Below are positions 1 to 64,000 of a stretch of 64,000 bases of DNA, in pieces. Within the stretch, counting starts at the first letter, position 1. Every line of letters begins with the position of its first letter. Source of the DNA: Pseudovibrio japonicus (GTDB lineage: Bacteria; Pseudomonadota; Alphaproteobacteria; Rhizobiales; Stappiaceae). The notes below the pieces were generated by a model, which was not told the DNA's origin, did no database searches, and was given only the letters and a program-made list of their open reading frames with translations. The DNA lies in contig NZ_BMXE01000002.1 in NCBI RefSeq assembly GCF_014651595.1, positions 1 through 64,000 on the forward strand, read 5' to 3'. The position numbers and the translations under genes are program-made.

Positions 1-91
1 GCCCTCTAACCGTCAACCTTAAAAACCCGAAAAAACGCAAAAACATCACCAACCTATGTGTAAAACATACCTAATCCGCAGAAACCCGCCG

Positions 92-128
92 TTTGATTTA
101 TACCCACGCCCTGTGGGGACAAATCAAA
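92..128. repeat. Two-step perfect hairpin
   Basis: The outer arms TTTGATTT (92-99) and AAATCAAA (121-128) pair perfectly. After a symmetric 3x3 internal loop the inner arms CCCAC (103-107) and GTGGG (113-117) pair, closing a five-base loop. There is no T run on either side, so this is not an obvious intrinsic terminator. It could be a regulatory RNA element or a protein site. Function unknown. Confidence 0.55.
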
Positions 129-434
129 GCCGCAAAACTGCCCTTGCGAGAGGTTTTTAGGCGATGCAACTCCGTCGAATCTGAGAGGCCGGTTTCGCGC
201 TCCATCTTCCACCTAATGAAGTCTCAAGGAGAACATTACAGGAATAGACCGCGATCAAATCAGGCTTCAATCTGAGCCCACGTTTGCAGACAATACTACT
301 TCGGAGCAATCCGCGTTCTTTGAAAACTATATATTAGATGGGGGCTCTGGCCGGGATGCGCAAGAGCAGCCGTTGAAGCGAGGCTAAGCCTGAAGCGGGC
401 GGAGTTGCCCCTTCCCTTTATAGAGGGTGAGGCG

Positions 435-482
435 TTTGCGTTGGTTTGCGTTAGTTTGAGCAAATCTGCGTTTATTTGCGTT
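435..482 (+). repeat. Iterated TTTGCGTT motif
   Basis: The octamer TTTGCGTT occurs at 435-442, 445-452 and 475-482, with a degenerate copy (TCTGCGTT) at 465-472 and an inverted TTTGAGCAAA element between (454-463). Copies 1 and 2 are 10 bases apart, about one helical turn; copies 2 and 3 are 30 apart, about three turns. That phasing suits a cooperative protein-binding site. No neighbouring recombinase or replication gene is visible to explain it. Confidence 0.4.
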
Positions 483-810
483 GGTATGTTGATTTGGACG
501 CAAATTGTGGTCGAATTGAAGGCCTTTGCGCGTCTTCTGCAGCACCGCAGGGAAGCACGCGCCGAACAGCCAGAGTGATGGAACTTGTTCCCCTGCTATC
601 AAAACTTATCACCGCAAACGCGGGATCTATCCCCCCGCGCAGCCGAGTGTGAAGAGGCGACTTGGGAGGATAAGGAACCAACTGCCGCCTAGTAAAACAT
701 TTGGGCTGCTTCTTATGCACCTACTTCAACCCAGCTTTAGCATGCTCTTAGTTGCGCGCACGCAGGTTGCTCTCTTTTGTTATGATTTGCTCTTAACATT
801 GGAGATCTGC

Positions 811-1281
811 ATGAGAACCACCGTACATCTTGCTACGACACTCTTGTTTGTCGGAATGTCGCTCCCCTTCGCCTATGCTGGACAGTGCCCTCCCGGACAA
901 GATGGCTCAGCAATCGACGACAATGCTCCGACGGAAAACTACCTAGTGGAGACTGAAGTGCTTGATGCAATCGATCTCGGCAAAGAGAAGGTCAATATTC
1001 CAAACCACAATTTACGCACACGGAGCATCACGGTTCAGCCGGGTGGTCATGTCCTCTTACATGGCCACGAAAACCGCCCTGCTCTCGCGTTGGTCACAGA
1101 GGGTGAGTTTGTTGAATACAGCAATGAGTGCGGCGTGCCGGTCATCCATACGCTCGGTGAAGTGATCAACGAAAATTCCAATGTTCGGCATTGGGTAGAA
1201 AATAGGGGTGACACACGCGCGGTCCTGATGGTCACTGATATTGTGGACTTGGGCGATCCGCAGCAAGGTAATTTCAGGTAG
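811..1281 (+). CDS. Secreted cupin-domain protein
   Basis: A protein of 156 residues with an N-terminal signal peptide (about residues 1-22, ending PFAYA before a Gly-Gln-Cys). The mature part contains one small cupin-like beta-barrel: a TVQPGGHVLLHGHENRPAL segment carries the His/Glu residues typical of cupin motif 1, followed by an EFVEY strand and a HWVENRGDTRAVLMV segment resembling motif 2. It is likely a periplasmic protein of unknown substrate. The longer open frame starting at 526 has no signal sequence; the ATG at 811 fits a signal peptide and is preceded by TTGGAGATCTGC (GGAG, spacing 6). It appears monocistronic. The family is clear at fold level only. Confidence 0.75.
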   Translation: MRTTVHLATTLLFVGMSLPFAYAGQCPPGQDGSAIDDNAPTENYLVETEVLDAIDLGKEKVNIPNHNLRTRSITVQPGGHVLLHGHENRPALALVTEGEFVEYSNECGVPVIHTLGEVINENSNVRHWVENRGDTRAVLMVTDIVDLGDPQQGNFR

Positions 1282-1333
1282 CTTCCTCGCAAACGCTGTC
1301 AGAAAGTTTCGAGATACCGATAGTCTCTTGAGT

Positions 1334-1467
1334 TATCCCAATCAACTCGTTGGGATACGGAAAATATCGGCTGAGTTAGAGAGGATTACACACTTGATGG
1401 GTTTCGTGTGATCATAGTGATTGGGGTACATTGTACCCTACCCTCCTGCACGACAAGCTGCAGGAGG
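1334..1467. repeat. Three inverted repeats upstream of the quinone-reductase gene
   Basis: The leader contains three perfect hairpins: TATCCCAA/TTGGGATA (1334-1357, loop 8), GGGTAC-att-GTACCC (1424-1438) and CCTCCTGCA/TGCAGGAGG (1442-1467, loop 8). None ends in a T run. The last ends 34 bases before the gene start at 1502. They may be operators or a structured 5' leader controlling the downstream oxidoreductase; the first may also stabilise the 3' end of the cupin transcript. Confidence 0.45.
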
Positions 1468-1501
1468 CGGTGAATATAAGAGATTTGAACCGGACCGGAA
1501 C

Positions 1502-2095
1502 ATGCACGCCCTTATCATCTATTGCCATCCGAACTCAGAGAGTTTCAGTAAGGCCATCCTGGAACAGGTGGTAGAGAGGCTCAGATCCCAGCAAGTCGGT
1601 TATGAACTCATTGATCTCTATAAGGATGAGTTTCAGCCCGTCCTGACAAAAGGTGAGTTGGATCGCTACCTGGACACTTCTGTTAATCGGCAGGGCATTG
1701 AGCATCATATTGAAGCATTAGAGAGATGCGACACGCTTATCTTTATCTATCCGACCTGGTGGTATGGATTGCCTGCGATGATTAAAGGATGGCTGGACCG
1801 GGTGCTGGTGCCGGGAGTGGCTTTCAAGCTGACTGAACAAGGTGCAGTCAAACCAAATTTGCAGAACATTAAGAAACTTGCCGTTTTTACCACCTGCGGC
1901 GCTCCAAGATGGCTTAGTTTTCTTATAGGTACTCCTGGCAAGAAGACCATTTTGCGTGGAGTGCGGTTGCTTTGTAGCCCATGGGTGAAAACCAGATATG
2001 CCGCCCACTATAACATGGACAGTTCTACTGTGGCCTCAAGGCAACGCCACCTGAAGGTGATTGACCGAAAAACCCGAGGGCTGTGCAAGGCATAG
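1502..2095 (+). CDS. NAD(P)H:quinone reductase-like flavoprotein
   Basis: A flavodoxin-fold protein of 197 residues in the NQO1/MdaB/KefF-type NAD(P)H dehydrogenase (quinone) family, expected to reduce quinones or other electrophiles with an FMN/FAD cofactor in the cytoplasm. The first strand [19 protein letters not shown] carries the H-P-x-x-x-S-F phosphate-binding pattern. A second signature, [20 protein letters not shown] near residues 82-101, is the classic flavin-contacting P-x-W-x-x-x-P-A-x-x-K-G-W-x-D-R motif. The ATG at 1502 is chosen because the family begins exactly there; the longer frame from 1421 runs through palindromic leader DNA. The neighbours are a cupin and a creatininase-like gene, with no clear shared pathway. 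Confidence 0.85.
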
Positions 2096-2167
2096 TACAC
2101 CCCCCTCGTGCTTGCACTCCAACGACCGCTTATGTTTTGAAGGCGACTGGAATTTAAGGTACCTGCC

Positions 2168-2956
2168 ATGTTTCCTCGACGCTATTGGATGGATTTTAAA
2201 ACCACTGACTTTGAGAAAATCGATCCTCAAAGGACGATTGCGATTTTGCCAACAGCTGCTGTTGAGCAACATGGCCCACATTTGCCGCTCGGTGTGGACA
2301 CTTACATTAATCAGGGCATGCTCGAGACATTATGTGCACGCGCTCCGGACACGTTGGACTTTCGTATTTTGCCGTTGCAGAGCATCGGGAAGTCTGATGA
2401 GCATATTCATGCACCGGGAACATTGTCCCTGAAGGCTGAAACAGCTGCCAGGCATTGGATTGACATCGGTCTCTCCGTTGCCGCCTGCGGCATTCGGAAG
2501 ATGATTATTGCCAACTCTCATGGAGGCAATCTAGATTTGATCGGACTTGTGGCTCGGGAGCTCCGCATTCGCAGCAAAATGTTGGTCGGTAAATGCCATT
2601 GGTCTAGCTTTGGCGCACCTGAAGGGTTGTTCAGTCCGGAGGAGCTAAAGTTCGGTTTGCACGGCGGAGATGAAGAAACCTCTTTGATGCTGCACTTTAG
2701 AGCCGATCTTGTCGATATGCAGCATGCGCAGGAATTCCGTTCCTCCGCACAGGACCTTGATGAGAATGCCCGGTTGGGCCCGACGGGCCTACCCTCTTAT
2801 GGCTGGATCGCTTCGGACTTGAACCCGCATGGCAACGTAGGCAACGCCACAAATGCCAGCTCTGAGAAAGGCCGATTGACGGCGGAGCATCAGGTAGATG
2901 GGTTTATCGATTTTTTGCAAGAGACAGTGGATTTTGACATCCGCCGGTTTGATTAG
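2168..2956 (+). CDS. Creatininase-family amidohydrolase
   Basis: A 262-residue member of the creatininase/creatinine amidohydrolase family, whose members hydrolyse cyclic or linear amides with a binuclear metal centre; some act in mycofactocin or pterin-type pathways. The metal-binding signature E-Q-H-G-P-H-L-P-L-G-V-D lies near residues 33-44, a second (N-S-H-G-G-N) near residue 117, and the acidic D-E-E-T-S motif near 175. All expected ligands appear present. The start at 2168 has AAGG eight bases upstream. It begins 72 bases after the quinone reductase and may be cotranscribed with it. The true substrate cannot be read from sequence; creatinine itself is not assured because no creatine-degradation genes are nearby. 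Confidence 0.8.
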   Translation: MFPRRYWMDFKTTDFEKIDPQRTIAILPTAAVEQHGPHLPLGVDTYINQGMLETLCARAPDTLDFRILPLQSIGKSDEHIHAPGTLSLKAETAARHWIDIGLSVAACGIRKMIIANSHGGNLDLIGLVARELRIRSKMLVGKCHWSSFGAPEGLFSPEELKFGLHGGDEETSLMLHFRADLVDMQHAQEFRSSAQDLDENARLGPTGLPSYGWIASDLNPHGNVGNATNASSEKGRLTAEHQVDGFIDFLQETVDFDIRRFD

Positions 2957-3096
2957 TCCATCTGGTTGTCGGAGGGCGCGGAATTCCTTGAAGTGATACG
3001 GTCAAACTGCTTGCATTCGTAGCTGGTTGTGGGATTGCATATTATGCTGCGCAGTGTTTGACGCAGGGGTGACAGAGTTTATTCTGGAGTTGGGGC

Positions 3097-4302
3097 ATGT
3101 ATTTTCTCAGGGTGTTTTCAGCCTTATTACTTGCGTTTTTTGTTACGCCAACTCTTGGCAATGCAACCGTAACGTTGAGCCTTTCTAGCGGCCAGACGTG
3201 GCTTGTTTTGGCCAGCAAACAAGATGCGAGCGAAGCTGTGGATCTGGCAGAAGGTTTTCAGCAAGCGCTGCAAGGGTCGCCCTATCAGAACAAGATACGC
3301 GTCGCACGCTCTGAGAATGGCTGGTTTGCTGTGGTGGTTGGCCCGGCAGCCTTTAAGAGTATTCGTCTGGCGCGGGAAAAATTTTCGATTGGGCTTCCTG
3401 AAGATGCCTACTTATCTCGCGGGCGCCGATATGTGGAAACGGTTTGGCCTAGTAAAAATCTGACGTTCGGCGAGTTCAAAAATCAGACACATTTTTCGCT
3501 GGAACTTGAGAAGCTTTTCATCAATGCCGATTTGGCTACAAAACAGAGCGACACGACCGACAAGTTCTCGCAGAACACCAGCATACAGGTTGCCGGATGG
3601 CTTGGAGCGGACAAGCTTTTTTCGTTTGAGACAGAACCAAGCTACTTCCCTGACTATGGTCAGAGTGTCGAGGTCATCCGTCTAACCGATGAAACCGAGT
3701 TTCCTCAGGTGGTAATCAAGCGTTTCACTGGCGGGGCACATTGTTGCGTTGAGCAGTCCATTATCACGCAGGACCCAGATGGAAACTGGGTTATGATTCA
3801 AGCGGCCATGCTGGATGGCGTCTCTGGCTACAGTTTTGATGACCTTGACGGAGATGGCACGGTTGAACTCGTGAGCACTGATAACAGCTTCCACTATCTG
3901 TTCGCCTCCTATGCGGGAAGTTTTGCGCCGCTTTACATTGAGAAGCTATCTTTCGACGAGATTTTGAGCGTGAACCACGATTCTGCTTACCTGCCCGTTT
4001 TCCGCAAAGAACTGGAGTATCTGGAGAGTCTGGCTGAAGCGGACGCTACGCTGTGGCATAAGAACGGATTTCTTGCAGGTTGGGCAGCAATACGTGCTCG
4101 TTTGGGTGAAGGGATGCAAGCAGTTGCGGAAGCTACGCAGAAAAGTAAGGGAGACGAGGAGGGTTTTCAGAACTTCGTGTGCCCGGATGGCTCACCGAGC
4201 TCTGCCTGCGATTATGAAAATGCAGTCGTGCTGCCGTTTCCAGTTGGTTTGATGGTGCATCTGATTGAAAACGGGTATTTGCCGGTTCGCGAGCTTCCCT
4301 AG
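3097..4302 (+). CDS. Secreted protein with SPOR-like N-terminus
   Basis: A protein of 401 residues I do not assign to a named family. Residues 1-23 form a signal peptide. Residues about 30-110 resemble a SPOR-type fold (W-L-V-L-A-S strand, a helix with A-x-x-L-A-x-x-F, then N-G-W-F-A-V-V-V-G-P), which in other proteins binds denuded peptidoglycan. Around residues 245-255 there is D-D-L-D-G-D-G-T-V-E-L, like the calcium-binding loop of FG-GAP/VCBS repeats. Cysteines occur in H-C-C and near the C-terminus (C-P-D-G...C-D-Y). GGAG precedes the ATG at good spacing. It converges on the next minus-strand gene with a 7-base gap. Probably periplasmic; function unknown. Confidence 0.65.
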   Translation: MYFLRVFSALLLAFFVTPTLGNATVTLSLSSGQTWLVLASKQDASEAVDLAEGFQQALQGSPYQNKIRVARSENGWFAVVVGPAAFKSIRLAREKFSIGLPEDAYLSRGRRYVETVWPSKNLTFGEFKNQTHFSLELEKLFINADLATKQSDTTDKFSQNTSIQVAGWLGADKLFSFETEPSYFPDYGQSVEVIRLTDETEFPQVVIKRFTGGAHCCVEQSIITQDPDGNWVMIQAAMLDGVSGYSFDDLDGDGTVELVSTDNSFHYLFASYAGSFAPLYIEKLSFDEILSVNHDSAYLPVFRKELEYLESLAEADATLWHKNGFLAGWAAIRARLGEGMQAVAEATQKSKGDEEGFQNFVCPDGSPSSACDYENAVVLPFPVGLMVHLIENGYLPVRELP

Positions 4303-4309
4303 GACTTTG

Positions 4310-4966
4310 CTACCTGAAAGCAACGTCGGGCCACATGGCTTCCACGCGGTGCAGTTTGTAAAGAAAGTGCTCTTCATCACAATAGCCGGTGTTGCGTTCC
4401 ATCCTCATTGCAAACACGCTGGACAGGCCATAGGGAGCCAGGACCGTGAAAGTGCCATTGGCTTCAAGCCGGACGCCCAGCGCATAGGTTTGCACCGGAT
4501 CTCTCACCAGCGCCTCAGCAGTGCAAGTGACCGGGATTCCATTGCTCAGGTTGGCACTGTCGTGGTGGACGACGTGGCCAGCTTGATTGCACAGGTGCAC
4601 CTGATAAGGGCCTGTACTCAGGACTTGGCGAATGTGGCGCAGGTAGGTGGCTTCTTTTTCCAGAGCCTGCTCGGATGGATCGTAGTAGGTGATGTAAAGC
4701 TGATGGTTGCCTGCCAGCACTGGGACGCCTTTTAGTGCGGTCCATAGTGGCCATGCGATGGAGGGACCGGAGACGCACCAATCCGGCAGCTGCAAGGATC
4801 TGATGCCCTTCATTGCGGCAATCAAATGCGAGTTGGATCTCAGGGCAAGCTCAAGAAGGCGTTTGCGGTCGTCCTCGCTGGTCCGTTGAGGATCTGCAAG
4901 CACTGTCTGATCTAAGTATTCCAAATTCGCACTCGCCAAAGCTGAGTGACGCCGTAATTTTGGCAT
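4310..4966 (-). CDS. Degenerate nucleotidyltransferase-family paralogue
   Basis: 218 residues, clearly related to the intact gene at 5305-5991 and to the family annotated as nucleotidyltransferase family protein (DUF925-type). The two align through L-P-D-x-W-x-x-S-G, W-x-A-L, N-Q-A and A-P-[FY]-G-L. In the intact copy the strand reads I-K-D-Y-D-L with the D-x-D metal pair; here the corresponding residues are N-H-Q-L-Y-I, giving Gln89 and Tyr91 in place of the two Asp, while the later Asp (96) stays. Catalysis by the standard two-metal mechanism is therefore unlikely. The reading frame is intact, so this may be a pseudoenzyme or an early pseudogene. The start has a weak ribosome site. Confidence 0.6.
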   Translation of the reverse strand: MPKLRRHSALASANLEYLDQTVLADPQRTSEDDRKRLLELALRSNSHLIAAMKGIRSLQLPDWCVSGPSIAWPLWTALKGVPVLAGNHQLYITYYDPSEQALEKEATYLRHIRQVLSTGPYQVHLCNQAGHVVHHDSANLSNGIPVTCTAEALVRDPVQTYALGVRLEANGTFTVLAPYGLSSVFAMRMERNTGYCDEEHFLYKLHRVEAMWPDVAFR

Positions 4967-5304
4967 TGCTTTGATAACGCCTGCACCCGTTCAGTACTGA
5001 GCAGCCAGCAACCCATACCCGATTTATAGGACTGCTCAGTATATCAAATTCATGTAGATCCTTGTCCGGAAGCCGCCCGTGGGACTCAGAGAAAGACCTG
5101 CTACTTCTAACTAATAAATTATTCCAATAAGATAATCCATTGGCTGGTTGGGCCTTACTCAATATTCTTGAGGATCAATTTGCGGAGTACTGATGAAGCA
5201 TCTCGTCAGCTCTCTCAATTCTTGCAGGTACTTGACTGGTAACCAGCCTCAATTGCTGGAGAAGCTGGCAGTTAGCCATCGTAAAAGGAGTTCTTTGGTG
5301 CACC
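4967..5304. other. Gap between the two nucleotidyltransferase-like genes
   Basis: A 338-base spacer with little structure. On the minus strand a 34-codon frame (5175-5279) could encode a tiny helical peptide, but it lacks a ribosome binding site and overlaps no recognised family. A CTGAGCAG/GAGTACTG-like sequence scatter is present, with no clear terminator for either gene. Confidence 0.35.
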
Positions 5305-5991
5305 CTACCAAGGCACCACTGTGAGTTCTGGCCAGTTTTTGACCAAGCGATTGGCTTTACGGGTGAAGGTTTCCTTGTTTGGCAGGACTTTATTGGGAAG
5401 CATCTGCATCTGGAATATAGGTTCCAACCCAAACGGGGCCTCAATTTGCAGGCGGTCATCGTCGTGCAGGCGGGCGGCGACGGAGTGGGTTGTTGAAGCG
5501 TAGTAGAGGAGCGATTCCAAGGAGCAGCCGAGTTTGGGATAGTCTATGCCGAAATGTTTGGGGAACCACAGGTGCACGCGGGCCTGATTGCGGATTTCGA
5601 CCGGGAGCCCCAGAGGCTCGCAGGCTTTGGTGAGTTGGGTGATGACGCGGTCTTCGGCCTCGTAGGATGTGTCAGCCTCGTCATGGTAGATCAGGTCGTA
5701 ATCTTTAATGCCATGGTCGGGGTCTTTGCCGGTGAGAGCATTCCAGATGGTTTGGTAGATTGCACCCGAGGCAAGCCAGGCGTCCGGGAGCTGGGCGTCG
5801 CGCAGGACCACCAGCAGATCATAAAGCACGGTCGAGCGGATCACTTCTTCGATAAAGTACACGCGCCCCTGCTCACCTGCGCCGTGGTGAACAGGGGACA
5901 CGCGTGAGGGCAAGGAGCGGGTCTTCTCCTTGGGAGTGGGGCTGCCGGTATGAGTAGAAGGCATAGGATCTGATAAGGACATGATTTTCAT
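5305..5991 (-). CDS. Nucleotidyltransferase family protein (DUF925-type)
   Basis: 228 residues. After a low-complexity N-terminus (about 40 residues), the conserved domain starts at E-E-V-I-R-S and carries the S-G-A-I-Y-Q-T-I-W-N motif, the metal pair in G-I-K-D-Y-D-L-I-Y-H-D (Asp97 and Asp99, with Asp104), then N-Q-A-R-V-H-L-W-F and A-P-F-G-L near the end. These match the nucleotidyltransferase-like family of bacterial DUF925 proteins, for which no specific substrate is established. The gene lies just upstream of a diverged tandem copy on the same strand, suggesting a local duplication. The ATG at 5991 is the only sensible upstream start; internal Met residues are possible. Confidence 0.75.
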   Translation of the reverse strand: MKIMSLSDPMPSTHTGSPTPKEKTRSLPSRVSPVHHGAGEQGRVYFIEEVIRSTVLYDLLVVLRDAQLPDAWLASGAIYQTIWNALTGKDPDHGIKDYDLIYHDEADTSYEAEDRVITQLTKACEPLGLPVEIRNQARVHLWFPKHFGIDYPKLGCSLESLLYYASTTHSVAARLHDDDRLQIEAPFGLEPIFQMQMLPNKVLPNKETFTRKANRLVKNWPELTVVPW

Positions 5992-6384
5992 TTGAAAGAG
6001 ATCAAATTGCGCCGGTTACAGTAAGGACTCACCAGCGTCAGCAAGAACAAATAACGAATTAATTTAGTACATAAGAAGAACATTATGATAATCTAGCAAG
6101 CAATTCAATCCATACAAATTTAGGGCTTGGCGATCTGCGAGAATTGACAGGTAGATTCGCCAAGGGTTTGTGCAACGCGGTTCGCGCCCAGGAAGATGTG
6201 GATAGCACGTAGTCCCCAGCCCCGTGTTTGGGTGTTCTTACGTTGCGCGTTTCCGCCGAAGAGCTCGTTGCCTCAGTTACGTATTTGTGCGAGATGCTCA
6301 AAAACATCACTTTTGCCTTGAGATTTGGTGGCATTGGGCAGTAAACCGATGTCGCACAGCCTTTCGACCACACGGAGCATGAAG
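5992..6384. other. Intergenic region upstream of pyrC
   Basis: 393 bases between divergently transcribed genes, rich in A/T around 6000-6110. An inverted repeat CTTGGCGA/TCGCCAAG (6126-6133 and 6157-6164) can form a hairpin and may belong to the pyrC leader. I see no recognisable gene or known riboswitch. Confidence 0.35.
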
Positions 6385-7431
6385 ATGACCGAGACCCGCC
6401 TGACCATTAGACGGCCTGATGACTGGCACCTGCATTTACGTGATGGTGAGATGCTGAAAGCTGTCTTGCCCTCAACCTCCGCGAATTTTGGCCGCGCGAT
6501 CATCATGCCCAATCTGGTACCGCCTGTTGTCACCAGCAAAGATGCAGCTGGCTACCGGGATCGTATTCTCGCAGCTATACCAGAGGGCCACGACTTTACC
6601 CCGTTGATGACACTTTATCTGACCGAGACCACGGATGCGGATGACCTGGAGCAGGCAGCCAAGTCTGGTCTTGTGACTGCGGTGAAGCTTTATCCAGCAG
6701 GCGCGACGACCAACTCGCAAAGTGGTGTACGTGATTTTGATAAGGTGGCTGGCGTTCTGGAGCGCATGGCAGAGATTGGCCTGCCGCTTCTGGTTCACGG
6801 CGAGGTCACCACTTCAGACGTGGATATTTTTGACCGGGAAGCGGTGTTCATTGAAACCGTGCTGGACCCGATCCGCCGCAAGTTTCCGAAGCTGAAAGTG
6901 GTGATGGAGCACATTACCACGGAAGAAGGCGTCAACTACGCCAAGTCTGGCGGCGACAATCTGGCGGCGACGATCACCACCCACCACCTGATCATCAACC
7001 GTAACGACATTCTGGTTGGTGGCATCAAACCGCACTTCTACTGCCTGCCTGTGGCGAAGCGGGAAAAGCACCGTCTGGCGCTGCGCGCTGCGGCAACCTC
7101 GGGCGACGCCCGGTTCTTCCTTGGCACAGACAGCGCTCCGCACCTTGACCAGAACAAGCTGTGCGAATGTGGCTGCGCCGGCATCTTCTCTGCGCTTAAC
7201 ACCATGAGCTGTCTGGCGCATGTTTTTGAGGACGAAGGTGCACTGGACAAGCTTGAAGGGTTCACCTCTCTCAATGGCCCTGCGTTTTACGGTGTTGAGC
7301 CCAACGCAGAGACGGTTGATCTGGTGAAGACCAACCACAAGGTGATTTACCCGCCAAACATTCCGACGCCGGATGGGCCGGTGACCCTCTTCAATCCGGG
7401 ATTTGATATATTCTGGAAGGTTGAGACGTAA
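6385..7431 (+). CDS. pyrC: Dihydroorotase
   Basis: 348 residues, the class II dihydroorotase that cyclises N-carbamoyl-aspartate to dihydroorotate in de novo pyrimidine synthesis. The zinc ligands are visible in [13 protein letters not shown] near the N-terminus; the carboxylated Lys lies in [12 protein letters not shown]; further His ligands are in L-V-H-G-E, V-M-E-H-I-T-T and T-T-H-H-L, and the catalytic Asp is in L-G-T-D-S-A-P-H. Length and motifs match Escherichia-type PyrC. Three nested Met codons exist; ATG 6385 is chosen because CGGAG lies 7 bases upstream, whereas it almost touches the ATG at 6379. pyrE follows after an intrinsic terminator. Confidence 0.95.
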
Positions 7432-7441
7432 AGAAAGTTTC

Positions 7442-7486
7442 AAAGCAGTTTGCACCAAATATAACCGGGGCAAGCTGCTTTTTTTT
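7442..7486 (+). terminator. Intrinsic terminator between pyrC and pyrE
   Basis: A 12-pair stem, AAAGCAGTTTGC (7442-7453) against GCAAGCTGCTTT (7470-7481) with one T-G wobble and a 16-base loop, is followed by a run of T to 7486. It lies 11 bases after the pyrC stop. It separates pyrC from pyrE or attenuates read-through. Confidence 0.8.
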
Positions 7487-7562
7487 ATGCGAATTCGGGC
7501 GGTGCCATCCCAAGGCCACCACTGCGTATTCCAGACCACCTAAAGTGACTTAAGGGACAGTA

Positions 7563-8258
7563 ATGTTTTCCAATTCTTTTCCTGACCGCGACGTGATGGC
7601 GGAACTCACCGCAAAAATGCTCATGGAAATCAAAGCGGTGAACTTCCGTCCAGAAGAGCCCTACATTCTGGCGTCCGGCTTTGCGAGCCCGGTTTATATC
7701 GACTGCCGTAAACTGATCTCCTATCCTCGTATTCGTGGCACATTGATGGAGTTTGCCGTGGCAACGCTGCTACGGGATGCGGGATTTGAAAAGTTTGACG
7801 CGATTGCAGGTGGCGAGACTGCGGGTATTCCGTTTGCAGCATGGATTGCGGACAAGATGGCGCTGCCAATGCAGTATGTGCGCAAGAAGCCAAAGGGGTA
7901 TGGCCGTGATGCACAAATTGAAGGTGACATCCACGAAGGGCAGAACGTGCTGCTGGTGGAAGACCTGACTACCGATGGCGGCTCCAAGATCAAGTTCTGT
8001 GAAGCGCTACGGACCGCGGGGGCGGAAGTAACCGACACGCTGGTGGTGTTCTACTACGACATCTTTCCGGAGACGAAGGGCAAGCTGGCAGAGCATGGTG
8101 TAAACCTGCACTACCTTGCCACATGGCACGATATCCTGCGCGTTTGCAGGACGACCGACTACTTCTCAGCTGAGAAAGTGAATGAAGTTGAGAAGTTCCT
8201 CAACAATCCGCTGGAGTGGTCTGCGGCCAACGGCGGCGTCAGTGAATTGCCGCTGTAA
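7563..8258 (+). CDS. pyrE: Orotate phosphoribosyltransferase
   Basis: 231 residues. It transfers the phosphoribosyl group of PRPP to orotate, forming OMP in pyrimidine synthesis. Recognisable elements are the N-terminal S-G-x-x-S-P-x-Y-I-D-C-R-K loop, the [10 protein letters not shown] segment, the flexible catalytic [11 protein letters not shown] loop, and the PRPP-binding [13 protein letters not shown] motif. Length matches the family. The ATG at 7563 is preceded by AGGGACAGTA. It sits after pyrC, with a terminator between them and another just downstream, so it may have its own promoter in 7487-7562. Confidence 0.95.
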
Positions 8259-8289
8259 GCCTCAGCATAGCCTGAGATGATATTGTGAG

Positions 8290-8319
8290 AAAACGCAGGG
8301 CCCCGGCTCTGCGTTTTTT
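8290..8319 (+). terminator. Intrinsic terminator after pyrE
   Basis: AAAACGCAG pairs with CTGCGTTTT, extended inward by a G-T and GC pairs, and is followed by a T run ending at 8319. It lies 32 bases after the pyrE stop codon. Confidence 0.85.
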
Positions 8320-8916
8320 GCTGAGAGGCCTCACCGGGCGTTTTCCTCTCAACAAGCCAAAGATTAAATTTTGTCTAGGTTTCGTTAACCAATATTTGGT
8401 CATTAGTCCTATCTCGACTTGGCTCATGCCTCCCCAAACAGCTGTTCATTTCTGCTTCTTCGGGCCCGGAAAAACCGAGCTGTTCGGGCGCCACACGAAG
8501 AAACTGAGAAATGAGATTTGTATTGTTTTTGAAAGGCATATCCTTTGACACACGCATGTGTCAGTCGCCTTTCATCGAAGCAACGTCACCAATCAAAGCA
8601 CAACTAGTGATTTAATATATTTGACAGATTCTCCTTATGATCTGCATATTCAATTCGCGTTTGCCACAAAAGCAACATGAAGCAAAAGCATAAAAAATAT
8701 TGCGAAGTTTATGAGAATTACGCTGAGTTAGCTTTTTCGAGGTGAAGATCTGTCAGTCTCCCGGTTTCAGCTTAGAACCAACTCCATCACAGATTTCAAT
8801 GGAATCTGTCAGGCGTCTGCGCTGGAACACGGGCTATGCTTTCTTGTTGGTCAGTACAGATCGGGCACCTTTGCAAAAGCTCAACGACACTTTGGGCGGA
8901 ATGCAGGGAAACTAAA
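8320..8916. other. Long A/T-rich intergenic region before the M16 protease
   Basis: About 600 bases without a recognisable gene. It contains a perfect inverted repeat TGACACA-cgca-TGTGTCA (8546-8563), the type of dyad used as an operator, and a TTGACA hexamer at 8621-8626 with CATATT 18 bases downstream (8645-8650), a possible sigma-70 promoter about 270 bases before the protease gene. The remainder shows nothing I can interpret. Confidence 0.4.
8546..8563. promoter_or_regulatory. Candidate operator dyad
   Basis: Perfect 7-base inverted repeat TGACACA/TGTGTCA separated by CGCA. It lies 58 bases upstream of a candidate -35 hexamer (8621). No T run follows, so a protein-binding dyad is more likely than a terminator. 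The regulator is unknown. Confidence 0.4.
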
Positions 8917-11793
8917 ATGCAAATAATCCGACACCTTCTCGTGCCAGCACTGCTCGGGACCGGACTGGCCTTTTCTGTTCCGGTTTTTGCGCAGGATGTG
9001 GGCACGCCGGCTCAAACCAACGTGGATGAGCAGGTTGCTGCCAATCAGCAGGTCCACTGGTTTCCCGAGACGGATCTGAAGCTGCACCACCGGATTATTT
9101 CGCGCCAACTCCCCAACGGTCTGCTCTATGTGATGGTTCCCAGTCAATCGCCGAAGAACCAGATTGAGGTTCGTTTGGCGGTTGCTGCAGGGTCTGCTCT
9201 TGAAAAGGGGCAAGAGCCGGGGTTGGCGCATTTTCTGGAGCATATGGCCTTTAACGGGTCTAAGAATGTGCCGGAAGGTGAGATGGTTGCCTTGTTGGAG
9301 CGCGCCGGCCTCGCCTTTGGTGCCGGAACCAACGCGACGACTGGTTTGAATGACACAGACTACCGTTTGTCCCTGCCCTCCGCAGACCCCAAGTTGTTGG
9401 ACACTGCGCTGTTTTTGATGCGGGAGACGGCCAGCGAGCTCACGCTTTCCGAAGACGCGATTGACCGTGAACGTGGCGTGCTTGCCTCTGAAATTCGTGG
9501 GAATTATGGGCCTAGTTTTGATGTGATGCTTGACCGGTTCGCCTTCCTTTATCCCGGCGTCAAGCAGCGGAACCGGCTTACAGTGGGCACCATGGAAGGC
9601 ATTGATAATGTTGACCATGAGAGCTTGAAGGACTTTTACGACAGCTATTACACACCGGGCAGAACGGTTCTGGTTGTGACGGGTGATATTGACGTTGAAG
9701 CGACTGACGCTGCCGTTCGCAAGCACTTTTCTGACTGGAAGCGCCCTGCCAACGCAGATGAGCTGGATAATATTGTGCCTGATTACGGCACGCTGCAGGT
9801 ATCAGCGACCCCACGGGCCAAGCTTTTCGTGGAGCCTTCCCTGCCAACCACGGTGAGCATCTATCTGGTTAAGCCACCCCAATTGCAAGTCGACAATTCC
9901 GAAAGCCGTGCCTTCAATATCCTGCGCAGCATCGGGCTTGGTATTATGCAGGAGCGGTTGCGTGATACCGCCCTCGCCTCACCGGATACGCTCGTGGCTG
10001 CGGGCACTAGTGCTTACAGCGAGGACTTTGCGGATACGGTTGTTGCCAGTGCGACAGTTGCCAGTGACAAATGGCAGGAAGGTCTTGCACAGCTGGAGCA
10101 AAAGGTACGGCAGACACTGGCCTATGGCGTGACGCAGGAAGAAGTTGATCGTCAGCTGATAAACCGGGTCAACGCACTGGAAGTTGCTGTTGAGGCGGAA
10201 GAGACCATTCCAAACAGGTCTATTGCAGGTGCATTGGTGGGTGATGTGCTCAGCTCAAGCGTCACCACATCCGCAAAGGATGATCTGGCTCTCTTTAAGG
10301 CATACTTTTCCGATCTGAAGGCCAATGAAGTCACGCAAGCGCTTCGGGACCTCTGGAAAGGTGCTCAACCGAACATCTTCATGACCTCTGCCAAGGATTT
10401 TCCAAATGCGGAGGAGACCATTCTTTCCGTCTATGAGGAGAGCAAACTACAACCTGTTGCAGAGTTTGAAGCCAAATCTCTTGCGGACTTTGACTATGAA
10501 AGCTTTGGTCCTAAAGGCAAAGTTGCCCATGAAACCACCAGCAGTTTTGGCGATATCCAGTCCTACACTTTTGAGAATGGTGTTGTGCTGAACTTCAAGC
10601 AGACCGACTTTGACAAGGGCAAGGTGTTTGTTTCTCTACGCACGGGCCGTGGCCTTGAGGATCTGCCTGCCGATAAGGACGGGTTGGCCGGGTTCTTCAG
10701 AAGCGCGTTTGTGGTTGGCGGCCTTGGCAAGTACTCGGTGACCGATCTGGACAAAGTGCTCTCAGGCTCTCAGGTGGGCGCCAACCTTTCGTTTGGACAG
10801 AACGGCATCGCGGGTGCGTATGGCACGACCCCAGTGGATTTGAAGCTGCAGCTTCAGGTCATCGCGGCGTATTTGACTGATCCGGCTTATCGTCCAGAAG
10901 GCGAGGCTTATTACCAGAAGAGCCTGAAAGAGACCTACAAAAGATCGCGTAGTTCACCGGACGCTGTGCGTGGTCGTGAGTTCTCCCGGATCTTGCATGG
11001 CGGCGACAAGCGTTGGGGTGCAGGCCCTGAGGAAGAACTTCTGAAGCGGAATTATGAGGAGCTGAAGCCGATTATTGCGCGGATCGCTCGGACCGGTCCG
11101 ATCGAGATTGGTATTGTTGGAGACATTGACGCGGAGGCTGCGATTGATGCGGTTGCCAGCACGTTTGGCGCCTTGCCATACTCCTATGAAGCGCCGCAGC
11201 ATCGTTATTCTGACGGCATCAAGTTTCCAGAACCACAGGCGGTATCCCTGACCCACGAAGGGGACAAAGATGCAGCCCTGTTGCAGTACTACTGGAAGAC
11301 CAATGATGATGAGGATGCGAAGCAGAGCTACACATTGCAGCTGCTTCAGGGTGTTATGGAGCTTCGGCTTCGTGACGAACTGCGTGAATCGATGGGCGCG
11401 GCCTACAGTCCTTATGCGTTCAACATGAACTCCAACTCAATTGATGGCTATGGCTATATCGGTCTGTCCAGCTCTCTCAAAGTGGATGATGTGAAGCTGG
11501 CGGAGAAGGTGTATCAGGATATTGTCAAAGACCTGAAAGTGAAGGGCAATATCAGCGATGATGAGTTGCTGCGTGCGCGGAAACCTATTCTGGAAGGCAT
11601 GAACAGCGCAGAGCACACCAACGGGCTCTGGTTTGACCTGACAAGTCAGGCGGTGAGCTATCCGCAAGGGTTACAACGTTACCGGAACTACACCAGATTG
11701 CTAAAGCAGATCACACCAGAGGATCTGGTCGCCGCGGCCTCCACCTTCCTTGTTCCTGAGCGCAAGGTGACCCTGACAATCCTGCCGGAGTAA
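8917..11793 (+). CDS. Secreted M16-family zinc metalloprotease
   Basis: 958 residues with a signal peptide ending at P-V-F-A-Q. It belongs to the pitrilysin (M16) family, which degrades peptides in a clam-shell chamber. The inverted zinc motif H-F-L-E-H is at about residues 105-109, with the usual second Glu about 80 residues later in R-G-V-L-A-S-E-I-R. The length fits a full protein of two M16 halves, with a second, non-catalytic domain from about residue 540. Export suggests periplasmic peptide turnover. ATG 8917 is chosen because it begins the signal peptide and has AGGGAA upstream; the frame extends to 8836 without a signal sequence. It appears monocistronic with a terminator at 11849. 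Confidence 0.9.
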   Translation: MQIIRHLLVPALLGTGLAFSVPVFAQDVGTPAQTNVDEQVAANQQVHWFPETDLKLHHRIISRQLPNGLLYVMVPSQSPKNQIEVRLAVAAGSALEKGQEPGLAHFLEHMAFNGSKNVPEGEMVALLERAGLAFGAGTNATTGLNDTDYRLSLPSADPKLLDTALFLMRETASELTLSEDAIDRERGVLASEIRGNYGPSFDVMLDRFAFLYPGVKQRNRLTVGTMEGIDNVDHESLKDFYDSYYTPGRTVLVVTGDIDVEATDAAVRKHFSDWKRPANADELDNIVPDYGTLQVSATPRAKLFVEPSLPTTVSIYLVKPPQLQVDNSESRAFNILRSIGLGIMQERLRDTALASPDTLVAAGTSAYSEDFADTVVASATVASDKWQEGLAQLEQKVRQTLAYGVTQEEVDRQLINRVNALEVAVEAEETIPNRSIAGALVGDVLSSSVTTSAKDDLALFKAYFSDLKANEVTQALRDLWKGAQPNIFMTSAKDFPNAEETILSVYEESKLQPVAEFEAKSLADFDYESFGPKGKVAHETTSSFGDIQSYTFENGVVLNFKQTDFDKGKVFVSLRTGRGLEDLPADKDGLAGFFRSAFVVGGLGKYSVTDLDKVLSGSQVGANLSFGQNGIAGAYGTTPVDLKLQLQVIAAYLTDPAYRPEGEAYYQKSLKETYKRSRSSPDAVRGREFSRILHGGDKRWGAGPEEELLKRNYEELKPIIARIARTGPIEIGIVGDIDAEAAIDAVASTFGALPYSYEAPQHRYSDGIKFPEPQAVSLTHEGDKDAALLQYYWKTNDDEDAKQSYTLQLLQGVMELRLRDELRESMGAAYSPYAFNMNSNSIDGYGYIGLSSSLKVDDVKLAEKVYQDIVKDLKVKGNISDDELLRARKPILEGMNSAEHTNGLWFDLTSQAVSYPQGLQRYRNYTRLLKQITPEDLVAAASTFLVPERKVTLTILPE

Positions 11794-11848
11794 GGCCTTC
11801 GGGTCTTCGGTCAGGCCTTGCTGGAAGCGTAGGGATACGTACTATGAT

Positions 11849-11883
11849 TGCGGCGCACTTTGCCTAGGGTGCGCCGCAGTTTT
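11849..11883 (+). terminator. Probable terminator after the M16 protease
   Basis: A perfect 10-pair stem TGCGGCGCAC/GTGCGCCGCA (11849-11858, 11869-11878) is followed by GTTTT. A smaller repeat AAGGCCT/AGGCCTT (11792-11798, 11813-11819) overlaps the stop region of the gene. The T run is short, so efficiency is uncertain. Confidence 0.6.
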
Positions 11884-11929
11884 GCGTTTGGGGTAGGTCC
11901 TTGGCGGTTAATGGCGGGGTGTCGTGCTA

Positions 11930-12230
11930 TTTCTTGCCGCCTTTGCCTTTGGTGGGGCTTTTGGCCTTGAGCACCGACCACAGTGTCCTCATACTCGTTC
12001 TCCCGCTTTGCAATCTCTTCACTGTTACCAGATCGTACACTCAAAACCCTTCGTGGGACCGTTCCATTTGAGGTTGCAGGCACTTCAGGCGACTTCCACC
12101 CAAGCCTCGATTTCGGGCAAGGTTGTTTGTGCGCTGGCATCCGTCTTAAGCAGCTCCAGACCAAAAGCAGTGACAGCTGATTTTTGTGCGGCCCAGCGTG
12201 CAAGGCCACAAAATCTCTACGTTTCATCTC
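11930..12230 (-). pseudogene. Possible decayed coding remnant
   Basis: The minus strand shows protein-like fragments in different frames without a common start: a stretch reading G-L-E-L-L-K-T-D-A-S-A-Q then E-I-E-A-W-V-E-V-A before a stop, and further on a basic tail R-T-L-W-S-V-L-K-A-K-S ending G-K-G-G-K-K before another stop. The first fragment has an in-frame stop just upstream and no start codon. This looks like one or more frameshifted remnants, not an expressed gene. I recognise no family. The 280 bases up to the next gene hold nothing clear. Confidence 0.3.
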
Positions 12231-12506
12231 TGAGCGTTCGAGTGAAAACGGGTTGAACGAGACCCCTCAACCTTTTGCCAAATCTGAGATTTTTGCGTCA
12301 TCAAGGCTTGAGGCTGACTTGAAGCAATGCTGGGAGATAGGGCTTCTGGCTTATCACACCTAAAACGCGAACTGGCCGTGAAAGAAAACCCTAACACTTA
12401 TCTTGAAGCATCCACGCAGGAGCAAAACCGCGCGAATGAGAACCCGATTTACGCAATGAAACATCAACCAGCCCGTGTTTTGCCGAGATAATCAAGGAAT
12501 ACAATC

Positions 12507-12818
12507 ATGCGGATGAAGTTACTTGCAGGAACGGTAATCGCTTTTTCAGTTGGCTATACGAGCCAGATTGATTTTTCCGAGATGCCAACAGGTGTGTCTC
12601 TTCTCTTCTCGGTCGGCGCTGCCAACGCCCAGAACCAGGTGCGCAACACAGCGCGGCGCACATCACGGCGTACCTCCCGCAGAACATCGCGGCGCGTTAA
12701 TGCGCGTCAATCCATTGCGGGATGTACCCCTTTCAACACCTACTACAACTGTAGCGGCGTTTATTACCGGCCTATCGTTGAGAACGGTGCGACCGTTTAT
12801 GTGGTTGTTAGTCCTTAA
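12507..12818 (+). CDS. Small secreted Arg-rich protein
   Basis: 103 residues with a signal peptide ending near A-N-A-Q. The mature protein starts with a basic repeat block (four RRTS-type units, about residues 50-63), followed by a short C-terminal domain with two Cys (S-I-A-G-C-T-P-F and Y-N-C-S-G-V-Y-Y-R-P) that could form one disulfide. A similar Cys/Tyr C-terminal tail occurs in short exported alphaproteobacterial proteins of unknown role. AAGGA lies upstream of the ATG at good spacing. It is followed 24 bases later by another small exported Cys-rich protein with a terminator behind, so the two probably form one operon. Function unknown. Confidence 0.65.
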   Translation: MRMKLLAGTVIAFSVGYTSQIDFSEMPTGVSLLFSVGAANAQNQVRNTARRTSRRTSRRTSRRVNARQSIAGCTPFNTYYNCSGVYYRPIVENGATVYVVVSP

Positions 12819-12842
12819 TTTTTGCCAGTCTGGAGAACTCTC

Positions 12843-13268
12843 ATGATCAAGCTGATCAGTACTGCTGTTTTCGGCATTGCGCTCTTCGCCTTATCTTTTA
12901 GCCAGCCTGCCCTTTCTCAGGATGGCTCCCAAGGTGTGTTGGAAGCGTGTGAGCCGGAAATCAAAGAGCATTGCGAAAACGTCACTCCCGGTGAGGGGCG
13001 CTTGTTTGCTTGCCTTTATTCCTACGAAGACCGGGTGAGCCCACAATGTGCGAATGCCTTTGATGACTTTGCCGATGCGTTGGACTTCCTGTTTGCAAAT
13101 GCAAATGAGGCGCTGGCCATCTGCGCACCGGATATCCAAGCGCAGTGCTCCGACACAACCGTTGGCGGTGGCCGCATTCTCACTTGCCTGAGTGAAAATA
13201 AAGGCTCGGTTTCTGCTGAGTGTCAGGAACAGATCGAGGTCTTCGAGAACCGATTTGGCCTGAACTAA
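12843..13268 (+). CDS. Secreted cysteine-rich (GLG1-type repeat) protein
   Basis: 141 residues with a signal peptide ending at P-A-L-S-Q. Two repeats of the Golgi-apparatus-protein-1 type (cysteine-rich GLG1 repeat) are visible: each has C-x3-I-x2-[HQ]-C, then G-x-G-R and C-L. The first spans about residues 34-82 and the second about 95-135, giving eight cysteines that should pair as disulfides in the periplasm. Such proteins are frequent in alphaproteobacteria but not functionally defined. The ATG at 12843 begins the signal peptide and has TGGAGA upstream; the frame from 12822 adds only a non-signal extension. It pairs with the upstream small secreted gene. Confidence 0.8.
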   Translation: MIKLISTAVFGIALFALSFSQPALSQDGSQGVLEACEPEIKEHCENVTPGEGRLFACLYSYEDRVSPQCANAFDDFADALDFLFANANEALAICAPDIQAQCSDTTVGGGRILTCLSENKGSVSAECQEQIEVFENRFGLN

Positions 13269-13296
13269 TCCTGCTGGATCTAGTGAGACGTAACCG

Positions 13297-13336
13297 ATGG
13301 CTGGGTAGAGCAACGTGCTTGCCCAGCCATTTTCTT
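13297..13336 (+). terminator. Intrinsic terminator after the Cys-rich gene
   Basis: ATGGCTGGG (13297-13305) pairs perfectly with CCCAGCCAT (13322-13330), then TTTTCTTT. It ends the two-gene secreted-protein operon and faces the convergent DJ-1-like gene. Confidence 0.8.
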
Positions 13337-13388
13337 TGTCGTGCCGCCTATGGACCGCCCCTCCCCTCAGGCACCCACGGAAGTTTTG

Positions 13389-13982
13389 TCAGGCAACCTC
13401 AGCGACAGGTTGTGCGGCATGTTCTGCAGATAGCATGGTCTTGAATTGCTGTAGGGCACTTGCCTCTAGCCCAGCGGCCTCGAACACGGCAGCGGCAAAA
13501 GAAACCGGTGCGGTGCCCGGCGCGGAGATCACATGGCCATCTGCAACAGCTGACGCGCTTGAACGGTAGTGCCCCGCCCCGTTGTAGCCCTTCGCATTTT
13601 GCTGCAGGAACTCCAGATTATTTGAGGTATGCGCCACCTCATTCAGCAGGCCTGCTCTTGCCAGAGCCAGCGTTCCGCCGCAGATCCCGGCGATCGGGAT
13701 GTCGCGCTGGTGGTGCGCTCTAAGCAGATCTGCGATGTCCGGCGCTTGGTCGGTTTCCCAGATGCTGCTGCCAATAACGACGACAACGGCTGGATCAAAC
13801 GCCCTGACTTCCTCCAGCCTGCGCGAGATGATTGCCGGAAGTCCGCCCTGAGACTTCACTTCGCCAGCTTGCGGGGTGAAGAACTCCACCTCCATGCCGA
13901 AGAAGGGGCCGCCTGTTCCTGCGATTAATGCATATTCCCAGTCCGCAAAACCCTGGGTGAGGATCACTGCAATTCTTGTCAT
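13389..13982 (-). CDS. DJ-1/PfpI family protein
   Basis: 197 residues with the class I glutamine-amidotransferase-like fold. The nucleophile elbow A-G-I-C-G-G-T-L-A-L-A carries the conserved Cys at about residue 102, and an early Glu/Asp region (F-A-D-W-E-Y) matches the N-terminal acidic residue that contacts that Cys in the family. Members include glyoxalase III, deglycase-like proteins and intracellular proteases, and sequence alone does not choose among them. ATG 13982 is preferred: AGGG lies about nine bases upstream, while the longer frame would need a TTG at 14003. It is transcribed away from the small gene at 14222. Confidence 0.85.
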   Translation of the reverse strand: MTRIAVILTQGFADWEYALIAGTGGPFFGMEVEFFTPQAGEVKSQGGLPAIISRRLEEVRAFDPAVVVVIGSSIWETDQAPDIADLLRAHHQRDIPIAGICGGTLALARAGLLNEVAHTSNNLEFLQQNAKGYNGAGHYRSSASAVADGHVISAPGTAPVSFAAAVFEAAGLEASALQQFKTMLSAEHAAQPVAEVA

Positions 13983-14221
13983 TCTCAATATCCCTTTGGG
14001 CAATCGTCAAAGCCAATTGCCGGTGTCTCCAAAGAATCATGTTCACTATATGTTCGCAGATTGAGGTTGGCTATCCCTTTCTTGTGAGAGGCTTCAGTTT
14101 AAGGGTCCCGCATCCCTTCATGGAGTTTTCTTTGATCTGAATTACCACGCCAAATCTCGGGGATTTTGGAACGGCAAGAGATGTGGTGCGCTAGAGTTCC
14201 ACATAAGGTTGGGAGGCAGAA

Positions 14222-14698
14222 ATGGGGCACTGGAGACTTGCTGTTCAGGCGGCACTTGTTGCGCTGATGGTGGGGTGTGCCACGCTTGTCGCCTTTGCAA
14301 TTGATGGAACCCCACCACCGCAGTATCCGGATCTGGAGGGGCAATGGGTGGTGATCAAGAAGGATGCTGTTTACTGGCATCGGGACATTCAAAGCCAGGA
14401 GAGCGGGCCTTCTCATTTGCGCATAGAAGAGCAGACCGGGCCTGTCCTGGAAGGCGTATTCTTTTGGCAGGTGAGCCCGGGATCAGGGCGTGATCACGAT
14501 GGGCGTTCGGAAGTCTCCAAATCCATGGAGCCTGTGATCGGAATGATTGGTTGGGATGGGGCCTCACTTACGCTCGTGGAGCATCCGGATACGGGTACTA
14601 TGCGCGGGAGGCTAGTCAATTCGGACACGATGGAGCTGATGCATTATGAAGCCGGGCCGCACGCGACCATTTCGCGGTACCTGCTTGTGCGGCCTTGA
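14222..14698 (+). CDS. Hypothetical exported or lipoprotein-like protein
   Basis: 158 residues of unrecognised family. The hydrophobic N-terminus (residues 5-26) has L-M-V-G-C with Cys19, which could be a lipobox, or it is an ordinary signal or anchor. The remainder is a compact, beta-rich domain: E-G-Q-W-V-V-I-K-K-D-A-V-Y-W near residue 39, G-V-F-F-W-Q-V near 78, and a C-terminal R-Y-L-L-V-R-P. This resembles small barrel-like lipid- or ligand-binding domains but I assign no function. GGGAGG sits six bases before the ATG. It converges on gltS with a 40-base gap. Confidence 0.55.
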   Translation: MGHWRLAVQAALVALMVGCATLVAFAIDGTPPPQYPDLEGQWVVIKKDAVYWHRDIQSQESGPSHLRIEEQTGPVLEGVFFWQVSPGSGRDHDGRSEVSKSMEPVIGMIGWDGASLTLVEHPDTGTMRGRLVNSDTMELMHYEAGPHATISRYLLVRP

Positions 14699-14737
14699 CG
14701 CTTTAGGTGGTGGGATCAGGCAGATAGTATCTGCGGC

Positions 14738-15955
14738 TCAAAGGCCCGACAAGTTTGAAATCACCCATGTATTCATCAGGTCGATGAAGAAACCGCAAGT
14801 CAGTGGCACAATGAGGAATGCTTTGGGTGAGGCTCCGAACTGACGGGTGACAGACGTCATGTTCAGCACCGCAGTTGCAGTGGAGCCGAGCGCTATTCCG
14901 CCGAACCCAGCTGAAATGACCGCAGCATCATAGTCTTTGCCCATAAACGTAAAGACGATAAAGAGGGCATAGACGATGGCAAGCCCAATTTGCAGGGACA
15001 TCACCAATGCGATGAACCCCATGAACTCCCATACAGCCAAGAGGTCCATGGTCATCAATGCAATGCTTAAGAAGATACCGAGACTGATATCGGAGATCAT
15101 AGCCATGCCTTTTTCGCGGCCAGCGTTATCGTAGTTGCGAAACAGCATGCGCCCAATGTTGTTTATGAAAATGCCTGCAACAAGAACCGGTACAAAGACC
15201 GGGATGACGACTCCCGCTTCTTCCAGAGCAAGATACATCATATACCCAATGAAGATTGCTAGGTTTGTGAAGAACACAGCACCCAGCACATCATAGTAAT
15301 GCAGGTTCAGTTTGCCATCATCTTTGAAGTTTTGCCCTACAGTCTCATCCGTGCTGAGGGATCCTGTCAGTTTGTGTCTGCGCATGAGGTACTGGGCAAT
15401 CGGGCCACCGATAACACAAGCAGCTATGATGCCAACGGTGTTCGCCGCAATCCCAATTTCCTGCGCATTGGCGACACCCAACTCAGAGGCAAAAATGGGA
15501 GCCCAAGCCAGCGTTGTGCCGACCCCACCAGACAGCGAAACCGAACCCGCGATAATGCCTGTGTGAACCGGATAGCCGTAGAAGCTTGCCGCCCCCATGC
15601 CGACAAAGTTCTGCAGGCCCAGAAATACCGAGGCGATGATAATCAGAATCACAAGTGGCTTTCCGCCAGTGAGGAGATCACTCACTTTTGCACGCAGACC
15701 AATTGCTGCGAAGAAGTAAACCAGAAAGAAATCAACCGGAGCTGTCGAGAACTGGATTTCGACTCCCCACCAGACTGTTAGCAGGGTGACGATGATCGCA
15801 CAGAGTAGACCGCCTGCCAGTGGATCAGGAATCGTCAGCTTGCGAAGAGTTACATTCCTCCTCACGAGCTCGCGCCCAACAAACAAAACAAGGATAGCAA
15901 TTGTGATTGTCGTAAATGGTTCAATCTCAATTAGTTCGGGTAGCGCGGCTTCCAT
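14738..15955 (-). CDS. gltS: Sodium/glutamate symporter
   Basis: 405 residues forming about ten membrane helices, matching the GltS (ESS) family that imports glutamate with Na+. Two related halves are visible, each with a glycine/serine-rich re-entrant loop: G-S-V-S-L-S-G-G-V-G-T in the first half and A-G-F-G-G-I-A-L-G-S-T in the second, the signature pore loops of the family. The frame opens further to a TTG at 15973, but ATG 15955 has GAGG five bases upstream and begins the expected N-terminus. The methyltransferase gene diverges from it; the shared 200-base region should hold both promoters. Confidence 0.9.
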   Translation of the reverse strand: MEAALPELIEIEPFTTITIAILVLFVGRELVRRNVTLRKLTIPDPLAGGLLCAIIVTLLTVWWGVEIQFSTAPVDFFLVYFFAAIGLRAKVSDLLTGGKPLVILIIIASVFLGLQNFVGMGAASFYGYPVHTGIIAGSVSLSGGVGTTLAWAPIFASELGVANAQEIGIAANTVGIIAACVIGGPIAQYLMRRHKLTGSLSTDETVGQNFKDDGKLNLHYYDVLGAVFFTNLAIFIGYMMYLALEEAGVVIPVFVPVLVAGIFINNIGRMLFRNYDNAGREKGMAMISDISLGIFLSIALMTMDLLAVWEFMGFIALVMSLQIGLAIVYALFIVFTFMGKDYDAAVISAGFGGIALGSTATAVLNMTSVTRQFGASPKAFLIVPLTCGFFIDLMNTWVISNLSGL

Positions 15956-16157
15956 GCAGGCCTCATTGTTCAACGGCCTTGGTTCTACCAGCTTGACCTC
16001 ACCTCTCGTTTAAAAGGGAACTGCGTATTTTAATCGGGGTGATCGCTTTTATTTACTCTGATGCGGCAAGAAAACCTTTTGTATTGCATAGCTTTTGGAG
16101 TTGTTCTTGTGTAAGGAGAACCCACATATTCAATTATACAGCGGCTCACCTGTCATC

Positions 16158-16976
16158 ATGACAAACCTAGACAATGAAGCACTTGCCGAAGCCTATAACC
16201 GGGCGCTCGACCTGGAAAAAGCAGGCAAGTTTGATGAGGCTGCTGAGGCCTACAAGCACGTTCTGGAGTTGGATCCGGAAGATCATGGTGGCGCGGCGGT
16301 TCGATTGGCCAGAATGGGCAAAGGGAGCGCACCGGCAAAAGCACCGGATGCTTACGTGAGTACGCTGTTTGACCAGCATGCGGAAGTGTTCGACATGGTG
16401 CTGGTTGATCAGCTTGGTTACTCCGTACCGTTGATGGTGCGTGACAAGATTGAGAAGTTAGAGCTTGGTCCGTTCAAGCGCCTTTTGGACCTTGGGTGCG
16501 GTACCGGCCTTTCTGGCGAAGCCCTACACGATCTCGTTCCACACAAAACCGGCGTCGACATTGCCGAGGGCATGGTTGAAGTTGCCGATGAAAAGGAAAT
16601 CTACGACGACCTTTATGTCGGGGAAGTGGTTGAATTCCTTAAAGTTGACGAAGAGGAGCGCTGGGACCTTATCGTTGCGACTGATGTGCTGCCTTATATG
16701 GGCCAGCTGGAAGAGTTTTTTGCCGGTGTTGCGGAAAACATTGAGCCAAAGGGTGTCTTTGCGTTTTCTTCCGAGACACTTCCGGCAGACGTTTTAGGCG
16801 ATCAGAACTTTATGGTTGGCAAGTACCACCGGTTTGCGCATGCGGAGAGCTATGTTCGCGGTTTGCTGGAAAAAACCGGTTTTTCCATTCTTGACCTGAC
16901 CTCGATCATCGTGCGCTACGAACAGGGTGAGCCCGTGCCGGGTCACCTTGTGATTGCGGCGTTCGACAAGGGGTAA
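16158..16976 (+). CDS. TPR-containing SAM-dependent methyltransferase
   Basis: 272 residues. Residues about 5-40 form a TPR unit (A-x-x-L-x-x-A-G-K-F-D-E-A-A-E-A-Y, then L-E-L-D-P). The class I methyltransferase domain follows, with SAM motif I L-L-D-L-G-C-G-T-G-L-S-G at about residues 109-120, G-V-D-I-A-E-G-M as the motif II acidic loop, and D-L-I-V-A-T-D-V-L-P-Y. It resembles alphaproteobacterial trans-aconitate-methyltransferase-like proteins with an added TPR; the substrate is not determined. ATG 16158 is chosen because the TPR begins there; the frame continues to 16095. A hairpin without T run follows the stop. Confidence 0.8.
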   Translation: MTNLDNEALAEAYNRALDLEKAGKFDEAAEAYKHVLELDPEDHGGAAVRLARMGKGSAPAKAPDAYVSTLFDQHAEVFDMVLVDQLGYSVPLMVRDKIEKLELGPFKRLLDLGCGTGLSGEALHDLVPHKTGVDIAEGMVEVADEKEIYDDLYVGEVVEFLKVDEEERWDLIVATDVLPYMGQLEEFFAGVAENIEPKGVFAFSSETLPADVLGDQNFMVGKYHRFAHAESYVRGLLEKTGFSILDLTSIIVRYEQGEPVPGHLVIAAFDKG

Positions 16977-16986
16977 CCTAGCAAAA

Positions 16987-17012
16987 ATAGCCACTTAGAG
17001 TCGGGTGGCTAT
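16987..17012. repeat. Stem-loop after the methyltransferase gene
   Basis: ATAGCCAC (16987-16994) pairs perfectly with GTGGCTAT (17005-17012) over a 10-base loop. No T run follows on the plus strand, but an A-rich stretch precedes it. It may protect the 3' end of the transcript. Confidence 0.5.
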
Positions 17013-17136
17013 CACCCCCTCATGTTGTAGTAATGTCAGAAATGTCTCCGATTTCCTCTTGGAATTCGGCGTGTAGTTATATAGCTTGCACAACCTTAGA
17101 TACTCAGACCTCATTTATGGAGCAGCTTGGGGGCCC

Positions 17137-18102
17137 ATGACCAGTCTTATTATCAATGGCGAGAGGGTTGCTGCCGAACCTGGTGAGACTCTTTTGCAGG
17201 CTGCTGAGCGCGGTGGGTTTGCTTTGCAGTGCGACTGCGGAAAGACCCAATGCGAGAGCACACGCGTTACTGTGGTTTCCGGCACTATCGACTCTAACGG
17301 GACACGGCTGAAAAGCACTGTTCTTGCCTGCAAGGCCAAGGTGGCGGGTGATGCGGAGATTCGGTTGCCTGCCTCCTCTGAACTACAATCGCTCAAAGGG
17401 CATGTTTCTGCCTTGCGGCGGGTGTCTGACGATCTTTTCGAGTTGCGGCTGAGTTTTACCAAACCCACTTCGTGGCGTCCCGGTCAGTATTATCATGTTG
17501 AGTTTCGCGGTCTGGAACGCGTGAACCTGTTTGCCAGCTTCGCATTGGATGCAGGCACCGAGTTCAATACGCTGATCTTCCTCATTGAGCGCGCCAACAC
17601 GCCGGATCTTTTCGAGATGCTGGAAAAAAAGGGGGACGTGAAGGGCCGTGTCGGGATCACCGGTCCTTATGGCTCCTCGTTTCTTGGCCATGATGATGAA
17701 CGACTGATCATGGTTGCAGGGCCAGACAACCTTGCACCGATTTGGGCGATGGCGCTGAGCTCCGTCATGGGGCAGCCACGCCGGGAGAAGGTACTGCTGC
17801 TTGATCAATCACTGAAGCAGGGCCAGTTTCAGCAGGTGTTTACATGGCTCAACCGCCGTGGTGTGTCACCTGTCTTTGCAGACCTGCAAGGCGCTCAGGC
17901 AGCAGATAAGCTGCAGGCCTTGCTGCCGGATTTGACTGAATTTGACATGGCGTACGTCGCCGGGTCGCACAGCTTTATTGCTGGCGTTGAAGATGTTTTT
18001 GTCGATGCACAGGCCACTTACGGGCGCATCCTGAACTTCCAGCCATGGGATGAGGTTGCAATGCAGACTGGTAAAGCCGCCACGCTGGAACCGGCTGATT
18101 AA
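17137..18102 (+). CDS. 2Fe-2S ferredoxin/oxidoreductase fusion
   Basis: 321 residues. An N-terminal plant-type ferredoxin domain (about 1-80) is joined to an FAD/NAD(P)-binding ferredoxin-reductase module (about 95-300), the layout of class IB oxygenase reductases and CDP-6-deoxyglucose reductase. Flavin-binding elements are F-A-S-F-A-L-D (normally R-x-Y-S), G-P-Y-G-S-S-F and the nucleotide part L-I-M-V-A-G-P-D-N-L-A-P. The ferredoxin cysteines are unusual: Cys32, Cys34, Cys39 and Cys65 are present, but the third Cys of the standard C-x4-C-x2-C is Thr42. A paired oxygenase is not encoded nearby. ATG 17137 begins the domain. Its stop overlaps the convergent GGDEF/EAL gene by 4 bases. Confidence 0.75.
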   Translation: MTSLIINGERVAAEPGETLLQAAERGGFALQCDCGKTQCESTRVTVVSGTIDSNGTRLKSTVLACKAKVAGDAEIRLPASSELQSLKGHVSALRRVSDDLFELRLSFTKPTSWRPGQYYHVEFRGLERVNLFASFALDAGTEFNTLIFLIERANTPDLFEMLEKKGDVKGRVGITGPYGSSFLGHDDERLIMVAGPDNLAPIWAMALSSVMGQPRREKVLLLDQSLKQGQFQQVFTWLNRRGVSPVFADLQGAQAADKLQALLPDLTEFDMAYVAGSHSFIAGVEDVFVDAQATYGRILNFQPWDEVAMQTGKAATLEPAD

Positions 18103-21017
18103 CCGGCTGCCTTTTTCGTCAGCTTTGAATTGTTGACCTGATCTTCCAGGGAGATGCCGCGGGCTTCTTCCAGCATCCAGAACAAGGCCTGATTGGGCGG
18201 GGCTGGCTTGCCAAAGTAATAGCCTTGCGCCTCGGTACAGCCGCTCTTTCTCAGCTGCTCTGCAACTTCTTTGGTTTCCACGCCTTCTGCAGTGGTTGCA
18301 ATGCCGAGGCTGTTCGCCAGATCGATCACGGAGTTTACGATGAAGCGGGCATCGTCATCCTTGCTCATGCTCATCACGAAGGATCTGTCGACTTTGATCC
18401 GGTCAAACGGGAAGCGGCGCAGCGTGCTGAGTGAGGAGTAGCCAGTTCCGAAGTCATCCATCGAAATCTTCAGGCCCATTTTCTGGAGCTTTGCCAGCGT
18501 CTGACGCACGCGCAGGTGATCAGCCAGCAGCACGGTCTCTGTGACTTCCAATTCCAGACGTCCAGGGTCCAAGCCGGTGCGCTTCAGCACATCATCGACA
18601 ACGGGCAGGAGCTGCTCGCAGTAGATCTGGCGTGGTGAGAGGTTGACCGCGAGATTGACGCGCTTTGGCCAACCTGCCGCCAGCGAGCAGGCCTCATCCA
18701 GCACCCATGCACCGATTTCCAGAATGAGGCCGGTTTCCTCAGCCAGAGGGATGAATTCGAATGGCGAGATGAAGCCGTAGCGTGGATGGTTCCAGCGCAA
18801 CAGTGCTTCAAACCCGGAGATTTCGCCGGTTGCCAGTGTTACCTGCGGCTGGAAGTAGACTTCCAGATCACGGTTTGCGGTGGCGCGATAGAGGTCGGTG
18901 ATCAGGGTCTGGCGCTGTTTGATCTTGGCCGCCATGTCATCTTCGAAGAAGCGGAAGGTGTTTCGGCCATCGTTTTTGGCCTGATACAAGGCAAGGTCTG
19001 CAAAGCGGATGAGTTCATCCACGTTCTGGTGCTCCTTGCTGAACATGGCGATGCCGACACTGGCGGCAACCACAATCTCGTGCCCCTCAAGGAAGCATGG
19101 TGAGGCCACGACTTTCAGCACCTCTTTAGCGAGATCCTCCAGTTCCTCGCGGGAGGCGGGCAGCTTGGAGAGGATCGCGAACTCGTCACCGCCCAGACGG
19201 GCGACCATTTCTTTGTTTGTGACCTGCTCGCGCAGGATTTTTGACACGTGCACAAGCAGTTTATCGCCAACGGCGTGGCCCAGTGAATCGTTGATGGTCT
19301 TGAACTCATCAAGGTCCATCCACAAAATGCCGAAGTGTTCGTCCTGCTCAAGTGCGGCCTGTTTCATTTCCTGCAGGCGCTCGTTCATGAGCAGACGGTT
19401 AGGCAGTTTGGTAAGGGCATCATGGGTCGCCAAATAGCTCAAGTGATCACTGATGCGCTGCCTGTCGGTGATGTCTTCAAAGATCGCAACCCATCCGCCG
19501 CCAATCTGCGGTTCAAGCGTCATCAGGATAACCTGCTCACTTTGCAGGGTGAGCGTGAAGGTGCTGCGTACGGAGCTGGGCCAGTCTTGCTGGGCCACGG
19601 AGTTATCACCCGGGTCATCGCGGAACTCCTGTGCAAGTGGCATGAACTCGACCATCTCGTCCCATGTCATGCCAACTTTTGCGATACCTTGCTCGCAGCC
19701 GAAGATATCGTCAAAGCGCTGATTGTACACGATCAGCTTTTTTTGCGTATCGAACATGCAGAGTCCGTGGGACATATTGTTGAGAGCAGCGTCGAATAGC
19801 GTATTCTGCTTCACCAATGCCTGTTCTTGCTTGCGGAGTTCCTTGTTCTTGCGCTGGATGCTGAGGCGCAGGCTATCGCGCTCGCGGGCGGAGGCTTGCA
19901 GTACCTTCACGGCGCGGGCGATCTCACCCACTTCATCCATTCTTCTGGTGCCTTCCACGCGCATATCAAAGTTGCCGCCTGCCACATCAGAAAGGGCGTC
20001 GGCAATGCGCTGCAGCGGCTGGGACATCTTACGAGAGACAAACAAGGCGACAATGAAGATGATAAAACAAGCTGCAAAACCTAAAACGATAAGCCGTTCA
20101 AAGGTTTGAGAGCTGGTTTCCTCCCCAACAATGCGCAGGCGTTCCTGGGCATCAAGGAGCGCTTCCAACGGTTTGAATGCGCAGACAATGAGTGGCGAAG
20201 GGCCGTTGTCGCAGTATTCAAAGGCCGTGTTCAGGATTTTGAGCCGCCGCAGGTCTCCGGGATTTTGCAGTGCTTCGACCGGCGCGTTGGGCGACGCTCC
20301 AACCAGCCGGTCCTGATAGAAGATGGCAACTTCGGCGCCTGAGATCTCGCTGTATTCGTCAATCACGGTGGAGTTGAAGGGGAACCACCTTTGCGCCAAC
20401 AAAGCGCCGCGCCATTCCGTGCCCGGATCAACAAGCTCGGAGTAGAGAACCTGCGACACGCCAGCGTCCGGTTCTCCCGGCAACAACGGCCCAAACTGGG
20501 TTGAAGGGAGGAGTGTATATCTGACGGCGGGACCGTCATCGTTCGGCGGGGTCCAGACGATGTTCAGCGATTGTTTAAGGTCGGTTTTGAGGAGCTGTTT
20601 CTGGATGAGCCCCGGATCGGCGCGCTTGGAGGCGCCAACGATTTGCCCGCGATGGTTTAAGAGGATAATGGCGTCTAGCGGCGTTCCTTCCTGCACCAGT
20701 GACAGGAGATTAACGTCACCCGGCCAGACGCGCATTTCGGCGGCGGTGACGATATCACCGCGCTGACCAATGGCAGACAGGCTGGATGCGGTTTCCGATA
20801 GCTGAGATTGAATTGTCTGTCGAACCAGCGCAACATCCCGCTCCAGAGTATTGGAGAACTGGCTTACGGCGATCTGGGAGAGTTGCTCGCTTTGAAGCTG
20901 AAGCGTTCTTTTCCATTGAATTACAACAAGAAATGTCAGTGCAAAATAGGATAAAGCAATAGCGACGACAGAGATGATTGCCAGTTTCAGAGAAATTGAG
21001 TGCCGGACTCGTCTCAT
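18099..21017 (-). CDS. Membrane GGDEF-EAL cyclic-di-GMP protein
   Basis: 972 residues. One helix near residues 11-33, a large periplasmic sensor region (about 35-310), a second helix, a HAMP linker (about 333-385), a coiled segment, a PAS domain (about 410-520), then GGDEF (R-L-G-G-D-E-F, near 607) and EAL (G-F-E-A-L-L-R-W near 735; D-D-F-G-T-G-Y-S-S near 851). Both active sites look intact, so it could make and break cyclic di-GMP, the switch between motile and sessile life. The product-inhibition RxxD normally nine residues before the GGDEF motif reads T-N-K-E here, so feedback inhibition of the cyclase is probably absent. It follows the Rrf2 regulator on the same strand. Confidence 0.92.
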   Translation of the reverse strand: MRRVRHSISLKLAIISVVAIALSYFALTFLVVIQWKRTLQLQSEQLSQIAVSQFSNTLERDVALVRQTIQSQLSETASSLSAIGQRGDIVTAAEMRVWPGDVNLLSLVQEGTPLDAIILLNHRGQIVGASKRADPGLIQKQLLKTDLKQSLNIVWTPPNDDGPAVRYTLLPSTQFGPLLPGEPDAGVSQVLYSELVDPGTEWRGALLAQRWFPFNSTVIDEYSEISGAEVAIFYQDRLVGASPNAPVEALQNPGDLRRLKILNTAFEYCDNGPSPLIVCAFKPLEALLDAQERLRIVGEETSSQTFERLIVLGFAACFIIFIVALFVSRKMSQPLQRIADALSDVAGGNFDMRVEGTRRMDEVGEIARAVKVLQASARERDSLRLSIQRKNKELRKQEQALVKQNTLFDAALNNMSHGLCMFDTQKKLIVYNQRFDDIFGCEQGIAKVGMTWDEMVEFMPLAQEFRDDPGDNSVAQQDWPSSVRSTFTLTLQSEQVILMTLEPQIGGGWVAIFEDITDRQRISDHLSYLATHDALTKLPNRLLMNERLQEMKQAALEQDEHFGILWMDLDEFKTINDSLGHAVGDKLLVHVSKILREQVTNKEMVARLGGDEFAILSKLPASREELEDLAKEVLKVVASPCFLEGHEIVVAASVGIAMFSKEHQNVDELIRFADLALYQAKNDGRNTFRFFEDDMAAKIKQRQTLITDLYRATANRDLEVYFQPQVTLATGEISGFEALLRWNHPRYGFISPFEFIPLAEETGLILEIGAWVLDEACSLAAGWPKRVNLAVNLSPRQIYCEQLLPVVDDVLKRTGLDPGRLELEVTETVLLADHLRVRQTLAKLQKMGLKISMDDFGTGYSSLSTLRRFPFDRIKVDRSFVMSMSKDDDARFIVNSVIDLANSLGIATTAEGVETKEVAEQLRKSGCTEAQGYYFGKPAPPNQALFWMLEEARGISLEDQVNNSKLTKKAAG

Positions 21018-21138
21018 AAAAAAATGCCTGCGCCGAACAATTTACAACTCGCCAGATGAACAAAAACCCCATGATTGATGGGGCATTGATCCTATATCTG
21101 AACGAAGGGGAATTGTCGCGAAACTGTCTTAAGCAGCC

Positions 21139-21180
21139 GTGAGCATTAGCAAACTATGAGTTTTGTCGGTTAATGCTCAC
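21139..21180. repeat. Perfect inverted repeat between the Rrf2 gene and the GGDEF-EAL gene
   Basis: GTGAGCATTA (21139-21148) and TAATGCTCAC (21171-21180) pair over a 22-base loop. No T run follows on the minus strand. It lies 24 bases after the Rrf2-type gene and may end or stabilise that transcript, or be a regulator site for the GGDEF-EAL gene. Confidence 0.5.
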
Positions 21181-21203
21181 TCTAGCAAGTTGCTTGAATA
21201 CGC

Positions 21204-21683
21204 TTAAATTGCATTTATTTCGGTGGGAGGCTCAATTTTCCGTTCAAAACCTGTACCGACGCAATCTCTAATTTCATCAGCGTTTTCAATAATTTGATTC
21301 AGGTTTACAGAGTCGAGTTCTTCCATAAATGACCCCAGCGCATGCTTCAGCTTGCCTTTGAAGCGGCAGACGCCGGACAGCGGGCACGGCTTGGCTGGAT
21401 TGCAGGCAAAGCATTCCACCAGCGCGAAGTTGTCTTCCACATTGCGAATGAGTTTGCCGATGTTTATGGAAGCTGGCGCATGGGCAAGCATCAGTCCCCC
21501 CAAGCGCCCTCGTCGAGATTTGATGTAGCCTTTTCGGTTGAGAATCTGAACGACCTTGGCGACCTGAGGACGCCCGCTGTTGGTTGCCTCGGACAAGCGG
21601 TCAATTGTCCACTTGTCATTCCGGTTGACAGCCATGAGCATCAGAATGCGTACCGCTACATCTGTCATCCCAGTTAATTTCAT
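21204..21683 (-). CDS. Rrf2-family regulator, NsrR-like
   Basis: 159 residues of the Rrf2 family, dimeric winged-helix regulators that sense iron-sulfur status or nitric oxide through a cluster. The N-terminal helix-turn-helix part begins M-K-L-T-G-M-T-D-V-A-V-R-I-L-M, with G-R-P-Q-V-A-K-V-V as recognition helix and a G-Y-I-K-S-R-R-G-R-L-G-G-L wing. The cluster cysteines form C-N-P-A-K-P-C-P-L-S-G-V-C (C-x5-C-x5-C), close to the NsrR spacing. It is more likely an NO or redox sensor than IscR, because no isc or suf genes are adjacent. Target genes are unknown; an inverted repeat lies in its promoter region (21749-21802). Confidence 0.85.
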   Translation of the reverse strand: MKLTGMTDVAVRILMLMAVNRNDKWTIDRLSEATNSGRPQVAKVVQILNRKGYIKSRRGRLGGLMLAHAPASINIGKLIRNVEDNFALVECFACNPAKPCPLSGVCRFKGKLKHALGSFMEELDSVNLNQIIENADEIRDCVGTGFERKIEPPTEINAI

Positions 21684-22712
21684 AGGTACCTCGACCTCAT
21701 TCTAAAGCTGAAATTTCTTCATCTAACTGCAATAAATAAAAACATTTGGAGTACTGTTTTTATTGATAGACACCGCTCATATACTAGAAAAGAGCAGTAC
21801 TCATGCAGGAACATTGATTTTCGTCAAATGCTCTAAAAATATAGATACAATTGCTAAATGACCACATCCGGACTTTTACGCTGTGGCGATTGGAATTTTC
21901 CTTATCCGATTAGCGCAGGTAAGCCTTTTCTCGTTTTTTTCTTTCGTGACCCCAATAAATCCCTACGTAACAACTGAAGGAAGCGAAGACTGGGATTGTT
22001 TGGTGCGGGTTTTTAATGAGAGAAACTATCGATGATCGCGTTTGGTAGCACTGTACCTCTTAGACGGAGTTTGAAGCACCCGGTTACTCTCAGAGTATCA
22101 TCATAGTGATTATACCTGAGGTCTTGGATGAATTTTACCGGCACATTTGACGCTTGAGGTTTCGCAGAGCGTTGAACCGGTCAAGCGGGCTCTGCTGTAC
22201 TGGATGCTGGACAGATTCTCTCAAACCAGTCAGCTGACTTGCGTTCATCTGTCGAGACGTCGCTTTGCAGTCCGAGACAAAATTCCCTTAGCAGTTGCAT
22301 ATATTGCGTGACTATAACTTATGTTTGTGTTTCATTCATATAATAAACATCCGTCTCCATCCTATTTTGATATCTCGCTCTATTCACTACAGTAATTCAG
22401 TATTATTTGGATTAGGGACGCATATTCCCCAATCTAAAATTACACAAGACAAGTCATTTTGCGCTGCAACACCCCACAAAACATACGCACCACAAAAGAA
22501 CTACGAAAAATAGTACATTCTTACTTTGCATCAACCTTTAGTTTAAAAAACATAAGTCGAATTGCGATTCATTCTACTTCCGAACTAGGCTTTCCTTTGC
22601 GTGAGCTGACGTAACTGTTTCTCGTGAACAAGGGACAGGGACGACGGTAGGTTCTTAGGAGGACGGGACCTCAAGCACGGTATTTTGGGCATTTTTCAGT
22701 CGGGAGGATTTC
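21684..22712. other. Large intergenic region between the Rrf2 gene and the ABC importer
   Basis: About 1.03 kb with no gene I can support. It holds the promoter side of the Rrf2-type gene (with inverted repeat 21749-21802), a GC-richer patch (about 22130-22290) that reads protein-like in no continuous frame, and an A/T-rich part (22290-22560). A 72-codon frame at 22295-22513 has no features or ribosome site. The patch could be an old insertion remnant, but I cannot identify terminal repeats. Confidence 0.4.
21749..21802. promoter_or_regulatory. Widely spaced inverted repeat upstream of the Rrf2 gene
   Basis: GAGTACTG (21749-21756) and CAGTACTC (21795-21802) form a perfect inverted pair 38 bases apart, each containing the palindrome AGTACT. 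The arms are about four helical turns apart, centre to centre 46 bases, as in looped or paired operators. It lies 66-119 bases upstream of the Rrf2 start, so autoregulation is one option. Confidence 0.4.
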
Positions 22713-24059
22713 ATGAGCATTATTCGCAGGCCAATGAATCGACGTGGGCTATTGAAGGCAGGTGCAACGGGTGGACTGGTTCTGGCAACGCCAACCATCA
22801 TCAGCCGCAGCGCATGGGCTGAAACCAATTTCCGCAATGACCCGACCAACTCCAAAACCGTCACCTTTGGATTTAACGTGCCACAGACAGGGGCGTATGC
22901 AGATGAAGGTGCTGACGAGCTGCGCGCCTACCGGCTGGCTGTCAAACATCTGAATGGTGAAGGTGATGGCGGTATGCTGAGTACTATGAAACCGCTCTCA
23001 CTCAATGGTAACGGGATTCTTGGCAAAAAGGTTGAGTACGTTACAGGTGATACGCAGACCAAGTCTGACGCGGCGCGGGCTTCAGCAAAGCGCATGATTG
23101 AGAAAGACGGCGTTGTCATGTGGTCTGGCGGTTCGTCTTCTGGCGTGGCGATTGCGCAGCAGTCTCTGGCGCAGGAAATGGGCGTCGTGTTCATGTGCGG
23201 TTTGACCCACTCCAACGACACCACCGGTAAGGACAGACGTCGTTATGGCTTCCGCCATTTTTTCAACGCCTACATGTCTGGGGCGGCTCTTGGGCCAGTG
23301 CTGAAAAAGGAAATGGGCACGGACCGCCGCGCTTATCATCTAACAGCTGATTACACTTGGGGCTGGACACAGGAAGAGTCGATTGCCAACACCACGGAAG
23401 GCCTTGGTTGGGAAACCGTCAACAAAGTCCGCACCCCACTGGGTGCCGGTGACTTCTCCCAGTACATTGCTCCGGTCCTGAATTCCGGCGCAGATGTTTT
23501 GATCCTGAACCACTACGGAAAGGACATGATCAACTCGCTGACACAGGCTGTGCAGTTTGGTCTGCGCGACAAGCTTGTGAACGGCAAGAACTTCGAGATC
23601 ATTGTTCCGCTGTATTCCCGCCTGATGGCTCAGGGTGCGGGCGAAAACATCAAAGGCATCTATGGCACGACCAACTGGAACTGGTCCTTGCAGGACGAAG
23701 GGTCCAGAGCCTTTGTTAAGTCGTTCGGTCAGGAGTATGGCTTCCCGCCTTCTCAGGCAGCACACACCTGCTATGTGCAGACCTTGCTTTATGCAGATGC
23801 GTGTGAGCGGGCGGGCACCTTTAATCCGGCAGAAGTTATCAAGGCACTGGAAGATCATGAATTCGACGGCATGGGTAACGGCCCGACACTATACCGCGGC
23901 GCCGATCACCAGTGCTTTAAGGATGTGCTGGTCGTGAAAGGGAACGAGAACGCAACCTCCCAGTTTGACCTTCTGGAAGTTGTTGAAGTTACTCCCGCTT
24001 CTCAGGTCACGTATGATCCGGAGATCTTTGGCGGCGAGCTTGGGCCTTACAAGGTCTAA
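22713..24059 (+). CDS. Branched-chain-type ABC importer, substrate-binding protein
   Basis: 448 residues. The N-terminus has a twin-arginine signal (N-R-R-G-L-L-K-A-G at about 8-16, then a hydrophobic stretch to S-A-W-A), so export may use the Tat route, in folded form. The mature part is a type I periplasmic binding protein of the LivJ/UrtA group: V-T-F-G-F-N-V-P-Q-T-G-A-Y-A near residue 50, G-K-K-V-E-Y-V-T-G-D-T-Q, and S-G-G-S-S-S-G-V-A for ligand hydroxyl contacts. Ligands in this group include branched amino acids, urea, amides and aromatic acids; the exact one is unknown. GGGAGG precedes the ATG. It leads a five-gene operon (to 27912). Confidence 0.88.
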   Translation: MSIIRRPMNRRGLLKAGATGGLVLATPTIISRSAWAETNFRNDPTNSKTVTFGFNVPQTGAYADEGADELRAYRLAVKHLNGEGDGGMLSTMKPLSLNGNGILGKKVEYVTGDTQTKSDAARASAKRMIEKDGVVMWSGGSSSGVAIAQQSLAQEMGVVFMCGLTHSNDTTGKDRRRYGFRHFFNAYMSGAALGPVLKKEMGTDRRAYHLTADYTWGWTQEESIANTTEGLGWETVNKVRTPLGAGDFSQYIAPVLNSGADVLILNHYGKDMINSLTQAVQFGLRDKLVNGKNFEIIVPLYSRLMAQGAGENIKGIYGTTNWNWSLQDEGSRAFVKSFGQEYGFPPSQAAHTCYVQTLLYADACERAGTFNPAEVIKALEDHEFDGMGNGPTLYRGADHQCFKDVLVVKGNENATSQFDLLEVVEVTPASQVTYDPEIFGGELGPYKV

Positions 24060-24068
24060 CTGCATCTT

Positions 24069-24101
24069 TTACCCGGCTGCGCTGTCATTGCAGCCGGGTA
24101 A
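24069..24101 (+). promoter_or_regulatory. Strong intercistronic stem-loop
   Basis: A perfect 12-pair stem, TTACCCGGCTGC (24069-24080) with GCAGCCGGGTAA (24090-24101), closes a 9-base loop 10 bases after the binding-protein stop. No T run follows. Such structures after binding-protein genes commonly protect the upstream mRNA and let the binding protein outnumber the membrane parts. Confidence 0.65.
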
Positions 24102-24177
24102 TGGCTCCTGCACGAACGGCTGCTGTTCCGCAGTGGATGCCTTGCACCTTCTCACGGATTAAAAGGGAGAAGAGCGG

Positions 24178-25206
24178 ATGGACGCCATCGTTCTTCAAAT
24201 TCTCAACGGCCTTGATAAGGGCGGTGCCTACGCCTTGATTGCGCTTGGGCTTACGCTGATTTTTGGCACGCTTGGAGTTGTGAACTTCGCCCATGGGGCC
24301 TTGTTTATGCTTGGCGCGTTCTGTGCCGTTGCTTTCAACCACCTCATCGGCCTTGAGCAGGTTGTTGTGGACCCAACCAAGACTACGGCGTGGGGAACGC
24401 CTTTGGAAACGCGCGTGCCCTACATTGAAGCATGGCTCGGAGATACGGGCACTGCCATGCTGAACTACTCAGTGCCGCTGTCGATTTTGCTTGCTATTCC
24501 CGTCATGCTGCTGGTTGGCTATGTGATGGAACGGGGTCTGATCCGCCACTTTTACAAGCGCCCACATGCAGAGCAGATTCTTGTGACGTTTGGGCTGGCG
24601 ATTGTGCTGCAAGAGATCATCAAATCCTATTTTGGAGCCAACCCTATTCCGCAAGCGGCGCCGGATATGGTGCGCGGTGCGATGGATCTGGGTGTGCTTA
24701 TGGGGTTTGATCCGGGCACAGTTGTTTATCCGCAGTGGCGCATTGTGTACCTATTCTTCTCGCTGAGTGTGATTGGCGCTGTCTTTGCGTTCCTGCAGTT
24801 CACCACCTTTGGCATGGTTGTGCGCGCCGGGATGGCGGACCGTGAAACAGTTGGCTTCCTAGGCATCAACATTGAGCGGCGCTTTACGTTGGTGTTTGCA
24901 ATGGCGGCTGTGGTCGCGGGGCTTGCAGGCGTTATGTACACGCCGATTCTGCCGCCGGATTATCACATGGGCATGGACTTCCTCGTGCTCTCCTTCGTGG
25001 TGGTGGTTGTGGGCGGCATGGGTTCCCTGCCCGGTGCGGTTTCGGCGGGCTTTCTGCTGGGTATCCTGCAGAGTTTTGCAAGCATGAACGAGGTGAAGAC
25101 CATTCTGCCGGGGATCGATCAGATCATTATCTATCTTGTTGCAGTTATTATCCTTCTGGTTCGTCCGCGTGGACTGATGGGCCGCAAGGGCGTGATGGAG
25201 ACCTGA
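24178..25206 (+). CDS. livH: Branched-chain-type ABC permease, LivH-like
   Basis: 342 residues and about eight membrane helices, the LivH-type permease of the HAAT import group. The N-terminus has the family signature [16 protein letters not shown] and [13 protein letters not shown] (about 15-48), and the C-terminal coupling region has L-R-x-G-M-A-D-R-E-T-style and [13 protein letters not shown]. It forms the membrane pore with the next gene product. AAGGGAGA precedes the ATG. The LivM gene starts 4 bases after its stop. A central inserted segment (about residues 60-90) is longer than in E. coli LivH. Confidence 0.9.
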
Positions 25207-25210
25207 GCCA

Positions 25211-26368
25211 ATGATGACCAAGTTTTCTCCAGGCTCCGACCTGCTCATGTTCGTGCTCTTCACCGCAGCGATCCTGACTATGCCGATCTGGCTCGCGCCA
25301 ATCGGGGCCGGTTATCCGGATCTTTTGCAGAAGTTTGCCATCTTCGGGCTCTTCGCGTTGGGCTTCAATATTCTGTTTGGCCTGACTGGCTATCTCAGCT
25401 TCGGTCATGCTGCCTTTCTGGGGATCGGGTCTTATGCTGCGGTATGGAGCTTTAAGTTGCTGGGCATGAACCCACTCCCGGCCCTGCTCTTCTCCGTGGT
25501 GTTTTCCAGCCTCTTTGCTGTTGCCATTGGTTATGTTTCGCTGCGCCGGTCCGGGATCTACTTTTCCATTCTGACGCTGGCGTTTGCGCAGATGAGTTAT
25601 AATCTGGCGTATTCGGTGCTAACCCCGATCACCAATGGTGAGACAGGATTGCGGGTGTTGCAGTCTGATCCACGGTTGTTCGATGGGGCATCGGCTGCTT
25701 CCGGTCCGCTCATTTCCAACCTGTTTGGCATTGAGATGACCGGGTATCCGGGCTTTTACTTTTGTGCTGCGCTGCTCATCATCGGGTTTTACATCTCACA
25801 GCGTATTTTCCGCAGTCCGTTCGGGATGATGTTGCGGGCGGTAAAGTCCAATCAGAACCGGATGAGCTATACGGGCCTCAACACACGGCCTTATACGCTT
25901 GCAGCCTTCGTTATTTCCGGCATCTTTTCAGGTGTTGCGGGCAGTCTGCTGGCTGTGACTGATCCGCTTGCCGGGGCCGAGCGCATGCAGTGGACGGCAT
26001 CTGGCGAGGTGGTTTTGATGACCATTCTTGGCGGTGCGGGTACGCTGCTTGGGCCTATTCTTGGTGCTGGCCTCATCAAGTATTTCGAGAACATCTTCTC
26101 CGCCTATAACGAGCAGACGTTACACGCCATTTTCTCCTTCCTGCCCGACTTTATGGAGGGGCCGGTGGTGAGTATCGCGAGCCTGTTTGTGGGTGAAGGG
26201 TGGCATTTGACGCTTGGGCTGCTGTTTATGGTCATCGTGATCTTCCTGCCCGGTGGCATCATGGAGGGCTTTAACCGGATCGGCAAACTGTTCCGCCGCA
26301 GGCCTTCACAGCCTACCAAACGCGCGGGTCATTCGCATAGTGCAGCCTCCGCGCATGCAGCGGAATAG
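25211..26368 (+). CDS. livM: Branched-chain-type ABC permease, LivM-like
   Basis: 385 residues, the second permease of the importer, with about ten helices. The typical [18 protein letters not shown] and [12 protein letters not shown] motifs are near residues 45-75, and the coupling helix region V-K-S-N-Q-N-R near 213 contacts the ATPases. [13 protein letters not shown] near residue 276 is the conserved C-terminal loop. The last about 25 residues are a basic, Ser/His/Ala-rich tail, variable in this family. The gene is closely coupled to livH and to livG (12-base gap). Confidence 0.9.
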
Positions 26369-26380
26369 AGAGGGGCGACC

Positions 26381-27136
26381 ATGGAAATTCTTAGTGTTAC
26401 GGGCGTGAACAAACGCTTTGGTGGCCTTAAAGCTCTCGATGACGTGAACCTTTCCGTTGAGCAAGGCAATGTGCATGCGATCATCGGACCGAACGGGGCT
26501 GGCAAATCGACTTTGCTCAACTGCTTTGTGGGGCGCTTGATCCCGGATACCGGTTCGGTGACCTTTCTGGGCAAAGATCTTATTGGTGCCAAGCCTCATG
26601 AAATCAATCAGGCAGGCGTTTCACGGGTGTTTCAGACGCCGGAGATCTTTGGCGATCTGACCTTGCTGGAGAACGTGATGATCCCGACACTGGCCAAGCG
26701 GGATGGGGCGTTCACCATGAACGCCTGGACCCGCGTGGATGGGCAGGGAGAGATCCGCGACAAGGCCATGCATATGCTTGAGGACGTGGGGCTTGCCGAG
26801 AAGAAGGACATGAACGCAGACGCGCTTTCTCGCGGCGACAAGCGGCGGCTGGAACTGGCGATGTGTCTTGTACAGGACCCAAAGCTTTTGCTGCTCGATG
26901 AACCGACGGCGGGGATGTCCCGTGCGGATACCAACAACACCATTGATCTGCTGAAGCGAATTGGTGAGCGGGGTATTACCAAGATTGTCATCGAGCATGA
27001 CATGCATGTGGTGTTCTCGCTAGCCAGCAAAATCAGCGTTCTGGCACAGGGCACAGTAATTGCCGAGGGGCAGCCTGAGGACATTAAGGGCGATCCGCGT
27101 GTGCAGGAAGCTTATCTGGGAGGGGCGCACGTATGA
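26381..27136 (+). CDS. livG: Branched-chain-type ABC ATPase, LivG-like
   Basis: 251 residues, one of two ATPases that power the importer. Walker A is G-P-N-G-A-G-K-S-T (about 37-45), the signature is L-S-R-G-D-K-R-R-L-E-L-A (normally L-S-x-G-x-x-R), Walker B is L-L-L-L-D-E-P-T-A-G, and the switch His is in V-I-E-H-D-M-H. The S-R-G-D variation is mild and seen in HAAT ATPases. GAGGGG precedes the ATG. The stop overlaps the livF start in ATGA. Confidence 0.93.
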   Translation: MEILSVTGVNKRFGGLKALDDVNLSVEQGNVHAIIGPNGAGKSTLLNCFVGRLIPDTGSVTFLGKDLIGAKPHEINQAGVSRVFQTPEIFGDLTLLENVMIPTLAKRDGAFTMNAWTRVDGQGEIRDKAMHMLEDVGLAEKKDMNADALSRGDKRRLELAMCLVQDPKLLLLDEPTAGMSRADTNNTIDLLKRIGERGITKIVIEHDMHVVFSLASKISVLAQGTVIAEGQPEDIKGDPRVQEAYLGGAHV

Positions 27137-27912
27137 GCATTCTGGAAGATCAATTCAAAGGAGCCACGGCTCCCGGTGTCACGCCGGTTCGCTCCAAAGG
27201 CGGGGCTCCGGCGTATTTCTCGGCTTGGGACCTGCATGCGTACTACGGTGAAAGCTATATTGTTCAGGGCGTTAGCTTTGATATTCGTGAAGGTGAGATT
27301 CTTGCCTTGCTGGGGCGCAATGGTGCCGGGAAGACTTCGACGCTGCGGGCTATTGCCCGTGCCAGCGACCCGCAGCTGACACATGGCGAAATCTGGCTGG
27401 ACCATAAACCTCTCCACGAGATGCCAAGTTATCTGGCAGCTCAAAATGGGGTTCAACTGGTGCAGGAAGATCGCCGGATTATTCCGGGTCTCACTGTGGA
27501 AGAGAACCTTCAGCTGGCCCAAATCTCAGAGCCGCATGGCTGGTCCATCGAGCGGCTCTATGATCACTTCCCGCGGCTTGGGGAACGTGCCAAGCAAGAA
27601 GCGGTGACGATGTCGGGTGGAGAACAGCAGATGCTGGCTGTGGCGCGGGCTTTGGCTCGCGATGTTAAGTTGCTGCTGCTGGATGAGCCTTATGAGGGAC
27701 TGGCTCCGGTGATCGTGCAGGAGATTGAGCGCATTCTGGAGAATGTGAAGGAGCTGGGCATCACGACGATTATCGTGGAGCAAAATGCGGTTGCAGCGCT
27801 GCACCTTGCAGACCGTGCAGTCATTCTAGATATGGGCGAAGTGGTGTTTGATGGCACCGCGCAGGACGTGCTTGATAACGAAGACCTTCGGCAAGCCTAT
27901 TTGGCGATCTGA
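27133..27912 (+). CDS. livF: Branched-chain-type ABC ATPase, LivF-like
   Basis: 259 residues, the second ATPase of the importer. Walker A is G-R-N-G-A-G-K-T-S, the signature M-S-G-G-E-Q-Q-M-L-A-V-A-R-A-L, Walker B L-L-L-L-D-E-P-Y-E-G-L-A-P, switch E-Q-N. Compared with E. coli LivF it has an extra N-terminal segment of about 25 residues before the first strand, not functionally interpretable. It begins inside the livG stop (ATGA), so translation is coupled, and it ends the operon about 150 bases before a terminator. Confidence 0.93.
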   Translation: MSILEDQFKGATAPGVTPVRSKGGAPAYFSAWDLHAYYGESYIVQGVSFDIREGEILALLGRNGAGKTSTLRAIARASDPQLTHGEIWLDHKPLHEMPSYLAAQNGVQLVQEDRRIIPGLTVEENLQLAQISEPHGWSIERLYDHFPRLGERAKQEAVTMSGGEQQMLAVARALARDVKLLLLDEPYEGLAPVIVQEIERILENVKELGITTIIVEQNAVAALHLADRAVILDMGEVVFDGTAQDVLDNEDLRQAYLAI

Positions 27913-28361
27913 CACGGATGCTCTGCGTCAGCTCCGCATAAGCAGGTCGGGCTAGTGTGGGATTTGCAACTTTGCTGTTTCTTGCAATGTATGTTCGGAC
28001 ACCTTCGGCAGGCCGCGCATGAAGCACAACTTCCTCCCAAGGGCTAACGACCCTTTACCTGAGCCAGAGGATTCATTCCTCTGGCTTTTTTCGTTGGCTG
28101 CCAAGTGAGGACCAGAACAAATCGCCCCCAGCAAGTGCTGACCATCTTTCCTCATGCCAGCAGACCTTACCCAGAGCATTGCAATCTTGCCGAACTATTT
28201 CTGGGAATGCCACTTTAAGCTTTAGAGTTGAGGGGAATTTGAGGTTTCCCATTGGCGCAGAATTACCATGATTTGCCAAAGTGCATGCAGAGTAAGGCAA
28301 GCGCAGTAAATTTAGTTGCAGTGTTTATCTGAAAAGAAATTTACCGAAAGAAGGCCCATTG
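27913..28361. other. Intergenic region with terminator, before the CNB-CPBP gene
   Basis: 449 bases. An intrinsic terminator (28062-28091, listed separately) ends the importer operon. The rest (28092-28361) should contain the promoter of the next gene; I see no clear consensus and no additional gene. Confidence 0.5.
28062..28091 (+). terminator. Intrinsic terminator of the importer operon
   Basis: AGCCAGAGGA (28062-28071) pairs perfectly with TCCTCTGGCT (28077-28086) over a TTCAT loop, then T to 28091. Confidence 0.9.
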
Positions 28362-29612
28362 ATGCGCTTCCTGTACCAGCGCGATGAGGAACAGCCTCCC
28401 AAACCTGCAAAGTCGCAGCTTGAGGTGAGCTACGGCAATATCCCACGACACCGCACGCAACTGCATCAGCGGCTTCTCGACCTTGGTCTGCCGACCCATC
28501 CGGTTATTCGTGAGGTGTTGGATTGCGCGCAGTTCTACTCGCTGAAAGCGCAGGAAGATCTTTTTGTACAGGGCCAAAGTGCTGACAGGTTTTTCATCAT
28601 TTTGGAAGGTGATCTGGAGGTCATCAAACACGATCAGGACGGGGCGGATACAGTGCTTGGTCACCTGAAGGCGGGTGATGTGGCCGGGGAACTTGCCTTT
28701 ATTCGCGCTCACATGGGACCGCAGTGTTACATTGCAACCGTGCGGGCCAAGCGCGATACTGTTGTTGCGGCGCTGAGCTGGAACCGGTATGGCACGCTAC
28801 CGACTTCGACGGAAACCAACTCCCTGCTGTTTCGCTACTTTGCACGGCAAGCGGCGCATCAGCTGGAGCAAAGCAGTTCCCGCGTTCTGGAAGAGATCAA
28901 AATCCGGTCGCGGCGCTTGCAGGCCTATGCTGTGCTGCTGGTGGCGAATATGATCGCCATGTCGTCGTTTGCGCTGTTCATCAGCCTCTACAAGAATACG
29001 TTTGATGATTATGGCTATGGCTTTATTGCCATGTCAGTTTACAGCCTGAGCCTGAACTTTATTCTGGCAGCCATTTTATTTTACATCATGAAGAACCTTT
29101 ATCTGCCGCCCCGTGTGTTCGGGCTTGAGTTCAGCCACCTGCCGAGCCAGATCCTCTACGGGATCTTGATGACCATCCCGATCATTTTTGTGATGGCGAC
29201 GGTGCGGTACCTTGTGTACCCCTCAGAGGGAACATTCACTCTGTATTTTCTCACCCATCAGGTGCAGGGGCCTTCGATGGGTTGGCCAGCGTTTGCGTTT
29301 GCTGTCTTTTATGCGTTGGTGATGTGCCCTATCCAGCAGTTTATCGTAAGGTGCGGGATGCAGGTTCCGGTGACGGCAGCGTTGGGGCCAGACCGGCTTT
29401 CCTCTATGTTTTGGGGAAACTTTGCTGCGTCTGTGGCTTTCTCAATTATCCACCTGCCCTACTCCCAGCTGGCCGTATTGCTGACGTTTATGGTGAGTTT
29501 TTATTGGGGGATCATGTTCCAGTACCGTCGATCGTGGGTGGCGGTGTCTACCAGTCATGCCATTTCCGGTCTCGCGGCATTTTACTGGTTTGCGCTCTTG
29601 CGCATGGTCTAA
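28362..29612 (+). CDS. Cyclic-nucleotide-binding domain fused to CPBP-type membrane domain
   Basis: 416 residues. Residues about 45-150 form a CRP/CNB-type beta roll (F-Y-S-L-K-A-Q-E-D-L-F-V-Q-G-Q then F-F-I-I-L-E-G-D-L-E-V and G-D-V-A-G-E-L-A-F-I). Residues about 185-416 contain about seven helices like the CPBP/CAAX-protease (Abi) fold. The expected protease motifs are altered: E-E-x3-R reads Q-Q-F-I-V-R (about 325-330), F-x3-H is kept as F-S-I-I-H, and H-x3-N reads H-A-I-S-G. In the CNB pocket the Arg that binds the cyclic phosphate is replaced by Tyr123. So it may be a non-proteolytic membrane sensor. ATG 28362 has AAGG seven bases upstream. Confidence 0.7.
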   Translation: MRFLYQRDEEQPPKPAKSQLEVSYGNIPRHRTQLHQRLLDLGLPTHPVIREVLDCAQFYSLKAQEDLFVQGQSADRFFIILEGDLEVIKHDQDGADTVLGHLKAGDVAGELAFIRAHMGPQCYIATVRAKRDTVVAALSWNRYGTLPTSTETNSLLFRYFARQAAHQLEQSSSRVLEEIKIRSRRLQAYAVLLVANMIAMSSFALFISLYKNTFDDYGYGFIAMSVYSLSLNFILAAILFYIMKNLYLPPRVFGLEFSHLPSQILYGILMTIPIIFVMATVRYLVYPSEGTFTLYFLTHQVQGPSMGWPAFAFAVFYALVMCPIQQFIVRCGMQVPVTAALGPDRLSSMFWGNFAASVAFSIIHLPYSQLAVLLTFMVSFYWGIMFQYRRSWVAVSTSHAISGLAAFYWFALLRMV

Positions 29613-29613
29613 C

Positions 29614-29637
29614 AAAAAAGGCGCCTCAAACGCCTTT
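29614..29637 (-). terminator. Terminator of the RND efflux operon
   Basis: AAAGGCG (29617-29623) and CGCCTTT (29631-29637) form a 7-pair stem with a 7-base loop; on the minus strand it is followed by six T (29614-29619 complement). It sits between convergent genes and works best for the minus-strand efflux genes. Confidence 0.75.
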
Positions 29638-29664
29638 CTCATTCTCAACTGTCTTGAGTGATGA

Positions 29665-32600
29665 TCAGCTTTCCGATGGCTTTTCCTGATCGCGATCCTT
29701 CGCCAGTTCACCGCCGGTGCCTTTTGCGGCCTGACCTTCTTCAATGGTCCACCCTGCCTTTTCGCGCATCCACTGGAAGCTGACGTAAAGCGTCGGGATG
29801 AGGAAGATACCGATGGTTGCCGAGAACAGCATACCTGCCAACACCGGAACACCCACGGCGACCATCGCGCCAGCGCCCGGTCCAGTGGAGATTACCAGCG
29901 GCACCAAACCTGCGGAGAAGGCAAGAGATGTCATCATCACAGGACGGAACCGTAAGCGAGCACCTTCGATTGCTGATTCATAGATCCCCATGCCCTCAAT
30001 GCGCTTTTCAAGCGAGAACTCGTTCATGAGGATCGCGTTCTTGCCCGCCAGCGCAATCAGAATGACCATGCCGATCTGTGCATACAAATCGAACGCCAGA
30101 CCGAAGACCCATAGGCTCAGCAACGCACCTGCCAATGCCGGGGCAACGGAAAGCAGAACAGGGATTGGTGTGTTCCAGCTTTCATAAAGAGCCACAAGAA
30201 ACAGGTAGGCAAACAGGAATGCCAGTCCAAGCACAATAGCCGTTTGTCCCGCCGCTTCCTTTTGCTCCAGTGCCAGACCGGTCCACTCATAGGCATAACC
30301 ACTTGGCAAAGAATCGGCTGCTACCTGATCCATTGCATCCAGCGCTTCACCCAGACCTACACCCGGTGCTGCGTTCCCGTTAAAGGATACGGCACGGTAG
30401 TTGTTATAGCGGGTGATGTTATTCGCGCCGCGAGACAACTCTGTTTGCAGGACGGCGGAAAGTTCAACCATCTCGCCTGTGTCTGAACGGACAAAGATGG
30501 AGTCAATGTCCTCAACACCGGAACGATACTCCTCTTCTGCCTGCAGCCTCACCGTCCACGTACGACCATAGAGGTTGAAGTCGTTGATATAGTAGCCGCC
30601 CAGCGTGGCCTGTAGTGCATTGTACACGCTTGCGATGTTCAGGCCGAGCACCTGTGCACGCTCACGGTCCAGCTGCACGTTCAACTGCGGGGTATTTGCA
30701 TTGAAGGTGGTGAAGAAGGACGCAATTTCAGGTGCTTCGTTGGCGGCAACCGTCAGCGAGCGGGAAATCTGCGCCAGTACCGTTGGGTCCTGACCTTCCA
30801 GAGCCTCCATGATGAACTCAAACCCGCCTACGCTTCCAAGGCCATCAATGGCAGCTGGGTTAACCGGGAAGAAGGTTGCTTCCGGAATTCCGGCCAAGGC
30901 TCCGTACATGCGATAGACAAAGGCAAAAGAGGACAAGTCACGCGTGGGGCGTTCCTCGTAGTCTTTCAGTTTAACAAAGAAAACACCTGCATTTGAGGAA
31001 GAACCACCACCGGCAAGCAGATCAAGCCCAGAGATCATCGTTGTGGAGTCAACTGCCGGGTCCTGACGGATGATGTCATCCGCTCTTATCATCACCTCTT
31101 CAGTCCGGTTACGAGAAGCACCAGGAGGCAGGTTGACTAGTACCATGGCGTAGCCCTTGTCTTCATCCGGAACAAAACCATCCGGTGTGTTGGAGACGAT
31201 CAAGAAGCCAAAAAGTGCGAACAGAACAACTGCGGGAATTGAGAGCAAGGACATCTTTGCGATGCGCTTGATGAGGTTTGCATAGCCGTGGCCGATGTCA
31301 TCGATTTTCTTGGAGACCTTGGCCATAACGCCCGTCAAGTTCTCCGACTTCATCAAGACTGCGCAAAGTGCCGGAGACAGCGATAACGCGTTGATGGTGG
31401 AGATGACCATTGCTGCGGAAATCGACACAGCGAACTCTCTGAAGAGCACGCCCGATGATCCCGGCAAGAAGGCCACCGGGACGAACACGGACAGCAGCAC
31501 CAGCGTTGTCGCGAGTACGGGGGCTGCAATTTCGCCAACAGCTTTTGAGGTTGCCTGTGCCGGTGTGAGGTCGGGCTCCTCATGCATGATGCGTTCAACG
31601 TTCTCCACCACGATGATCGCATCATCCACCACAATGCCGATGGCAAGCACCAGTGCCAGCAGCGAGATGGTATTGGCGCTGTAGCCCATTATGTAAGCCA
31701 CCGCGACCGCCCCAATAATGGATACGGGCACCGCAATGAGCGGTATCAGCGTTGCGCGGAACCTACCGAGGAAGACAAAGACCACGATGGTAACGAGCAC
31801 GAATGCTTCCAGCAGTGTATGGATCACCTTCGAGATCATCTCATTCACAAAGAGCGAAGTGTCGAAGATTGAAACGTATGTGAGATCCTCCGGGAAGCGT
31901 TCTGCTAAGACTTCGATACGCTCATTGACCGCTTCGGACACGGCTACTGCGTTTGCACCCGGGGACAGGTAAATCCCGACCATGGCAGTTGGTTGCTGGT
32001 TGAACTCGGCCAGTACGTCAAAGGAGGCGCTGCTCAGTTCTACGCGCGCCACGTCCTTCAGGTGCACGATGGACCCATCAGGGTTTGCGCGCAGGACGAT
32101 GTTCTGGAACTCCTCAACCGTGTTCAAACGCCCTTTCGCAGTCACGGTCAGCTGGAGCTGCTGATCTTCCGCCAGCGGCGCGGCGCCGATGCGCCCCACA
32201 GCAGCCTGCCTGTTTTGTGAGCGGACTGCCGCAATGACGTCTTCTGCCGTCAGGTTCAGGGATCTGAGCTTGGTGGGCTCCAGCCAGATGCGCATGGAGT
32301 AATCCTGCGCACCGAAAACAGTTGCGTCACCAACACCGGGAATACGTTTCAGTTCATCGACAATGTTGATGGTGACGTAGTTGGAAATGAAGAGGCCGTC
32401 GTGGGTCTGCTCCGGCGAATAGAAGGACACCGCCTGCAGAAGATCGCCTGCTTTTTTTGTGACGTTGACGCCCTGATCGCGTACCTCTTGCGGGAGCTGA
32501 CTCTCGACCGTACTCACTCGGTTTTGCACGTTCACCGAGTTGATATCCGGGTCGGTTGTCAGGTCGAAATAGATTGTCAGATTATATGTGCCATCGCTGG

Positions 32601-32850
32601 AGGACGAGGACTTCATATAGCGCATGCCATCTACGCCATTCACAGCCCCTTCAATGAGCTGGCCCACGCTCTCTTCCACCGTCAACGCATCAGCACCAAT
32701 GTAGGTGGCACTCACCTGCACGGTTGGCGGTGCAATCGTCGGGTATTGCGAGACCGGAATTGAGTAGATCGAGATCATGCCGACCACGACTATGAGGATC
32801 GAAATCACCATCGCCAGCCGCGGTCGGCGAATAAAGACGTCATAGATCAT
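29665..32850 (-). CDS. RND efflux transporter (HAE1 type)
   Basis: 1061 residues, the inner-membrane proton-driven pump of the hydrophobe/amphiphile RND family, related to AcrB and MexB. It has twelve helices in two halves with large periplasmic loops. The proton-relay Asp pair is in I-G-I-V-V-D-D-A-I-I-V-V-E-N, the conserved Lys is in A-L-A-G-K-N-A-I-L-M-N-E-F in the second half, and the N-terminus M-I-Y-D-V-F-I-R-R-P is typical. It exports antibiotics, dyes, bile salts or metabolites through a TolC-type channel not encoded here. It lies 3 bases after its adaptor gene. Confidence 0.95.
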   Translation of the reverse strand: MIYDVFIRRPRLAMVISILIVVVGMISIYSIPVSQYPTIAPPTVQVSATYIGADALTVEESVGQLIEGAVNGVDGMRYMKSSSSSDGTYNLTIYFDLTTDPDINSVNVQNRVSTVESQLPQEVRDQGVNVTKKAGDLLQAVSFYSPEQTHDGLFISNYVTINIVDELKRIPGVGDATVFGAQDYSMRIWLEPTKLRSLNLTAEDVIAAVRSQNRQAAVGRIGAAPLAEDQQLQLTVTAKGRLNTVEEFQNIVLRANPDGSIVHLKDVARVELSSASFDVLAEFNQQPTAMVGIYLSPGANAVAVSEAVNERIEVLAERFPEDLTYVSIFDTSLFVNEMISKVIHTLLEAFVLVTIVVFVFLGRFRATLIPLIAVPVSIIGAVAVAYIMGYSANTISLLALVLAIGIVVDDAIIVVENVERIMHEEPDLTPAQATSKAVGEIAAPVLATTLVLLSVFVPVAFLPGSSGVLFREFAVSISAAMVISTINALSLSPALCAVLMKSENLTGVMAKVSKKIDDIGHGYANLIKRIAKMSLLSIPAVVLFALFGFLIVSNTPDGFVPDEDKGYAMVLVNLPPGASRNRTEEVMIRADDIIRQDPAVDSTTMISGLDLLAGGGSSSNAGVFFVKLKDYEERPTRDLSSFAFVYRMYGALAGIPEATFFPVNPAAIDGLGSVGGFEFIMEALEGQDPTVLAQISRSLTVAANEAPEIASFFTTFNANTPQLNVQLDRERAQVLGLNIASVYNALQATLGGYYINDFNLYGRTWTVRLQAEEEYRSGVEDIDSIFVRSDTGEMVELSAVLQTELSRGANNITRYNNYRAVSFNGNAAPGVGLGEALDAMDQVAADSLPSGYAYEWTGLALEQKEAAGQTAIVLGLAFLFAYLFLVALYESWNTPIPVLLSVAPALAGALLSLWVFGLAFDLYAQIGMVILIALAGKNAILMNEFSLEKRIEGMGIYESAIEGARLRFRPVMMTSLAFSAGLVPLVISTGPGAGAMVAVGVPVLAGMLFSATIGIFLIPTLYVSFQWMREKAGWTIEEGQAAKGTGGELAKDRDQEKPSES

Positions 32851-32853
32851 GGT

Positions 32854-34008
32854 TTACTGACCTGCCAGCTGCGCATTGACTTTGATCCCCGGACGCACTT
32901 TTTGAATGCCCGAGGTGATGACCAGATCGCCGTCATCCAACCCATTGCCAACTACAACGAGGCCGTTGATCTGGTCGACCACGGTGATACGCTGCTGCTC
33001 AACCACGTCTTCCGGAGTGACCTTCAAAACATAAGGGCCCTCCTGATCCAGCAGCAAGGCGGATTGGGAGACGACCAGAACCGCCGCGGCATCCTTGGCT
33101 TTGACAACAACATCAACCAGTTGCTGATCAAAAAGGACGTGGTCCGGATTCTCGAAAGTTGCGTAGGTCGTTACTGTGTCCGTGCCAGGATTTGCTTCAG
33201 CTTCAAGAAACTCCAGCTTGCCGTTTTGCTCATAGTATTTTCCGTCGGAAAGGCGCAGCCTGATGAGAAGCTCGTCTGTCTTAAGGTTGTTGGCGCGCTG
33301 GGCCTGTATAATCAGTGATTGTGGAACGGGGAACGCAACACGGATGGGGTCCAGAGACGTGATGGTTGCCAGAGTTCCGCTACTGGCATTGACGTAGGCG
33401 CCTTCCTGAAACACTGCGGTCCCGATCTGGCCATCCAGCGGGGCGCGAATTTCGGTGTAGCTCAGATCCAGTTGCGACAGTTCCAGGTCTGCCTGCCGGA
33501 GAGCCAGTGTGGCGTTGGCTTCTTTCAGATTGGCGCGGGCGGTATCGAGCTCTGACACTGAGATAGTGTCTCTGTTGACCAACTGCTGCTTACGGTCAAA
33601 GTCTACCTGTGCCAGATCTACCCTTGCCTGAGCGCTTTCCAGCGTGGCTCGGGACTGCTCGACTGCAAACTCGTAAGGTTCTTGCTGAATTACGAAGAGC
33701 AGATCACCCCGTTTGACGGTCTGGCCTTCGTTGAATTCCAGCGGTTCCAGAAATCCACCAACGCGGGCGATCAGATCGACCTGACTGATAGATTCTGTAC
33801 GCCCGGCAAACACGCGCTCTTCTTCAATGACTTCCATGCGCGCCGGTTCGACGATCACACCCGGAGGCGGAGGTGTTTCCTGCGCGGAGACTGATCCTGC
33901 AATCATGACGGTCCCAAGAGCGAGCGTCAGGAATGATAGGACAGCCTGGCGCAGAGATGACGTCGAGCTTCGATCAGGACCGGCATAGAGTTCTATTTTA
34001 TTTTTCAT
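32854..34008 (-). CDS. RND efflux periplasmic adaptor
   Basis: 384 residues of the HlyD/AcrA membrane-fusion family, linking the RND pump to an outer-membrane channel. The N-terminus is a signal or anchor (about residues 15-42). The biotinyl-lipoyl half-domains are around V-E-P-A-R-M-E...L-I-A-R-V-G-G-F and I-R-A-P-L-D-G-Q-I-G, flanking a coiled-coil hairpin (about residues 110-185), followed by the beta-barrel and C-terminal domains. No lipobox Cys is visible. AAGAG precedes the ATG. Its promoter has MerR-type geometry (34046-34076). The operon has no adjacent regulator gene. Confidence 0.93.
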   Translation of the reverse strand: MKNKIELYAGPDRSSTSSLRQAVLSFLTLALGTVMIAGSVSAQETPPPPGVIVEPARMEVIEEERVFAGRTESISQVDLIARVGGFLEPLEFNEGQTVKRGDLLFVIQQEPYEFAVEQSRATLESAQARVDLAQVDFDRKQQLVNRDTISVSELDTARANLKEANATLALRQADLELSQLDLSYTEIRAPLDGQIGTAVFQEGAYVNASSGTLATITSLDPIRVAFPVPQSLIIQAQRANNLKTDELLIRLRLSDGKYYEQNGKLEFLEAEANPGTDTVTTYATFENPDHVLFDQQLVDVVVKAKDAAAVLVVSQSALLLDQEGPYVLKVTPEDVVEQQRITVVDQINGLVVVGNGLDDGDLVITSGIQKVRPGIKVNAQLAGQ

Positions 34009-34045
34009 TTTTTACTCTTACACAGTGAGAACTGCTGGCAGCACT

Positions 34046-34076
34046 TACCTAACCTTACCTTAGGGAAGTGACTCAA
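34046..34076 (-). promoter_or_regulatory. Candidate MerR-type promoter of the efflux operon
   Basis: On the minus strand a -35 TTGAGT (34071-34076) and a -10 TAGGTA (34046-34051) are separated by 19 bases, longer than the usual 17. The spacer contains the dyad CTTCCCT-A-AGGTAAG, with six of seven arm positions complementary. A 19-base spacer with a central dyad is the hallmark of MerR-family control (metal, redox or drug sensing). Confidence 0.5.
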
Positions 34077-34215
34077 TCCTTGATGGGGGCAGACATAGCT
34101 CGAGCGTCTGCTGCCAAGGTCTCATGGCAACCGAAATTTCCAGACAGATTTTGTGGTAGAGTCCTCCTCTCACTTTTCAGCTGAAAAGCCGTGACTGGTG
34201 TCACAAAAAGAGGTT

Positions 34216-35148
34216 TCAGGAAATTTTTTCTCTCTGATTTGCCTGAGCCAGCTGCACAAGCTGAGCGGTTTCGTCCCAGAGTCTCGTTTGTATTTCTTCG
34301 TTCAGGAAAGACTCATCAAGCGGTATTTTTTTGGAGCATTCATAGAACCCGCCGGTTTTCTCTGCGAAATCCTGCGAGAGCAGCATGTGCATTGCAGGCA
34401 GTGCCGCATAAGCGGGTGTGCGGCCTATGAGTGTGTTTTGCAGGCTGAACCAGAGCCTTCTCATAGCACTGTAGCCGTTCACCTGTCTGGTGGGGACCAA
34501 ACCGGGGCCAAAGGCGTTGACGCACACTTGTGTGTCTTTCAGCCTTTTTGCCAACTGCGCCACAAAGAGCAGATTATAGTTGGTGTGGGCGGCGTTGCGA
34601 TCCCAGTTGTTGAGGTTGCCGTCAGGATCGTTGAGCACCTTCAGATCTGGAGGTTCAAACCGCGTTGCGGGACTGGCGAAGGAGACCACTCTCGGCTCCT
34701 CCTGCTTCTTGAGCAGTGGGGTGAGTTTGTCCAGCAGCAGAACCCTGCTCAGACAGTTGACAGAGAACCCAGCCTCAACCCCATCAGCTGTCATGCCACG
34801 GAACCCGGGCATCGCACTGGCGCATAAGGCAACGCGGTTGAGATCCGGCAGCTTTTGGGAAAGCTCTTTTGCGAGACGGTCAACTTCTGCGATGCACGAA
34901 AGATCTGCGACAAAGCCGCAGTGCGGGTATCTTGGGCCAGCATCGTTGATGTCGCTGAGGACGGCTTGCACCTTTTCCTCAGAACGGCCCACGATGGCCA
35001 GCGTTTGCCCGGCATCAGCCAAGCGAATGGCCAACGCACGTCCGATCCCATCGGTTGCGCCGGTCACAAGACAGGTGTGGTTTGTGGTCCGCCACTCCTC
35101 CAAGTACCCTGGAGGAGGCGGCACTGGAATAGCCTTGGTATTCATCAT
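34216..35148 (-). CDS. SDR-like protein with altered catalytic residues
   Basis: 310 residues with a classic short-chain dehydrogenase Rossmann fold: T-G-A-T-D-G-I-G-R-A (about 29-38), A-D-L-S near 81, and V-V-S-F-A-S-P-A for the Ser region. The catalytic Y-x3-K is missing at its expected place: aligning the following N-L-L-F-x3-Q-L-A-K-R-L helix puts N185 and T189 where Tyr and Lys should be, and the N-N-A-G segment reads C-A-S-A. The nearest Tyr (191) has Phe at +4. So it may bind a dinucleotide without dehydrogenase activity, or use other chemistry. It diverges from the ion-channel gene. Confidence 0.7.
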   Translation of the reverse strand: MMNTKAIPVPPPPGYLEEWRTTNHTCLVTGATDGIGRALAIRLADAGQTLAIVGRSEEKVQAVLSDINDAGPRYPHCGFVADLSCIAEVDRLAKELSQKLPDLNRVALCASAMPGFRGMTADGVEAGFSVNCLSRVLLLDKLTPLLKKQEEPRVVSFASPATRFEPPDLKVLNDPDGNLNNWDRNAAHTNYNLLFVAQLAKRLKDTQVCVNAFGPGLVPTRQVNGYSAMRRLWFSLQNTLIGRTPAYAALPAMHMLLSQDFAEKTGGFYECSKKIPLDESFLNEEIQTRLWDETAQLVQLAQANQREKIS

Positions 35149-35354
35149 AGCGAAATTACAGCAGAAAGCCTTTAATCATTTACAGAACCTTTAGATAAAC
35201 TCGCAAAGGGAATGCGCAAGGGGTGCCTCGGAACGGCCCAATTGGCTCTTAAGGGACAGAATATTCGACAATGAGAGCATGGGCGGAGCGCTTGTCCGGC
35301 TGTTCAGAGTCACGCATATTTGATAGTAAGTCATTGTTGACACAGGGGTAATTT

Positions 35355-36140
35355 ATGCAAGATGCACAAGCCGATTTCAGAGGCGCGCTGCGACGTCTCT
35401 ACTTCGGACAGACCACAATTGGGCGCTCCTGGCGTGTTGGCCTATTGATCTTTGATGTGGTCACGATTCTCTACTTCGTGCTGTCTGCAACGCTTCCCCA
35501 GCTTGAAAGCTACCCACGCGTTGACTGGGCTATCGGCTTTGTTTTGCTGCTTGATTACGGGTTTCGCCTTGCCATTGCGCAGCGTCCGATGAGGGCTGCC
35601 ATGGATAGTACGGCCATTGCAGACCTGATTGTGATCCTGTCTCTGCTTGCAGAAGCCTTTATTACGAACCTCGGCTTCCTGCGAGTGATCCGTATGCTGC
35701 GGTTGCTGCGCTCTTATCATGTGGTCAAAGACTTGCGGGAGACGTTTTCGTGGTTTCGTCAGCATGAAGAGATCATCAACTCGGCAATGAACCTGCTGGT
35801 CTTCGTTTTCATGGTGAGCGCGGTTGTTTATGTGATTGAGGCGCAGGTGAACGCGAACATCAATTCCTATATGGACGCGCTGTATTTTACAGTCACAACG
35901 CTGACCACAACCGGCTATGGCGACATTACCATGACAGATACGGTTGGCCGCACGATTACCATCATCATCATGGTGTTTGGCGTTGCGTTGTTCCTGCGGT
36001 TGATCCAGACCATCTTCCGCCCTTCCAAGGTAAAATACGCCTGTCCTGATTGTGGCCTTAATCGTCACGATAATGACGCCGTTCACTGCAAGCATTGCGG
36101 CAATACCCTGCACATTCCCACAGAAGGGGAATGGCACTAG
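35355..36140 (+). CDS. Voltage-gated-type K+ channel with C-terminal zinc ribbon
   Basis: 261 residues with six membrane helices, the Kv layout. The S4-like helix F-L-R-V-I-R-M-L-R-L-L-R carries Arg at positions 110, 113, 116 and 119, every third residue. The selectivity filter T-T-T-G-Y-G-D is at 184-190. After the last helix the protein ends with a small zinc ribbon, C-P-D-C-G (230-234) and C-K-H-C-G (245-249), in place of a usual RCK or cyclic-nucleotide domain. It should form a tetrameric potassium channel whose cytosolic end binds Zn(II). AGGGG precedes the ATG. Its neighbours are unrelated. Confidence 0.85.
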   Translation: MQDAQADFRGALRRLYFGQTTIGRSWRVGLLIFDVVTILYFVLSATLPQLESYPRVDWAIGFVLLLDYGFRLAIAQRPMRAAMDSTAIADLIVILSLLAEAFITNLGFLRVIRMLRLLRSYHVVKDLRETFSWFRQHEEIINSAMNLLVFVFMVSAVVYVIEAQVNANINSYMDALYFTVTTLTTTGYGDITMTDTVGRTITIIIMVFGVALFLRLIQTIFRPSKVKYACPDCGLNRHDNDAVHCKHCGNTLHIPTEGEWH

Positions 36141-36293
36141 GGCGACTTGCGCAGGTCGTAAATGACGGCACAAGTTTTGAGAGTAAGACCGGCTCTGAAG
36201 CGTATGTTAGCATATTGAAGAATATTCTCGGCTTTCCTTGGAATTCTCCATGAAATTCAATGGGCTTAATCCGGGATAGCAGCAAGAAATGGA

Positions 36294-37130
36294 ATGCGCA
36301 TGGGCCTACTTACAGGTGCAATCACATTGACGACTATGGTTGTCTCCAGCCTGGTTCCCAATGCCACAATGGCAGAGGAAGCGAGCTGCGGTGTAAGCTC
36401 TCCCTGTGAAGTCGAGAGCGGCCAGTATTACGTTGCACTTCCGGATTCACCTGCAGATGACGAACCCATTGGCGCCATAATCTACCTCCACGGCTGGAAG
36501 GGCAAAGCCGATCAGACCGTTCAAAACCATGCGCTTCGCTCTCTGGCAGACGACCTTGGTGTGGCTCTCATTGTGCCACAAGGGGTTGGCGGTTCATGGT
36601 CTTATCCGGGATCGCCAAGTCAGGATCGTGACGAGTTCAAGTTCTTTGACGAGCTGGTCGATGATATCTCCGAGCGCTTCCCGATTGATCGGGACAAAAT
36701 CATGCTCTCCGGCTTTTCCATGGGCGGTTCCATGGTCTGGAACCTTGCCTGTTACCAGGGCGAGAACTACGCTGGCTTTGCACCCATTGCAGGAGCCTTC
36801 TGGGATCCGATCCCTGCTGCCTGCCCTTCTCCCTTGACCAACCTTTACCACACCCACGGCATTGACGATAAAACCGTCCCGATGGTGGGCCGTGCAATTG
36901 GTGCAAACTGGCGCCAATCCGATGTGTTTGACAGCCTTGATGTATGGAAGCGGCAGGCGGGTCTTTATGGAATTACGCCCACCTCGATTACCGCTGGTGA
37001 TTTACAGTGCGATGTGTGGTCGGCCCATGGCGAGAAACTGGAGCTTTGCCTGCATGATGGCGGGCACTCCATGAAAGCCAACTGGATCCGCCGTGCCTGG
37101 CTGGATCTTGCCAACACCAAACACTGGTAG
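36294..37130 (+). CDS. Secreted alpha/beta-hydrolase esterase
   Basis: 278 residues with a signal peptide ending near A-T-M-A. It belongs to the polyhydroxybutyrate-depolymerase/feruloyl-esterase-like group (LpqC family). The oxyanion region is I-Y-L-H-G-W-K-G, the nucleophile elbow G-F-S-M-G-G (Ser142), the acid is likely in T-H-G-I-D-D and the His in H-D-G-G-H-S-M. Pairs of cysteines suggest disulfides in the periplasm. The substrate may be short polyesters or plant-cell-wall esters; it is undefined. ATG 36294 or 36300 are both possible starts. Confidence 0.8.
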   Translation: MRMGLLTGAITLTTMVVSSLVPNATMAEEASCGVSSPCEVESGQYYVALPDSPADDEPIGAIIYLHGWKGKADQTVQNHALRSLADDLGVALIVPQGVGGSWSYPGSPSQDRDEFKFFDELVDDISERFPIDRDKIMLSGFSMGGSMVWNLACYQGENYAGFAPIAGAFWDPIPAACPSPLTNLYHTHGIDDKTVPMVGRAIGANWRQSDVFDSLDVWKRQAGLYGITPTSITAGDLQCDVWSAHGEKLELCLHDGGHSMKANWIRRAWLDLANTKHW

Positions 37131-37253
37131 GACCCACGGCCCCATCACGACACTCCTTACACCTCTCACGGGCCATCACGATGCCGTGTCTTTCTCAGTT
37201 TGAGGTGGTAGGCTTTTTATGCGTGTTTTAACGTCTCTCCAAGATTTGCTGGA

Positions 37254-38609
37254 TTGCTGCAAGCGAGAGGGTCAGTCACCCTCACTTGCGACCAATCTTG
37301 CCTCAATACCAATGGATTAGACGGTTTGAATTCTCTAGCAGACGGTGAACAGCACCAGTCCTCTGGCGCCAAGGGACCTTTGGATGGTCTTGTGGTGCTT
37401 GACCTTTCCCGCATTTTGGCAGGTCCAACCTGTACCCAGCTCATGGGAGATATGGGTGCCGAGATCATCAAGATTGAACACCCTCAGCGCGGCGACGACA
37501 CCCGTAAGTGGGGCCCCCCTTTCCTGAAAGGGAAAGATGGGACCGACACCCACGAGAGTGCCTATTACCTTAGTTCCAACCGCAACAAGCATTCACTTGG
37601 CATCGACATGCGCTCGGAAGAAGGGGTGCAGATGCTGAAGGAGCTGGCGGCATCGGCGGATGTTGTTATCGAGAACTTCAAGGTTGGCGACCTTGCCCGC
37701 AAAGGGCTGGGTTATGATGATCTACGCGCTCAGAACGACCGCTTGATCTACTGCTCCATCACCGGATTTGGGCAGACTGGCCCTTATGCGCATCGTGCCG
37801 GCTATGATGCGCTCATTCAGGCTATGGGCGGGATTATGGGCCTGACCGGACTGCCAGAGGAAGACGGAGGCGGCCCGACGAAGATCGGCGTTGGCATTGC
37901 TGATGTGATGTGCGGCATGTATGCCTGCAACGCCATTCTGGCAGCCCTGCACCACCGTGAGAAAACCGGCGAAGGCCAATACATCGACATCTCCTTACTG
38001 GACTGTCAGGTGGCCTGGCTTATCAACCAAGGGCTCTCTTTTCTGACGGACGGCAACGTGCCGAAACGGTTTGGCAATGCTCATCCAACCATCGTGCCCT
38101 ATGAGACCTTTCCCGCTGCGGACAAGGACTTTATGGTGGCAGTAGGCAATGACGCGCAGTATCAGCGGTTCTGCGAGGTTCTTGGCTGTCCGGCGTTGAG
38201 CACCGACCCACGTTTTGCGACCAACGCAGACCGCGTGCGTCACCGCACAGAGCTGGTGCCACAGCTTCGGCAATACACCATCAAACAAGAGGCCGAGCAT
38301 TGGGCGCGTGAGCTGGAAGCTGTTGGCGTGCCGTGCGGTCCGGTGAATGATCTGGCAGGGGTGTTCAGTGATCCGCAGGTGGTTTACCGAAACATGAAGA
38401 TTTCCCTGCCGCATACTCATTCTCATGATGGGCAGGTCAATCTGATTGGCAACCCGATCAACTATAGCAAGACGCCGGTAACATACCGGAAGGCTCCGCC
38501 AACGCTTGGGGAGGACAGTCTTGATGTGCTCACCAGACACCTAAAGAAATCAAAGCAAGATATTGACGATCTCGCGGCTCGTGGCATCATCTCAGTGGGG
38601 GACATATAA
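37254..38609 (+). CDS. CaiB/BaiF-type CoA transferase
   Basis: Up to 451 residues, a class III CoA transferase, which moves CoA between carboxylic acids via an enzyme-bound anhydride. The domain starts at G-P-L-D-G-L-V-V-L-D-L-S-R (near residue 41), with G-D-M-G-A-E-I-I-K-I-E-H-P, N-R-N-K-H-S-L, and the catalytic Asp in G-V-G-I-A-D-V-M-C-G. The N-terminal 40 residues are unusual and the start is uncertain: 37254 is a TTG, and 37326 is another TTG closer to the domain. The ThDP enzyme gene starts 2 bases after its stop, so they are one operon. This pairing recalls oxalate degradation, but identity is unproven. Confidence 0.85.
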   Translation: MLQARGSVTLTCDQSCLNTNGLDGLNSLADGEQHQSSGAKGPLDGLVVLDLSRILAGPTCTQLMGDMGAEIIKIEHPQRGDDTRKWGPPFLKGKDGTDTHESAYYLSSNRNKHSLGIDMRSEEGVQMLKELAASADVVIENFKVGDLARKGLGYDDLRAQNDRLIYCSITGFGQTGPYAHRAGYDALIQAMGGIMGLTGLPEEDGGGPTKIGVGIADVMCGMYACNAILAALHHREKTGEGQYIDISLLDCQVAWLINQGLSFLTDGNVPKRFGNAHPTIVPYETFPAADKDFMVAVGNDAQYQRFCEVLGCPALSTDPRFATNADRVRHRTELVPQLRQYTIKQEAEHWARELEAVGVPCGPVNDLAGVFSDPQVVYRNMKISLPHTHSHDGQVNLIGNPINYSKTPVTYRKAPPTLGEDSLDVLTRHLKKSKQDIDDLAARGIISVGDI

Positions 38610-38611
38610 GT

Positions 38612-40249
38612 ATGCGTGGCGCTGATCTTATTGCTCAAAAACTGCATCAGGCTGGCAGCCGGTATGCCTTTGGTATTCCGGGCGGTGAAGTGCTGGCTCT
38701 TATGGATGCGCTGAACCTTGCAGGCCTGAACTTCACGCTGGTGAAGCACGAAAACGCAGGTGGCTTTATGGCTGAGGGGGCGTGGCATGGCCTTGCCCGC
38801 CAAGGCACTGATGCTCCAGTTGTTTTGCTGGCAACACTCGGGCCGGGTGTGACCAACGCGGTCAACGTGATTGCCAATGCCTTTCAGGATCGGGTTCCGC
38901 TGATTTTTATGACCGGCTGCGTGGACGGTGCAGAAGCAGAAACCTACACCCATCAGGTGATGGACCACCAGCAGCTGCTGCGGCCAATTGTGAAGGCCAG
39001 CTTCAAAGCAGCCCCGGGGGCGTTGAATGCCATGATGGATAAGGCGATTTCCATTGCCATGTCCGGTCAGCCGGGACCTGTACATATTGATGTGCCGATC
39101 TCGGTAGCAGAAAGCGAGTGCACGGAAACGCAGAAAGTCCCGAATTATGGCATTCGTGCGGATCAGGTGCCGTCTGGCGAAGTGCTGGAGCAGGCGCGCG
39201 CGCTGCTGGGTTCGGCTCAGCGCCCCATCGCGATTGCCGGTGTTGATGCGGTGAATGCGAATGCTGGCCGAGAGGTCGAGGATTTTTGCGAGGCCTACCA
39301 GATTCCGCTGATTACCAGCTACAAGGGCAAGGGGCTTATCTCTGAGTGGCATCGGCTCTCACTTGGCGGTGCAGGCTTGTCGCCCAAGGCTGACCAGAGC
39401 CTGATGCCTTTGCTGGCCGATGCGGATTTGATTGTGTTGATTGGGTATGACCCAATTGAGATGCGTGTGAACTGGCGCAACCCGTGGAGCATCAAGACCT
39501 CTGTGATTGAGCTGACGCCTGTTCTACGCAGCCACGGCATGCATCATGTGAGCCACACATTGGAAGGCGATATCAAGCCGACGCTGCTTTCTCTGATGCC
39601 GGAGGAGGAAGCGGGCATTGTGTCGGATGAGAGCGAATGGCTTCGAGATCGGATCACACCTGCCAGAGATAGTCTGATGGCTGACTTTGCAGCTGAGGAA
39701 AGTGGTTGGGGGCCGGCGACTGTGTTCCGAACCCTTCGTGATGTGCTGCCGGATGCAACGGTGGCCACCGCTGACAGTGGAGCGCATCGCATTCTGGTCA
39801 GTCAGATTTGGGAGTGCGTGTCGCCTCGTACCATGTTGCAGAGTTCCGCGCTTTGTACAATGGCATGTGCGCTGCCGCTTGGCATCGGACATAAGATGGC
39901 GAAGCCGGAGGATCCGGTTGTTGTGTTCGTGGGAGATGCCGGTTTGGAGATGGGACTTGGCGATCTGGCAGTTCTGCGCGACATGCAGGTGCCGTTCATT
40001 GTCTGCGTGTTGGTGGATGAAAGTTTGGCTCTGATTGAGCTGAAGCAGCGCGCCAACCAGAACCCTAATCTGGGCGTTGATTTCTCTGCTACGAACTTTC
40101 CAGCACTCGCTGATGCTTATGGTGGTCATGGTGTTTGGGTGGATGATGCCGCGTCTCTGGAGCGTGAAGCGGCAGCAGCGCTGGAGCGTGATACCTTTAC
40201 CATTCTGGCCTGCCGCATTGACCGGCGGGCCTACGACGGCAAGCTCTAA
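38612..40249 (+). CDS. ThDP-dependent enzyme, acetolactate-synthase-like
   Basis: 545 residues with the three-domain layout of acetolactate synthase, oxalyl-CoA decarboxylase and sulfoacetaldehyde acetyltransferase. The thiamine-activating Glu is in V-K-H-E-N-A-G-G (Glu47). The metal motif is altered: the usual G-D-G reads G-D-A (441-443), and the Asn that ligates Mg 26 residues after the Asp is Val468, followed by Asp469. These changes could shift metal binding or lower activity. The upstream CoA transferase suggests a CoA-ester substrate such as a decarboxylatable acyl-CoA; this is inference. The stop is followed by a strong hairpin between convergent genes. Confidence 0.8.
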   Translation: MRGADLIAQKLHQAGSRYAFGIPGGEVLALMDALNLAGLNFTLVKHENAGGFMAEGAWHGLARQGTDAPVVLLATLGPGVTNAVNVIANAFQDRVPLIFMTGCVDGAEAETYTHQVMDHQQLLRPIVKASFKAAPGALNAMMDKAISIAMSGQPGPVHIDVPISVAESECTETQKVPNYGIRADQVPSGEVLEQARALLGSAQRPIAIAGVDAVNANAGREVEDFCEAYQIPLITSYKGKGLISEWHRLSLGGAGLSPKADQSLMPLLADADLIVLIGYDPIEMRVNWRNPWSIKTSVIELTPVLRSHGMHHVSHTLEGDIKPTLLSLMPEEEAGIVSDESEWLRDRITPARDSLMADFAAEESGWGPATVFRTLRDVLPDATVATADSGAHRILVSQIWECVSPRTMLQSSALCTMACALPLGIGHKMAKPEDPVVVFVGDAGLEMGLGDLAVLRDMQVPFIVCVLVDESLALIELKQRANQNPNLGVDFSATNFPALADAYGGHGVWVDDAASLEREAAAALERDTFTILACRIDRRAYDGKL

Positions 40250-40262
40250 GAGCGGGATAATT

Positions 40263-40295
40263 GATCGTGCCTCAGGTATTGCCTGTGGCACGATC
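40263..40295. terminator. Bidirectional hairpin between convergent genes
   Basis: GATCGTGCC (40263-40271) pairs perfectly with GGCACGATC (40287-40295), with a further inner CAGG/CCTG pairing and a 5-base loop. It overlaps the last codons of the DUF302 gene. There is no long T run on either strand, so termination may be partial. Confidence 0.5.
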
Positions 40296-40796
40296 GGCAA
40301 TGCGCTGGAAGACCACGTCCAGTTCTTCGCTTAACGAGATCAAATCCACTGAGGCCGCATCACGATACGGCTGGAAGACGAAGCTTGGTGTCTTCCAGGA
40401 CAGCGTTGCTGTACCGTTTGTGTCTTCCGTCAGATAGAAGCGGATGGGCGCTTCGATGCCTGCCTGAACGCTGGACGCCAGCATGCGTCTTGCAAAATCA
40501 TTGCGGAACACGCCGATCACGTAGTTTCCGGGAATTTCAAAGCCATTGGCTTTCGCACCACGAGACGCACTCGCCATGCTGACGAGCAGCATATCTTCGT
40601 CACGAATGACTTGCTTCAGAGACTCCAGCAGCTCATCGATTGTTTTCGTGGTTTCGATGACACGCCAGCCGTTGCGCGGAAGGACTTTGCCCTCCTGCGC
40701 CTGCTCTGCGGTGATTTGGGCCTGAGATGGGTAAAACGCGGCCATCACGAACATGAGCGTTCCAACAAAACCGAACATCCCCGTCAGAAATTTCAT
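40272..40796 (-). CDS. Exported DUF302-domain protein
   Basis: 174 residues with a signal peptide (about 1-27, ending Q-A-Q). The DUF302 domain covers about 45-165, with T-I-D-E-L-L-E-S-L-K, G-N-Y-V-I-G-V-F-R-N-D-F-A-R-R-M-L and P-I-R-F-Y-L-T-E-D. DUF302 proteins bind small ligands or heavy atoms in some cases but no general function is known. It has no evident operon partner; the YeeE/YedE gene lies 110 bases upstream on the same strand. The 3' end forms part of the shared hairpin with the ThDP-enzyme gene. Confidence 0.8.
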   Translation of the reverse strand: MKFLTGMFGFVGTLMFVMAAFYPSQAQITAEQAQEGKVLPRNGWRVIETTKTIDELLESLKQVIRDEDMLLVSMASASRGAKANGFEIPGNYVIGVFRNDFARRMLASSVQAGIEAPIRFYLTEDTNGTATLSWKTPSFVFQPYRDAASVDLISLSEELDVVFQRIADRATGNT

Positions 40797-40905
40797 AGTT
40801 CATTCCTTCTCTTAATGAGAGGAGTTTAAGAGCGGGAGTTGAACAGCCTGTTGCGTATGCTCTCTTATTTTTAATTGGGATTTTAGTTGTTCCGTAGGTG
40901 GATTG

Positions 40906-42111
40906 CTATTTTACGTTGATTGGCGCCGGGTCCATACCGATCACATATCGGAGGCGGGTTCCAAACATGGAACCGGCAAAGGCAAAAACAAGCCAGAGCC
41001 AACCATGAATCGAGCCGGAGGTTATTCCCCCGAGATAAGCGCCGATGTTGCATCCGTAGGCAAGGCGCGCGCCGTAGCCGAGTAGTAGGCCCCCAACGAC
41101 CGCGGTTCCAGCATCTCTGAGGCTGATCTTCTTAATTGGGTTGAACCGACCCGCCAGCCCTGCGGCGATCAAAGCGCCCAGCAGGATTCCGAAGTTCATC
41201 ACGGAGGTGGCATCGGCGAAGACCGATCTTTGGATCGCACCGACCTGCCATTGCCAGTAAGGCCAAGTCTCTACCGGGATACCAAGGGCGGAAAAAAACT
41301 TTGCGCCCCACAGGGCGAAGCCAGAGGTCACGCCCCATGGGCGCTGCAAAACAACGAACGTAAGAACGCAAACCAACGCCAATACCAACGCACCCAGAAC
41401 ATAGCCCCATTCGCCCTGCCAAAAGGAGGTTGTCCTGCGGGATTTCTCCAGCTCACCCCATTGTTTTTTCTCGAGAAACACCGAACATATGGCAAGAGCG
41501 AGGAGTGGGAGAAGTGTGATGAGCAGTGCCGGGACCACCCCAAAATCGCGCAGGAGCGAAAACGCTGGTAATTGAGGAAGAGAATTCCAGTAAGGAAGGT
41601 GGGCTGTTGCGATTACACTGCCCAGAATGAAGAAAGCAAGCGTGATAACCATACGCGAGGAACCGCCTCCAACGGTGAACAGGGTTCCGGAGCCGCACCC
41701 GCCACCCAGCTGCATGCCGATACCAAACATGAACGCACCGACGGCGGCTCCCACTCCAAATGGAAACACAAAGCCTCCGGTACGCAAACCGATGCTGGAT
41801 CCGTATTGCAGGAGAGGAAAACTTATCAAGCAAACCAATGCGATAAGCAAGAATTGGGCACGCAGCCCCTGCCCTCTTCGCTGAGTGACAACGCGGCGCC
41901 AAGCAGCGGTAAATCCGAAGCTGGTGTGGTATAGTGCGGCGCCTGCCAGACCTCCGATCAGGGCGCCTACGGAAACACGCCATCCGTTATTTTCAAGCCC
42001 GAGCAATGCCACGCCCGCCAGTACAAGCAGCGCTCCACCAACGATTACTACCTGTGGAGCTGGAAGCTGTTGATCACTTGTTCTTTGTTGATAGCTACGC
42101 GTATCCGCCAT
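40906..42111 (-). CDS. YeeE/YedE-family sulfur-compound transporter
   Basis: 401 residues and about ten membrane helices. It matches the YeeE/YedE (TsuA-type) family that imports thiosulfate or related sulfur compounds. The two conserved cysteine motifs are present: Q-L-G-G-G-C-G-S-G-T-L-F and Y-G-C-N-I-G-A-Y-L-G-G, one per half, which relay the substrate. A TusA-like partner (TsuB) is not encoded next to it. The ATG at 42111 begins a hydrophilic 18-residue head. The upstream 470 bases are low-GC DNA. Confidence 0.85.
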   Translation of the reverse strand: MADTRSYQQRTSDQQLPAPQVVIVGGALLVLAGVALLGLENNGWRVSVGALIGGLAGAALYHTSFGFTAAWRRVVTQRRGQGLRAQFLLIALVCLISFPLLQYGSSIGLRTGGFVFPFGVGAAVGAFMFGIGMQLGGGCGSGTLFTVGGGSSRMVITLAFFILGSVIATAHLPYWNSLPQLPAFSLLRDFGVVPALLITLLPLLALAICSVFLEKKQWGELEKSRRTTSFWQGEWGYVLGALVLALVCVLTFVVLQRPWGVTSGFALWGAKFFSALGIPVETWPYWQWQVGAIQRSVFADATSVMNFGILLGALIAAGLAGRFNPIKKISLRDAGTAVVGGLLLGYGARLAYGCNIGAYLGGITSGSIHGWLWLVFAFAGSMFGTRLRYVIGMDPAPINVK

Positions 42112-42583
42112 GAATTCGCCACGTACTTGGTCTTTGTTGCAGACAGGAGATTACACCGTTCAGGCTTGCAGGAGTGTCAAGAAACGGTGAACACAACCCT
42201 AATCTACAAACAGAAAGCAGCCTAGGAACTACGAAGTACAATAATAAAGAGTGTTAATATATAAAATTTTACTTATAAATACCAATAATAGTAGTAGTAT
42301 TTTATGAATAAAATTCTTCCTATTATGCGCCTATTCTTAAAAACAAGAACATTGTTTTCTATTTATTCATGAGGTTGAACTATATTTTCTACATAGGCAA
42401 AGCTTGCTGATATTAAACACCTTTTTGTGTGTTGAACGTCATCGCCAGTTTTGAAAGGGTTCTGTGCAACAGATTTCCAGGCAGACCTGTATCGTTCGTA
42501 GCGTAGTGCGTACCCAATAGCTTTTTTCGGGAGAAAATACGTTGTGCACGAGTTACCGGTCGCCGTAACCACGGGTCGCATCC
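42112..42583. other. A/T-rich intergenic region
   Basis: 472 bases without a recognised gene. Positions 42230-42340 are strongly A/T-rich, with AAATAC/GTATTT arms separated by a TAG-repeat stretch near 42276-42301. It should hold divergent promoters for the YeeE/YedE-type gene and the TPR gene. I see no clear -35/-10 pair and no mobile-element ends. Confidence 0.4.
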
Positions 42584-43969
42584 ATGCGCATTGATGACCA
42601 GTTTGAATACGCGGTAACGCTCTCCGACAAGAGCGCAATAGAACACTGGAACAACACTGTTCTTGCGTTCCTCGCACACAGTGCGGCAACGCCTGAGCAT
42701 CTTGCGAAGACACTGGAAGCCGACCCTGATTTTGCTCTTGGCCAAGCGGCACGCGGCCTGTTCTGCCTTCTGCTGGGCAGACGAGAAATGACTGCAACTG
42801 CATTTGAAGCCTACGTTGTCGCAAACAAATGCCGCAAAAATCATCAGATTACAGGCCGCGAGGAAACCGTCATTGAGGCGCTAAACGACTGGCTACAGGG
42901 TTTTCCTGGCAAAGCTGCGGATCGCCTTGATGATGTGCTTTTGAAGTATCCACGAGATGCATTCATCCTGAAGCTCATCCACGCTATCCGTTTTGTTCTC
43001 GGACAGCCTTCGCGCATGCGGTCTTCCATTGAGGGCGTGCTTTCCTCTTACGAAGAGGATCATGTGGCGAAGGGATATGTGCACGGCTGCTACTCCTTCG
43101 CTCTGGAAGAGAGCGGAGACTTTGAGAGGGCCGAGCGGATCGGCAGAGAAGCCGTTGCCCTTCAACAAGATGATGCCTGGGGCTTGCATGCGGTTGCGCA
43201 CGTGCTGGACATGACAGGCAAGGCCGAGGAAGGCATCAGATGGCTTGATGACCAGCCGCAAGCCTGGGAACACTGCAACAACTTTGGCTACCATGTCTGG
43301 TGGCATCTGGCGCTGCTACATCTGGACCGTGGCAATGTGGAGCGCGTTTTCGAGCTTTACGACCAGAAATTCCGCAAGGACCACACGGACGACTACCGCG
43401 ATGTTTCCAATGCGGCTTCGATGCTGGTGCGCCTTGAGCTTGAGGGCTTCAAGGTTGGAAACCGCTGGGAGGAGTTGGCGAGCATCAGTGAGAAGCATAT
43501 TGAAGACTCCTGCAATGTTTTCGCAGACTTGCACTACATGCTAGCGCTGCTTGGCGACAATCGCCGTCAGGCCTCTGATCGCCTGCTGGCGCGTATGAGG
43601 ACCTTTGGGGAAGAAGACAGCAACGAGATGGGCCATGTGACCAAGGTTGCCGGTTCACCCACAGCCTCTGGTCTGATGCAATTCAAGAATGGAAATTTCT
43701 TCAGCGCTTATCATCACCTTGCAGAAGCCCGCCCATTGCTACGTACTGTTGGTGGCAGTCATGCGCAACGGGATGTATTTGAGAGGCTGACGATCGAAGC
43801 TGCTTTGCGCGCAGGCCTGTGCCAGGAAGCGAAGCGGATGATTGACGAGCGCACGCGCTTGAGAGGCGGGCCAGACACATATGGCGAAACCCGCATGGCT
43901 CAGGCAAACCGCATGATGGAAGCCACAAACCTCATGCAAAGTGACCACCTACGATTTCGTACAGGATAA
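42584..43969 (+). CDS. TTC38-like tetratricopeptide protein
   Basis: 461 residues, resembling the TTC38 family conserved from bacteria to animals, made almost entirely of paired helices. TPR-like units include F-A-L-G-Q-A-A-R-G-L (about 50), E-E-S-G-D-F-E-R-A-E-R-I-G-R-E-A (about 175), W-G-L-H-A-V-A-H-V-L-D-M-T-G and N-N-F-G-Y-H-V-W-W-H-L-A-L (about 232). The family's H-A-x-A-H and W-H-x-A-L motifs are present. Proteins of this family have no established activity; a scaffold or possible metal-binding role is plausible from the conserved His. No signal peptide. It lies 64 bases before opgC and may share its transcript. Confidence 0.8.
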   Translation: MRIDDQFEYAVTLSDKSAIEHWNNTVLAFLAHSAATPEHLAKTLEADPDFALGQAARGLFCLLLGRREMTATAFEAYVVANKCRKNHQITGREETVIEALNDWLQGFPGKAADRLDDVLLKYPRDAFILKLIHAIRFVLGQPSRMRSSIEGVLSSYEEDHVAKGYVHGCYSFALEESGDFERAERIGREAVALQQDDAWGLHAVAHVLDMTGKAEEGIRWLDDQPQAWEHCNNFGYHVWWHLALLHLDRGNVERVFELYDQKFRKDHTDDYRDVSNAASMLVRLELEGFKVGNRWEELASISEKHIEDSCNVFADLHYMLALLGDNRRQASDRLLARMRTFGEEDSNEMGHVTKVAGSPTASGLMQFKNGNFFSAYHHLAEARPLLRTVGGSHAQRDVFERLTIEAALRAGLCQEAKRMIDERTRLRGGPDTYGETRMAQANRMMEATNLMQSDHLRFRTG

Positions 43970-44032
43970 ACTGAGGTCCGGCTTCGTGGGATTTCGAAGC
44001 AGGGTTTCATCAACTATAGTTTCAGAGATACC

Positions 44033-45214
44033 GTGAACACACAAGACACATCGGCGCCCCCCATGAAACCGGCCAGCCGCCCAAGAGATCCTCGCCTCGA
44101 TTTTTTTCGAGGCATCGCGATGTTTATCATCTTCATAGCGCACCTGCCGGGCAACCAGTGGACGCTTTGGATTCCTGCACGATTTGGGTTTTCTGATTCC
44201 ACCGAGATCTTTGTGTTCTGTTCTGGAATGGCCTCAGCAATCGCGTTTGGGCGCGTGTTTGAATTGCATGGGCTTGCTATGGGGAGCGCGCGCGTTCTTT
44301 ATCGTGTCTGGCAAGTTTATTGGGCTCATATTGGGCTGTTCCTAGCTGTTGCAGGTTTGCTAGCCTTCGTGAATGACAGTGGTTGGGTAGATTATGATTA
44401 CGTGGGGAGGCTAAACCTGTGGCCTTTCTTCGCGAACCCTTTGTTGCAGTTACCGGGCCTTCTGACGCTCACCTACGTACCAAACCTGTTTGACATTCTA
44501 CCGATGTATCTGGTGATCCTGGCGATGATGCCGCTTATGATGATTGCCTATTACAAGGTTGGGCGAGGTGCTGTTGCAGCCCTTATCCTGACATTCTGGT
44601 TGCTTGCGACGTTTCGACTGGTCGACCTTCCCGCAGAACCCTGGTCTGATCGCCGCTGGTTCTTTAACCCGTTTGCATGGCAACTGTTGTTCTTTACGGG
44701 CTTTGCATTCATCAAAGGCTGGATCCCGGCACCTCCGATCAAGAAACGTTTGATGTTCCTTAGTGCTGCGATCATCATTCTGACCGTTCCATTCGCTTAT
44801 CATGGTATTCTCAACGAAGTGCCGGAATTGCGGGCAATCGCCGACGAGATCCGCTTACTGACCGCGAAAACCGAGATGGGTATTCTGCGTTTCATCCACT
44901 TCCTTGCTCTTGCCTATGTGGCATGGGTGGCTGTAGGTGTCAGTGGCCAACGCCTGCTTGTAGGTGGTATTCGTGGTAAGATCATACGCACCATTAAGAA
45001 GGTCGGCCAGCAATCTCTTGCTGTGTTCCTGGCCAGCATTTTTCTTGGTCAGGCGCTCGCCATTCTCCGCAATGAGCTGGGTTTGAGCGGTACGGTTGCC
45101 GGGGATGCATTGGCGAACCTACTTGGCTTCGCTGGTTTGATTGCGGTTGCCTACCTCGTTGGGTGGTTCAAGAGTGAGCCTTGGAGAAAGCTAAAGCAAG
45201 AGCCTGCTTCCTAG
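44033..45214 (+). CDS. opgC: OpgC-family membrane acyltransferase
   Basis: 393 residues and about ten helices. It matches the OpgC family, which adds succinyl groups to osmoregulated periplasmic glucans at the inner membrane. The N-terminal motif R-D-P-R-L-D-F-F-R-G-I-A-M resembles acyltransferase-3 proteins, and the family's S-D-S-T-E-I-F-V-F-C-S-G and R-W-F-F-N-P-F-A-W-Q-L-L-F are recognisable. The GTG at 44033 opens the frame with AGAGA upstream; ATG 44063 is a fallback. The glucan synthase gene opgH lies convergently beyond a terminator, giving a two-gene glucan module; opgG is absent here. Confidence 0.88.
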   Translation: MNTQDTSAPPMKPASRPRDPRLDFFRGIAMFIIFIAHLPGNQWTLWIPARFGFSDSTEIFVFCSGMASAIAFGRVFELHGLAMGSARVLYRVWQVYWAHIGLFLAVAGLLAFVNDSGWVDYDYVGRLNLWPFFANPLLQLPGLLTLTYVPNLFDILPMYLVILAMMPLMMIAYYKVGRGAVAALILTFWLLATFRLVDLPAEPWSDRRWFFNPFAWQLLFFTGFAFIKGWIPAPPIKKRLMFLSAAIIILTVPFAYHGILNEVPELRAIADEIRLLTAKTEMGILRFIHFLALAYVAWVAVGVSGQRLLVGGIRGKIIRTIKKVGQQSLAVFLASIFLGQALAILRNELGLSGTVAGDALANLLGFAGLIAVAYLVGWFKSEPWRKLKQEPAS

Positions 45215-45246
45215 TCTTTCCTGACACAACAGACACCTTAAAATAC

Positions 45247-45290
45247 AAAAGCCGATTGCGCATTTGAACATCCCGCAATCGGCTTTTTTT
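45247..45290. terminator. Bidirectional terminator between opgC and opgH
   Basis: A perfect 14-pair stem, AAAAGCCGATTGCG (45247-45260) against CGCAATCGGCTTTT (45274-45287), with a 13-base loop and T to 45290. The A run at the left end allows use for opgH on the other strand. Confidence 0.9.
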
Positions 45291-45329
45291 GTTCGGTAGC
45301 CTGAAGCGCTTGCGCCTGCAGGTGTGTCG

Positions 45330-47204
45330 TTACTCGAAATCAGCTAATCGCTTTGCCCTTGCTGTTTCCATAGCCACTCTGCGTTGCGCACTATCGAGAG
45401 TTTCCAGTTCCTGTGGCACATCAATTTCTTCGGGCAATGCCCAGAGCCCGGAATGTTTGAAGTATCTCCCCAGCGTTGGCTTCGATGTGATCATCGCAAA
45501 AGGGATTGCCAGCAATGGTCCGAGAATAACCGGAATAAGAAGCCATGTGCTCGAGAGCGAATATCCTGTCATCCAGAAAGCGCTACAGAGACCAAAGAGC
45601 GTCTGAGGCCAGAATTTTTGAACAGCCACTTGCAAAGGAATACCATGCGGCTGTCTTTCTTGCCCACCCCAGTAGGGCCTTCTACCTGCGAACAATTGCA
45701 CAATAAAAATGGTATGCGCGATCGCCATAATGGGTGCGAGCAAAATGGCATAGATCAACTCAAAGAATGCGCTGAGGGCGACCTTTGAGAACCCGCCGTA
45801 GCTGCGGCGTTCCTTACTGGATGTTAGTATATGAAACTGTGTCACCAGCTTGGGCGCAAAGATCATGGTTATGATCACAATGAACAGGATACTTCCGTAG
45901 AACGGGTCAAACGGTGCCACTCCCGACGCAGAGAGTGAGCCAGTCAAAATGGCCATCACTATAAAGAGGAGCCATGCAGGAGAGCTGGCAAACATAAGAA
46001 TTGCAAGAAACAGCTGAAGACGGCCCAGCCGGTTCACGTTCGGAGCGTCGAGCAATTTGCTGTATTGCAGGTTTCCGTGACACCAGCGTAGGTCTCTGCG
46101 AATAAACTCAATCAGGTGGGGCGGGTTTTCTTCATAACTGCCGTCTTCCACCGGCCAGACACGGACCTCATAGCCGGCACTTGTCATCATGGTTGCTTCA
46201 ACCTGATCGTGGCTGAGAATTGGTCCACTCAGAGCGTCCTTTCCCGGCAAGGGCGACAGCAGGCAGTGTTTGATGAAAGGCTCTATACGAAAGATAGCGT
46301 TGTGGCCCCAGTACGGACCGGCAGGTCCTTGCCACCACGCGGCCCCCAGCGTGAAGGAGCGCATGCCCAGACGCATGCCCCACTGGAAGACACGGGCAAA
46401 GAACGAACTGGTGGAAAGGCCCGGCATTAGGGTCTGCAAGATCCCCAAACGAGGATTTGCATTCATCTTGCTTACAAGATTGCACAGGGCTTCTGCCGAC
46501 AGGAAGCTGTCTGCATCCAATGTGATCGCATAGTCATGGTGATCACCCCAGTTGCGGCAGAAGTCTTCGATATTGCCTGCTTTGAAGCCCACATTGTGCT
46601 CACGCCTGCGGTAGTGCACGTCAATCCGTTTTTCCCAGCGGGCCTTAAGCGCCGTGAAACCCTGCATTTCCTCGTGTATGTGCACAGGCTCGCTGCTGTC
46701 GCTCAAGATGTACAGCGAGAAGCCATTGAGCTTGTCCAGACGGTCCAGTTCCTGAAGCATTGCTTCCAGTTTGGCAGCAACTTGTGGGAAATCTTCATTT
46801 CGGACACATGAGAGCAAAGCTGTTTGCTTGTCCTTGAAGGGGGGGCTGCGGTCGAACGTTTCCAGAGGTGTGCCTGCGTAAACATGACCTACGGGGTCTT
46901 CCGAGAATTTCAACAATAGCAAGCCAATGAACGCATGCCAAAAGCCAATGACAAGCAGCGGCAAGGTGACCAGAAATGCAAGAAACATCACGAGTTTTGA
47001 GATTGTAAAGCCAGTGGTGAACAACGTCAGAAGCATCAAGGTTATGAGCACTGCAAGGGATACGAGAACCAGGGCCCCGAAAAACAGCCTACGCCAGTAT
47101 AAGCGCTGATTTTCCTCATACTTATCAATGATGTTGGTAGAGAGCAGCAGACCAACAAGACTGGTACGAGCATTCTCTTCAGGAACCGGGGTTTGTTCAG
47201 TCAT
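45330..47204 (-). CDS. opgH: Periplasmic glucan glucosyltransferase OpgH
   Basis: 624 residues, the family-2 glucosyltransferase that polymerises glucose from UDP-glucose into osmoregulated periplasmic glucans at the inner membrane. Helices flank the catalytic core: D-S-S (about 170), T-L-D-A-D-S-F-L for the D-x-D, S-H-D-Q-V-E-A as the catalytic base region, and R-R-D-L-R-W-C-H-G-N in place of Q-x-x-R-W. It is shorter than E. coli OpgH (about 850) and lacks most of its long N-terminal segment, as is common in alphaproteobacteria. It is divergent from the dehydrogenase gene at 47319. Confidence 0.93.
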   Translation of the reverse strand: MTEQTPVPEENARTSLVGLLLSTNIIDKYEENQRLYWRRLFFGALVLVSLAVLITLMLLTLFTTGFTISKLVMFLAFLVTLPLLVIGFWHAFIGLLLLKFSEDPVGHVYAGTPLETFDRSPPFKDKQTALLSCVRNEDFPQVAAKLEAMLQELDRLDKLNGFSLYILSDSSEPVHIHEEMQGFTALKARWEKRIDVHYRRREHNVGFKAGNIEDFCRNWGDHHDYAITLDADSFLSAEALCNLVSKMNANPRLGILQTLMPGLSTSSFFARVFQWGMRLGMRSFTLGAAWWQGPAGPYWGHNAIFRIEPFIKHCLLSPLPGKDALSGPILSHDQVEATMMTSAGYEVRVWPVEDGSYEENPPHLIEFIRRDLRWCHGNLQYSKLLDAPNVNRLGRLQLFLAILMFASSPAWLLFIVMAILTGSLSASGVAPFDPFYGSILFIVIITMIFAPKLVTQFHILTSSKERRSYGGFSKVALSAFFELIYAILLAPIMAIAHTIFIVQLFAGRRPYWGGQERQPHGIPLQVAVQKFWPQTLFGLCSAFWMTGYSLSSTWLLIPVILGPLLAIPFAMITSKPTLGRYFKHSGLWALPEEIDVPQELETLDSAQRRVAMETARAKRLADFE

Positions 47205-47318
47205 GTACTACCCAAATTATGATTATTTTTTATGGCACCTACATTTCTGCTAGTTTCCTTTGTTCACGTTTCCTTGGAGTATACTTGTGAAAACTAAGCG
47301 ATCGGGGGAGCGCGTTTT

Positions 47319-48296
47319 TTGTCTGAAATAGCCAGAGCGCTTTGGTACACTGCGCCTCAAACCATTGAAATAAGAGAGGAAAAGCTCTCTAAATCAACTG
47401 GTAACCGTGTTTACTTAAAGACCCACGCTTCAGCGGTTAGCCGAGGCACCGAAGCGATCATCTTTCGTGGTGATGTGCCGGTGAGTGAGCGCGCGCGGAT
47501 GCTGGCTCCATTTCAGGAAGGAACGTTTCCTTTTCCCGTCAAATACGGTTATGCAAATGTTTCTGAAGTGATTGAAACAACAGCAGATTTAGAGGCGGGG
47601 CAGCGGGTATTTTCTCTCTTTCCCCATCAGTGTAGCTTTCTGCTCCCAGCCGATGCGCTCTATCCAATTCCCGCAGATTTGCCCAGTACCCGCGCCACAC
47701 TGGCCGCCAATATGGAGACGGCTCTGAACATCGTTTGGGACGCAGGTGTTTTGCCCTGTGCTCGTATTGCGGTGGTTGGTGCAGGGACCGTTGGCGCGCT
47801 TGTTGGCTACCTATGCGCGCGCACGCCCGGCGTTCAGGTGACGCTTGTTGACGTTAATCCCAAACGGCAGGACATCACGGATGCGCTTTCCTGCGCGTTC
47901 GCACTGCCGGAAGATGCTCCGAGAAATCAGGATGTTGTGGTGCATTGCAGTGCTTCGGAAGCCGGGCTGAACACGGCACTCCGAGTTGCTGGAAAGGAAG
48001 CCAGAATTGTGGAGGCGTCCTGGTTTGGCTCACAAGCCTCCGGTCTTTATCTAGGCGGTGGATTTCACAGCCAGCGACTGAGCCTCGTCTCCTCTCAGGT
48101 TGGTCAGGTTGCCCCAGTTATGAGGCCGCGCTGGACGCATCGCAGGCGGATGGAGGCGGCCATTTCCCTGCTTCAAGACGACGTGCTTGATATCTTGCTT
48201 GCAGCTCCCATCGAGTTTGAAGACGCTCCACAAAGCTTGGGGGATGTTCTTTCAGGCAAGAGGGACACCCTTTGCCAACCCATTGTCTACTCTTAG
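47319..48296 (+). CDS. MDR-type dehydrogenase of the pterin-like cluster
   Basis: 325 residues, a medium-chain dehydrogenase/reductase. The GroES-like half carries S-R-G-T-E-A-I-I-F-R-G-D-V-P where zinc-type enzymes have Cys-Gly-x-Asp, so the catalytic zinc ligands appear missing; BchC-like dehydrogenases share the S-R-G-T-E pattern. The Rossmann motif is V-V-G-A-G-T-V-G (about 152-159). Start is TTG 47319, with GGGGGAG ideally placed 8 bases upstream. It opens a run of four same-strand genes (18 base gap, then an 8-base and a 4-base overlap). The substrate is unknown; a role in forming or oxidising a pterin/sugar intermediate is inferred from context. Confidence 0.75.
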   Translation: MSEIARALWYTAPQTIEIREEKLSKSTGNRVYLKTHASAVSRGTEAIIFRGDVPVSERARMLAPFQEGTFPFPVKYGYANVSEVIETTADLEAGQRVFSLFPHQCSFLLPADALYPIPADLPSTRATLAANMETALNIVWDAGVLPCARIAVVGAGTVGALVGYLCARTPGVQVTLVDVNPKRQDITDALSCAFALPEDAPRNQDVVVHCSASEAGLNTALRVAGKEARIVEASWFGSQASGLYLGGGFHSQRLSLVSSQVGQVAPVMRPRWTHRRRMEAAISLLQDDVLDILLAAPIEFEDAPQSLGDVLSGKRDTLCQPIVYS

Positions 48297-48314
48297 TTTT
48301 GCAAGGATTTTGAG

Positions 48315-48734
48315 ATGTATTCAGTTGAGATCAGCAATCATATTATGGTTGCGCACAGCTTGAAGGGAGAGGTTTTTGGTCCAGCCTCGCAGCTTCACGG
48401 ACTTACTGCACACGTGCACGTCGCTATTTTTGCCGAAGAGCTGGATGAGAACGGAATTGTCATCGACATTGGCAATGCGCTTGAGGTTCTTGGCGAAATC
48501 CTGCAGCCTCTCAATTACAAAAACCTTGATGACCTGCCTCAGTTCAGGGGCCACAACACCACCGTCGATTTTCTTTGCAGCTACATTTACCAGCGCGTGT
48601 GCGATGCGGCTTATCTGCATAAACTTGGCCGCGAGCCGCGCGAACTGAGCAAGGTGCGGGTAACGATTACGGAAAACCCAATTGCGCGGGCTTCTTATGA
48701 GGCACCGCTCACAGCATCCGAGGCTCATGAATAA
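48315..48734 (+). CDS. 6-pyruvoyl-tetrahydropterin-synthase-like protein (divergent)
   Basis: 139 residues with the T-fold of PTPS/QueD enzymes, which convert dihydroneopterin triphosphate to pterins or carboxytetrahydropterin. Landmarks are M-V-A-H (His14), L-H-G-L (His28), I-V-I-D-I, L-N-Y-K-N-L and V-R-V-T-I-T-E-N (Glu120). Several catalytic features differ: the Cys usually four residues before the L-H-G-H His is Ala24, the second His of L-H-G-H is Leu30, the L-D-H is L-N-Y, and the T-x-E reads T-V-D. His33 or His35 might replace the zinc ligand. So a different reaction is likely. Its stop overlaps the next gene by 8 bases. Confidence 0.75.
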   Translation: MYSVEISNHIMVAHSLKGEVFGPASQLHGLTAHVHVAIFAEELDENGIVIDIGNALEVLGEILQPLNYKNLDDLPQFRGHNTTVDFLCSYIYQRVCDAAYLHKLGREPRELSKVRVTITENPIARASYEAPLTASEAHE

Positions 48735-49836
48735 CTTGCATCCTTCAATCGAACAGACCGCAACAACTATGGGAAAGTCCTGCTACTTCATGTTCCCAGG
48801 AGACCTGAACACTCCGACGGGGGGCTACCGATATGACCGTGAGATCATTCGGGGGCTGCAAAAGAACGGGTGGAATATTTCGCTCATTGCGCTTGAAGGA
48901 GACTATCCCGCCCCATCGGAAGCGGACAAACTGTTGGCACTTGAGGCACTTGGCGAGGTCGGAGAGCGGGCGCTGGTCATAGTGGACGGTTTGGCGCTGG
49001 GGGTGTTGCCCGAGTTGGCGAAAGAGATCACTGAGTACTGCAGCCTGATTGCTTTGGTGCATCACCCGCTGTTTCTGGAAAGTGGCATTGATCCAAAACT
49101 CGCAAAAGCCCTGCGAGCCTCTGAGACTGACGCTCTACAACATGCAGAGCATGTGATTGTGACCAGCCCTTCGACACAGAAGGCACTTGTCTCCCAAATG
49201 AAGGTGCCAGCTGACAAGATCAGTGTTGTTTTACCGGGTATTGAGCGTCCGGATGTTTCAGAGGTCGCGCGTTCCTCGCGGAGGCCGGATGCTGCCACTC
49301 GGTTGTTGTGTGTCGGCTCGCTTGTTCCACGCAAGGGGCAGCTGGATCTGGTGGAGGCTTTGGGACAGCTGAAGCACCTTGACTGGCATCTGGATATGAT
49401 TGGCGAGACCCGTTTCGATCTGGAGTATGCTCAGCAGGTGCGAGGGCAGATTGAGCGTCATGATCTTGGGAAGCGTATCCAGGTTCGCGGGGGTATTCCA
49501 AAAGCTGAACTCTCGGATTTCTACCAGTCTGCAGACATTTTTGTGCTGCCGACTTACTACGAAGGCTACGGAATGGCTTTTGCCGAGGCCATGAGTTATG
49601 GCCTTCCGATCATTGCAAGCGGCGATGGTGCGGTGACTTCAACAGTTCCGCCAACGGCGGGTTTTCACGTGAGAGCGGGAGATCCTATTGCTCTTGGCAA
49701 GGCCATTGAAACACTGCTGACCCGTGATGACTTGCGGTCCAAACTGGCCGAGGGTGCCCTTTCCGCAGCGCGGGCCTTGCCGAACTGGAGCGATAGCGCG
49801 AAAGCGTTTTCTTGCACATTGGAGGCGCACCGTTGA
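48727..49836 (+). CDS. Family-4 glycosyltransferase of the pterin-like cluster
   Basis: 369 residues, a GT-B retaining glycosyltransferase (GT4 group). N-terminal G-G-Y-R-Y-D-R-E lines the acceptor side; C-terminal V-G-S-L-V-P-R-K-G-Q and the nucleotide-sugar E-x7-E motif E-G-Y-G-M-A-F-A-E (about 285-293) are intact. Start ATG 48727 lies inside the PTPS-like stop and has CGAGG upstream, so the two are translationally coupled; ATG 48770 is a fallback. Being coupled to a pterin-fold enzyme suggests glycosylation of a pterin- or pyrimidine-type acceptor, as pteridine glycosyltransferases do in cyanobacteria. Sugar and acceptor are unknown. Confidence 0.85.
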   Translation: MNNLHPSIEQTATTMGKSCYFMFPGDLNTPTGGYRYDREIIRGLQKNGWNISLIALEGDYPAPSEADKLLALEALGEVGERALVIVDGLALGVLPELAKEITEYCSLIALVHHPLFLESGIDPKLAKALRASETDALQHAEHVIVTSPSTQKALVSQMKVPADKISVVLPGIERPDVSEVARSSRRPDAATRLLCVGSLVPRKGQLDLVEALGQLKHLDWHLDMIGETRFDLEYAQQVRGQIERHDLGKRIQVRGGIPKAELSDFYQSADIFVLPTYYEGYGMAFAEAMSYGLPIIASGDGAVTSTVPPTAGFHVRAGDPIALGKAIETLLTRDDLRSKLAEGALSAARALPNWSDSAKAFSCTLEAHR

Positions 49837-50654
49837 GTGAATTTTCCTCAGAATGGCTCTTCCTTCGACGCAAAGCTGACCGGCGCGCACGTAATCAGGA
49901 CATCATGAAGATGTTCTGTGACTGGCTGGTGGAGCATGCACCTGAAGACGGGCCACTCCGCCTTATCGATGTTGCTGCGGGGACAGGGTCTTTTCTACAA
50001 GATCTGGCCGAACATATTGGGCCGAACAGAGAGCAGGTTTGGGTGCTGATCGACAATGACCCAGAGCTTTTGCGAGTTGCCAAGGCGGCTCCCCGCCCCT
50101 TCCCTGACACCCGGACCAAGACGGTTGTTTGCGATCTGACCGACACGGGGGCGCTGGATATTCTTGAGGGGCATCACGGGGTGGTTACGTCGGCCTTTCT
50201 CGACCTTGTCAGCGCAAACTGGTTGGACAGTTTTGTTGCTCGCATGCGGCAGCTGCAGCTCCCGTTTCTGGCCGGGTTGTCTTATAACGGCATCTTGTTC
50301 AGCGAGCCTCACCACCCGACAGACCGGCTTATACAACGCGCCTTCAATCAACATCAGGCAAGCGATAAGGGGTTTGGCTCTGCACTGGGACCGCTTGGTG
50401 GATTTCATGCCCACGAGCGCCTACTCAAGGCGGGTTATACCTGCTTCACCGGCCGCTCAGACTGGGTGTGCGCGCCAGAAGACCGTGCTCTGCAGCTGGA
50501 ACTGCTTAATGCATGGGCTGAGGCTGCGCGCGAGGTCGGGGTGCCCGTTGCAATTGTGGATGATTGGCTGGCGTTCCGCTTAGATGCGGTTGATCAGGGG
50601 ACCTCGCAGCTGCAAGTCGGGCATCTGGATATTGTTGGCCTTCCACCTCTTTGA
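49833..50654 (+). CDS. SAM-dependent methyltransferase of the pterin-like cluster
   Basis: 273 residues with a Rossmann methyltransferase core: motif I L-I-D-V-A-A-G-T-G-S-F (about 43-53), I-D-N-D-P-E-L as the acidic loop, V-V-C-D-L, then a second half with F-L-A-G-L-S-Y-N-G and G-P-L-G-G-F-H-A-H that differs from common families. Start TTG 49833 overlaps the glycosyltransferase stop by 4 bases and has GGAGG at ideal spacing, so it is clearly coupled. The acceptor is unknown; context suggests the product of the preceding enzymes. It converges on the NUDIX gene. Confidence 0.8.
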   Translation: MSEFSSEWLFLRRKADRRARNQDIMKMFCDWLVEHAPEDGPLRLIDVAAGTGSFLQDLAEHIGPNREQVWVLIDNDPELLRVAKAAPRPFPDTRTKTVVCDLTDTGALDILEGHHGVVTSAFLDLVSANWLDSFVARMRQLQLPFLAGLSYNGILFSEPHHPTDRLIQRAFNQHQASDKGFGSALGPLGGFHAHERLLKAGYTCFTGRSDWVCAPEDRALQLELLNAWAEAAREVGVPVAIVDDWLAFRLDAVDQGTSQLQVGHLDIVGLPPL

Positions 50655-50687
50655 GGCCATGCCAACCCACTGGTTTGCCGGAGGTCT

Positions 50688-51257
50688 TTACAGACCAACC
50701 TTGTTCAAGATCAGTGCTTGTGTGAGCATAAACAGACGTGGGCAGCGGATTTTTTGCTCGTCGTAAAGCTTGCGAAGATCAGCGAATGAAAGCTCTACAA
50801 CTTCGATATCTTCATCTTCATCCAGATTACGGCCATCGATATTCTGGCCACCAGCGGTGTATTCAGCCAGGAAGAGGTGCGCGCGTTCTGCCAGACGTGC
50901 TGGATTGATGAAAACGTTGGCAACTTTGGAGAGGTTCGTTAGTTCGCAGCCCAACTCTTCCTGCGCTTCGCGCTTGCATGCCTCTTCGATCGACAGATCG
51001 CTGATCTCAATGCCACCTGCACAAGCTTCCAGAATGATTTCTTCCTCGGTGATGTAGGGCGCAACACGGAGCTGTTTGACGAGCAAAACAGTCTTTGCCT
51101 GAGGATCGAACGCCAGCACGGCAATGGAATCGCCGTAAACCCAGACTGGATCTGTGGTGACGTGCGCTCGCCCGTCATCATGAACGACACGCACCTGAAC
51201 CTCTTCGATTTGACCTTTAGCTTCGAGGAGGGTGGTACGTCTGATGAGCTCTGGCAT
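50688..51257 (-). CDS. NUDIX hydrolase
   Basis: 189 residues, resembling ADP-ribose-pyrophosphatase-type NUDIX enzymes that cleave nucleoside diphosphates linked to another group. The Nudix box runs from G-G-I-E-I-S-D-L to R-E-A-Q-E-E-L-G (about residues 86-108); the Glu eight before the Arg is Leu, a small deviation. Start ATG 51257 has AAGGA upstream; the longer frame to 51338 lacks one. With the reductase gene behind it, the enzyme could release a phosphate from a pterin- or nucleotide-type intermediate, or salvage ADP-ribose. It faces the methyltransferase gene convergently. Confidence 0.85.
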   Translation of the reverse strand: MPELIRRTTLLEAKGQIEEVQVRVVHDDGRAHVTTDPVWVYGDSIAVLAFDPQAKTVLLVKQLRVAPYITEEEIILEACAGGIEISDLSIEEACKREAQEELGCELTNLSKVANVFINPARLAERAHLFLAEYTAGGQNIDGRNLDEDEDIEVVELSFADLRKLYDEQKIRCPRLFMLTQALILNKVGL

Positions 51258-51341
51258 GCGTGTGTCCTTATTCGGAAATACACGCAAGTTTATAAAAGCA
51301 CTTTCTATCGAAAGGAATTGCTTTTGCACCTTCTGCAAGGA

Positions 51342-52151
51342 TTAGTTTCTCAGACTTAAGTCCGCGAGCATGTCAACGCCGAGCGGGTGCCAGATGACAT
51401 CAGGGCGGATAGCCTGTGCCAGATAATCAATGGTTGGCAACTGCAGTCCGCGCGGGCCGGATCCGATGATCAGTGGTGCGATCATGAGATGCAGGCGATC
51501 GATCATCTTTAGCTCGATAAAGCGCGACAGGGTCCACGCTCCGCCTTCCACAAGAATGCAGCGAAACTCCCGCAATGCATGGCGAATATCAGCGCAAGAC
51601 AACCTGCCTTTTGCATCCGGCTGCAGCTGAACACATTCGACACCTTCGGGATAGCGTGCATGGGCGTCGTTGCGGGTGATGACAATCCGGCGGGCACTGG
51701 CGTCTTGCAGTAGGGTACTGTCTTTTGGCAGCCGACCATAAGGGTCAATAACGACACGCGCGGGGTGATGTCCGTTCACGTGTCTGACCGTTAGTTGAGG
51801 GTTGTCAGCGACAGCAGTCCCAACCCCAACCACAACTGCATCACACAGAGCCCGAAGTCGATGCAGGTGGATCAGCGCTTCAGAGCAACTTACGTAGTTG
51901 GAGTCTCCGGTTACGGTGGCGATGCGGCCATCAACTGATTGGCCAAGCTGGCCGACGACAAATTGCTTTTCCGCCATGCAAAGAGGTGCGAACACACTGC
52001 CATAGCCCTGAAGATCTGGTGCGCGCCTCTCATGAGAGGCGGTCAAGACTTCCTGCCATTCATCTTTAGACAATATGCCAGAAGGCTGGGTTGATGGCTG
52101 TTCGCAGATTAGCTGAGAGCCCTTCGATTTTTCGTCCAAATGTGCTGGCAT
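51342..52151 (-). CDS. RibD C-terminal-type (pyrimidine) reductase
   Basis: 269 residues. The recognisable part (about 75-265) is the dihydrofolate-reductase-like domain of RibD, which reduces 5-amino-6-ribosylaminouracil phosphate in riboflavin synthesis: Q-L-G-Q-S-V-D-G-R-I-A, D-A-V-V-V-G-V-G-T, D-N-P-Q-L-T-V-R, I-L-V-E-G-G-A-W-T. No deaminase domain is attached, as in stand-alone reductases of secondary pterin and pyrimidine pathways. The N-terminal 70 residues are unusual. Start ATG 52151 has AGGGG seven bases upstream; GTG 52208 is a longer alternative. Its partners suggest it reduces a pterin/pyrimidine intermediate. Confidence 0.8.
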   Translation of the reverse strand: MPAHLDEKSKGSQLICEQPSTQPSGILSKDEWQEVLTASHERRAPDLQGYGSVFAPLCMAEKQFVVGQLGQSVDGRIATVTGDSNYVSCSEALIHLHRLRALCDAVVVGVGTAVADNPQLTVRHVNGHHPARVVIDPYGRLPKDSTLLQDASARRIVITRNDAHARYPEGVECVQLQPDAKGRLSCADIRHALREFRCILVEGGAWTLSRFIELKMIDRLHLMIAPLIIGSGPRGLQLPTIDYLAQAIRPDVIWHPLGVDMLADLSLRN

Positions 52152-52306
52152 TGTATGGCCCCTATCCATCAGCCCCCCTTGTTTTACCGAGTTCACAGCC
52201 CACATCACCTAAGGTAAGTCTAGTGGTAACGAACCTTGATTAATCTGTCGATCAGGAGATTGCAGGGGCTCTTCACGAACCTTCGTAAGCGTCAGGAGAA
52301 ACGAGT

Positions 52307-52864
52307 ATGAGCGAGCAAGTTGCCGGATACTCCGCAATGTCGAAGACCTATCACTGGCTGGTCGTCATTTTGGTTTTCACAACAGTTCCAATCGGCATAA
52401 CCATGGCAACGATCGGGCCTGGAGACCTCCAGAATACATTATACTTTTATCACGAGAGTATCGGTGTTCTGATCTTCGTACTTGTTGTATTACGTCTGAT
52501 CCAGCGCTGGATAACCCCTCCTCCTCCGGTGCCAGCCTCACTTCCAGCAGGGCTACGCATTCTCTCGGCGACAGTTCATTGGGCGCTCTATCTGTTTTTG
52601 ATCGTGAATCCGCTTATCGGCTGGTACGGTGTGTCTCTCTTTGGCGCACAGGTGCCATTTTTTGACTTCTTTAATCTTCCGAGCATTGCCGCACAGGACC
52701 AGACTGCTGCGAACAATGTTCTGCTTTTGCACGCCGCTATCGGCCTCTTCATTACGTTCCTGGTTCTGCTCCACATCTGTGGGGCATTTTATCACTGGCT
52801 CATAAGAAAAGACGGGATTTTTGATCGCATGACAACTGCGCCTTATCAACGCTCTGAAGACTAA
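52307..52864 (+). CDS. Cytochrome b561
   Basis: 185 residues with four membrane helices and the His ligands for two hemes: Y-H-W-L (His16), Y-H-E-S (about 49), V-H-W-A-L-Y (about 90) and L-H-A-A-I-G (about 146), L-H-I-C-G. It belongs to the bacterial b561 group, which passes electrons between quinol and periplasmic acceptors, and in some cases to superoxide. CAGGAG precedes the ATG. It is convergent with the cobalamin gene cobK, 18 bases away, but not functionally linked. Confidence 0.9.
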   Translation: MSEQVAGYSAMSKTYHWLVVILVFTTVPIGITMATIGPGDLQNTLYFYHESIGVLIFVLVVLRLIQRWITPPPPVPASLPAGLRILSATVHWALYLFLIVNPLIGWYGVSLFGAQVPFFDFFNLPSIAAQDQTAANNVLLLHAAIGLFITFLVLLHICGAFYHWLIRKDGIFDRMTTAPYQRSED

Positions 52865-52882
52865 GCAGAGCGCTGATAGCGG

Positions 52883-53632
52883 TTAGTTTAGGATTGCCTG
52901 CAGTTTTGCGAGGACCGCGTCGATCGAGGCACACTGAATGGAACAAGGGTTTTCCGGGCGCTTAATCATGGCAACCGGAAGACCCAGCTCTCGAGCAGCT
53001 CTGATCTTCCCGTAGGAGGCTGTTCCACCGCTGTTTTTGCTGATCACCCAATCCACATTCTGTTTCTTGAGAAGCTCATATTCTGCACGCCAATCTGCAT
53101 TGGGCAGCCCCTCAATGTATTGTGCGTTAGGCATGGCAACCGCGTCAGTCGGAGCGTTCAAGGTGCGGATGATGAATGTGATGTCAGGTCGTTGCTTGAG
53201 TGGCGCGGCAACCTTCGTGCCCGCTGCAAAGAAGACCTTTGCTTTGGTTGGGATCAGTTCCAAAGCTGCTTCGACGCATTTAACCTGATGCCAGATGTCT
53301 CCTGAAGTCTTCTCCCATGGTGCTCGCTCAAAACCGAGCAATAGAGTTTCGGAACACTCTGTCGCTTCAACCGCATTGCGGGAGATTTGGGCGGCGTATG
53401 GGTGGGTGGCATCAACAACTGCGGCGATGCCTTGAGCTTGAAGATAGTCTGCAAGGCCATTTGGCCCGCCGAAGCCACCAACCCTCGTGTTCTCCCCCAG
53501 ATCGGCAGGGTGCTTCGTCACTCCTGCAAGGGAGGCAATCACCTCGTATTCGCTCATAAGCGCGAGACGCTCAATCAGCTTTCTTGCCTCCCGCGTGCCA
53601 GCCAGCACTAGTATTTTATGGGGGACAGGCAT
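52883..53632 (-). CDS. cobK: Precorrin-6A (cobalt-precorrin-6A) reductase
   Basis: 249 residues, reduces the macrocycle with NADPH during cobalamin ring synthesis. The N-terminal Rossmann part reads I-L-V-L-A-G-T-R-E-A-R-K-L; V-D-A-T-H-P-Y-A and the C-terminal V-I-S-K-N-S-G-G are the family's substrate-binding motifs. It starts inside the cbiD stop (TAATG), so the two are coupled, and ends the pair. Confidence 0.93.
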   Translation of the reverse strand: MPVPHKILVLAGTREARKLIERLALMSEYEVIASLAGVTKHPADLGENTRVGGFGGPNGLADYLQAQGIAAVVDATHPYAAQISRNAVEATECSETLLLGFERAPWEKTSGDIWHQVKCVEAALELIPTKAKVFFAAGTKVAAPLKQRPDITFIIRTLNAPTDAVAMPNAQYIEGLPNADWRAEYELLKKQNVDWVISKNSGGTASYGKIRAARELGLPVAMIKRPENPCSIQCASIDAVLAKLQAILN

Positions 53633-54750
53633 TACCGCGGCTCCAGCTCGGCAGGTTCGTCAGCGGGAACATGAGCGAGTATCTGCCCCTGGCGGTCTGT
53701 CACCATGATCTCCACGCTCACCGGAGCACCGCGGAGGATTTTTAAGGCGGCGCGTTTTGCACCTTGTGCGATGAGCTCTCCTATATGAAGATTTTCAGCG
53801 GCTGCCCGCTGCGCAACGTAGGAGACCAGAGAGGCTTCTCTTGTTTCCTGCTGCAGCTCAGCTGATGCGCCAGCTTGCTGCAGCACGTCTGCGAGGGCAG
53901 CAAAGTCGACAGATGAGCGAGCTGAATGAAGATCCATGGCTCCTTGTGCAAGCTTTGTCAGCTTGGCAATGCCGCCGGAGATCGTCAGTTTGGGAACCGG
54001 ATGGGCGCGCAGGTATTTAAGCAAACCTCCGGCAAAATCTCCCATGTCGATGTAGGCTTGCTCTGTCAAATCGGGATAGTAAGCGCGCAGTACATCTTCC
54101 GAGGTTGCGCCAGTCGCGGCTGCAACGTGGGTCAGCCCTGTAGCGCGTGCCACATCAACGCCGCGATGGATCGAAGCAATCCATGCAGCGCAGGAGAACG
54201 GGCGTACGATACCGGTTGTTCCGAGGACGGAGAGGCCGCCAACGATACCGAGGCGGGGGTTCATTGTTTTTTGTGCAAGCTCTTCGCCGTTTTCAATGGA
54301 AATTTCAACATCCAAAGCCAGAGATACGCCGTGGGCATCGGCAAGCTTTTGTAGTTCAGCTACCATCATCTTTCGGGGGACTGGGTTGATGGCTGGCTCA
54401 CCAACGGGGATCGGTAGGCCCGGTTTGGTGACCGTGCCGACTCCGGAACCGGCAAGAAACCGAATCCCTTCGACCGAAGGATTTGATGTTACCTTTGCCT
54501 GAATGCGCGCACCGTGCGTTACATCGGGATCGTCGCCTGCATCTTTGATGATTACTGCAGTTGCTGCACTTTCCTCCAGATTTTCGAAGACAAGCGCGAA
54601 GGATGGCGCCTCACCGCGCGGGAGGGTGATGCTCACCGGATCAAGGAATTCGCCGGACAACAAAGCGGCATACGCTGCCTTTGCGGCGGCGGTGGCACAG
54701 GCTCCAGTCGTCCATCCTGTTCTTAGTTTTTTCTGCCCAGTTTCAGCCAT
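53632..54750 (-). CDS. cbiD: Cobalt-precorrin-5B C1-methyltransferase CbiD
   Basis: 372 residues. CbiD methylates C1 of cobalt-precorrin-5B in the early-cobalt (anaerobic-type) corrin pathway; the aerobic route uses CobF. The N-terminal motif L-R-T-G-W-T-T-G-A-C-A-T-A-A and later G-S-G-V-G-T-V-T-K-P-G-L and G-G-L-S-V-L-G-T-T-G-I-V are typical. It diverges from cobA; only 107 bases separate them and hold both promoters. Its TAA overlaps the cobK start. Confidence 0.95.
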   Translation of the reverse strand: MAETGQKKLRTGWTTGACATAAAKAAYAALLSGEFLDPVSITLPRGEAPSFALVFENLEESAATAVIIKDAGDDPDVTHGARIQAKVTSNPSVEGIRFLAGSGVGTVTKPGLPIPVGEPAINPVPRKMMVAELQKLADAHGVSLALDVEISIENGEELAQKTMNPRLGIVGGLSVLGTTGIVRPFSCAAWIASIHRGVDVARATGLTHVAAATGATSEDVLRAYYPDLTEQAYIDMGDFAGGLLKYLRAHPVPKLTISGGIAKLTKLAQGAMDLHSARSSVDFAALADVLQQAGASAELQQETREASLVSYVAQRAAAENLHIGELIAQGAKRAALKILRGAPVSVEIMVTDRQGQILAHVPADEPAELEPR

Positions 54751-54857
54751 CCGGGGACTATACAGATTTAGCGGGAGATACCAAGTAGAACACTTTGGAC
54801 TTCCGATAGGATTCCCATTAAATTGCCTCGCAAAATCACGTAACCCACGAGAACCAT

Positions 54858-55694
54858 TTGTTTGATCTCTCCCTCCCCGATTTCGATCTTCCGACGCTAG
54901 AAGCTGGCTGGGTCTGGCTGGCTGGCGCAGGTCCCGGTGATCCCGGCCTCCTGAGCCTGAATGCCTTGAACGGCCTCCGTCAAGCAGATGTCATTGTTTA
55001 TGACGCGCTGGTGGATGAACGCATTTTGAAGTTTGCCAGAGATGATGCGGAAATCATCTACGCTGGCAAACGTGGCGGCAAGCCTTCTCCCAAGCAGTCA
55101 AGTATCTCCATCAAGCTGGTGGAGCTTGCCAAATCCGGCAAGCGCGTGCTGCGCCTTAAAGGAGGAGACCCGTTTGTTTTCGGGCGTGGGGGTGAGGAAG
55201 CTCTGTCGTTGGTAGATGCTGGTGTACCGTTCCGCATTATTCCCGGTATCACAGCGGGCGTTGGTGGATTGGCTTATGCGGGCATTCCTTCAACGCACCG
55301 CGGGATTAATCAAGCGGTTACGTTCCTGACAGGTCATGACCAGAATGGGGTTGCGCCGGACCAGCTTGACTGGGATGCTCTTGCTAAAGGCTCCCCTGTG
55401 ATCGTGATGTATATGGCTATGAAGCATATCTCGCTGATCACACAGAAGCTGATGAATGGTGGTCGCAGCGGATCAGAACCTGTCGCTGTGATCTGTAATG
55501 CAACGCAGCAGAACCAGCATGTTTTAGAAACAACGCTTGGCTCCTGCGCTCAGGATATAGCCACGAGTGGTCTCAAGCCGCCTGCCATTGTTGTAGTTGG
55601 CCATGTTGTAAGCCTGCGGGAGCAGTTGAACTGGATTGAGCCAGCTCTTGCGCGCACATCGCAAGGCACTAAACTGGAAGAGGGATCTGACTAA
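54858..55694 (+). CDS. cobA: Uroporphyrinogen-III C-methyltransferase
   Basis: 278 residues. It methylates uroporphyrinogen III at C2 and C7 to precorrin-2, the first committed step to cobalamin and siroheme. V-W-L-A-G-A-G-P-G-D-P-G-L-L-S-L and L-R-L-K-G-G-D-P-F-V-F-G-R-G-G-E-E are the SAM motifs. The frame starts at TTG 54858, with CGAGA upstream; a non-AUG start is therefore likely but not certain. It is coupled to cobB by a TAATG junction. Confidence 0.94.
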   Translation: MFDLSLPDFDLPTLEAGWVWLAGAGPGDPGLLSLNALNGLRQADVIVYDALVDERILKFARDDAEIIYAGKRGGKPSPKQSSISIKLVELAKSGKRVLRLKGGDPFVFGRGGEEALSLVDAGVPFRIIPGITAGVGGLAYAGIPSTHRGINQAVTFLTGHDQNGVAPDQLDWDALAKGSPVIVMYMAMKHISLITQKLMNGGRSGSEPVAVICNATQQNQHVLETTLGSCAQDIATSGLKPPAIVVVGHVVSLREQLNWIEPALARTSQGTKLEEGSD

Positions 55695-57052
55695 TGACCG
55701 TTGCGAAGGGGTTCGTAATTGCAGCACCATCTTCAGGATCGGGAAAAACCACGATCACCTTGGCGCTGCTGCGCGCTCTTCGCAATAGCGGACTTCGGAT
55801 TGCCTCTGGCAAGTCGGGGCCTGATTACATTGATCCTGCCTTCCATAGTGCTGCCTCCGGGCATCCATGCCTCAATTATGATGCCTGGGCGATGTCACTG
55901 ACTCAGCTTTCACTCAATGCAACGGAGCAGGAAAAACACACGGACGTTGTGATCATTGAAGGCGCGATGGGCCTGTTTGATGGCGCGGCAGATGGGTCTG
56001 GTTCTGTTGCTGAGCTGGCGGTTCATCTGGGCTTACCTGTTATTCTGGTGGTGGATTGCAAGTCTCAGGCGCAATCGGTCGCGGCGCTTGTGCATGGCTT
56101 TCTGACCTTTCATCCGCATTGCCATATCACCGGTGTCATCCTCAATCGCGTTGGGTCTGCGCGTCATGAGCGCATATTGCGGCTCGCGCTGGAGCCGCTT
56201 GGCGTGATTGTTCTGGGGGCATTTTACCGTTCAAAACAACTGGAGTTGCCAGAGCGCCATCTTGGGCTTGTTCAAGCCAGCGAACGGGCCGATCTGGAAG
56301 AATTCTTGAATGCTGCCGGAGACGTCGCGCGCGATAGTGTCGATATTCCCGCGCTAATGCGGCTTGCTAAGGTGCTTGCAATTCCTGCCCGAGAAAACAA
56401 AGAGCTGACGGGCGTTGCGCACTTGCCTCCTCTTGGACAACATATTGCAATTGCTAAGGATATCGCCTTTGCGTTTTGCTATGAGCACCTTTTGAGTGAC
56501 TGGCGACGGCAAGGCGTGACGCTTTCGTTCTTCTCTCCGCTCGGTGATGAGACCCCTTCTCCCGAGGCTGATGCGATCTTCCTGAGTGGTGGGTATCCGG
56601 AACTACATGCCGGGCAACTCTCTCAGGCTGACACTTTCAAGCGCGGGATCCGAGAGGCAGCGGGTGCAGGTAAGCTGATTTACGGTGAGTGCGGCGGCTA
56701 TATGATGCTGGGAGACGGGCTGACTGACAAGGGCGGACAGTCCCACGAGATGCTTGGTCTGCTGCCGATTGAAACCAGTTTTGCAAAGCGAAAGTTGAAA
56801 CTTGGCTACCGGAAACTGAAGGCAACCGAGGATGCAAAACAGTCAGGCTTCCCATGGCTTAACCCTCTGGGAGCCCATGAGTTCCATTATTCGACCCTGA
56901 CTGTGAAATCAGAGGCGTCGTCACTGTTTGAGGCGCAGGATGCCGAGCATCACAAACTAGATCCTCTTGGCCACATCAATGGTCGTGTGATGGGATCATT
57001 TGCGCATGTGGTGGCAGAAAGAAGCGAAGAATGGTGGTCCGCTTCTTCCTGA
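55694..57052 (+). CDS. cobB: Cobyrinic acid a,c-diamide synthase
   Basis: 452 residues, amidates the a and c side chains using glutamine and ATP. The N-terminal P-loop domain reads A-P-S-S-G-S-G-K-T-T, with G-P-D-Y-I-D-P near 43; the C-terminal glutaminase has its catalytic Cys in Y-G-E-C-G-G-Y-M-M-L. Both halves are intact. Whether it acts on cobalt-containing or cobalt-free substrate depends on the route; the neighbours (CbiX, CbiD) favour cobyrinic acid, the CbiA role. It converges on cobM. Confidence 0.94.
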   Translation: MTVAKGFVIAAPSSGSGKTTITLALLRALRNSGLRIASGKSGPDYIDPAFHSAASGHPCLNYDAWAMSLTQLSLNATEQEKHTDVVIIEGAMGLFDGAADGSGSVAELAVHLGLPVILVVDCKSQAQSVAALVHGFLTFHPHCHITGVILNRVGSARHERILRLALEPLGVIVLGAFYRSKQLELPERHLGLVQASERADLEEFLNAAGDVARDSVDIPALMRLAKVLAIPARENKELTGVAHLPPLGQHIAIAKDIAFAFCYEHLLSDWRRQGVTLSFFSPLGDETPSPEADAIFLSGGYPELHAGQLSQADTFKRGIREAAGAGKLIYGECGGYMMLGDGLTDKGGQSHEMLGLLPIETSFAKRKLKLGYRKLKATEDAKQSGFPWLNPLGAHEFHYSTLTVKSEASSLFEAQDAEHHKLDPLGHINGRVMGSFAHVVAERSEEWWSASS

Positions 57053-57061
57053 TTTGATCAT

Positions 57062-57841
57062 TTATGCTGGCGCTTTGGTCTTCTTCTTTGGGCGAAGGAC
57101 GTGTACGTGATTGGCGTCATAAAGAGCGCTGTCACGGAACTCCTTCCCTGCTTTCAGGGCTGGTCCTACAAAGATAAGAGCTGTTCTGGTGATCTTGGAG
57201 GCTTTCGCTTTTTCGCGGATATCTGCCAGTGTTCCATGAATGAACGCTTCATCCGGCCAACCAACGCGGTAGGCAACGATGACAGGACAGTCTTCCCCGT
57301 AGAGCGGTGCCAGTTTCCGGTAGATTTCGCCAAGGTTTCTGACACTCAGGTGAATTGCCAGCGTGGCACCGGAACGACCAAGTGTTTCCAGATCCTCACC
57401 TTCCGGCATACCCGAGGATTGCATGGAAGTGCGCGTGATGATGATACTCTGGGCGATCTCAGGGATGGTGAGTTCCGTTTTCAGTGCTGCAGCTGCTGCT
57501 GCAAACGCCGGCACGCCGGGGGTGACATCATAGTCGATGCCCAGTTCATCCAGACGACGCATTTGTTCTGCGGTGGCGCCGTAGATGGATGGGTCGCCGG
57601 AATGGACACGGGCGACATCCAGCCCCTTCTCATGGGCCTTTGCGATCTCGTCGATGATCTCCTCGAGTGTCATGGACGCCGTGTCCATGACCAAGGCATC
57701 ATCAGGTGCGGCTTCCACGATGGCAGGTGGAACCAGTGAGCCCGCGTAGAGGCAGACTTTGCACGTTTCGATGAGCCTGAGTGCCCGGACGGTAATCAGC
57801 TCGGGATCACCTGGGCCTGCTCCAATGAAATGAACCGTCAT
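57062..57841 (-). CDS. cobM: Precorrin-4 C11-methyltransferase
   Basis: 259 residues (CobM/CbiF), adds the C11 methyl. V-H-F-I-G-A-G-P-G-D-P-E-L-I-T starts the SAM fold, R-V-H-S-G-D-P-S-I-Y-G is the conserved second motif. The ATG overlaps the preceding cbiG-cobJ stop in ATGA; it ends the long minus-strand operon. Confidence 0.95.
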   Translation of the reverse strand: MTVHFIGAGPGDPELITVRALRLIETCKVCLYAGSLVPPAIVEAAPDDALVMDTASMTLEEIIDEIAKAHEKGLDVARVHSGDPSIYGATAEQMRRLDELGIDYDVTPGVPAFAAAAAALKTELTIPEIAQSIIITRTSMQSSGMPEGEDLETLGRSGATLAIHLSVRNLGEIYRKLAPLYGEDCPVIVAYRVGWPDEAFIHGTLADIREKAKASKITRTALIFVGPALKAGKEFRDSALYDANHVHVLRPKKKTKAPA

Positions 57842-59691
57842 ACTGCTGTCTCCGTTTCTTTCTCTGGTGCATCGATCCTTTTTGCGTAGCCGCGCGGTGT
57901 ATACACAAAGTGCAAGGACTGGCCATTGCCGCCCAGACGGCTTTGACTGCAGCCCACAATCACCGTGGTCAGCATGTCGACATCATCGACTTTCAGATCC
58001 TTGAGTGTGGTTGTGGTGATAACCTCGTTGTCGCGCCCGATGTTTGAGCCGAGGATAACAGGGGTCTCTTCCGGACGGTGCTCTAGCAGTTTCTCGCGGG
58101 CCCATACCAGTTGGGTGCGGCGGCGTTTGGAAACTGGGTTGTAGAAGCCAATCACAAAGTCACCAATTGCTGCACCTTCCAAACGTTGCTGGATCGTTTC
58201 CCACGGTGTGAGAAGGTCAGAGAGCGAGATTGCGCAAAAGTCGTGGCCCAGAGGAGCGCCTATACGGTTGCTGAGGGCGATCATGGCGGAGATGCCCGGT
58301 GCTGACGCGACTTCAACACGACGGGCTGCGTCGCTGACGCCGCCGTTGTCCTCTGAGCGGTCCAGCAATTCAAAGACCAGTGCGCCCATGGCGTAGACGC
58401 CGGAGTCTCCTGAACAGACGAGTGCTACATTATGGCCCTGCCCTGCTCTTTCGAGTGCAAAGCGGACGCGCTCTTCTTCTGCTCCCAGTGGGAAGGCGTG
58501 GCGTTGCTTGCCTCTTATGAGGGAAGACACAAGGTCGAGATAGAGACCGTAGCCGACAACCTCATCTGCCTCTGCCAACCAGCTGGAGGCTTCCGGTGTG
58601 CGCCAGGCGTCTTGCCCTGGACCGATGCCGATCACGTGCAAGCGGCCCCTGCTGCGGCCTATCTTTCCATGATCGACCGGTGCGGAGGCTTTGGCGATTG
58701 CGACCGTGGCATTTGCAGTTTTCTGTTTAGGCAGGACCAACTCACCTGACGAACCAGTCGCGGCCAACGCAGAGCCCTCACTCACGCCATGGCACCCGAC
58801 TTCTGCGAAGACCACATCAGACGGGTTTTGCAGCCGTTCTTTTTGTTCGTTCAGCTCATCAGCGGTGAAAAGGCGGAAAGGTTTGTTGTGGCGGGCGGCA
58901 AGTTTGTTCATTGCCACCTCGTCCGCCTTCAGGTCGATGCTGGCGAATGCTGCGACGGCGCCGATTGAGATGTTCGCCTGCTCAAGGCTTTGTTTCAGAA
59001 GGTCATCCAGCTCTTCAAGGGAGCAGCCGCGTGAACACCCAAGGCCGACCACGTGGGTTTGCGGGTGAAAGACGAGCTTTCCTGCGTGGCCCTCGTGGGG
59101 CTGTTCTGTTGCGACGATATGCAAGTTCGCCTCATCAGCAAACGGCAGGGTTGCGGCTTCCAGCCAGTCAGCCTCACCATGAAGCTTTACGGCCTCTCCT
59201 GCGAGCATATCGGCCATCACAGACTTAGCGTCTGACGGATTGGCGAGCGTCCAGCCCTCTGGCGGGTCATCAAGCGCGACGCCAAAGGCAGTGTCGCCGG
59301 CGGTTGTGATAGCTGCATGTCCGTTTAGCGTCCCTGCAATCATCTGCGCCAGAGCATTGGCGCCACGATGGCCACCCAGCAAAGGCACAACGCTTGAACC
59401 GTCTTCAGAAACCGCGATAACTGGCGGCTCATTCCGCTTTTCGCCCAAGACGGGTGCCAGCGCGCGAATGAGAATTCCGGCAGCACAGATTCCGATGATC
59501 GGGGTTCCGGATTGGAACAGGGAGCGAAGGTGCTCCACTGGCTCAGAGAAGGAAAGGTTATAGTCGACATTCGGCTTTGAGCCGGGTCGTGCGAAGCCAT
59601 GGATCAGGCTTTCATCCAATACAGTTGAGAGCTTTTGGGCTGTCTTCAAAGCGACCGGGCTGATCACAACGATTGCGGGTGCAACGTCCAT
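57838..59691 (-). CDS. cobJ: CbiG-CobJ fusion: cobalt-precorrin-5A hydrolase / precorrin-3B C17-methyltransferase
   Basis: 617 residues. The N-terminal half (about 1-330) matches CbiG, which opens the lactone and expels acetaldehyde: I-C-A-A-G-I-L-I-R-A-L-A-P near 68, L-G-G-H-R-G-A-N-A-L-A near 105, and G-L-G-C-S-R-G-C near 216. The C-terminal half (about 350-617) is the ring-contracting CobJ/CbiH methyltransferase: V-I-G-I-G-P-G-Q-D-A-W, V-C-S-G-D-S-G-V-Y-A-M-G. Fusing these consecutive steps is known in several bacteria. The start overlaps the cobI stop region by 28 bases. Confidence 0.93.
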   Translation of the reverse strand: MDVAPAIVVISPVALKTAQKLSTVLDESLIHGFARPGSKPNVDYNLSFSEPVEHLRSLFQSGTPIIGICAAGILIRALAPVLGEKRNEPPVIAVSEDGSSVVPLLGGHRGANALAQMIAGTLNGHAAITTAGDTAFGVALDDPPEGWTLANPSDAKSVMADMLAGEAVKLHGEADWLEAATLPFADEANLHIVATEQPHEGHAGKLVFHPQTHVVGLGCSRGCSLEELDDLLKQSLEQANISIGAVAAFASIDLKADEVAMNKLAARHNKPFRLFTADELNEQKERLQNPSDVVFAEVGCHGVSEGSALAATGSSGELVLPKQKTANATVAIAKASAPVDHGKIGRSRGRLHVIGIGPGQDAWRTPEASSWLAEADEVVGYGLYLDLVSSLIRGKQRHAFPLGAEEERVRFALERAGQGHNVALVCSGDSGVYAMGALVFELLDRSEDNGGVSDAARRVEVASAPGISAMIALSNRIGAPLGHDFCAISLSDLLTPWETIQQRLEGAAIGDFVIGFYNPVSKRRRTQLVWAREKLLEHRPEETPVILGSNIGRDNEVITTTTLKDLKVDDVDMLTTVIVGCSQSRLGGNGQSLHFVYTPRGYAKRIDAPEKETETAV

Positions 59692-60386
59692 GCCTCATCT
59701 CCCTTATATACGATTATCATTGAAAAGTAGGGTGCCGTTTCATTTGGATAGTCAACCAGCGGGGTCACCACCATTTCCGGCAGGGTCGCGCGTTCGACAT
59801 ATCCGGCAGCACCGAGTAATCCGAGTTTTTCCAGCAGGGTTTTCACGCGGGGCAGATGGCGCCCCACCTTCATGATGACAAAGGCATCAGACTGCTCGAT
59901 CCGGTGTTGAAGCTGCTCATCCTCCAGCGGACCGGGGATGATCGTCAGCACGTCATTGCGCGCTGCCAAGGGTCTGCCCAGAGCAGCGGCGCAGGCGTTA
60001 ATCGAGGAAACTCCCGGAACGATCTCACAGTTAAAGTCAAAACGCAGGCGCTCATAAAGGTACATGAACGAGCCATAGAGAAATGGGTCGCCTTCACACA
60101 GAACGACGACATCCTCTCCGGTTTGCAGCTTCCTCGAGATTGTCTCTGCTGCCTGATCGTAGATTTCCTTTGCCGGGAAGCGCTCGACTTTCATTGGCAT
60201 TTCAATGGGAATTTCTGTTGTTCCCTCTTGGATATACTGCGATGCGATTTGCCGGGCGAAGCTGGGCACACCCACGGCTGCGGGATATGCGATTGTTTTG
60301 GCGGAACAAATGAGCCGGTGCGCTTTTATGGTTAAAAGCTCAGGATCTCCTGGTCCAAGACCAACGCCATAAAGCGTACCTGTCAT
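59664..60386 (-). CDS. cobI: Precorrin-2 C20-methyltransferase
   Basis: 240 residues (CobI/CbiL). L-Y-G-V-G-L-G-P-G-D-P-E-L-L-T and V-L-C-E-G-D-P-F-L-Y-G-S-F are the SAM-binding motifs. Start 60386 lies in an ATGA overlap with the cobL stop, better supported than the ATG at 60404. It precedes cbiG-cobJ. Confidence 0.94.
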   Translation of the reverse strand: MTGTLYGVGLGPGDPELLTIKAHRLICSAKTIAYPAAVGVPSFARQIASQYIQEGTTEIPIEMPMKVERFPAKEIYDQAAETISRKLQTGEDVVVLCEGDPFLYGSFMYLYERLRFDFNCEIVPGVSSINACAAALGRPLAARNDVLTIIPGPLEDEQLQHRIEQSDAFVIMKVGRHLPRVKTLLEKLGLLGAAGYVERATLPEMVVTPLVDYPNETAPYFSMIIVYKGDEAWTLHPQSL

Positions 60387-61609
60387 GATTTTACCAAGCT
60401 CCATTGTGTTACCGGCATCATTGGGCGCCAGCCTGTAAGACCTCCGATTGGGTCTGCTCTGGAGATTGCGAGGCGGCTTAGTTCGCCGCCGTATTTCTTC
60501 CAGCCTTGTGCCAGCACCTGTTCTCCTTCCAGCGTAACCGCGTTGGCAACCAGACGACCGCCGGATGGCAGTGCCTCAAAGCAGGTTTTGATTATGTCTG
60601 TAGACGTGAGTCCGCCGCCAACAAAGATCGCATCTGGCTGGGGCAAGTCATCGAGTGCTTCTGGCGCTTTGCCTTCAACCAGTTGAAGCTGTGGCGTGCC
60701 AAGAGCTGCTGCATTACCTCGAATGAACGCGTGCCGTTTTTCTAGCGGTTCAATGGCGATTGTTCTGGTGTTCATGGCCGCGCGCAGCCATTCGATACCA
60801 ATGGAACCACTGCCTGCGCCGATGTCCCAGAGGAGCTGCCCCGGAATGGGGGCAAGTTTGGCGAGCGTGACGGCCCGCACTTCCTGCTTCGTCATTTTGC
60901 CATCATGGCGGAACGCAGAATCCGGCAGGCCGGGTGTGCGGGACAGAACCGGCGTGTTCGGGATCGGTTTGGCTTCAATTGCGACAGTGTTCAGTTCAGC
61001 TGCTTCACCGGTAAACTCTTCTGCTTCACAGACGGTTACTTTTTCCTGCGGGCCACCAAGATGCTCCAGCACAGTCAATAGGCTTGCGCCGTAACCTTCA
61101 TCTGCAAGAAGGTCAGCGATTTCGCCGGGTGCCGCTCCGTTGGAGGTGAGCGCGATGATGCGGGCACCGGGATAAAGGAAACCGCGCAGGGTATCCAGCG
61201 GGCGTCCGTGCAGGCTGATTGTTTCAACATGCTGCAACGGCCAGCCCAAACGGCTTGCGGCTAAGGAGAACGCGGAGAGATGGGGTATGACCTCGATCTC
61301 GTGAGCGCTGAACTGGCGGTGGAGTGTTGCTCCGATACCAAACCACTGCGGGTCACCTGTTGCCAGAACGACCGTGTTCTGGCCTCGGTTTGCGGCAAGC
61401 TCTTCAATGCCCTTTGAAAAGGGAGAGGGCCACGCTTTCATTTCACAGTCTGCGCTAACCGAGCCGCCTTGCAAAAGCTCCAGATGCCGGGCTCCGCCGT
61501 AGATACGCAAAGCAGCTTGCAACGCTGATCGGGCGGCTTGGGACAGGCCATCAACACCATCATCGCCAATGCCAAGAATTGTTAGCCAAGGTTGGGTTTG
61601 GGTGCTCAT
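60383..61609 (-). CDS. cobL: Precorrin-6Y C5,15-methyltransferase (decarboxylating)
   Basis: 408 residues with two catalytic domains: CbiE-like N-terminal part (about 1-200; L-A-T-G-D-P-Q-W-F-G-I-G) for C5 methylation, and CbiT-like C-terminal part (about 225-408; L-L-W-D-I-G-A-G-S-G-S-I-G-I-E-W) for C15 methylation with decarboxylation. The fused form is the CobL type. Its start overlaps the cobH stop, and its stop overlaps the cobI start. Confidence 0.95.
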   Translation of the reverse strand: MSTQTQPWLTILGIGDDGVDGLSQAARSALQAALRIYGGARHLELLQGGSVSADCEMKAWPSPFSKGIEELAANRGQNTVVLATGDPQWFGIGATLHRQFSAHEIEVIPHLSAFSLAASRLGWPLQHVETISLHGRPLDTLRGFLYPGARIIALTSNGAAPGEIADLLADEGYGASLLTVLEHLGGPQEKVTVCEAEEFTGEAAELNTVAIEAKPIPNTPVLSRTPGLPDSAFRHDGKMTKQEVRAVTLAKLAPIPGQLLWDIGAGSGSIGIEWLRAAMNTRTIAIEPLEKRHAFIRGNAAALGTPQLQLVEGKAPEALDDLPQPDAIFVGGGLTSTDIIKTCFEALPSGGRLVANAVTLEGEQVLAQGWKKYGGELSRLAISRADPIGGLTGWRPMMPVTQWSLVKS

Positions 61610-62292
61610 TTTGATTCCCCCTGACCCTTTTCTTCTGGCAGGCCTGCTGCCATGGCGTTGACTGCCGCCGCTGCAATTGCAGAACCGCCCCGGCGTCCCA
61701 GAAGAGTTAGAAATGGTATTCCGAGCGTGTTTTCCGCCAGCGCCTGCTTGGATTCTGCTGCACCGACGAAGCCGACGGGGAAACCAAGGATGGCAGCGGG
61801 CTTAGGAGCACCGTTTGCGACCATCTCCAGAAGGTGGAACAGCGCGGTTGGTGCATTGCCGACAGCGACCACGGCACCTTCCAGATGCGGCTTCCAGAGT
61901 TCAACGGCTGCAGCTGATCTGGTTGTGCCAAGCTGCTTCGCAAGCTCGGGCACCTGCGGCTGGTTCAACGTGCAGATGACCTGATTTTCCGCTGGCAGGT
62001 ATTTACGGATGATGCCATGGGCAACCATTTCCACGTCGGTGAGGACCGGCGCGCCACTACGTAGGGCTTCGCCTGCTTTTGCGACAGCATCTTCCGAATA
62101 TGCCAAATCCTGCGGAATGTCGGTCATCCCACAGGAATGGATCAGGCGGATTGCTACGGGCCGCAGGGTCTCCGGCAGGCTTTCAAGATCAGCCTCGTTC
62201 CGTACGATCGAAAAGGACTGCCGATAAATTTCGGCAGGGTCCTTAATATACTCGTAGGATGCCAGAACCTTTTCGTTCATGTTCCGGCCCAT
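61606..62292 (-). CDS. cobH: Precorrin-8X methylmutase
   Basis: 228 residues (CobH/CbiC), moves the methyl from C11 to C12 to give the stable corrin. Y-I-K-D-P-A-E-I-Y-R-Q-S-F, L-I-H-S-C-G-M with the catalytic His, and G-F-P-V-G-F-V-G-A are recognisable. Start 62292 lies 2 bases after the cbiX stop; ATG 62280 is possible too. Confidence 0.94.
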   Translation of the reverse strand: MGRNMNEKVLASYEYIKDPAEIYRQSFSIVRNEADLESLPETLRPVAIRLIHSCGMTDIPQDLAYSEDAVAKAGEALRSGAPVLTDVEMVAHGIIRKYLPAENQVICTLNQPQVPELAKQLGTTRSAAAVELWKPHLEGAVVAVGNAPTALFHLLEMVANGAPKPAAILGFPVGFVGAAESKQALAENTLGIPFLTLLGRRGGSAIAAAAVNAMAAGLPEEKGQGESK

Positions 62293-62294
62293 TC

Positions 62295-63410
62295 TCAGGC
62301 GCTATCCTTCAGCATGGACTTAGGCCCAAGCGGATGGCCTGCATGCGGATATGGGTGATGATGATGGTCATGGCCGTGGTCATCGCCATCATGATGGTGG
62401 TGGTGATGGCCGTGGCCGTGACTGTGGTCATGGGAGTGACCGTGCGAATGATCGTGGGCGTCTGCGCCTTTGTTGTCGCATTCCCCAGTACAGGTGACGT
62501 CACACAGCTTGCACTCGGCTTCATCGCCCAAGCCTTCCACGTGGTGGTGGTGGCTCTCCTGAGGCAGGCCAATCTCGGCCTCAAACCCAAGAACCTGCTC
62601 TCTGTATTTGCAGAGCTGGCAGTTCATGTTGTTCGAGCCTTCGAGGATCTCTGTGACACGCTCTTTCATGGTGTCGATGACCTTTGGATGGTCGTTGAGA
62701 TAGCCTGCTTTGATAAACTCGATATCCGGATGGCGGGCGGCAACTTCATCGGTGAAGTTGTAGATGCGCTGAACCAGAACGCCGGTAAACAGGAAGTACG
62801 GGAACACGATGATGCGCTTGTAGCCAAGCTTTACCGCATGCTCCAGACCCGGTTCCACGAGCGGGAATGTTACGCCCGAGTAGCAGGTTTCGGCCCAGCC
62901 GAAGCCGAAGCCTTCCCATAGCATCCTGGTGATCTTGGCGACGTTGGAATTTGCATCCGGGTCTGACGCACCGCGGCCCACGACCATGAGCAGGGTTTCT
63001 TCCGGTTTGACATCACCGCCAGCGGCATCGATGGCTTCCTGAATGCGGGCGCCCGCGGCTTGCACCATGCGGGTGTCAACAGCAAGTTCGCGGCCGTATT
63101 CAATGGACACTTCAGGATGCTTGACCTGATAGGTGTTCAGAACGGACGGTATATCGTTCTTCGCATGACCTGCGGCAAACAGCATTCCCGGTACGGCGAG
63201 AATACGTGTGCAGCCTTGTTCGCGCAGGTTATCCAGACCGGAGTGGATGACCGGGTTTGCGAATTCAAGGTAGCCGTAGTCGACTGGCAGGTCCGGGAAC
63301 CGCTTACGCATGCCTTCTGCAAGGCGGGCAAATTCGCCAACCGCACCTTTGTTTCGGCTGCCGTGACCACAGATCATAACGCCGAGTTTTTCTTCTGTTT
63401 TTTTTGTCAT
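62295..63410 (-). CDS. cbiX: Sirohydrochlorin cobaltochelatase CbiX with metal-rich tail
   Basis: 371 residues. The N-terminal two-thirds (about 1-255) is a long-form CbiX with two repeated half-domains (G-H-G-S-R-N-K-G-A-V-G-E-F near residue 14; V-V-G-R-G-A-S-D-P near 143), which inserts Co(II) into sirohydrochlorin at the start of the early-cobalt route. The tail has Cys motifs C-Q-L-C-K-Y-R and C-K-L-C-D-V-T-C-T-G-E-C, then a run dominated by His, Asp and Gly (about 310-355). Long CbiX proteins with His-rich tails and Fe-S cysteines are known in other bacteria. The His block may store or deliver cobalt. Confidence 0.93.
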   Translation of the reverse strand: MTKKTEEKLGVMICGHGSRNKGAVGEFARLAEGMRKRFPDLPVDYGYLEFANPVIHSGLDNLREQGCTRILAVPGMLFAAGHAKNDIPSVLNTYQVKHPEVSIEYGRELAVDTRMVQAAGARIQEAIDAAGGDVKPEETLLMVVGRGASDPDANSNVAKITRMLWEGFGFGWAETCYSGVTFPLVEPGLEHAVKLGYKRIIVFPYFLFTGVLVQRIYNFTDEVAARHPDIEFIKAGYLNDHPKVIDTMKERVTEILEGSNNMNCQLCKYREQVLGFEAEIGLPQESHHHHVEGLGDEAECKLCDVTCTGECDNKGADAHDHSHGHSHDHSHGHGHHHHHHDGDDHGHDHHHHPYPHAGHPLGPKSMLKDSA

Positions 63411-63673
63411 TATGCTGGCTCTGCTTCTGCGTTTCCTGGGGCCGGAGTACCATCACTCTCGGCGCTTTCCGGTGTATTTTCTTCAGCAGTTTGGGATCGT
63501 TTTTTTGCTCTCGCGGCCAGGCCTGCGATAACTGCAGCACCGGCAACAGCAGCCACGCCAACCCAGTGGCTGTGGCCTGCCAGCTCACCCAGATGGCCGA
63601 CATGTGCAAAGGCGGCGGATGAGGAAAGACCCATCACGCCAGCCAGAAGTACTGGCTTCAAAAAATAAGACAT
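63410..63673 (-). CDS. Small exported membrane protein (DUF6732-like), cobalamin-linked
   Basis: 87 residues with a signal peptide (S-S-A-A-F-A) followed directly by H-V-G-H-L-G-E-L-A-G-H-S-H-W, a His-rich segment, then one membrane helix (about residues 38-53) and an acidic tail. I associate it with the short DUF6732-type proteins that occur next to cobalamin genes. The His motif at the start of the mature protein could bind cobalt or nickel on the periplasmic side. Its TAA and the cbiX ATG overlap in TAATG, so expression is coupled and a role in cobalt uptake is plausible. Confidence 0.65.
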   Translation of the reverse strand: MSYFLKPVLLAGVMGLSSSAAFAHVGHLGELAGHSHWVGVAAVAGAAVIAGLAARAKKRSQTAEENTPESAESDGTPAPGNAEAEPA

Positions 63674-64000
63674 ATTCTATCTCCAACATGCAGCTATACC
63701 CCTTGCCAAGGACAAAGGAGGGACATTCGCTGTCATTTAAGGAGACGTCGCAAAGACAATAGATGGACCAACGAAATAGAACATCGGCCACGGGCCAGAG
63801 GCACGCGGCTTCACACATTATTTCGTCAGACAGCTTCGATTCTGGTCCCCGATGTGGGTCAACCGCCCCCGAAATCCATTTCAGTCCGTCACGGGACGCC
63901 GTCCATAGTTCTACGCTGTGCAAGCTAGTTGGCACCTTGGGAGATAGCAAGACGATAATTTGCGCAATTGGTCGATAACATAGGTTTTCTTAGGTGGAAA
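63674..64000. other. Leader/upstream region of the minus-strand cobalamin operon
   Basis: 327 bases at the window edge. On the minus strand this is the upstream DNA of the operon. I compared it with the B12-riboswitch landmarks (the B12 box with its GGAGACC core and the conserved GCCACTG segment) and did not find them; a lone GGAGAC at 63741-63746 is on the other strand. A 121-codon minus-strand frame at 63585-63950 has no family features. The promoter may be here or beyond the window. Confidence 0.4.

Follow-up and report, generated by a model that had tools for sequence, protein, structure and literature searches.

A four-gene core in Pseudovibrio japonicus, encoding a zinc-less MDR dehydrogenase, a PTPS-like T-fold protein, a GT4 glycosyltransferase and a class I SAM methyltransferase, almost certainly forms one functional unit with a stand-alone RibD-type reductase and one of two envelope modules, a glycosyltransferase of a separate OpgH clade or a CDP-alcohol module. 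The grouping of these genes is far above chance, and the set is patchily distributed, across classes and phyla of distantly related bacteria. Judged from sequence, there is about an even chance that the unit is a dedicated pathway in which a non-deaminated pyrimidine- or pterin-type nucleus would be glycosylated, methylated and passed to an envelope enzyme. The literature search found no paper describing the cluster. Genes so far annotated separately are brought together here as a single pathway that has two alternative envelope modules.

In the window, the 64,000-nucleotide stretch of P. japonicus DNA that was analyzed, the core is encoded on the forward strand. The MDR gene (47319–48296, +, TTG start) is followed after 18 bases by the PTPS-like gene (48315–48734, +). 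The GT4 gene (48727–49836, +, ATG at 48727) overlaps the PTPS-like gene at 48727–48734, and the methyltransferase gene (49833–50654, +, TTG start) overlaps the GT4 gene at 49833–49836. The spacing and both overlaps agree exactly with the earlier note on this DNA, as do the positions of its six reading frames, apart from the start of the reductase gene (51342–52208, −). We place this start at GTG 52208, upstream of the in-frame ATG at 52151 that had been noted. Ribosome sites had been claimed at both TTG starts, and by reading, purine-rich, ribosome-site-like stretches lie upstream of them. The methyltransferase start codon is kept in relatives as TTG (P. axinellae, L008), ATG (L006), or GTG (L007). 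Comparison with P. axinellae gave dN values of 0.07–0.27 across the four core genes and of 0.17 in the reductase gene; dS was at least 1.5 or saturated, so these genes are under purifying selection. A NUDIX hydrolase gene of the ADP-ribose pyrophosphatase type (50688–51338, −) lies between the core and the reductase. The earlier note did not mention the OpgH/MdoH-type membrane glycosyltransferase (GT2; 45330–47204, −; NCBIfam MdoH models) encoded directly upstream of the MDR gene and divergent from the core operon, or the cytochrome b561 (PF01292; 52307–52864, +) encoded directly downstream. By direct reading, the divergent intergenic region between the OpgH and MDR genes spans 114 bases (47205–47318) and is probably a shared promoter region for OpgH and the core. 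An OpgC-type protein (Pfam OpgC_C) is encoded at 44033–45214 (+).

To assess conservation, 67 loci from outside Pseudovibrio and 8 Pseudovibrio loci were counted, and occurrence profiles were drawn from 150 order genomes and 398 phylum genomes. The order MDR–PTPS-like–GT4–methyltransferase was kept in 60 of the 67 non-Pseudovibrio loci, and MDR was present at 66. The two convergent halves of the gene set are far from rare neighbors: at 44/67 loci, no more than 4 kb separate the reductase gene from the PTPS-like gene. They also co-occur when unlinked, the reductase then being encoded apart from the core in the same genome (e.g., G106, G070, G065, G142, G100, and G163). Among the order genomes, the PTPS-like gene was found in 38/40 methyltransferase carriers (Fisher p 5e-32), 31/32 reductase carriers (p 1e-23), and 32/34 OpgH-clade carriers (p 2e-23); these p values are uncorrected for relatedness, and the reductase and OpgH-clade carriers were delimited by score gaps noticed after the search. 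Among the phylum genomes, all 24 reductase carriers had the PTPS-like gene. Conversely, the reductase was below threshold in 8/39 order-level and 3/27 phylum-level PTPS-like carriers, some of them with the locus at a contig end. Within one genus (g38), the PTPS-like protein, the methyltransferase, and the cluster-type reductase were all present in G034 and G142, and all three were without a match in G076 and G111. In G111, short MDR and reductase pieces still adjoin OpgH.

The OpgH gene was found 2.7–3.3 kb upstream of the PTPS-like gene in 36 of the 67 non-Pseudovibrio loci, on the strand opposite to the core in 35 of these. In a quick tree with SH-aLRT support only, 38 cluster OpgH sequences and two from cluster-less relatives formed one clade on a long branch, with all 22 ordinary OpgH sequences outside it (SH-aLRT 100). 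The DxDS-type motif is present in 43 of 44 cluster OpgH proteins (8 from Pseudovibrio) and in 22/22 ordinary ones. Cluster OpgH shares family and motif with the OpgH of osmoregulated periplasmic glucan (OPG) synthesis but differs from it in its separate clade and, in the window, in lacking an adjoining OpgG. No OpgG-like match was found beside it at E 1e-8 within the window stretch, and an OpgG-OpgH pair is encoded elsewhere in the same genome (L128). At 20/67 loci, a CDP-alcohol phosphatidyltransferase is encoded, in most cases together with a flippase-like protein. The OpgH clade and the CDP-alcohol transferase were found together at none of the 67 loci, and neither was in the stretch at 11. 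This split follows lineage in part.

The family assignments of the earlier note held in Pfam and NCBIfam for PTPS, GT4, NUDIX, and RibD_C. The methyltransferase stayed under the Pfam cut-offs (best 25.0 vs. 27), and the Pfam match of MDR was weak (3HCDH_N, 23.1 vs. cut-off 22). The methyltransferase family is nearly limited to cluster carriers. MDR is distantly BchC-like (nearest NCBIfam relative, 42 bits vs. cut-off 291). The zinc-binding Cys of Zn-dependent alcohol dehydrogenases is missing from it; no Cys is kept at 90% or more among 74 family members, the best in 45/74, which bears out its description as zinc-less. In GT4, the Glu-x7-Glu pair (E282, E290) is conserved (71 members).

The PTPS-like protein (Pfam PTPS, 73.5 bits) has a single PDB relative at E ≤0.001, namely 3d7j (SCO6650), matched over residues 1–131 at E 1.3e-31. 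Among 74 family members, the catalytic Cys (Cys27) is replaced by Ala in all, and the third zinc His (His33) is lost in all, with Ala or Leu instead, giving HGA in 66 and HGL in 8, the latter from Pseudovibrio. The other two zinc His residues are kept in 74/74, and the Asp/His pair is mostly replaced. The equivalent of Glu110, which we take to be the pterin-anchoring residue, is also kept in 74/74. The Pseudovibrio protein differs at several family-conserved places (Leu30, Ala32, His33, Val84, Asp85, and Pro122). The fold family is common to the COG0720 subfamilies (I, QueD; II, biopterin; III, folate; and V). The CxxxHGH, CxxxxxHGH, and ExxHGH motifs given for PTPS-I, -II, and -III (PMC5041015) are absent from the 74 members; PTPS-V is given in the same source as of unclear function.

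The reductase matches Pfam RibD_C only and has no deaminase domain. It shares the reductase family and the catalytic Glu (52/52 cluster reductases) with riboflavin RibD/RibG and fungal and archaeal Rib7. At the specificity site, the 52 cluster reductases, eight of which come from Pseudovibrio, carry Gln in 51 cases and His in one, in contrast to the Lys of E. coli RibD and of the full-length RibD encoded elsewhere in the same genome; the Lys151/152 of bacterial RibD is thus lacking. This Lys is described as favoring the deaminated substrate, and T35K as moving yeast Rib7 towards that substrate (PMC3631187). The best PDB matches were 2azn (M. jannaschii), which is named in PMC3631187, and 6p8c, labeled as a 2,5-diamino-substrate reductase, with bacterial RibD structures close behind. 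All NCBIfam scores were below cut-off: 121 vs. 150 bits (TIGR00227) and 104 vs. 156 bits (TIGR00326) for the bacterial models and 99.8 for the archaeal one. The Gln matches neither the fungal enzymes, which have Thr here, nor the archaeal ones, which have Asn, so the substrate could also be something else.

The earlier note expected the precursor to come from steps encoded elsewhere, and the only GTP cyclohydrolase II domain of the P. japonicus genome is indeed part of a 445-aa frame located on a different contig. In the other loci, GTP cyclohydrolase II was near the core in 27/67 and not nearby in 40/67, and it stays with the reductase in 4/5 stretches in which the two parts are split. The zinc ligands Cys54, Cys65, and Cys67 (E. 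coli RibA numbering) are each present in 27/27 cluster enzymes, and Tyr105 in 25/27, with Met in one (Streptomyces L060, by reading) and Leu in the other. Since the reductase is below threshold in some carriers and 40/67 loci have no nearby GTP cyclohydrolase II, the steps may follow another order or draw on housekeeping enzymes.

In the pathway we propose, GTP cyclohydrolase II, in Pseudovibrio a single copy elsewhere in the genome, would open GTP to 2,5-diamino-6-ribosylamino-pyrimidinone phosphate, and the stand-alone reductase would reduce the ribosyl chain. With no prior deamination, the 2-amino-4-oxo pyrimidine, i.e., the pterin half-ring, would be retained. The T-fold protein would grip this ring by its conserved Glu and join in a step other than PTPS/QueD chemistry, MDR would oxidize or reduce a side chain, GT4 would glycosylate the compound, and the methyltransferase would methylate it. 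Either the OpgH-clade enzyme or the CDP-alcohol module would then join the product to an envelope glycan or phospholipid or export it within one. The non-deaminated pyrimidine- or pterin-type nucleus is a probable part of this scheme. The glycosylation and methylation that had been suggested earlier are plausible, and a glycosylated and methylated product is rather likely; the earlier reading as a whole is partly supported. That the product is an envelope conjugate is a more tentative prediction, at somewhat less than even chance. The scheme names a branch point, at which the reductase is expected to take a non-deaminated riboflavin intermediate.

The cytochrome b561 gene, a frequent but non-exclusive partner, was found in 23/67 non-Pseudovibrio loci, and its six His residues are invariant in 31 members. 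It adjoins the reductase in 4/5 stretches (L120–L124) in which the reductase shares a contig with the core but is encoded at a great distance from it. Cytochrome b561 matches occurred in 95/150 genomes without a clean score gap, the 18 best all in PTPS-positive genomes. The product might be an envelope-anchored, pterin-type redox cofactor, which cytochrome b561 as its partner would reduce or oxidize, but we consider this unlikely. Such a cofactor would be a methylated and glycosylated 2-amino-pyrimidine or pteridine derived from the non-deaminated riboflavin intermediate, and it would be coupled to a membrane glycan by the OpgH clade or to a phospholipid by the CDP-alcohol module. If true, Proteobacteria and Actinobacteria would share a membrane electron carrier or envelope cofactor of a new class.

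With roughly a one-in-four chance, the product is instead a soluble exported secondary metabolite, i.e., a glycoside of the pterin or deazapurine type that would serve in light protection, signaling, or antagonism, with the OpgH clade and the CDP-alcohol module uninvolved. The 11 loci with neither envelope enzyme and homologues on 23 plasmid records, as is frequent for accessory metabolite genes, are consistent with this, and bacteria are known to make pterin glycosides (PMC13259868, PMC5683033). Pterin glycosylation in the present cluster would correspond in kind to the reaction of the pteridine glycosyltransferases of Chlorobium and cyanobacteria (PMC5683033). The Chlorobium enzyme acts on tetrahydrobiopterin. 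Huimycin of Kutzneria albida is similar by description: a methyltransferase and a glycosyltransferase complete a GTP-derived heterocycle, and its cluster includes a COG0720-type enzyme (PMC7439116). That cluster, however, has GTP cyclohydrolase I, 7-carboxy- and 7-cyano-7-deazaguanine synthases, and a QueD-assigned enzyme (PMC7439116), whereas the T-fold protein of the window lacks the QueD residues and is accompanied by the RibD-type reductase, MDR, the OpgH clade, and often GTP cyclohydrolase II. Against a soluble product, the separate OpgH clade with the PTPS-like gene in nearly all its carriers, and its mutual exclusion with the CDP-alcohol module, look more than incidental.

A modification of envelope glycan or lipid, for which the PTPS-like protein and the reductase were recruited to a non-pterin substrate, e.g., a nucleotide-linked pentose converted to a pentitol head group, is slightly less probable again. 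Several families found in these stretches (GT4, GT2, CDP-alcohol transferase, LPG_synthase_TM, and FkbM) often have envelope roles, and an FkbM-type gene is near the core at 23/67 loci. The loss of the canonical PTPS residues would fit, as would the reduction of a ribosyl chain by RibD-type reductases (PMC3631187). In contrast, the nearby GTP cyclohydrolase II with intact zinc Cys residues, which mostly stays with the reductase when the locus is split, and the invariant Glu of the T-fold protein point to a GTP-derived ring. A classical biopterin-type pathway, in which dihydroneopterin triphosphate would be converted to pyruvoyl-tetrahydropterin and then reduced and glycosylated, is very improbable. 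It has in its favor the annotation as 6-carboxytetrahydropterin synthase and the Pfam PTPS match, but the catalytic Cys and one zinc ligand are lost throughout the family, the Asp/His pair is mostly replaced, and the NCBIfam scores are far under cut-off (QueD, 38 vs. 89 bits; 6PTHBS, 28.5 vs. 125.5). In view of the same losses, the canonical PTPS action on this substrate assumed in the earlier note is not supported. Least probable of all is that two unrelated gene groups are adjacent by chance in Pseudovibrio: NUDIX (8/8 Pseudovibrio loci, 1/67 others), CbiJ (1/67), CbiD (0/67), and OpgC (7/8 Pseudovibrio loci, 3/67 others) are mostly local, but this reading is refuted where the core, the reductase, and the OpgH clade are concerned, which are syntenic and co-occur genome-wide in different classes and phyla.

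Of the six genes previously combined into one functional set, the core and the reductase thus stand, and the NUDIX gene, although a clear family member (TIGR00052, 90.7 bits; cut-off 79.55), is a probable passenger; given its near absence outside Pseudovibrio, the dephosphorylation assigned to it is not supported. The OpgC-type protein is probably a local, non-core companion.

Current annotations of the set are piecemeal ("6-carboxytetrahydropterin synthase," "zinc-binding alcohol dehydrogenase," "RibD family protein") and, at least for the T-fold protein, very likely functionally wrong. Its homologue from S. coelicolor, deposited as "Uncharacterized protein SCO6650" (3d7j), is hereby placed in a defined gene set, and its product can be sought. 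A crystal structure paper on SCO6650 reportedly describes a protein that lacks both zinc and the catalytic triad, and SCO6655 is said to have been investigated as a GTP cyclohydrolase II whose product is altered. A Streptomyces fungicidicus protein is, by eye, closely similar to SCO6650. Its locus contains the four-gene core with a CDP-alcohol transferase, a flippase-like gene, a creatininase, and GTP cyclohydrolase II; the reductase was not found in this stretch. In the window, unlike in the S. fungicidicus-type cluster, the OpgH clade replaces the CDP-alcohol transferase and flippase, GTP cyclohydrolase II is not clustered, and the reductase and cytochrome b561 are present. In another Streptomyces locus (L065), the PTPS-like gene stands alone.

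The six genes that the earlier note had described were confirmed in the window sequence at the positions given there. The MDR dehydrogenase, PTPS-like T-fold protein, GT4 glycosyltransferase, and SAM methyltransferase form a core at 47319–50654 (+), with the 18-base gap and the overlaps at 48727–48734 and 49833–49836, and are followed by the NUDIX hydrolase (50688–51338, −) and the RibD-type reductase (51342–52208, −). This observation stands, and the gene set is larger than that note saw. Comparison with P. axinellae clearly indicated purifying selection on the genes, and a search of named genomes with the PTPS-like protein gave seven other loci, all from Pseudovibrio, at 88–93% identity. Neither an Rfam match at the gathering threshold nor a tRNA was found in the window.

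To compare gene neighborhoods, 75 loci were used: the window, 7 further Pseudovibrio loci, 59 stretches from other genomes, and 8 annotated plasmid stretches. They included all 38 other carriers of the PTPS-like gene in the order-level set (150 genomes) and all 21 further carriers in the phylum-level set (398 genomes). The plasmid stretches were hand-picked from the 23 plasmid records that matched the PTPS-like protein, and their hosts were Streptomyces (two), Microbacterium, Thiodictyon, Palleronia, Methylosinus, Agrobacterium, and Neorhizobium. The order MDR dehydrogenase, PTPS-like protein, GT4, methyltransferase was unbroken in 60 of the 67 loci outside Pseudovibrio. The seven exceptions were two loci cut by contig ends (L111, L114), one with a rearranged GT4 (L063), one lacking GT4 in the stretch (L089), two in which GT4 was relocated and a search for a homologous methyltransferase in the stretch was negative (L076, L077), and a Streptomyces sp. 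NBC_00019 plasmid (L065), where the PTPS-like gene was solitary and the searched-for partners were absent within 9 kb. At L076, a different methyltransferase-like frame, identified by reading, adjoins GT4.

The partners of the core were counted over the same 67 loci, where absence of a gene means absence within roughly 8–20 kb per locus. The RibD-type reductase was present in 44 loci, always 0.6–3.9 kb downstream of the PTPS-like gene, and a clade of OpgH glycosyltransferases (45330–47204, −, in the window) in 36, always 2.7–3.3 kb upstream. The limit for this clade was set by us at 330 bits, and the 36 matches coincide with the 36 cluster rows from outside Pseudovibrio in the OpgH tree. GTP cyclohydrolase II was found in 27 stretches, cytochrome b561 and a FkbM-type methyltransferase in 23 each, a CDP-alcohol transferase in 20, a flippase-like protein in 16 (every one with the CDP-alcohol transferase), and a creatininase in 9. 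The NUDIX hydrolase, which the earlier note had proposed as the pathway phosphatase, was near the core in just 1/67 loci, and this role was rejected. OpgC was likewise rejected as a pathway part on its counts in the non-Pseudovibrio stretches. Cobalamin-type genes follow the cluster at 52883–57052, in frames that we take to be CbiJ-like, CbiD-like, CobA-like, and CobB-like. They were excluded from the pathway, as CbiJ occurred in 1/67 and CbiD in 0/67 non-Pseudovibrio stretches. No cobalamin riboswitch or other Rfam match reached the gathering score in the window.

The linkage was also visible at the level of whole genomes. In the order-level set, the PTPS-like gene was present in 39/150 genomes and the methyltransferase in 40, with 38 shared. 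The methyltransferase occurred without the PTPS-like gene in G010 and in G123, a 56% complete genome, and the reverse was seen in G083, which is cut by a contig end. The OpgH clade was present in 34 genomes, 32 of them shared with the PTPS-like gene, and its scores showed a gap between 406 and 321 bits. For the reductase, found in 32 genomes, 31 were shared, G123 was the exception, and the gap lay between 121 and 76 bits. The Fisher co-occurrence values for these 150 genomes ignore relatedness, but there is a contrast within one genus (g38), where two genomes (G034, G142) carried the PTPS-like gene, the methyltransferase, and the reductase, and two (G076, G111) matched none of the three. In G111, an OpgH-clade gene (580-residue match) adjoins one short fragment each of the MDR and reductase genes (locus L117, 7852–10510); this stretch is a decayed copy of the cluster. 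In the phylum-level set, which overlaps the order-level sample and was scored for up to six reductase candidates per genome, all 24 reductase carriers, set apart by a gap between 164 and 96 bits, belonged to the 27 genomes with the PTPS-like gene. The reductase was missing from three of the 27: G513, G523, and G225, the contig of which stops close to the gene. Five genomes have the reductase on the contig of the core but at a long distance from it (L120–L124), and at these split stretches cytochrome b561 was alongside it in 4/5 and GTP cyclohydrolase II stayed with it in 4/5.

In the OpgH tree, the cluster copies and two from cluster-less g38 relatives formed a single clade (SH-aLRT 100, branch 1.03), and all 22 ordinary OpgH rows were outside it. 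Six near-identical Pseudovibrio rows were removed from this tree, and the rows flagged in it were one for its length and three for their odd composition. The window genome has a second OpgH next to OpgG on another contig (L128, G000:C11). Two gammaproteobacterial loci (L087, L094) have OpgH genes at some kb from the core; these fell outside the dedicated clade and were rejected as members of it. The OpgH clade and the CDP-alcohol transferase never occurred in the same stretch (0/67; 36 and 20 singly, 11 with neither). They look like alternative ways to finish the same product, and lineage accounts for part of this split.

For the numbered residues of E. coli QueD and RibA, we relied on the roles generally assigned to them. 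Residues of the PTPS-like protein were counted at 74 of the 75 loci, 8 of them from Pseudovibrio, with the contig-end-cut L114 left out. Compared to E. coli QueD, the catalytic Cys was replaced with Ala and the third zinc His with Ala or Leu in 74/74 sequences, and the Asp-His pair was most commonly replaced with Asn (49) and Tyr (61). The two other zinc His and the pterin-anchoring Glu were retained in 74/74. Canonical PTPS/QueD activity was rejected on these changes. With a limit of E 0.001, the sole relative in the PDB was SCO6650 (3d7j), for which the structure authors reportedly found neither zinc nor PTPS activity. In cluster copies of GTP cyclohydrolase II, the zinc Cys was retained and Tyr105 mostly so. 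The reductase kept the catalytic Glu in 52/52 sequences, and the Lys of E. coli RibD and of the genome's own RibD was replaced with Gln (51) or His (1). According to the available portion of PMC3631187, this Lys selects the deaminated substrate, Thr is found there in fungi and Asn in archaea, and Thr-to-Lys replacement in yeast Rib7 shifts substrate preference. The NCBIfam scores of the reductase favored bacterial models, every one below cut-off, which counts against a non-deaminated substrate.

Together, the gene linkage, clade structure, and residue changes observed here point to a route leaving the riboflavin pathway, in which all of the reactions and the product are our inference. Such a route would branch off after GTP cyclohydrolase II, and the sugar chain would be reduced without deamination, thus keeping the pterin-like half-ring. 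The T-fold protein, the zinc-less dehydrogenase, the glycosyltransferase, and the methyltransferase would then act, with the final stage possibly in the envelope. The earlier interpretation of a modified pterin- or pyrimidine-type glycoside was right in spirit, but not in the NUDIX role or the canonical PTPS action, and it was incomplete on the envelope partners. The nearest described logic is that of huimycin, where, in the accessible part of PMC7439116, a QueD-type step comes first and the GTP-derived ring is then methylated and glycosylated; the partners differ. The PTPS-like family lacks the motifs of PTPS-I, II, and III as given in the available part of PMC5041015, and may correspond to the PTPS-V of unclear function named there. 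Cyanobacterial pterin glycosides are the topic of PMC13259868, the accessible text of which had no match for PTPS, gene cluster, or glycosyltransferase. A literature search, in which subscription journals were thinly covered, returned no description of the cluster by title or abstract among the matches listed.

A methyltransferase structure predicted with five close sequences had a mean pLDDT of 53.8, and PDB searches with the MDR dehydrogenase and the methyltransferase gave weak matches only (5vm2, 3giw). A family of proteins of ~340 residues, with a start resembling a signal peptide by eye, is encoded beyond OpgH and the FkbM-type methyltransferase in 11/67 loci (L049, L050, L054, L056, L057, L078, L082, L105, L108, L109, L110), about −5.0 to −4.5 kb from the PTPS-like gene. 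Cytochrome b561 (52307–52864, +, in the window) was rejected as an exclusive cluster marker because its score distribution had no clean gap. Three genomes that lack a PTPS-like match (contigs G021:C2, G103:C286, and G134:C234) have a cytochrome b561 relative directly adjoining an ordinary OpgH, which hints at an OpgH–b561 link independent of the pathway.
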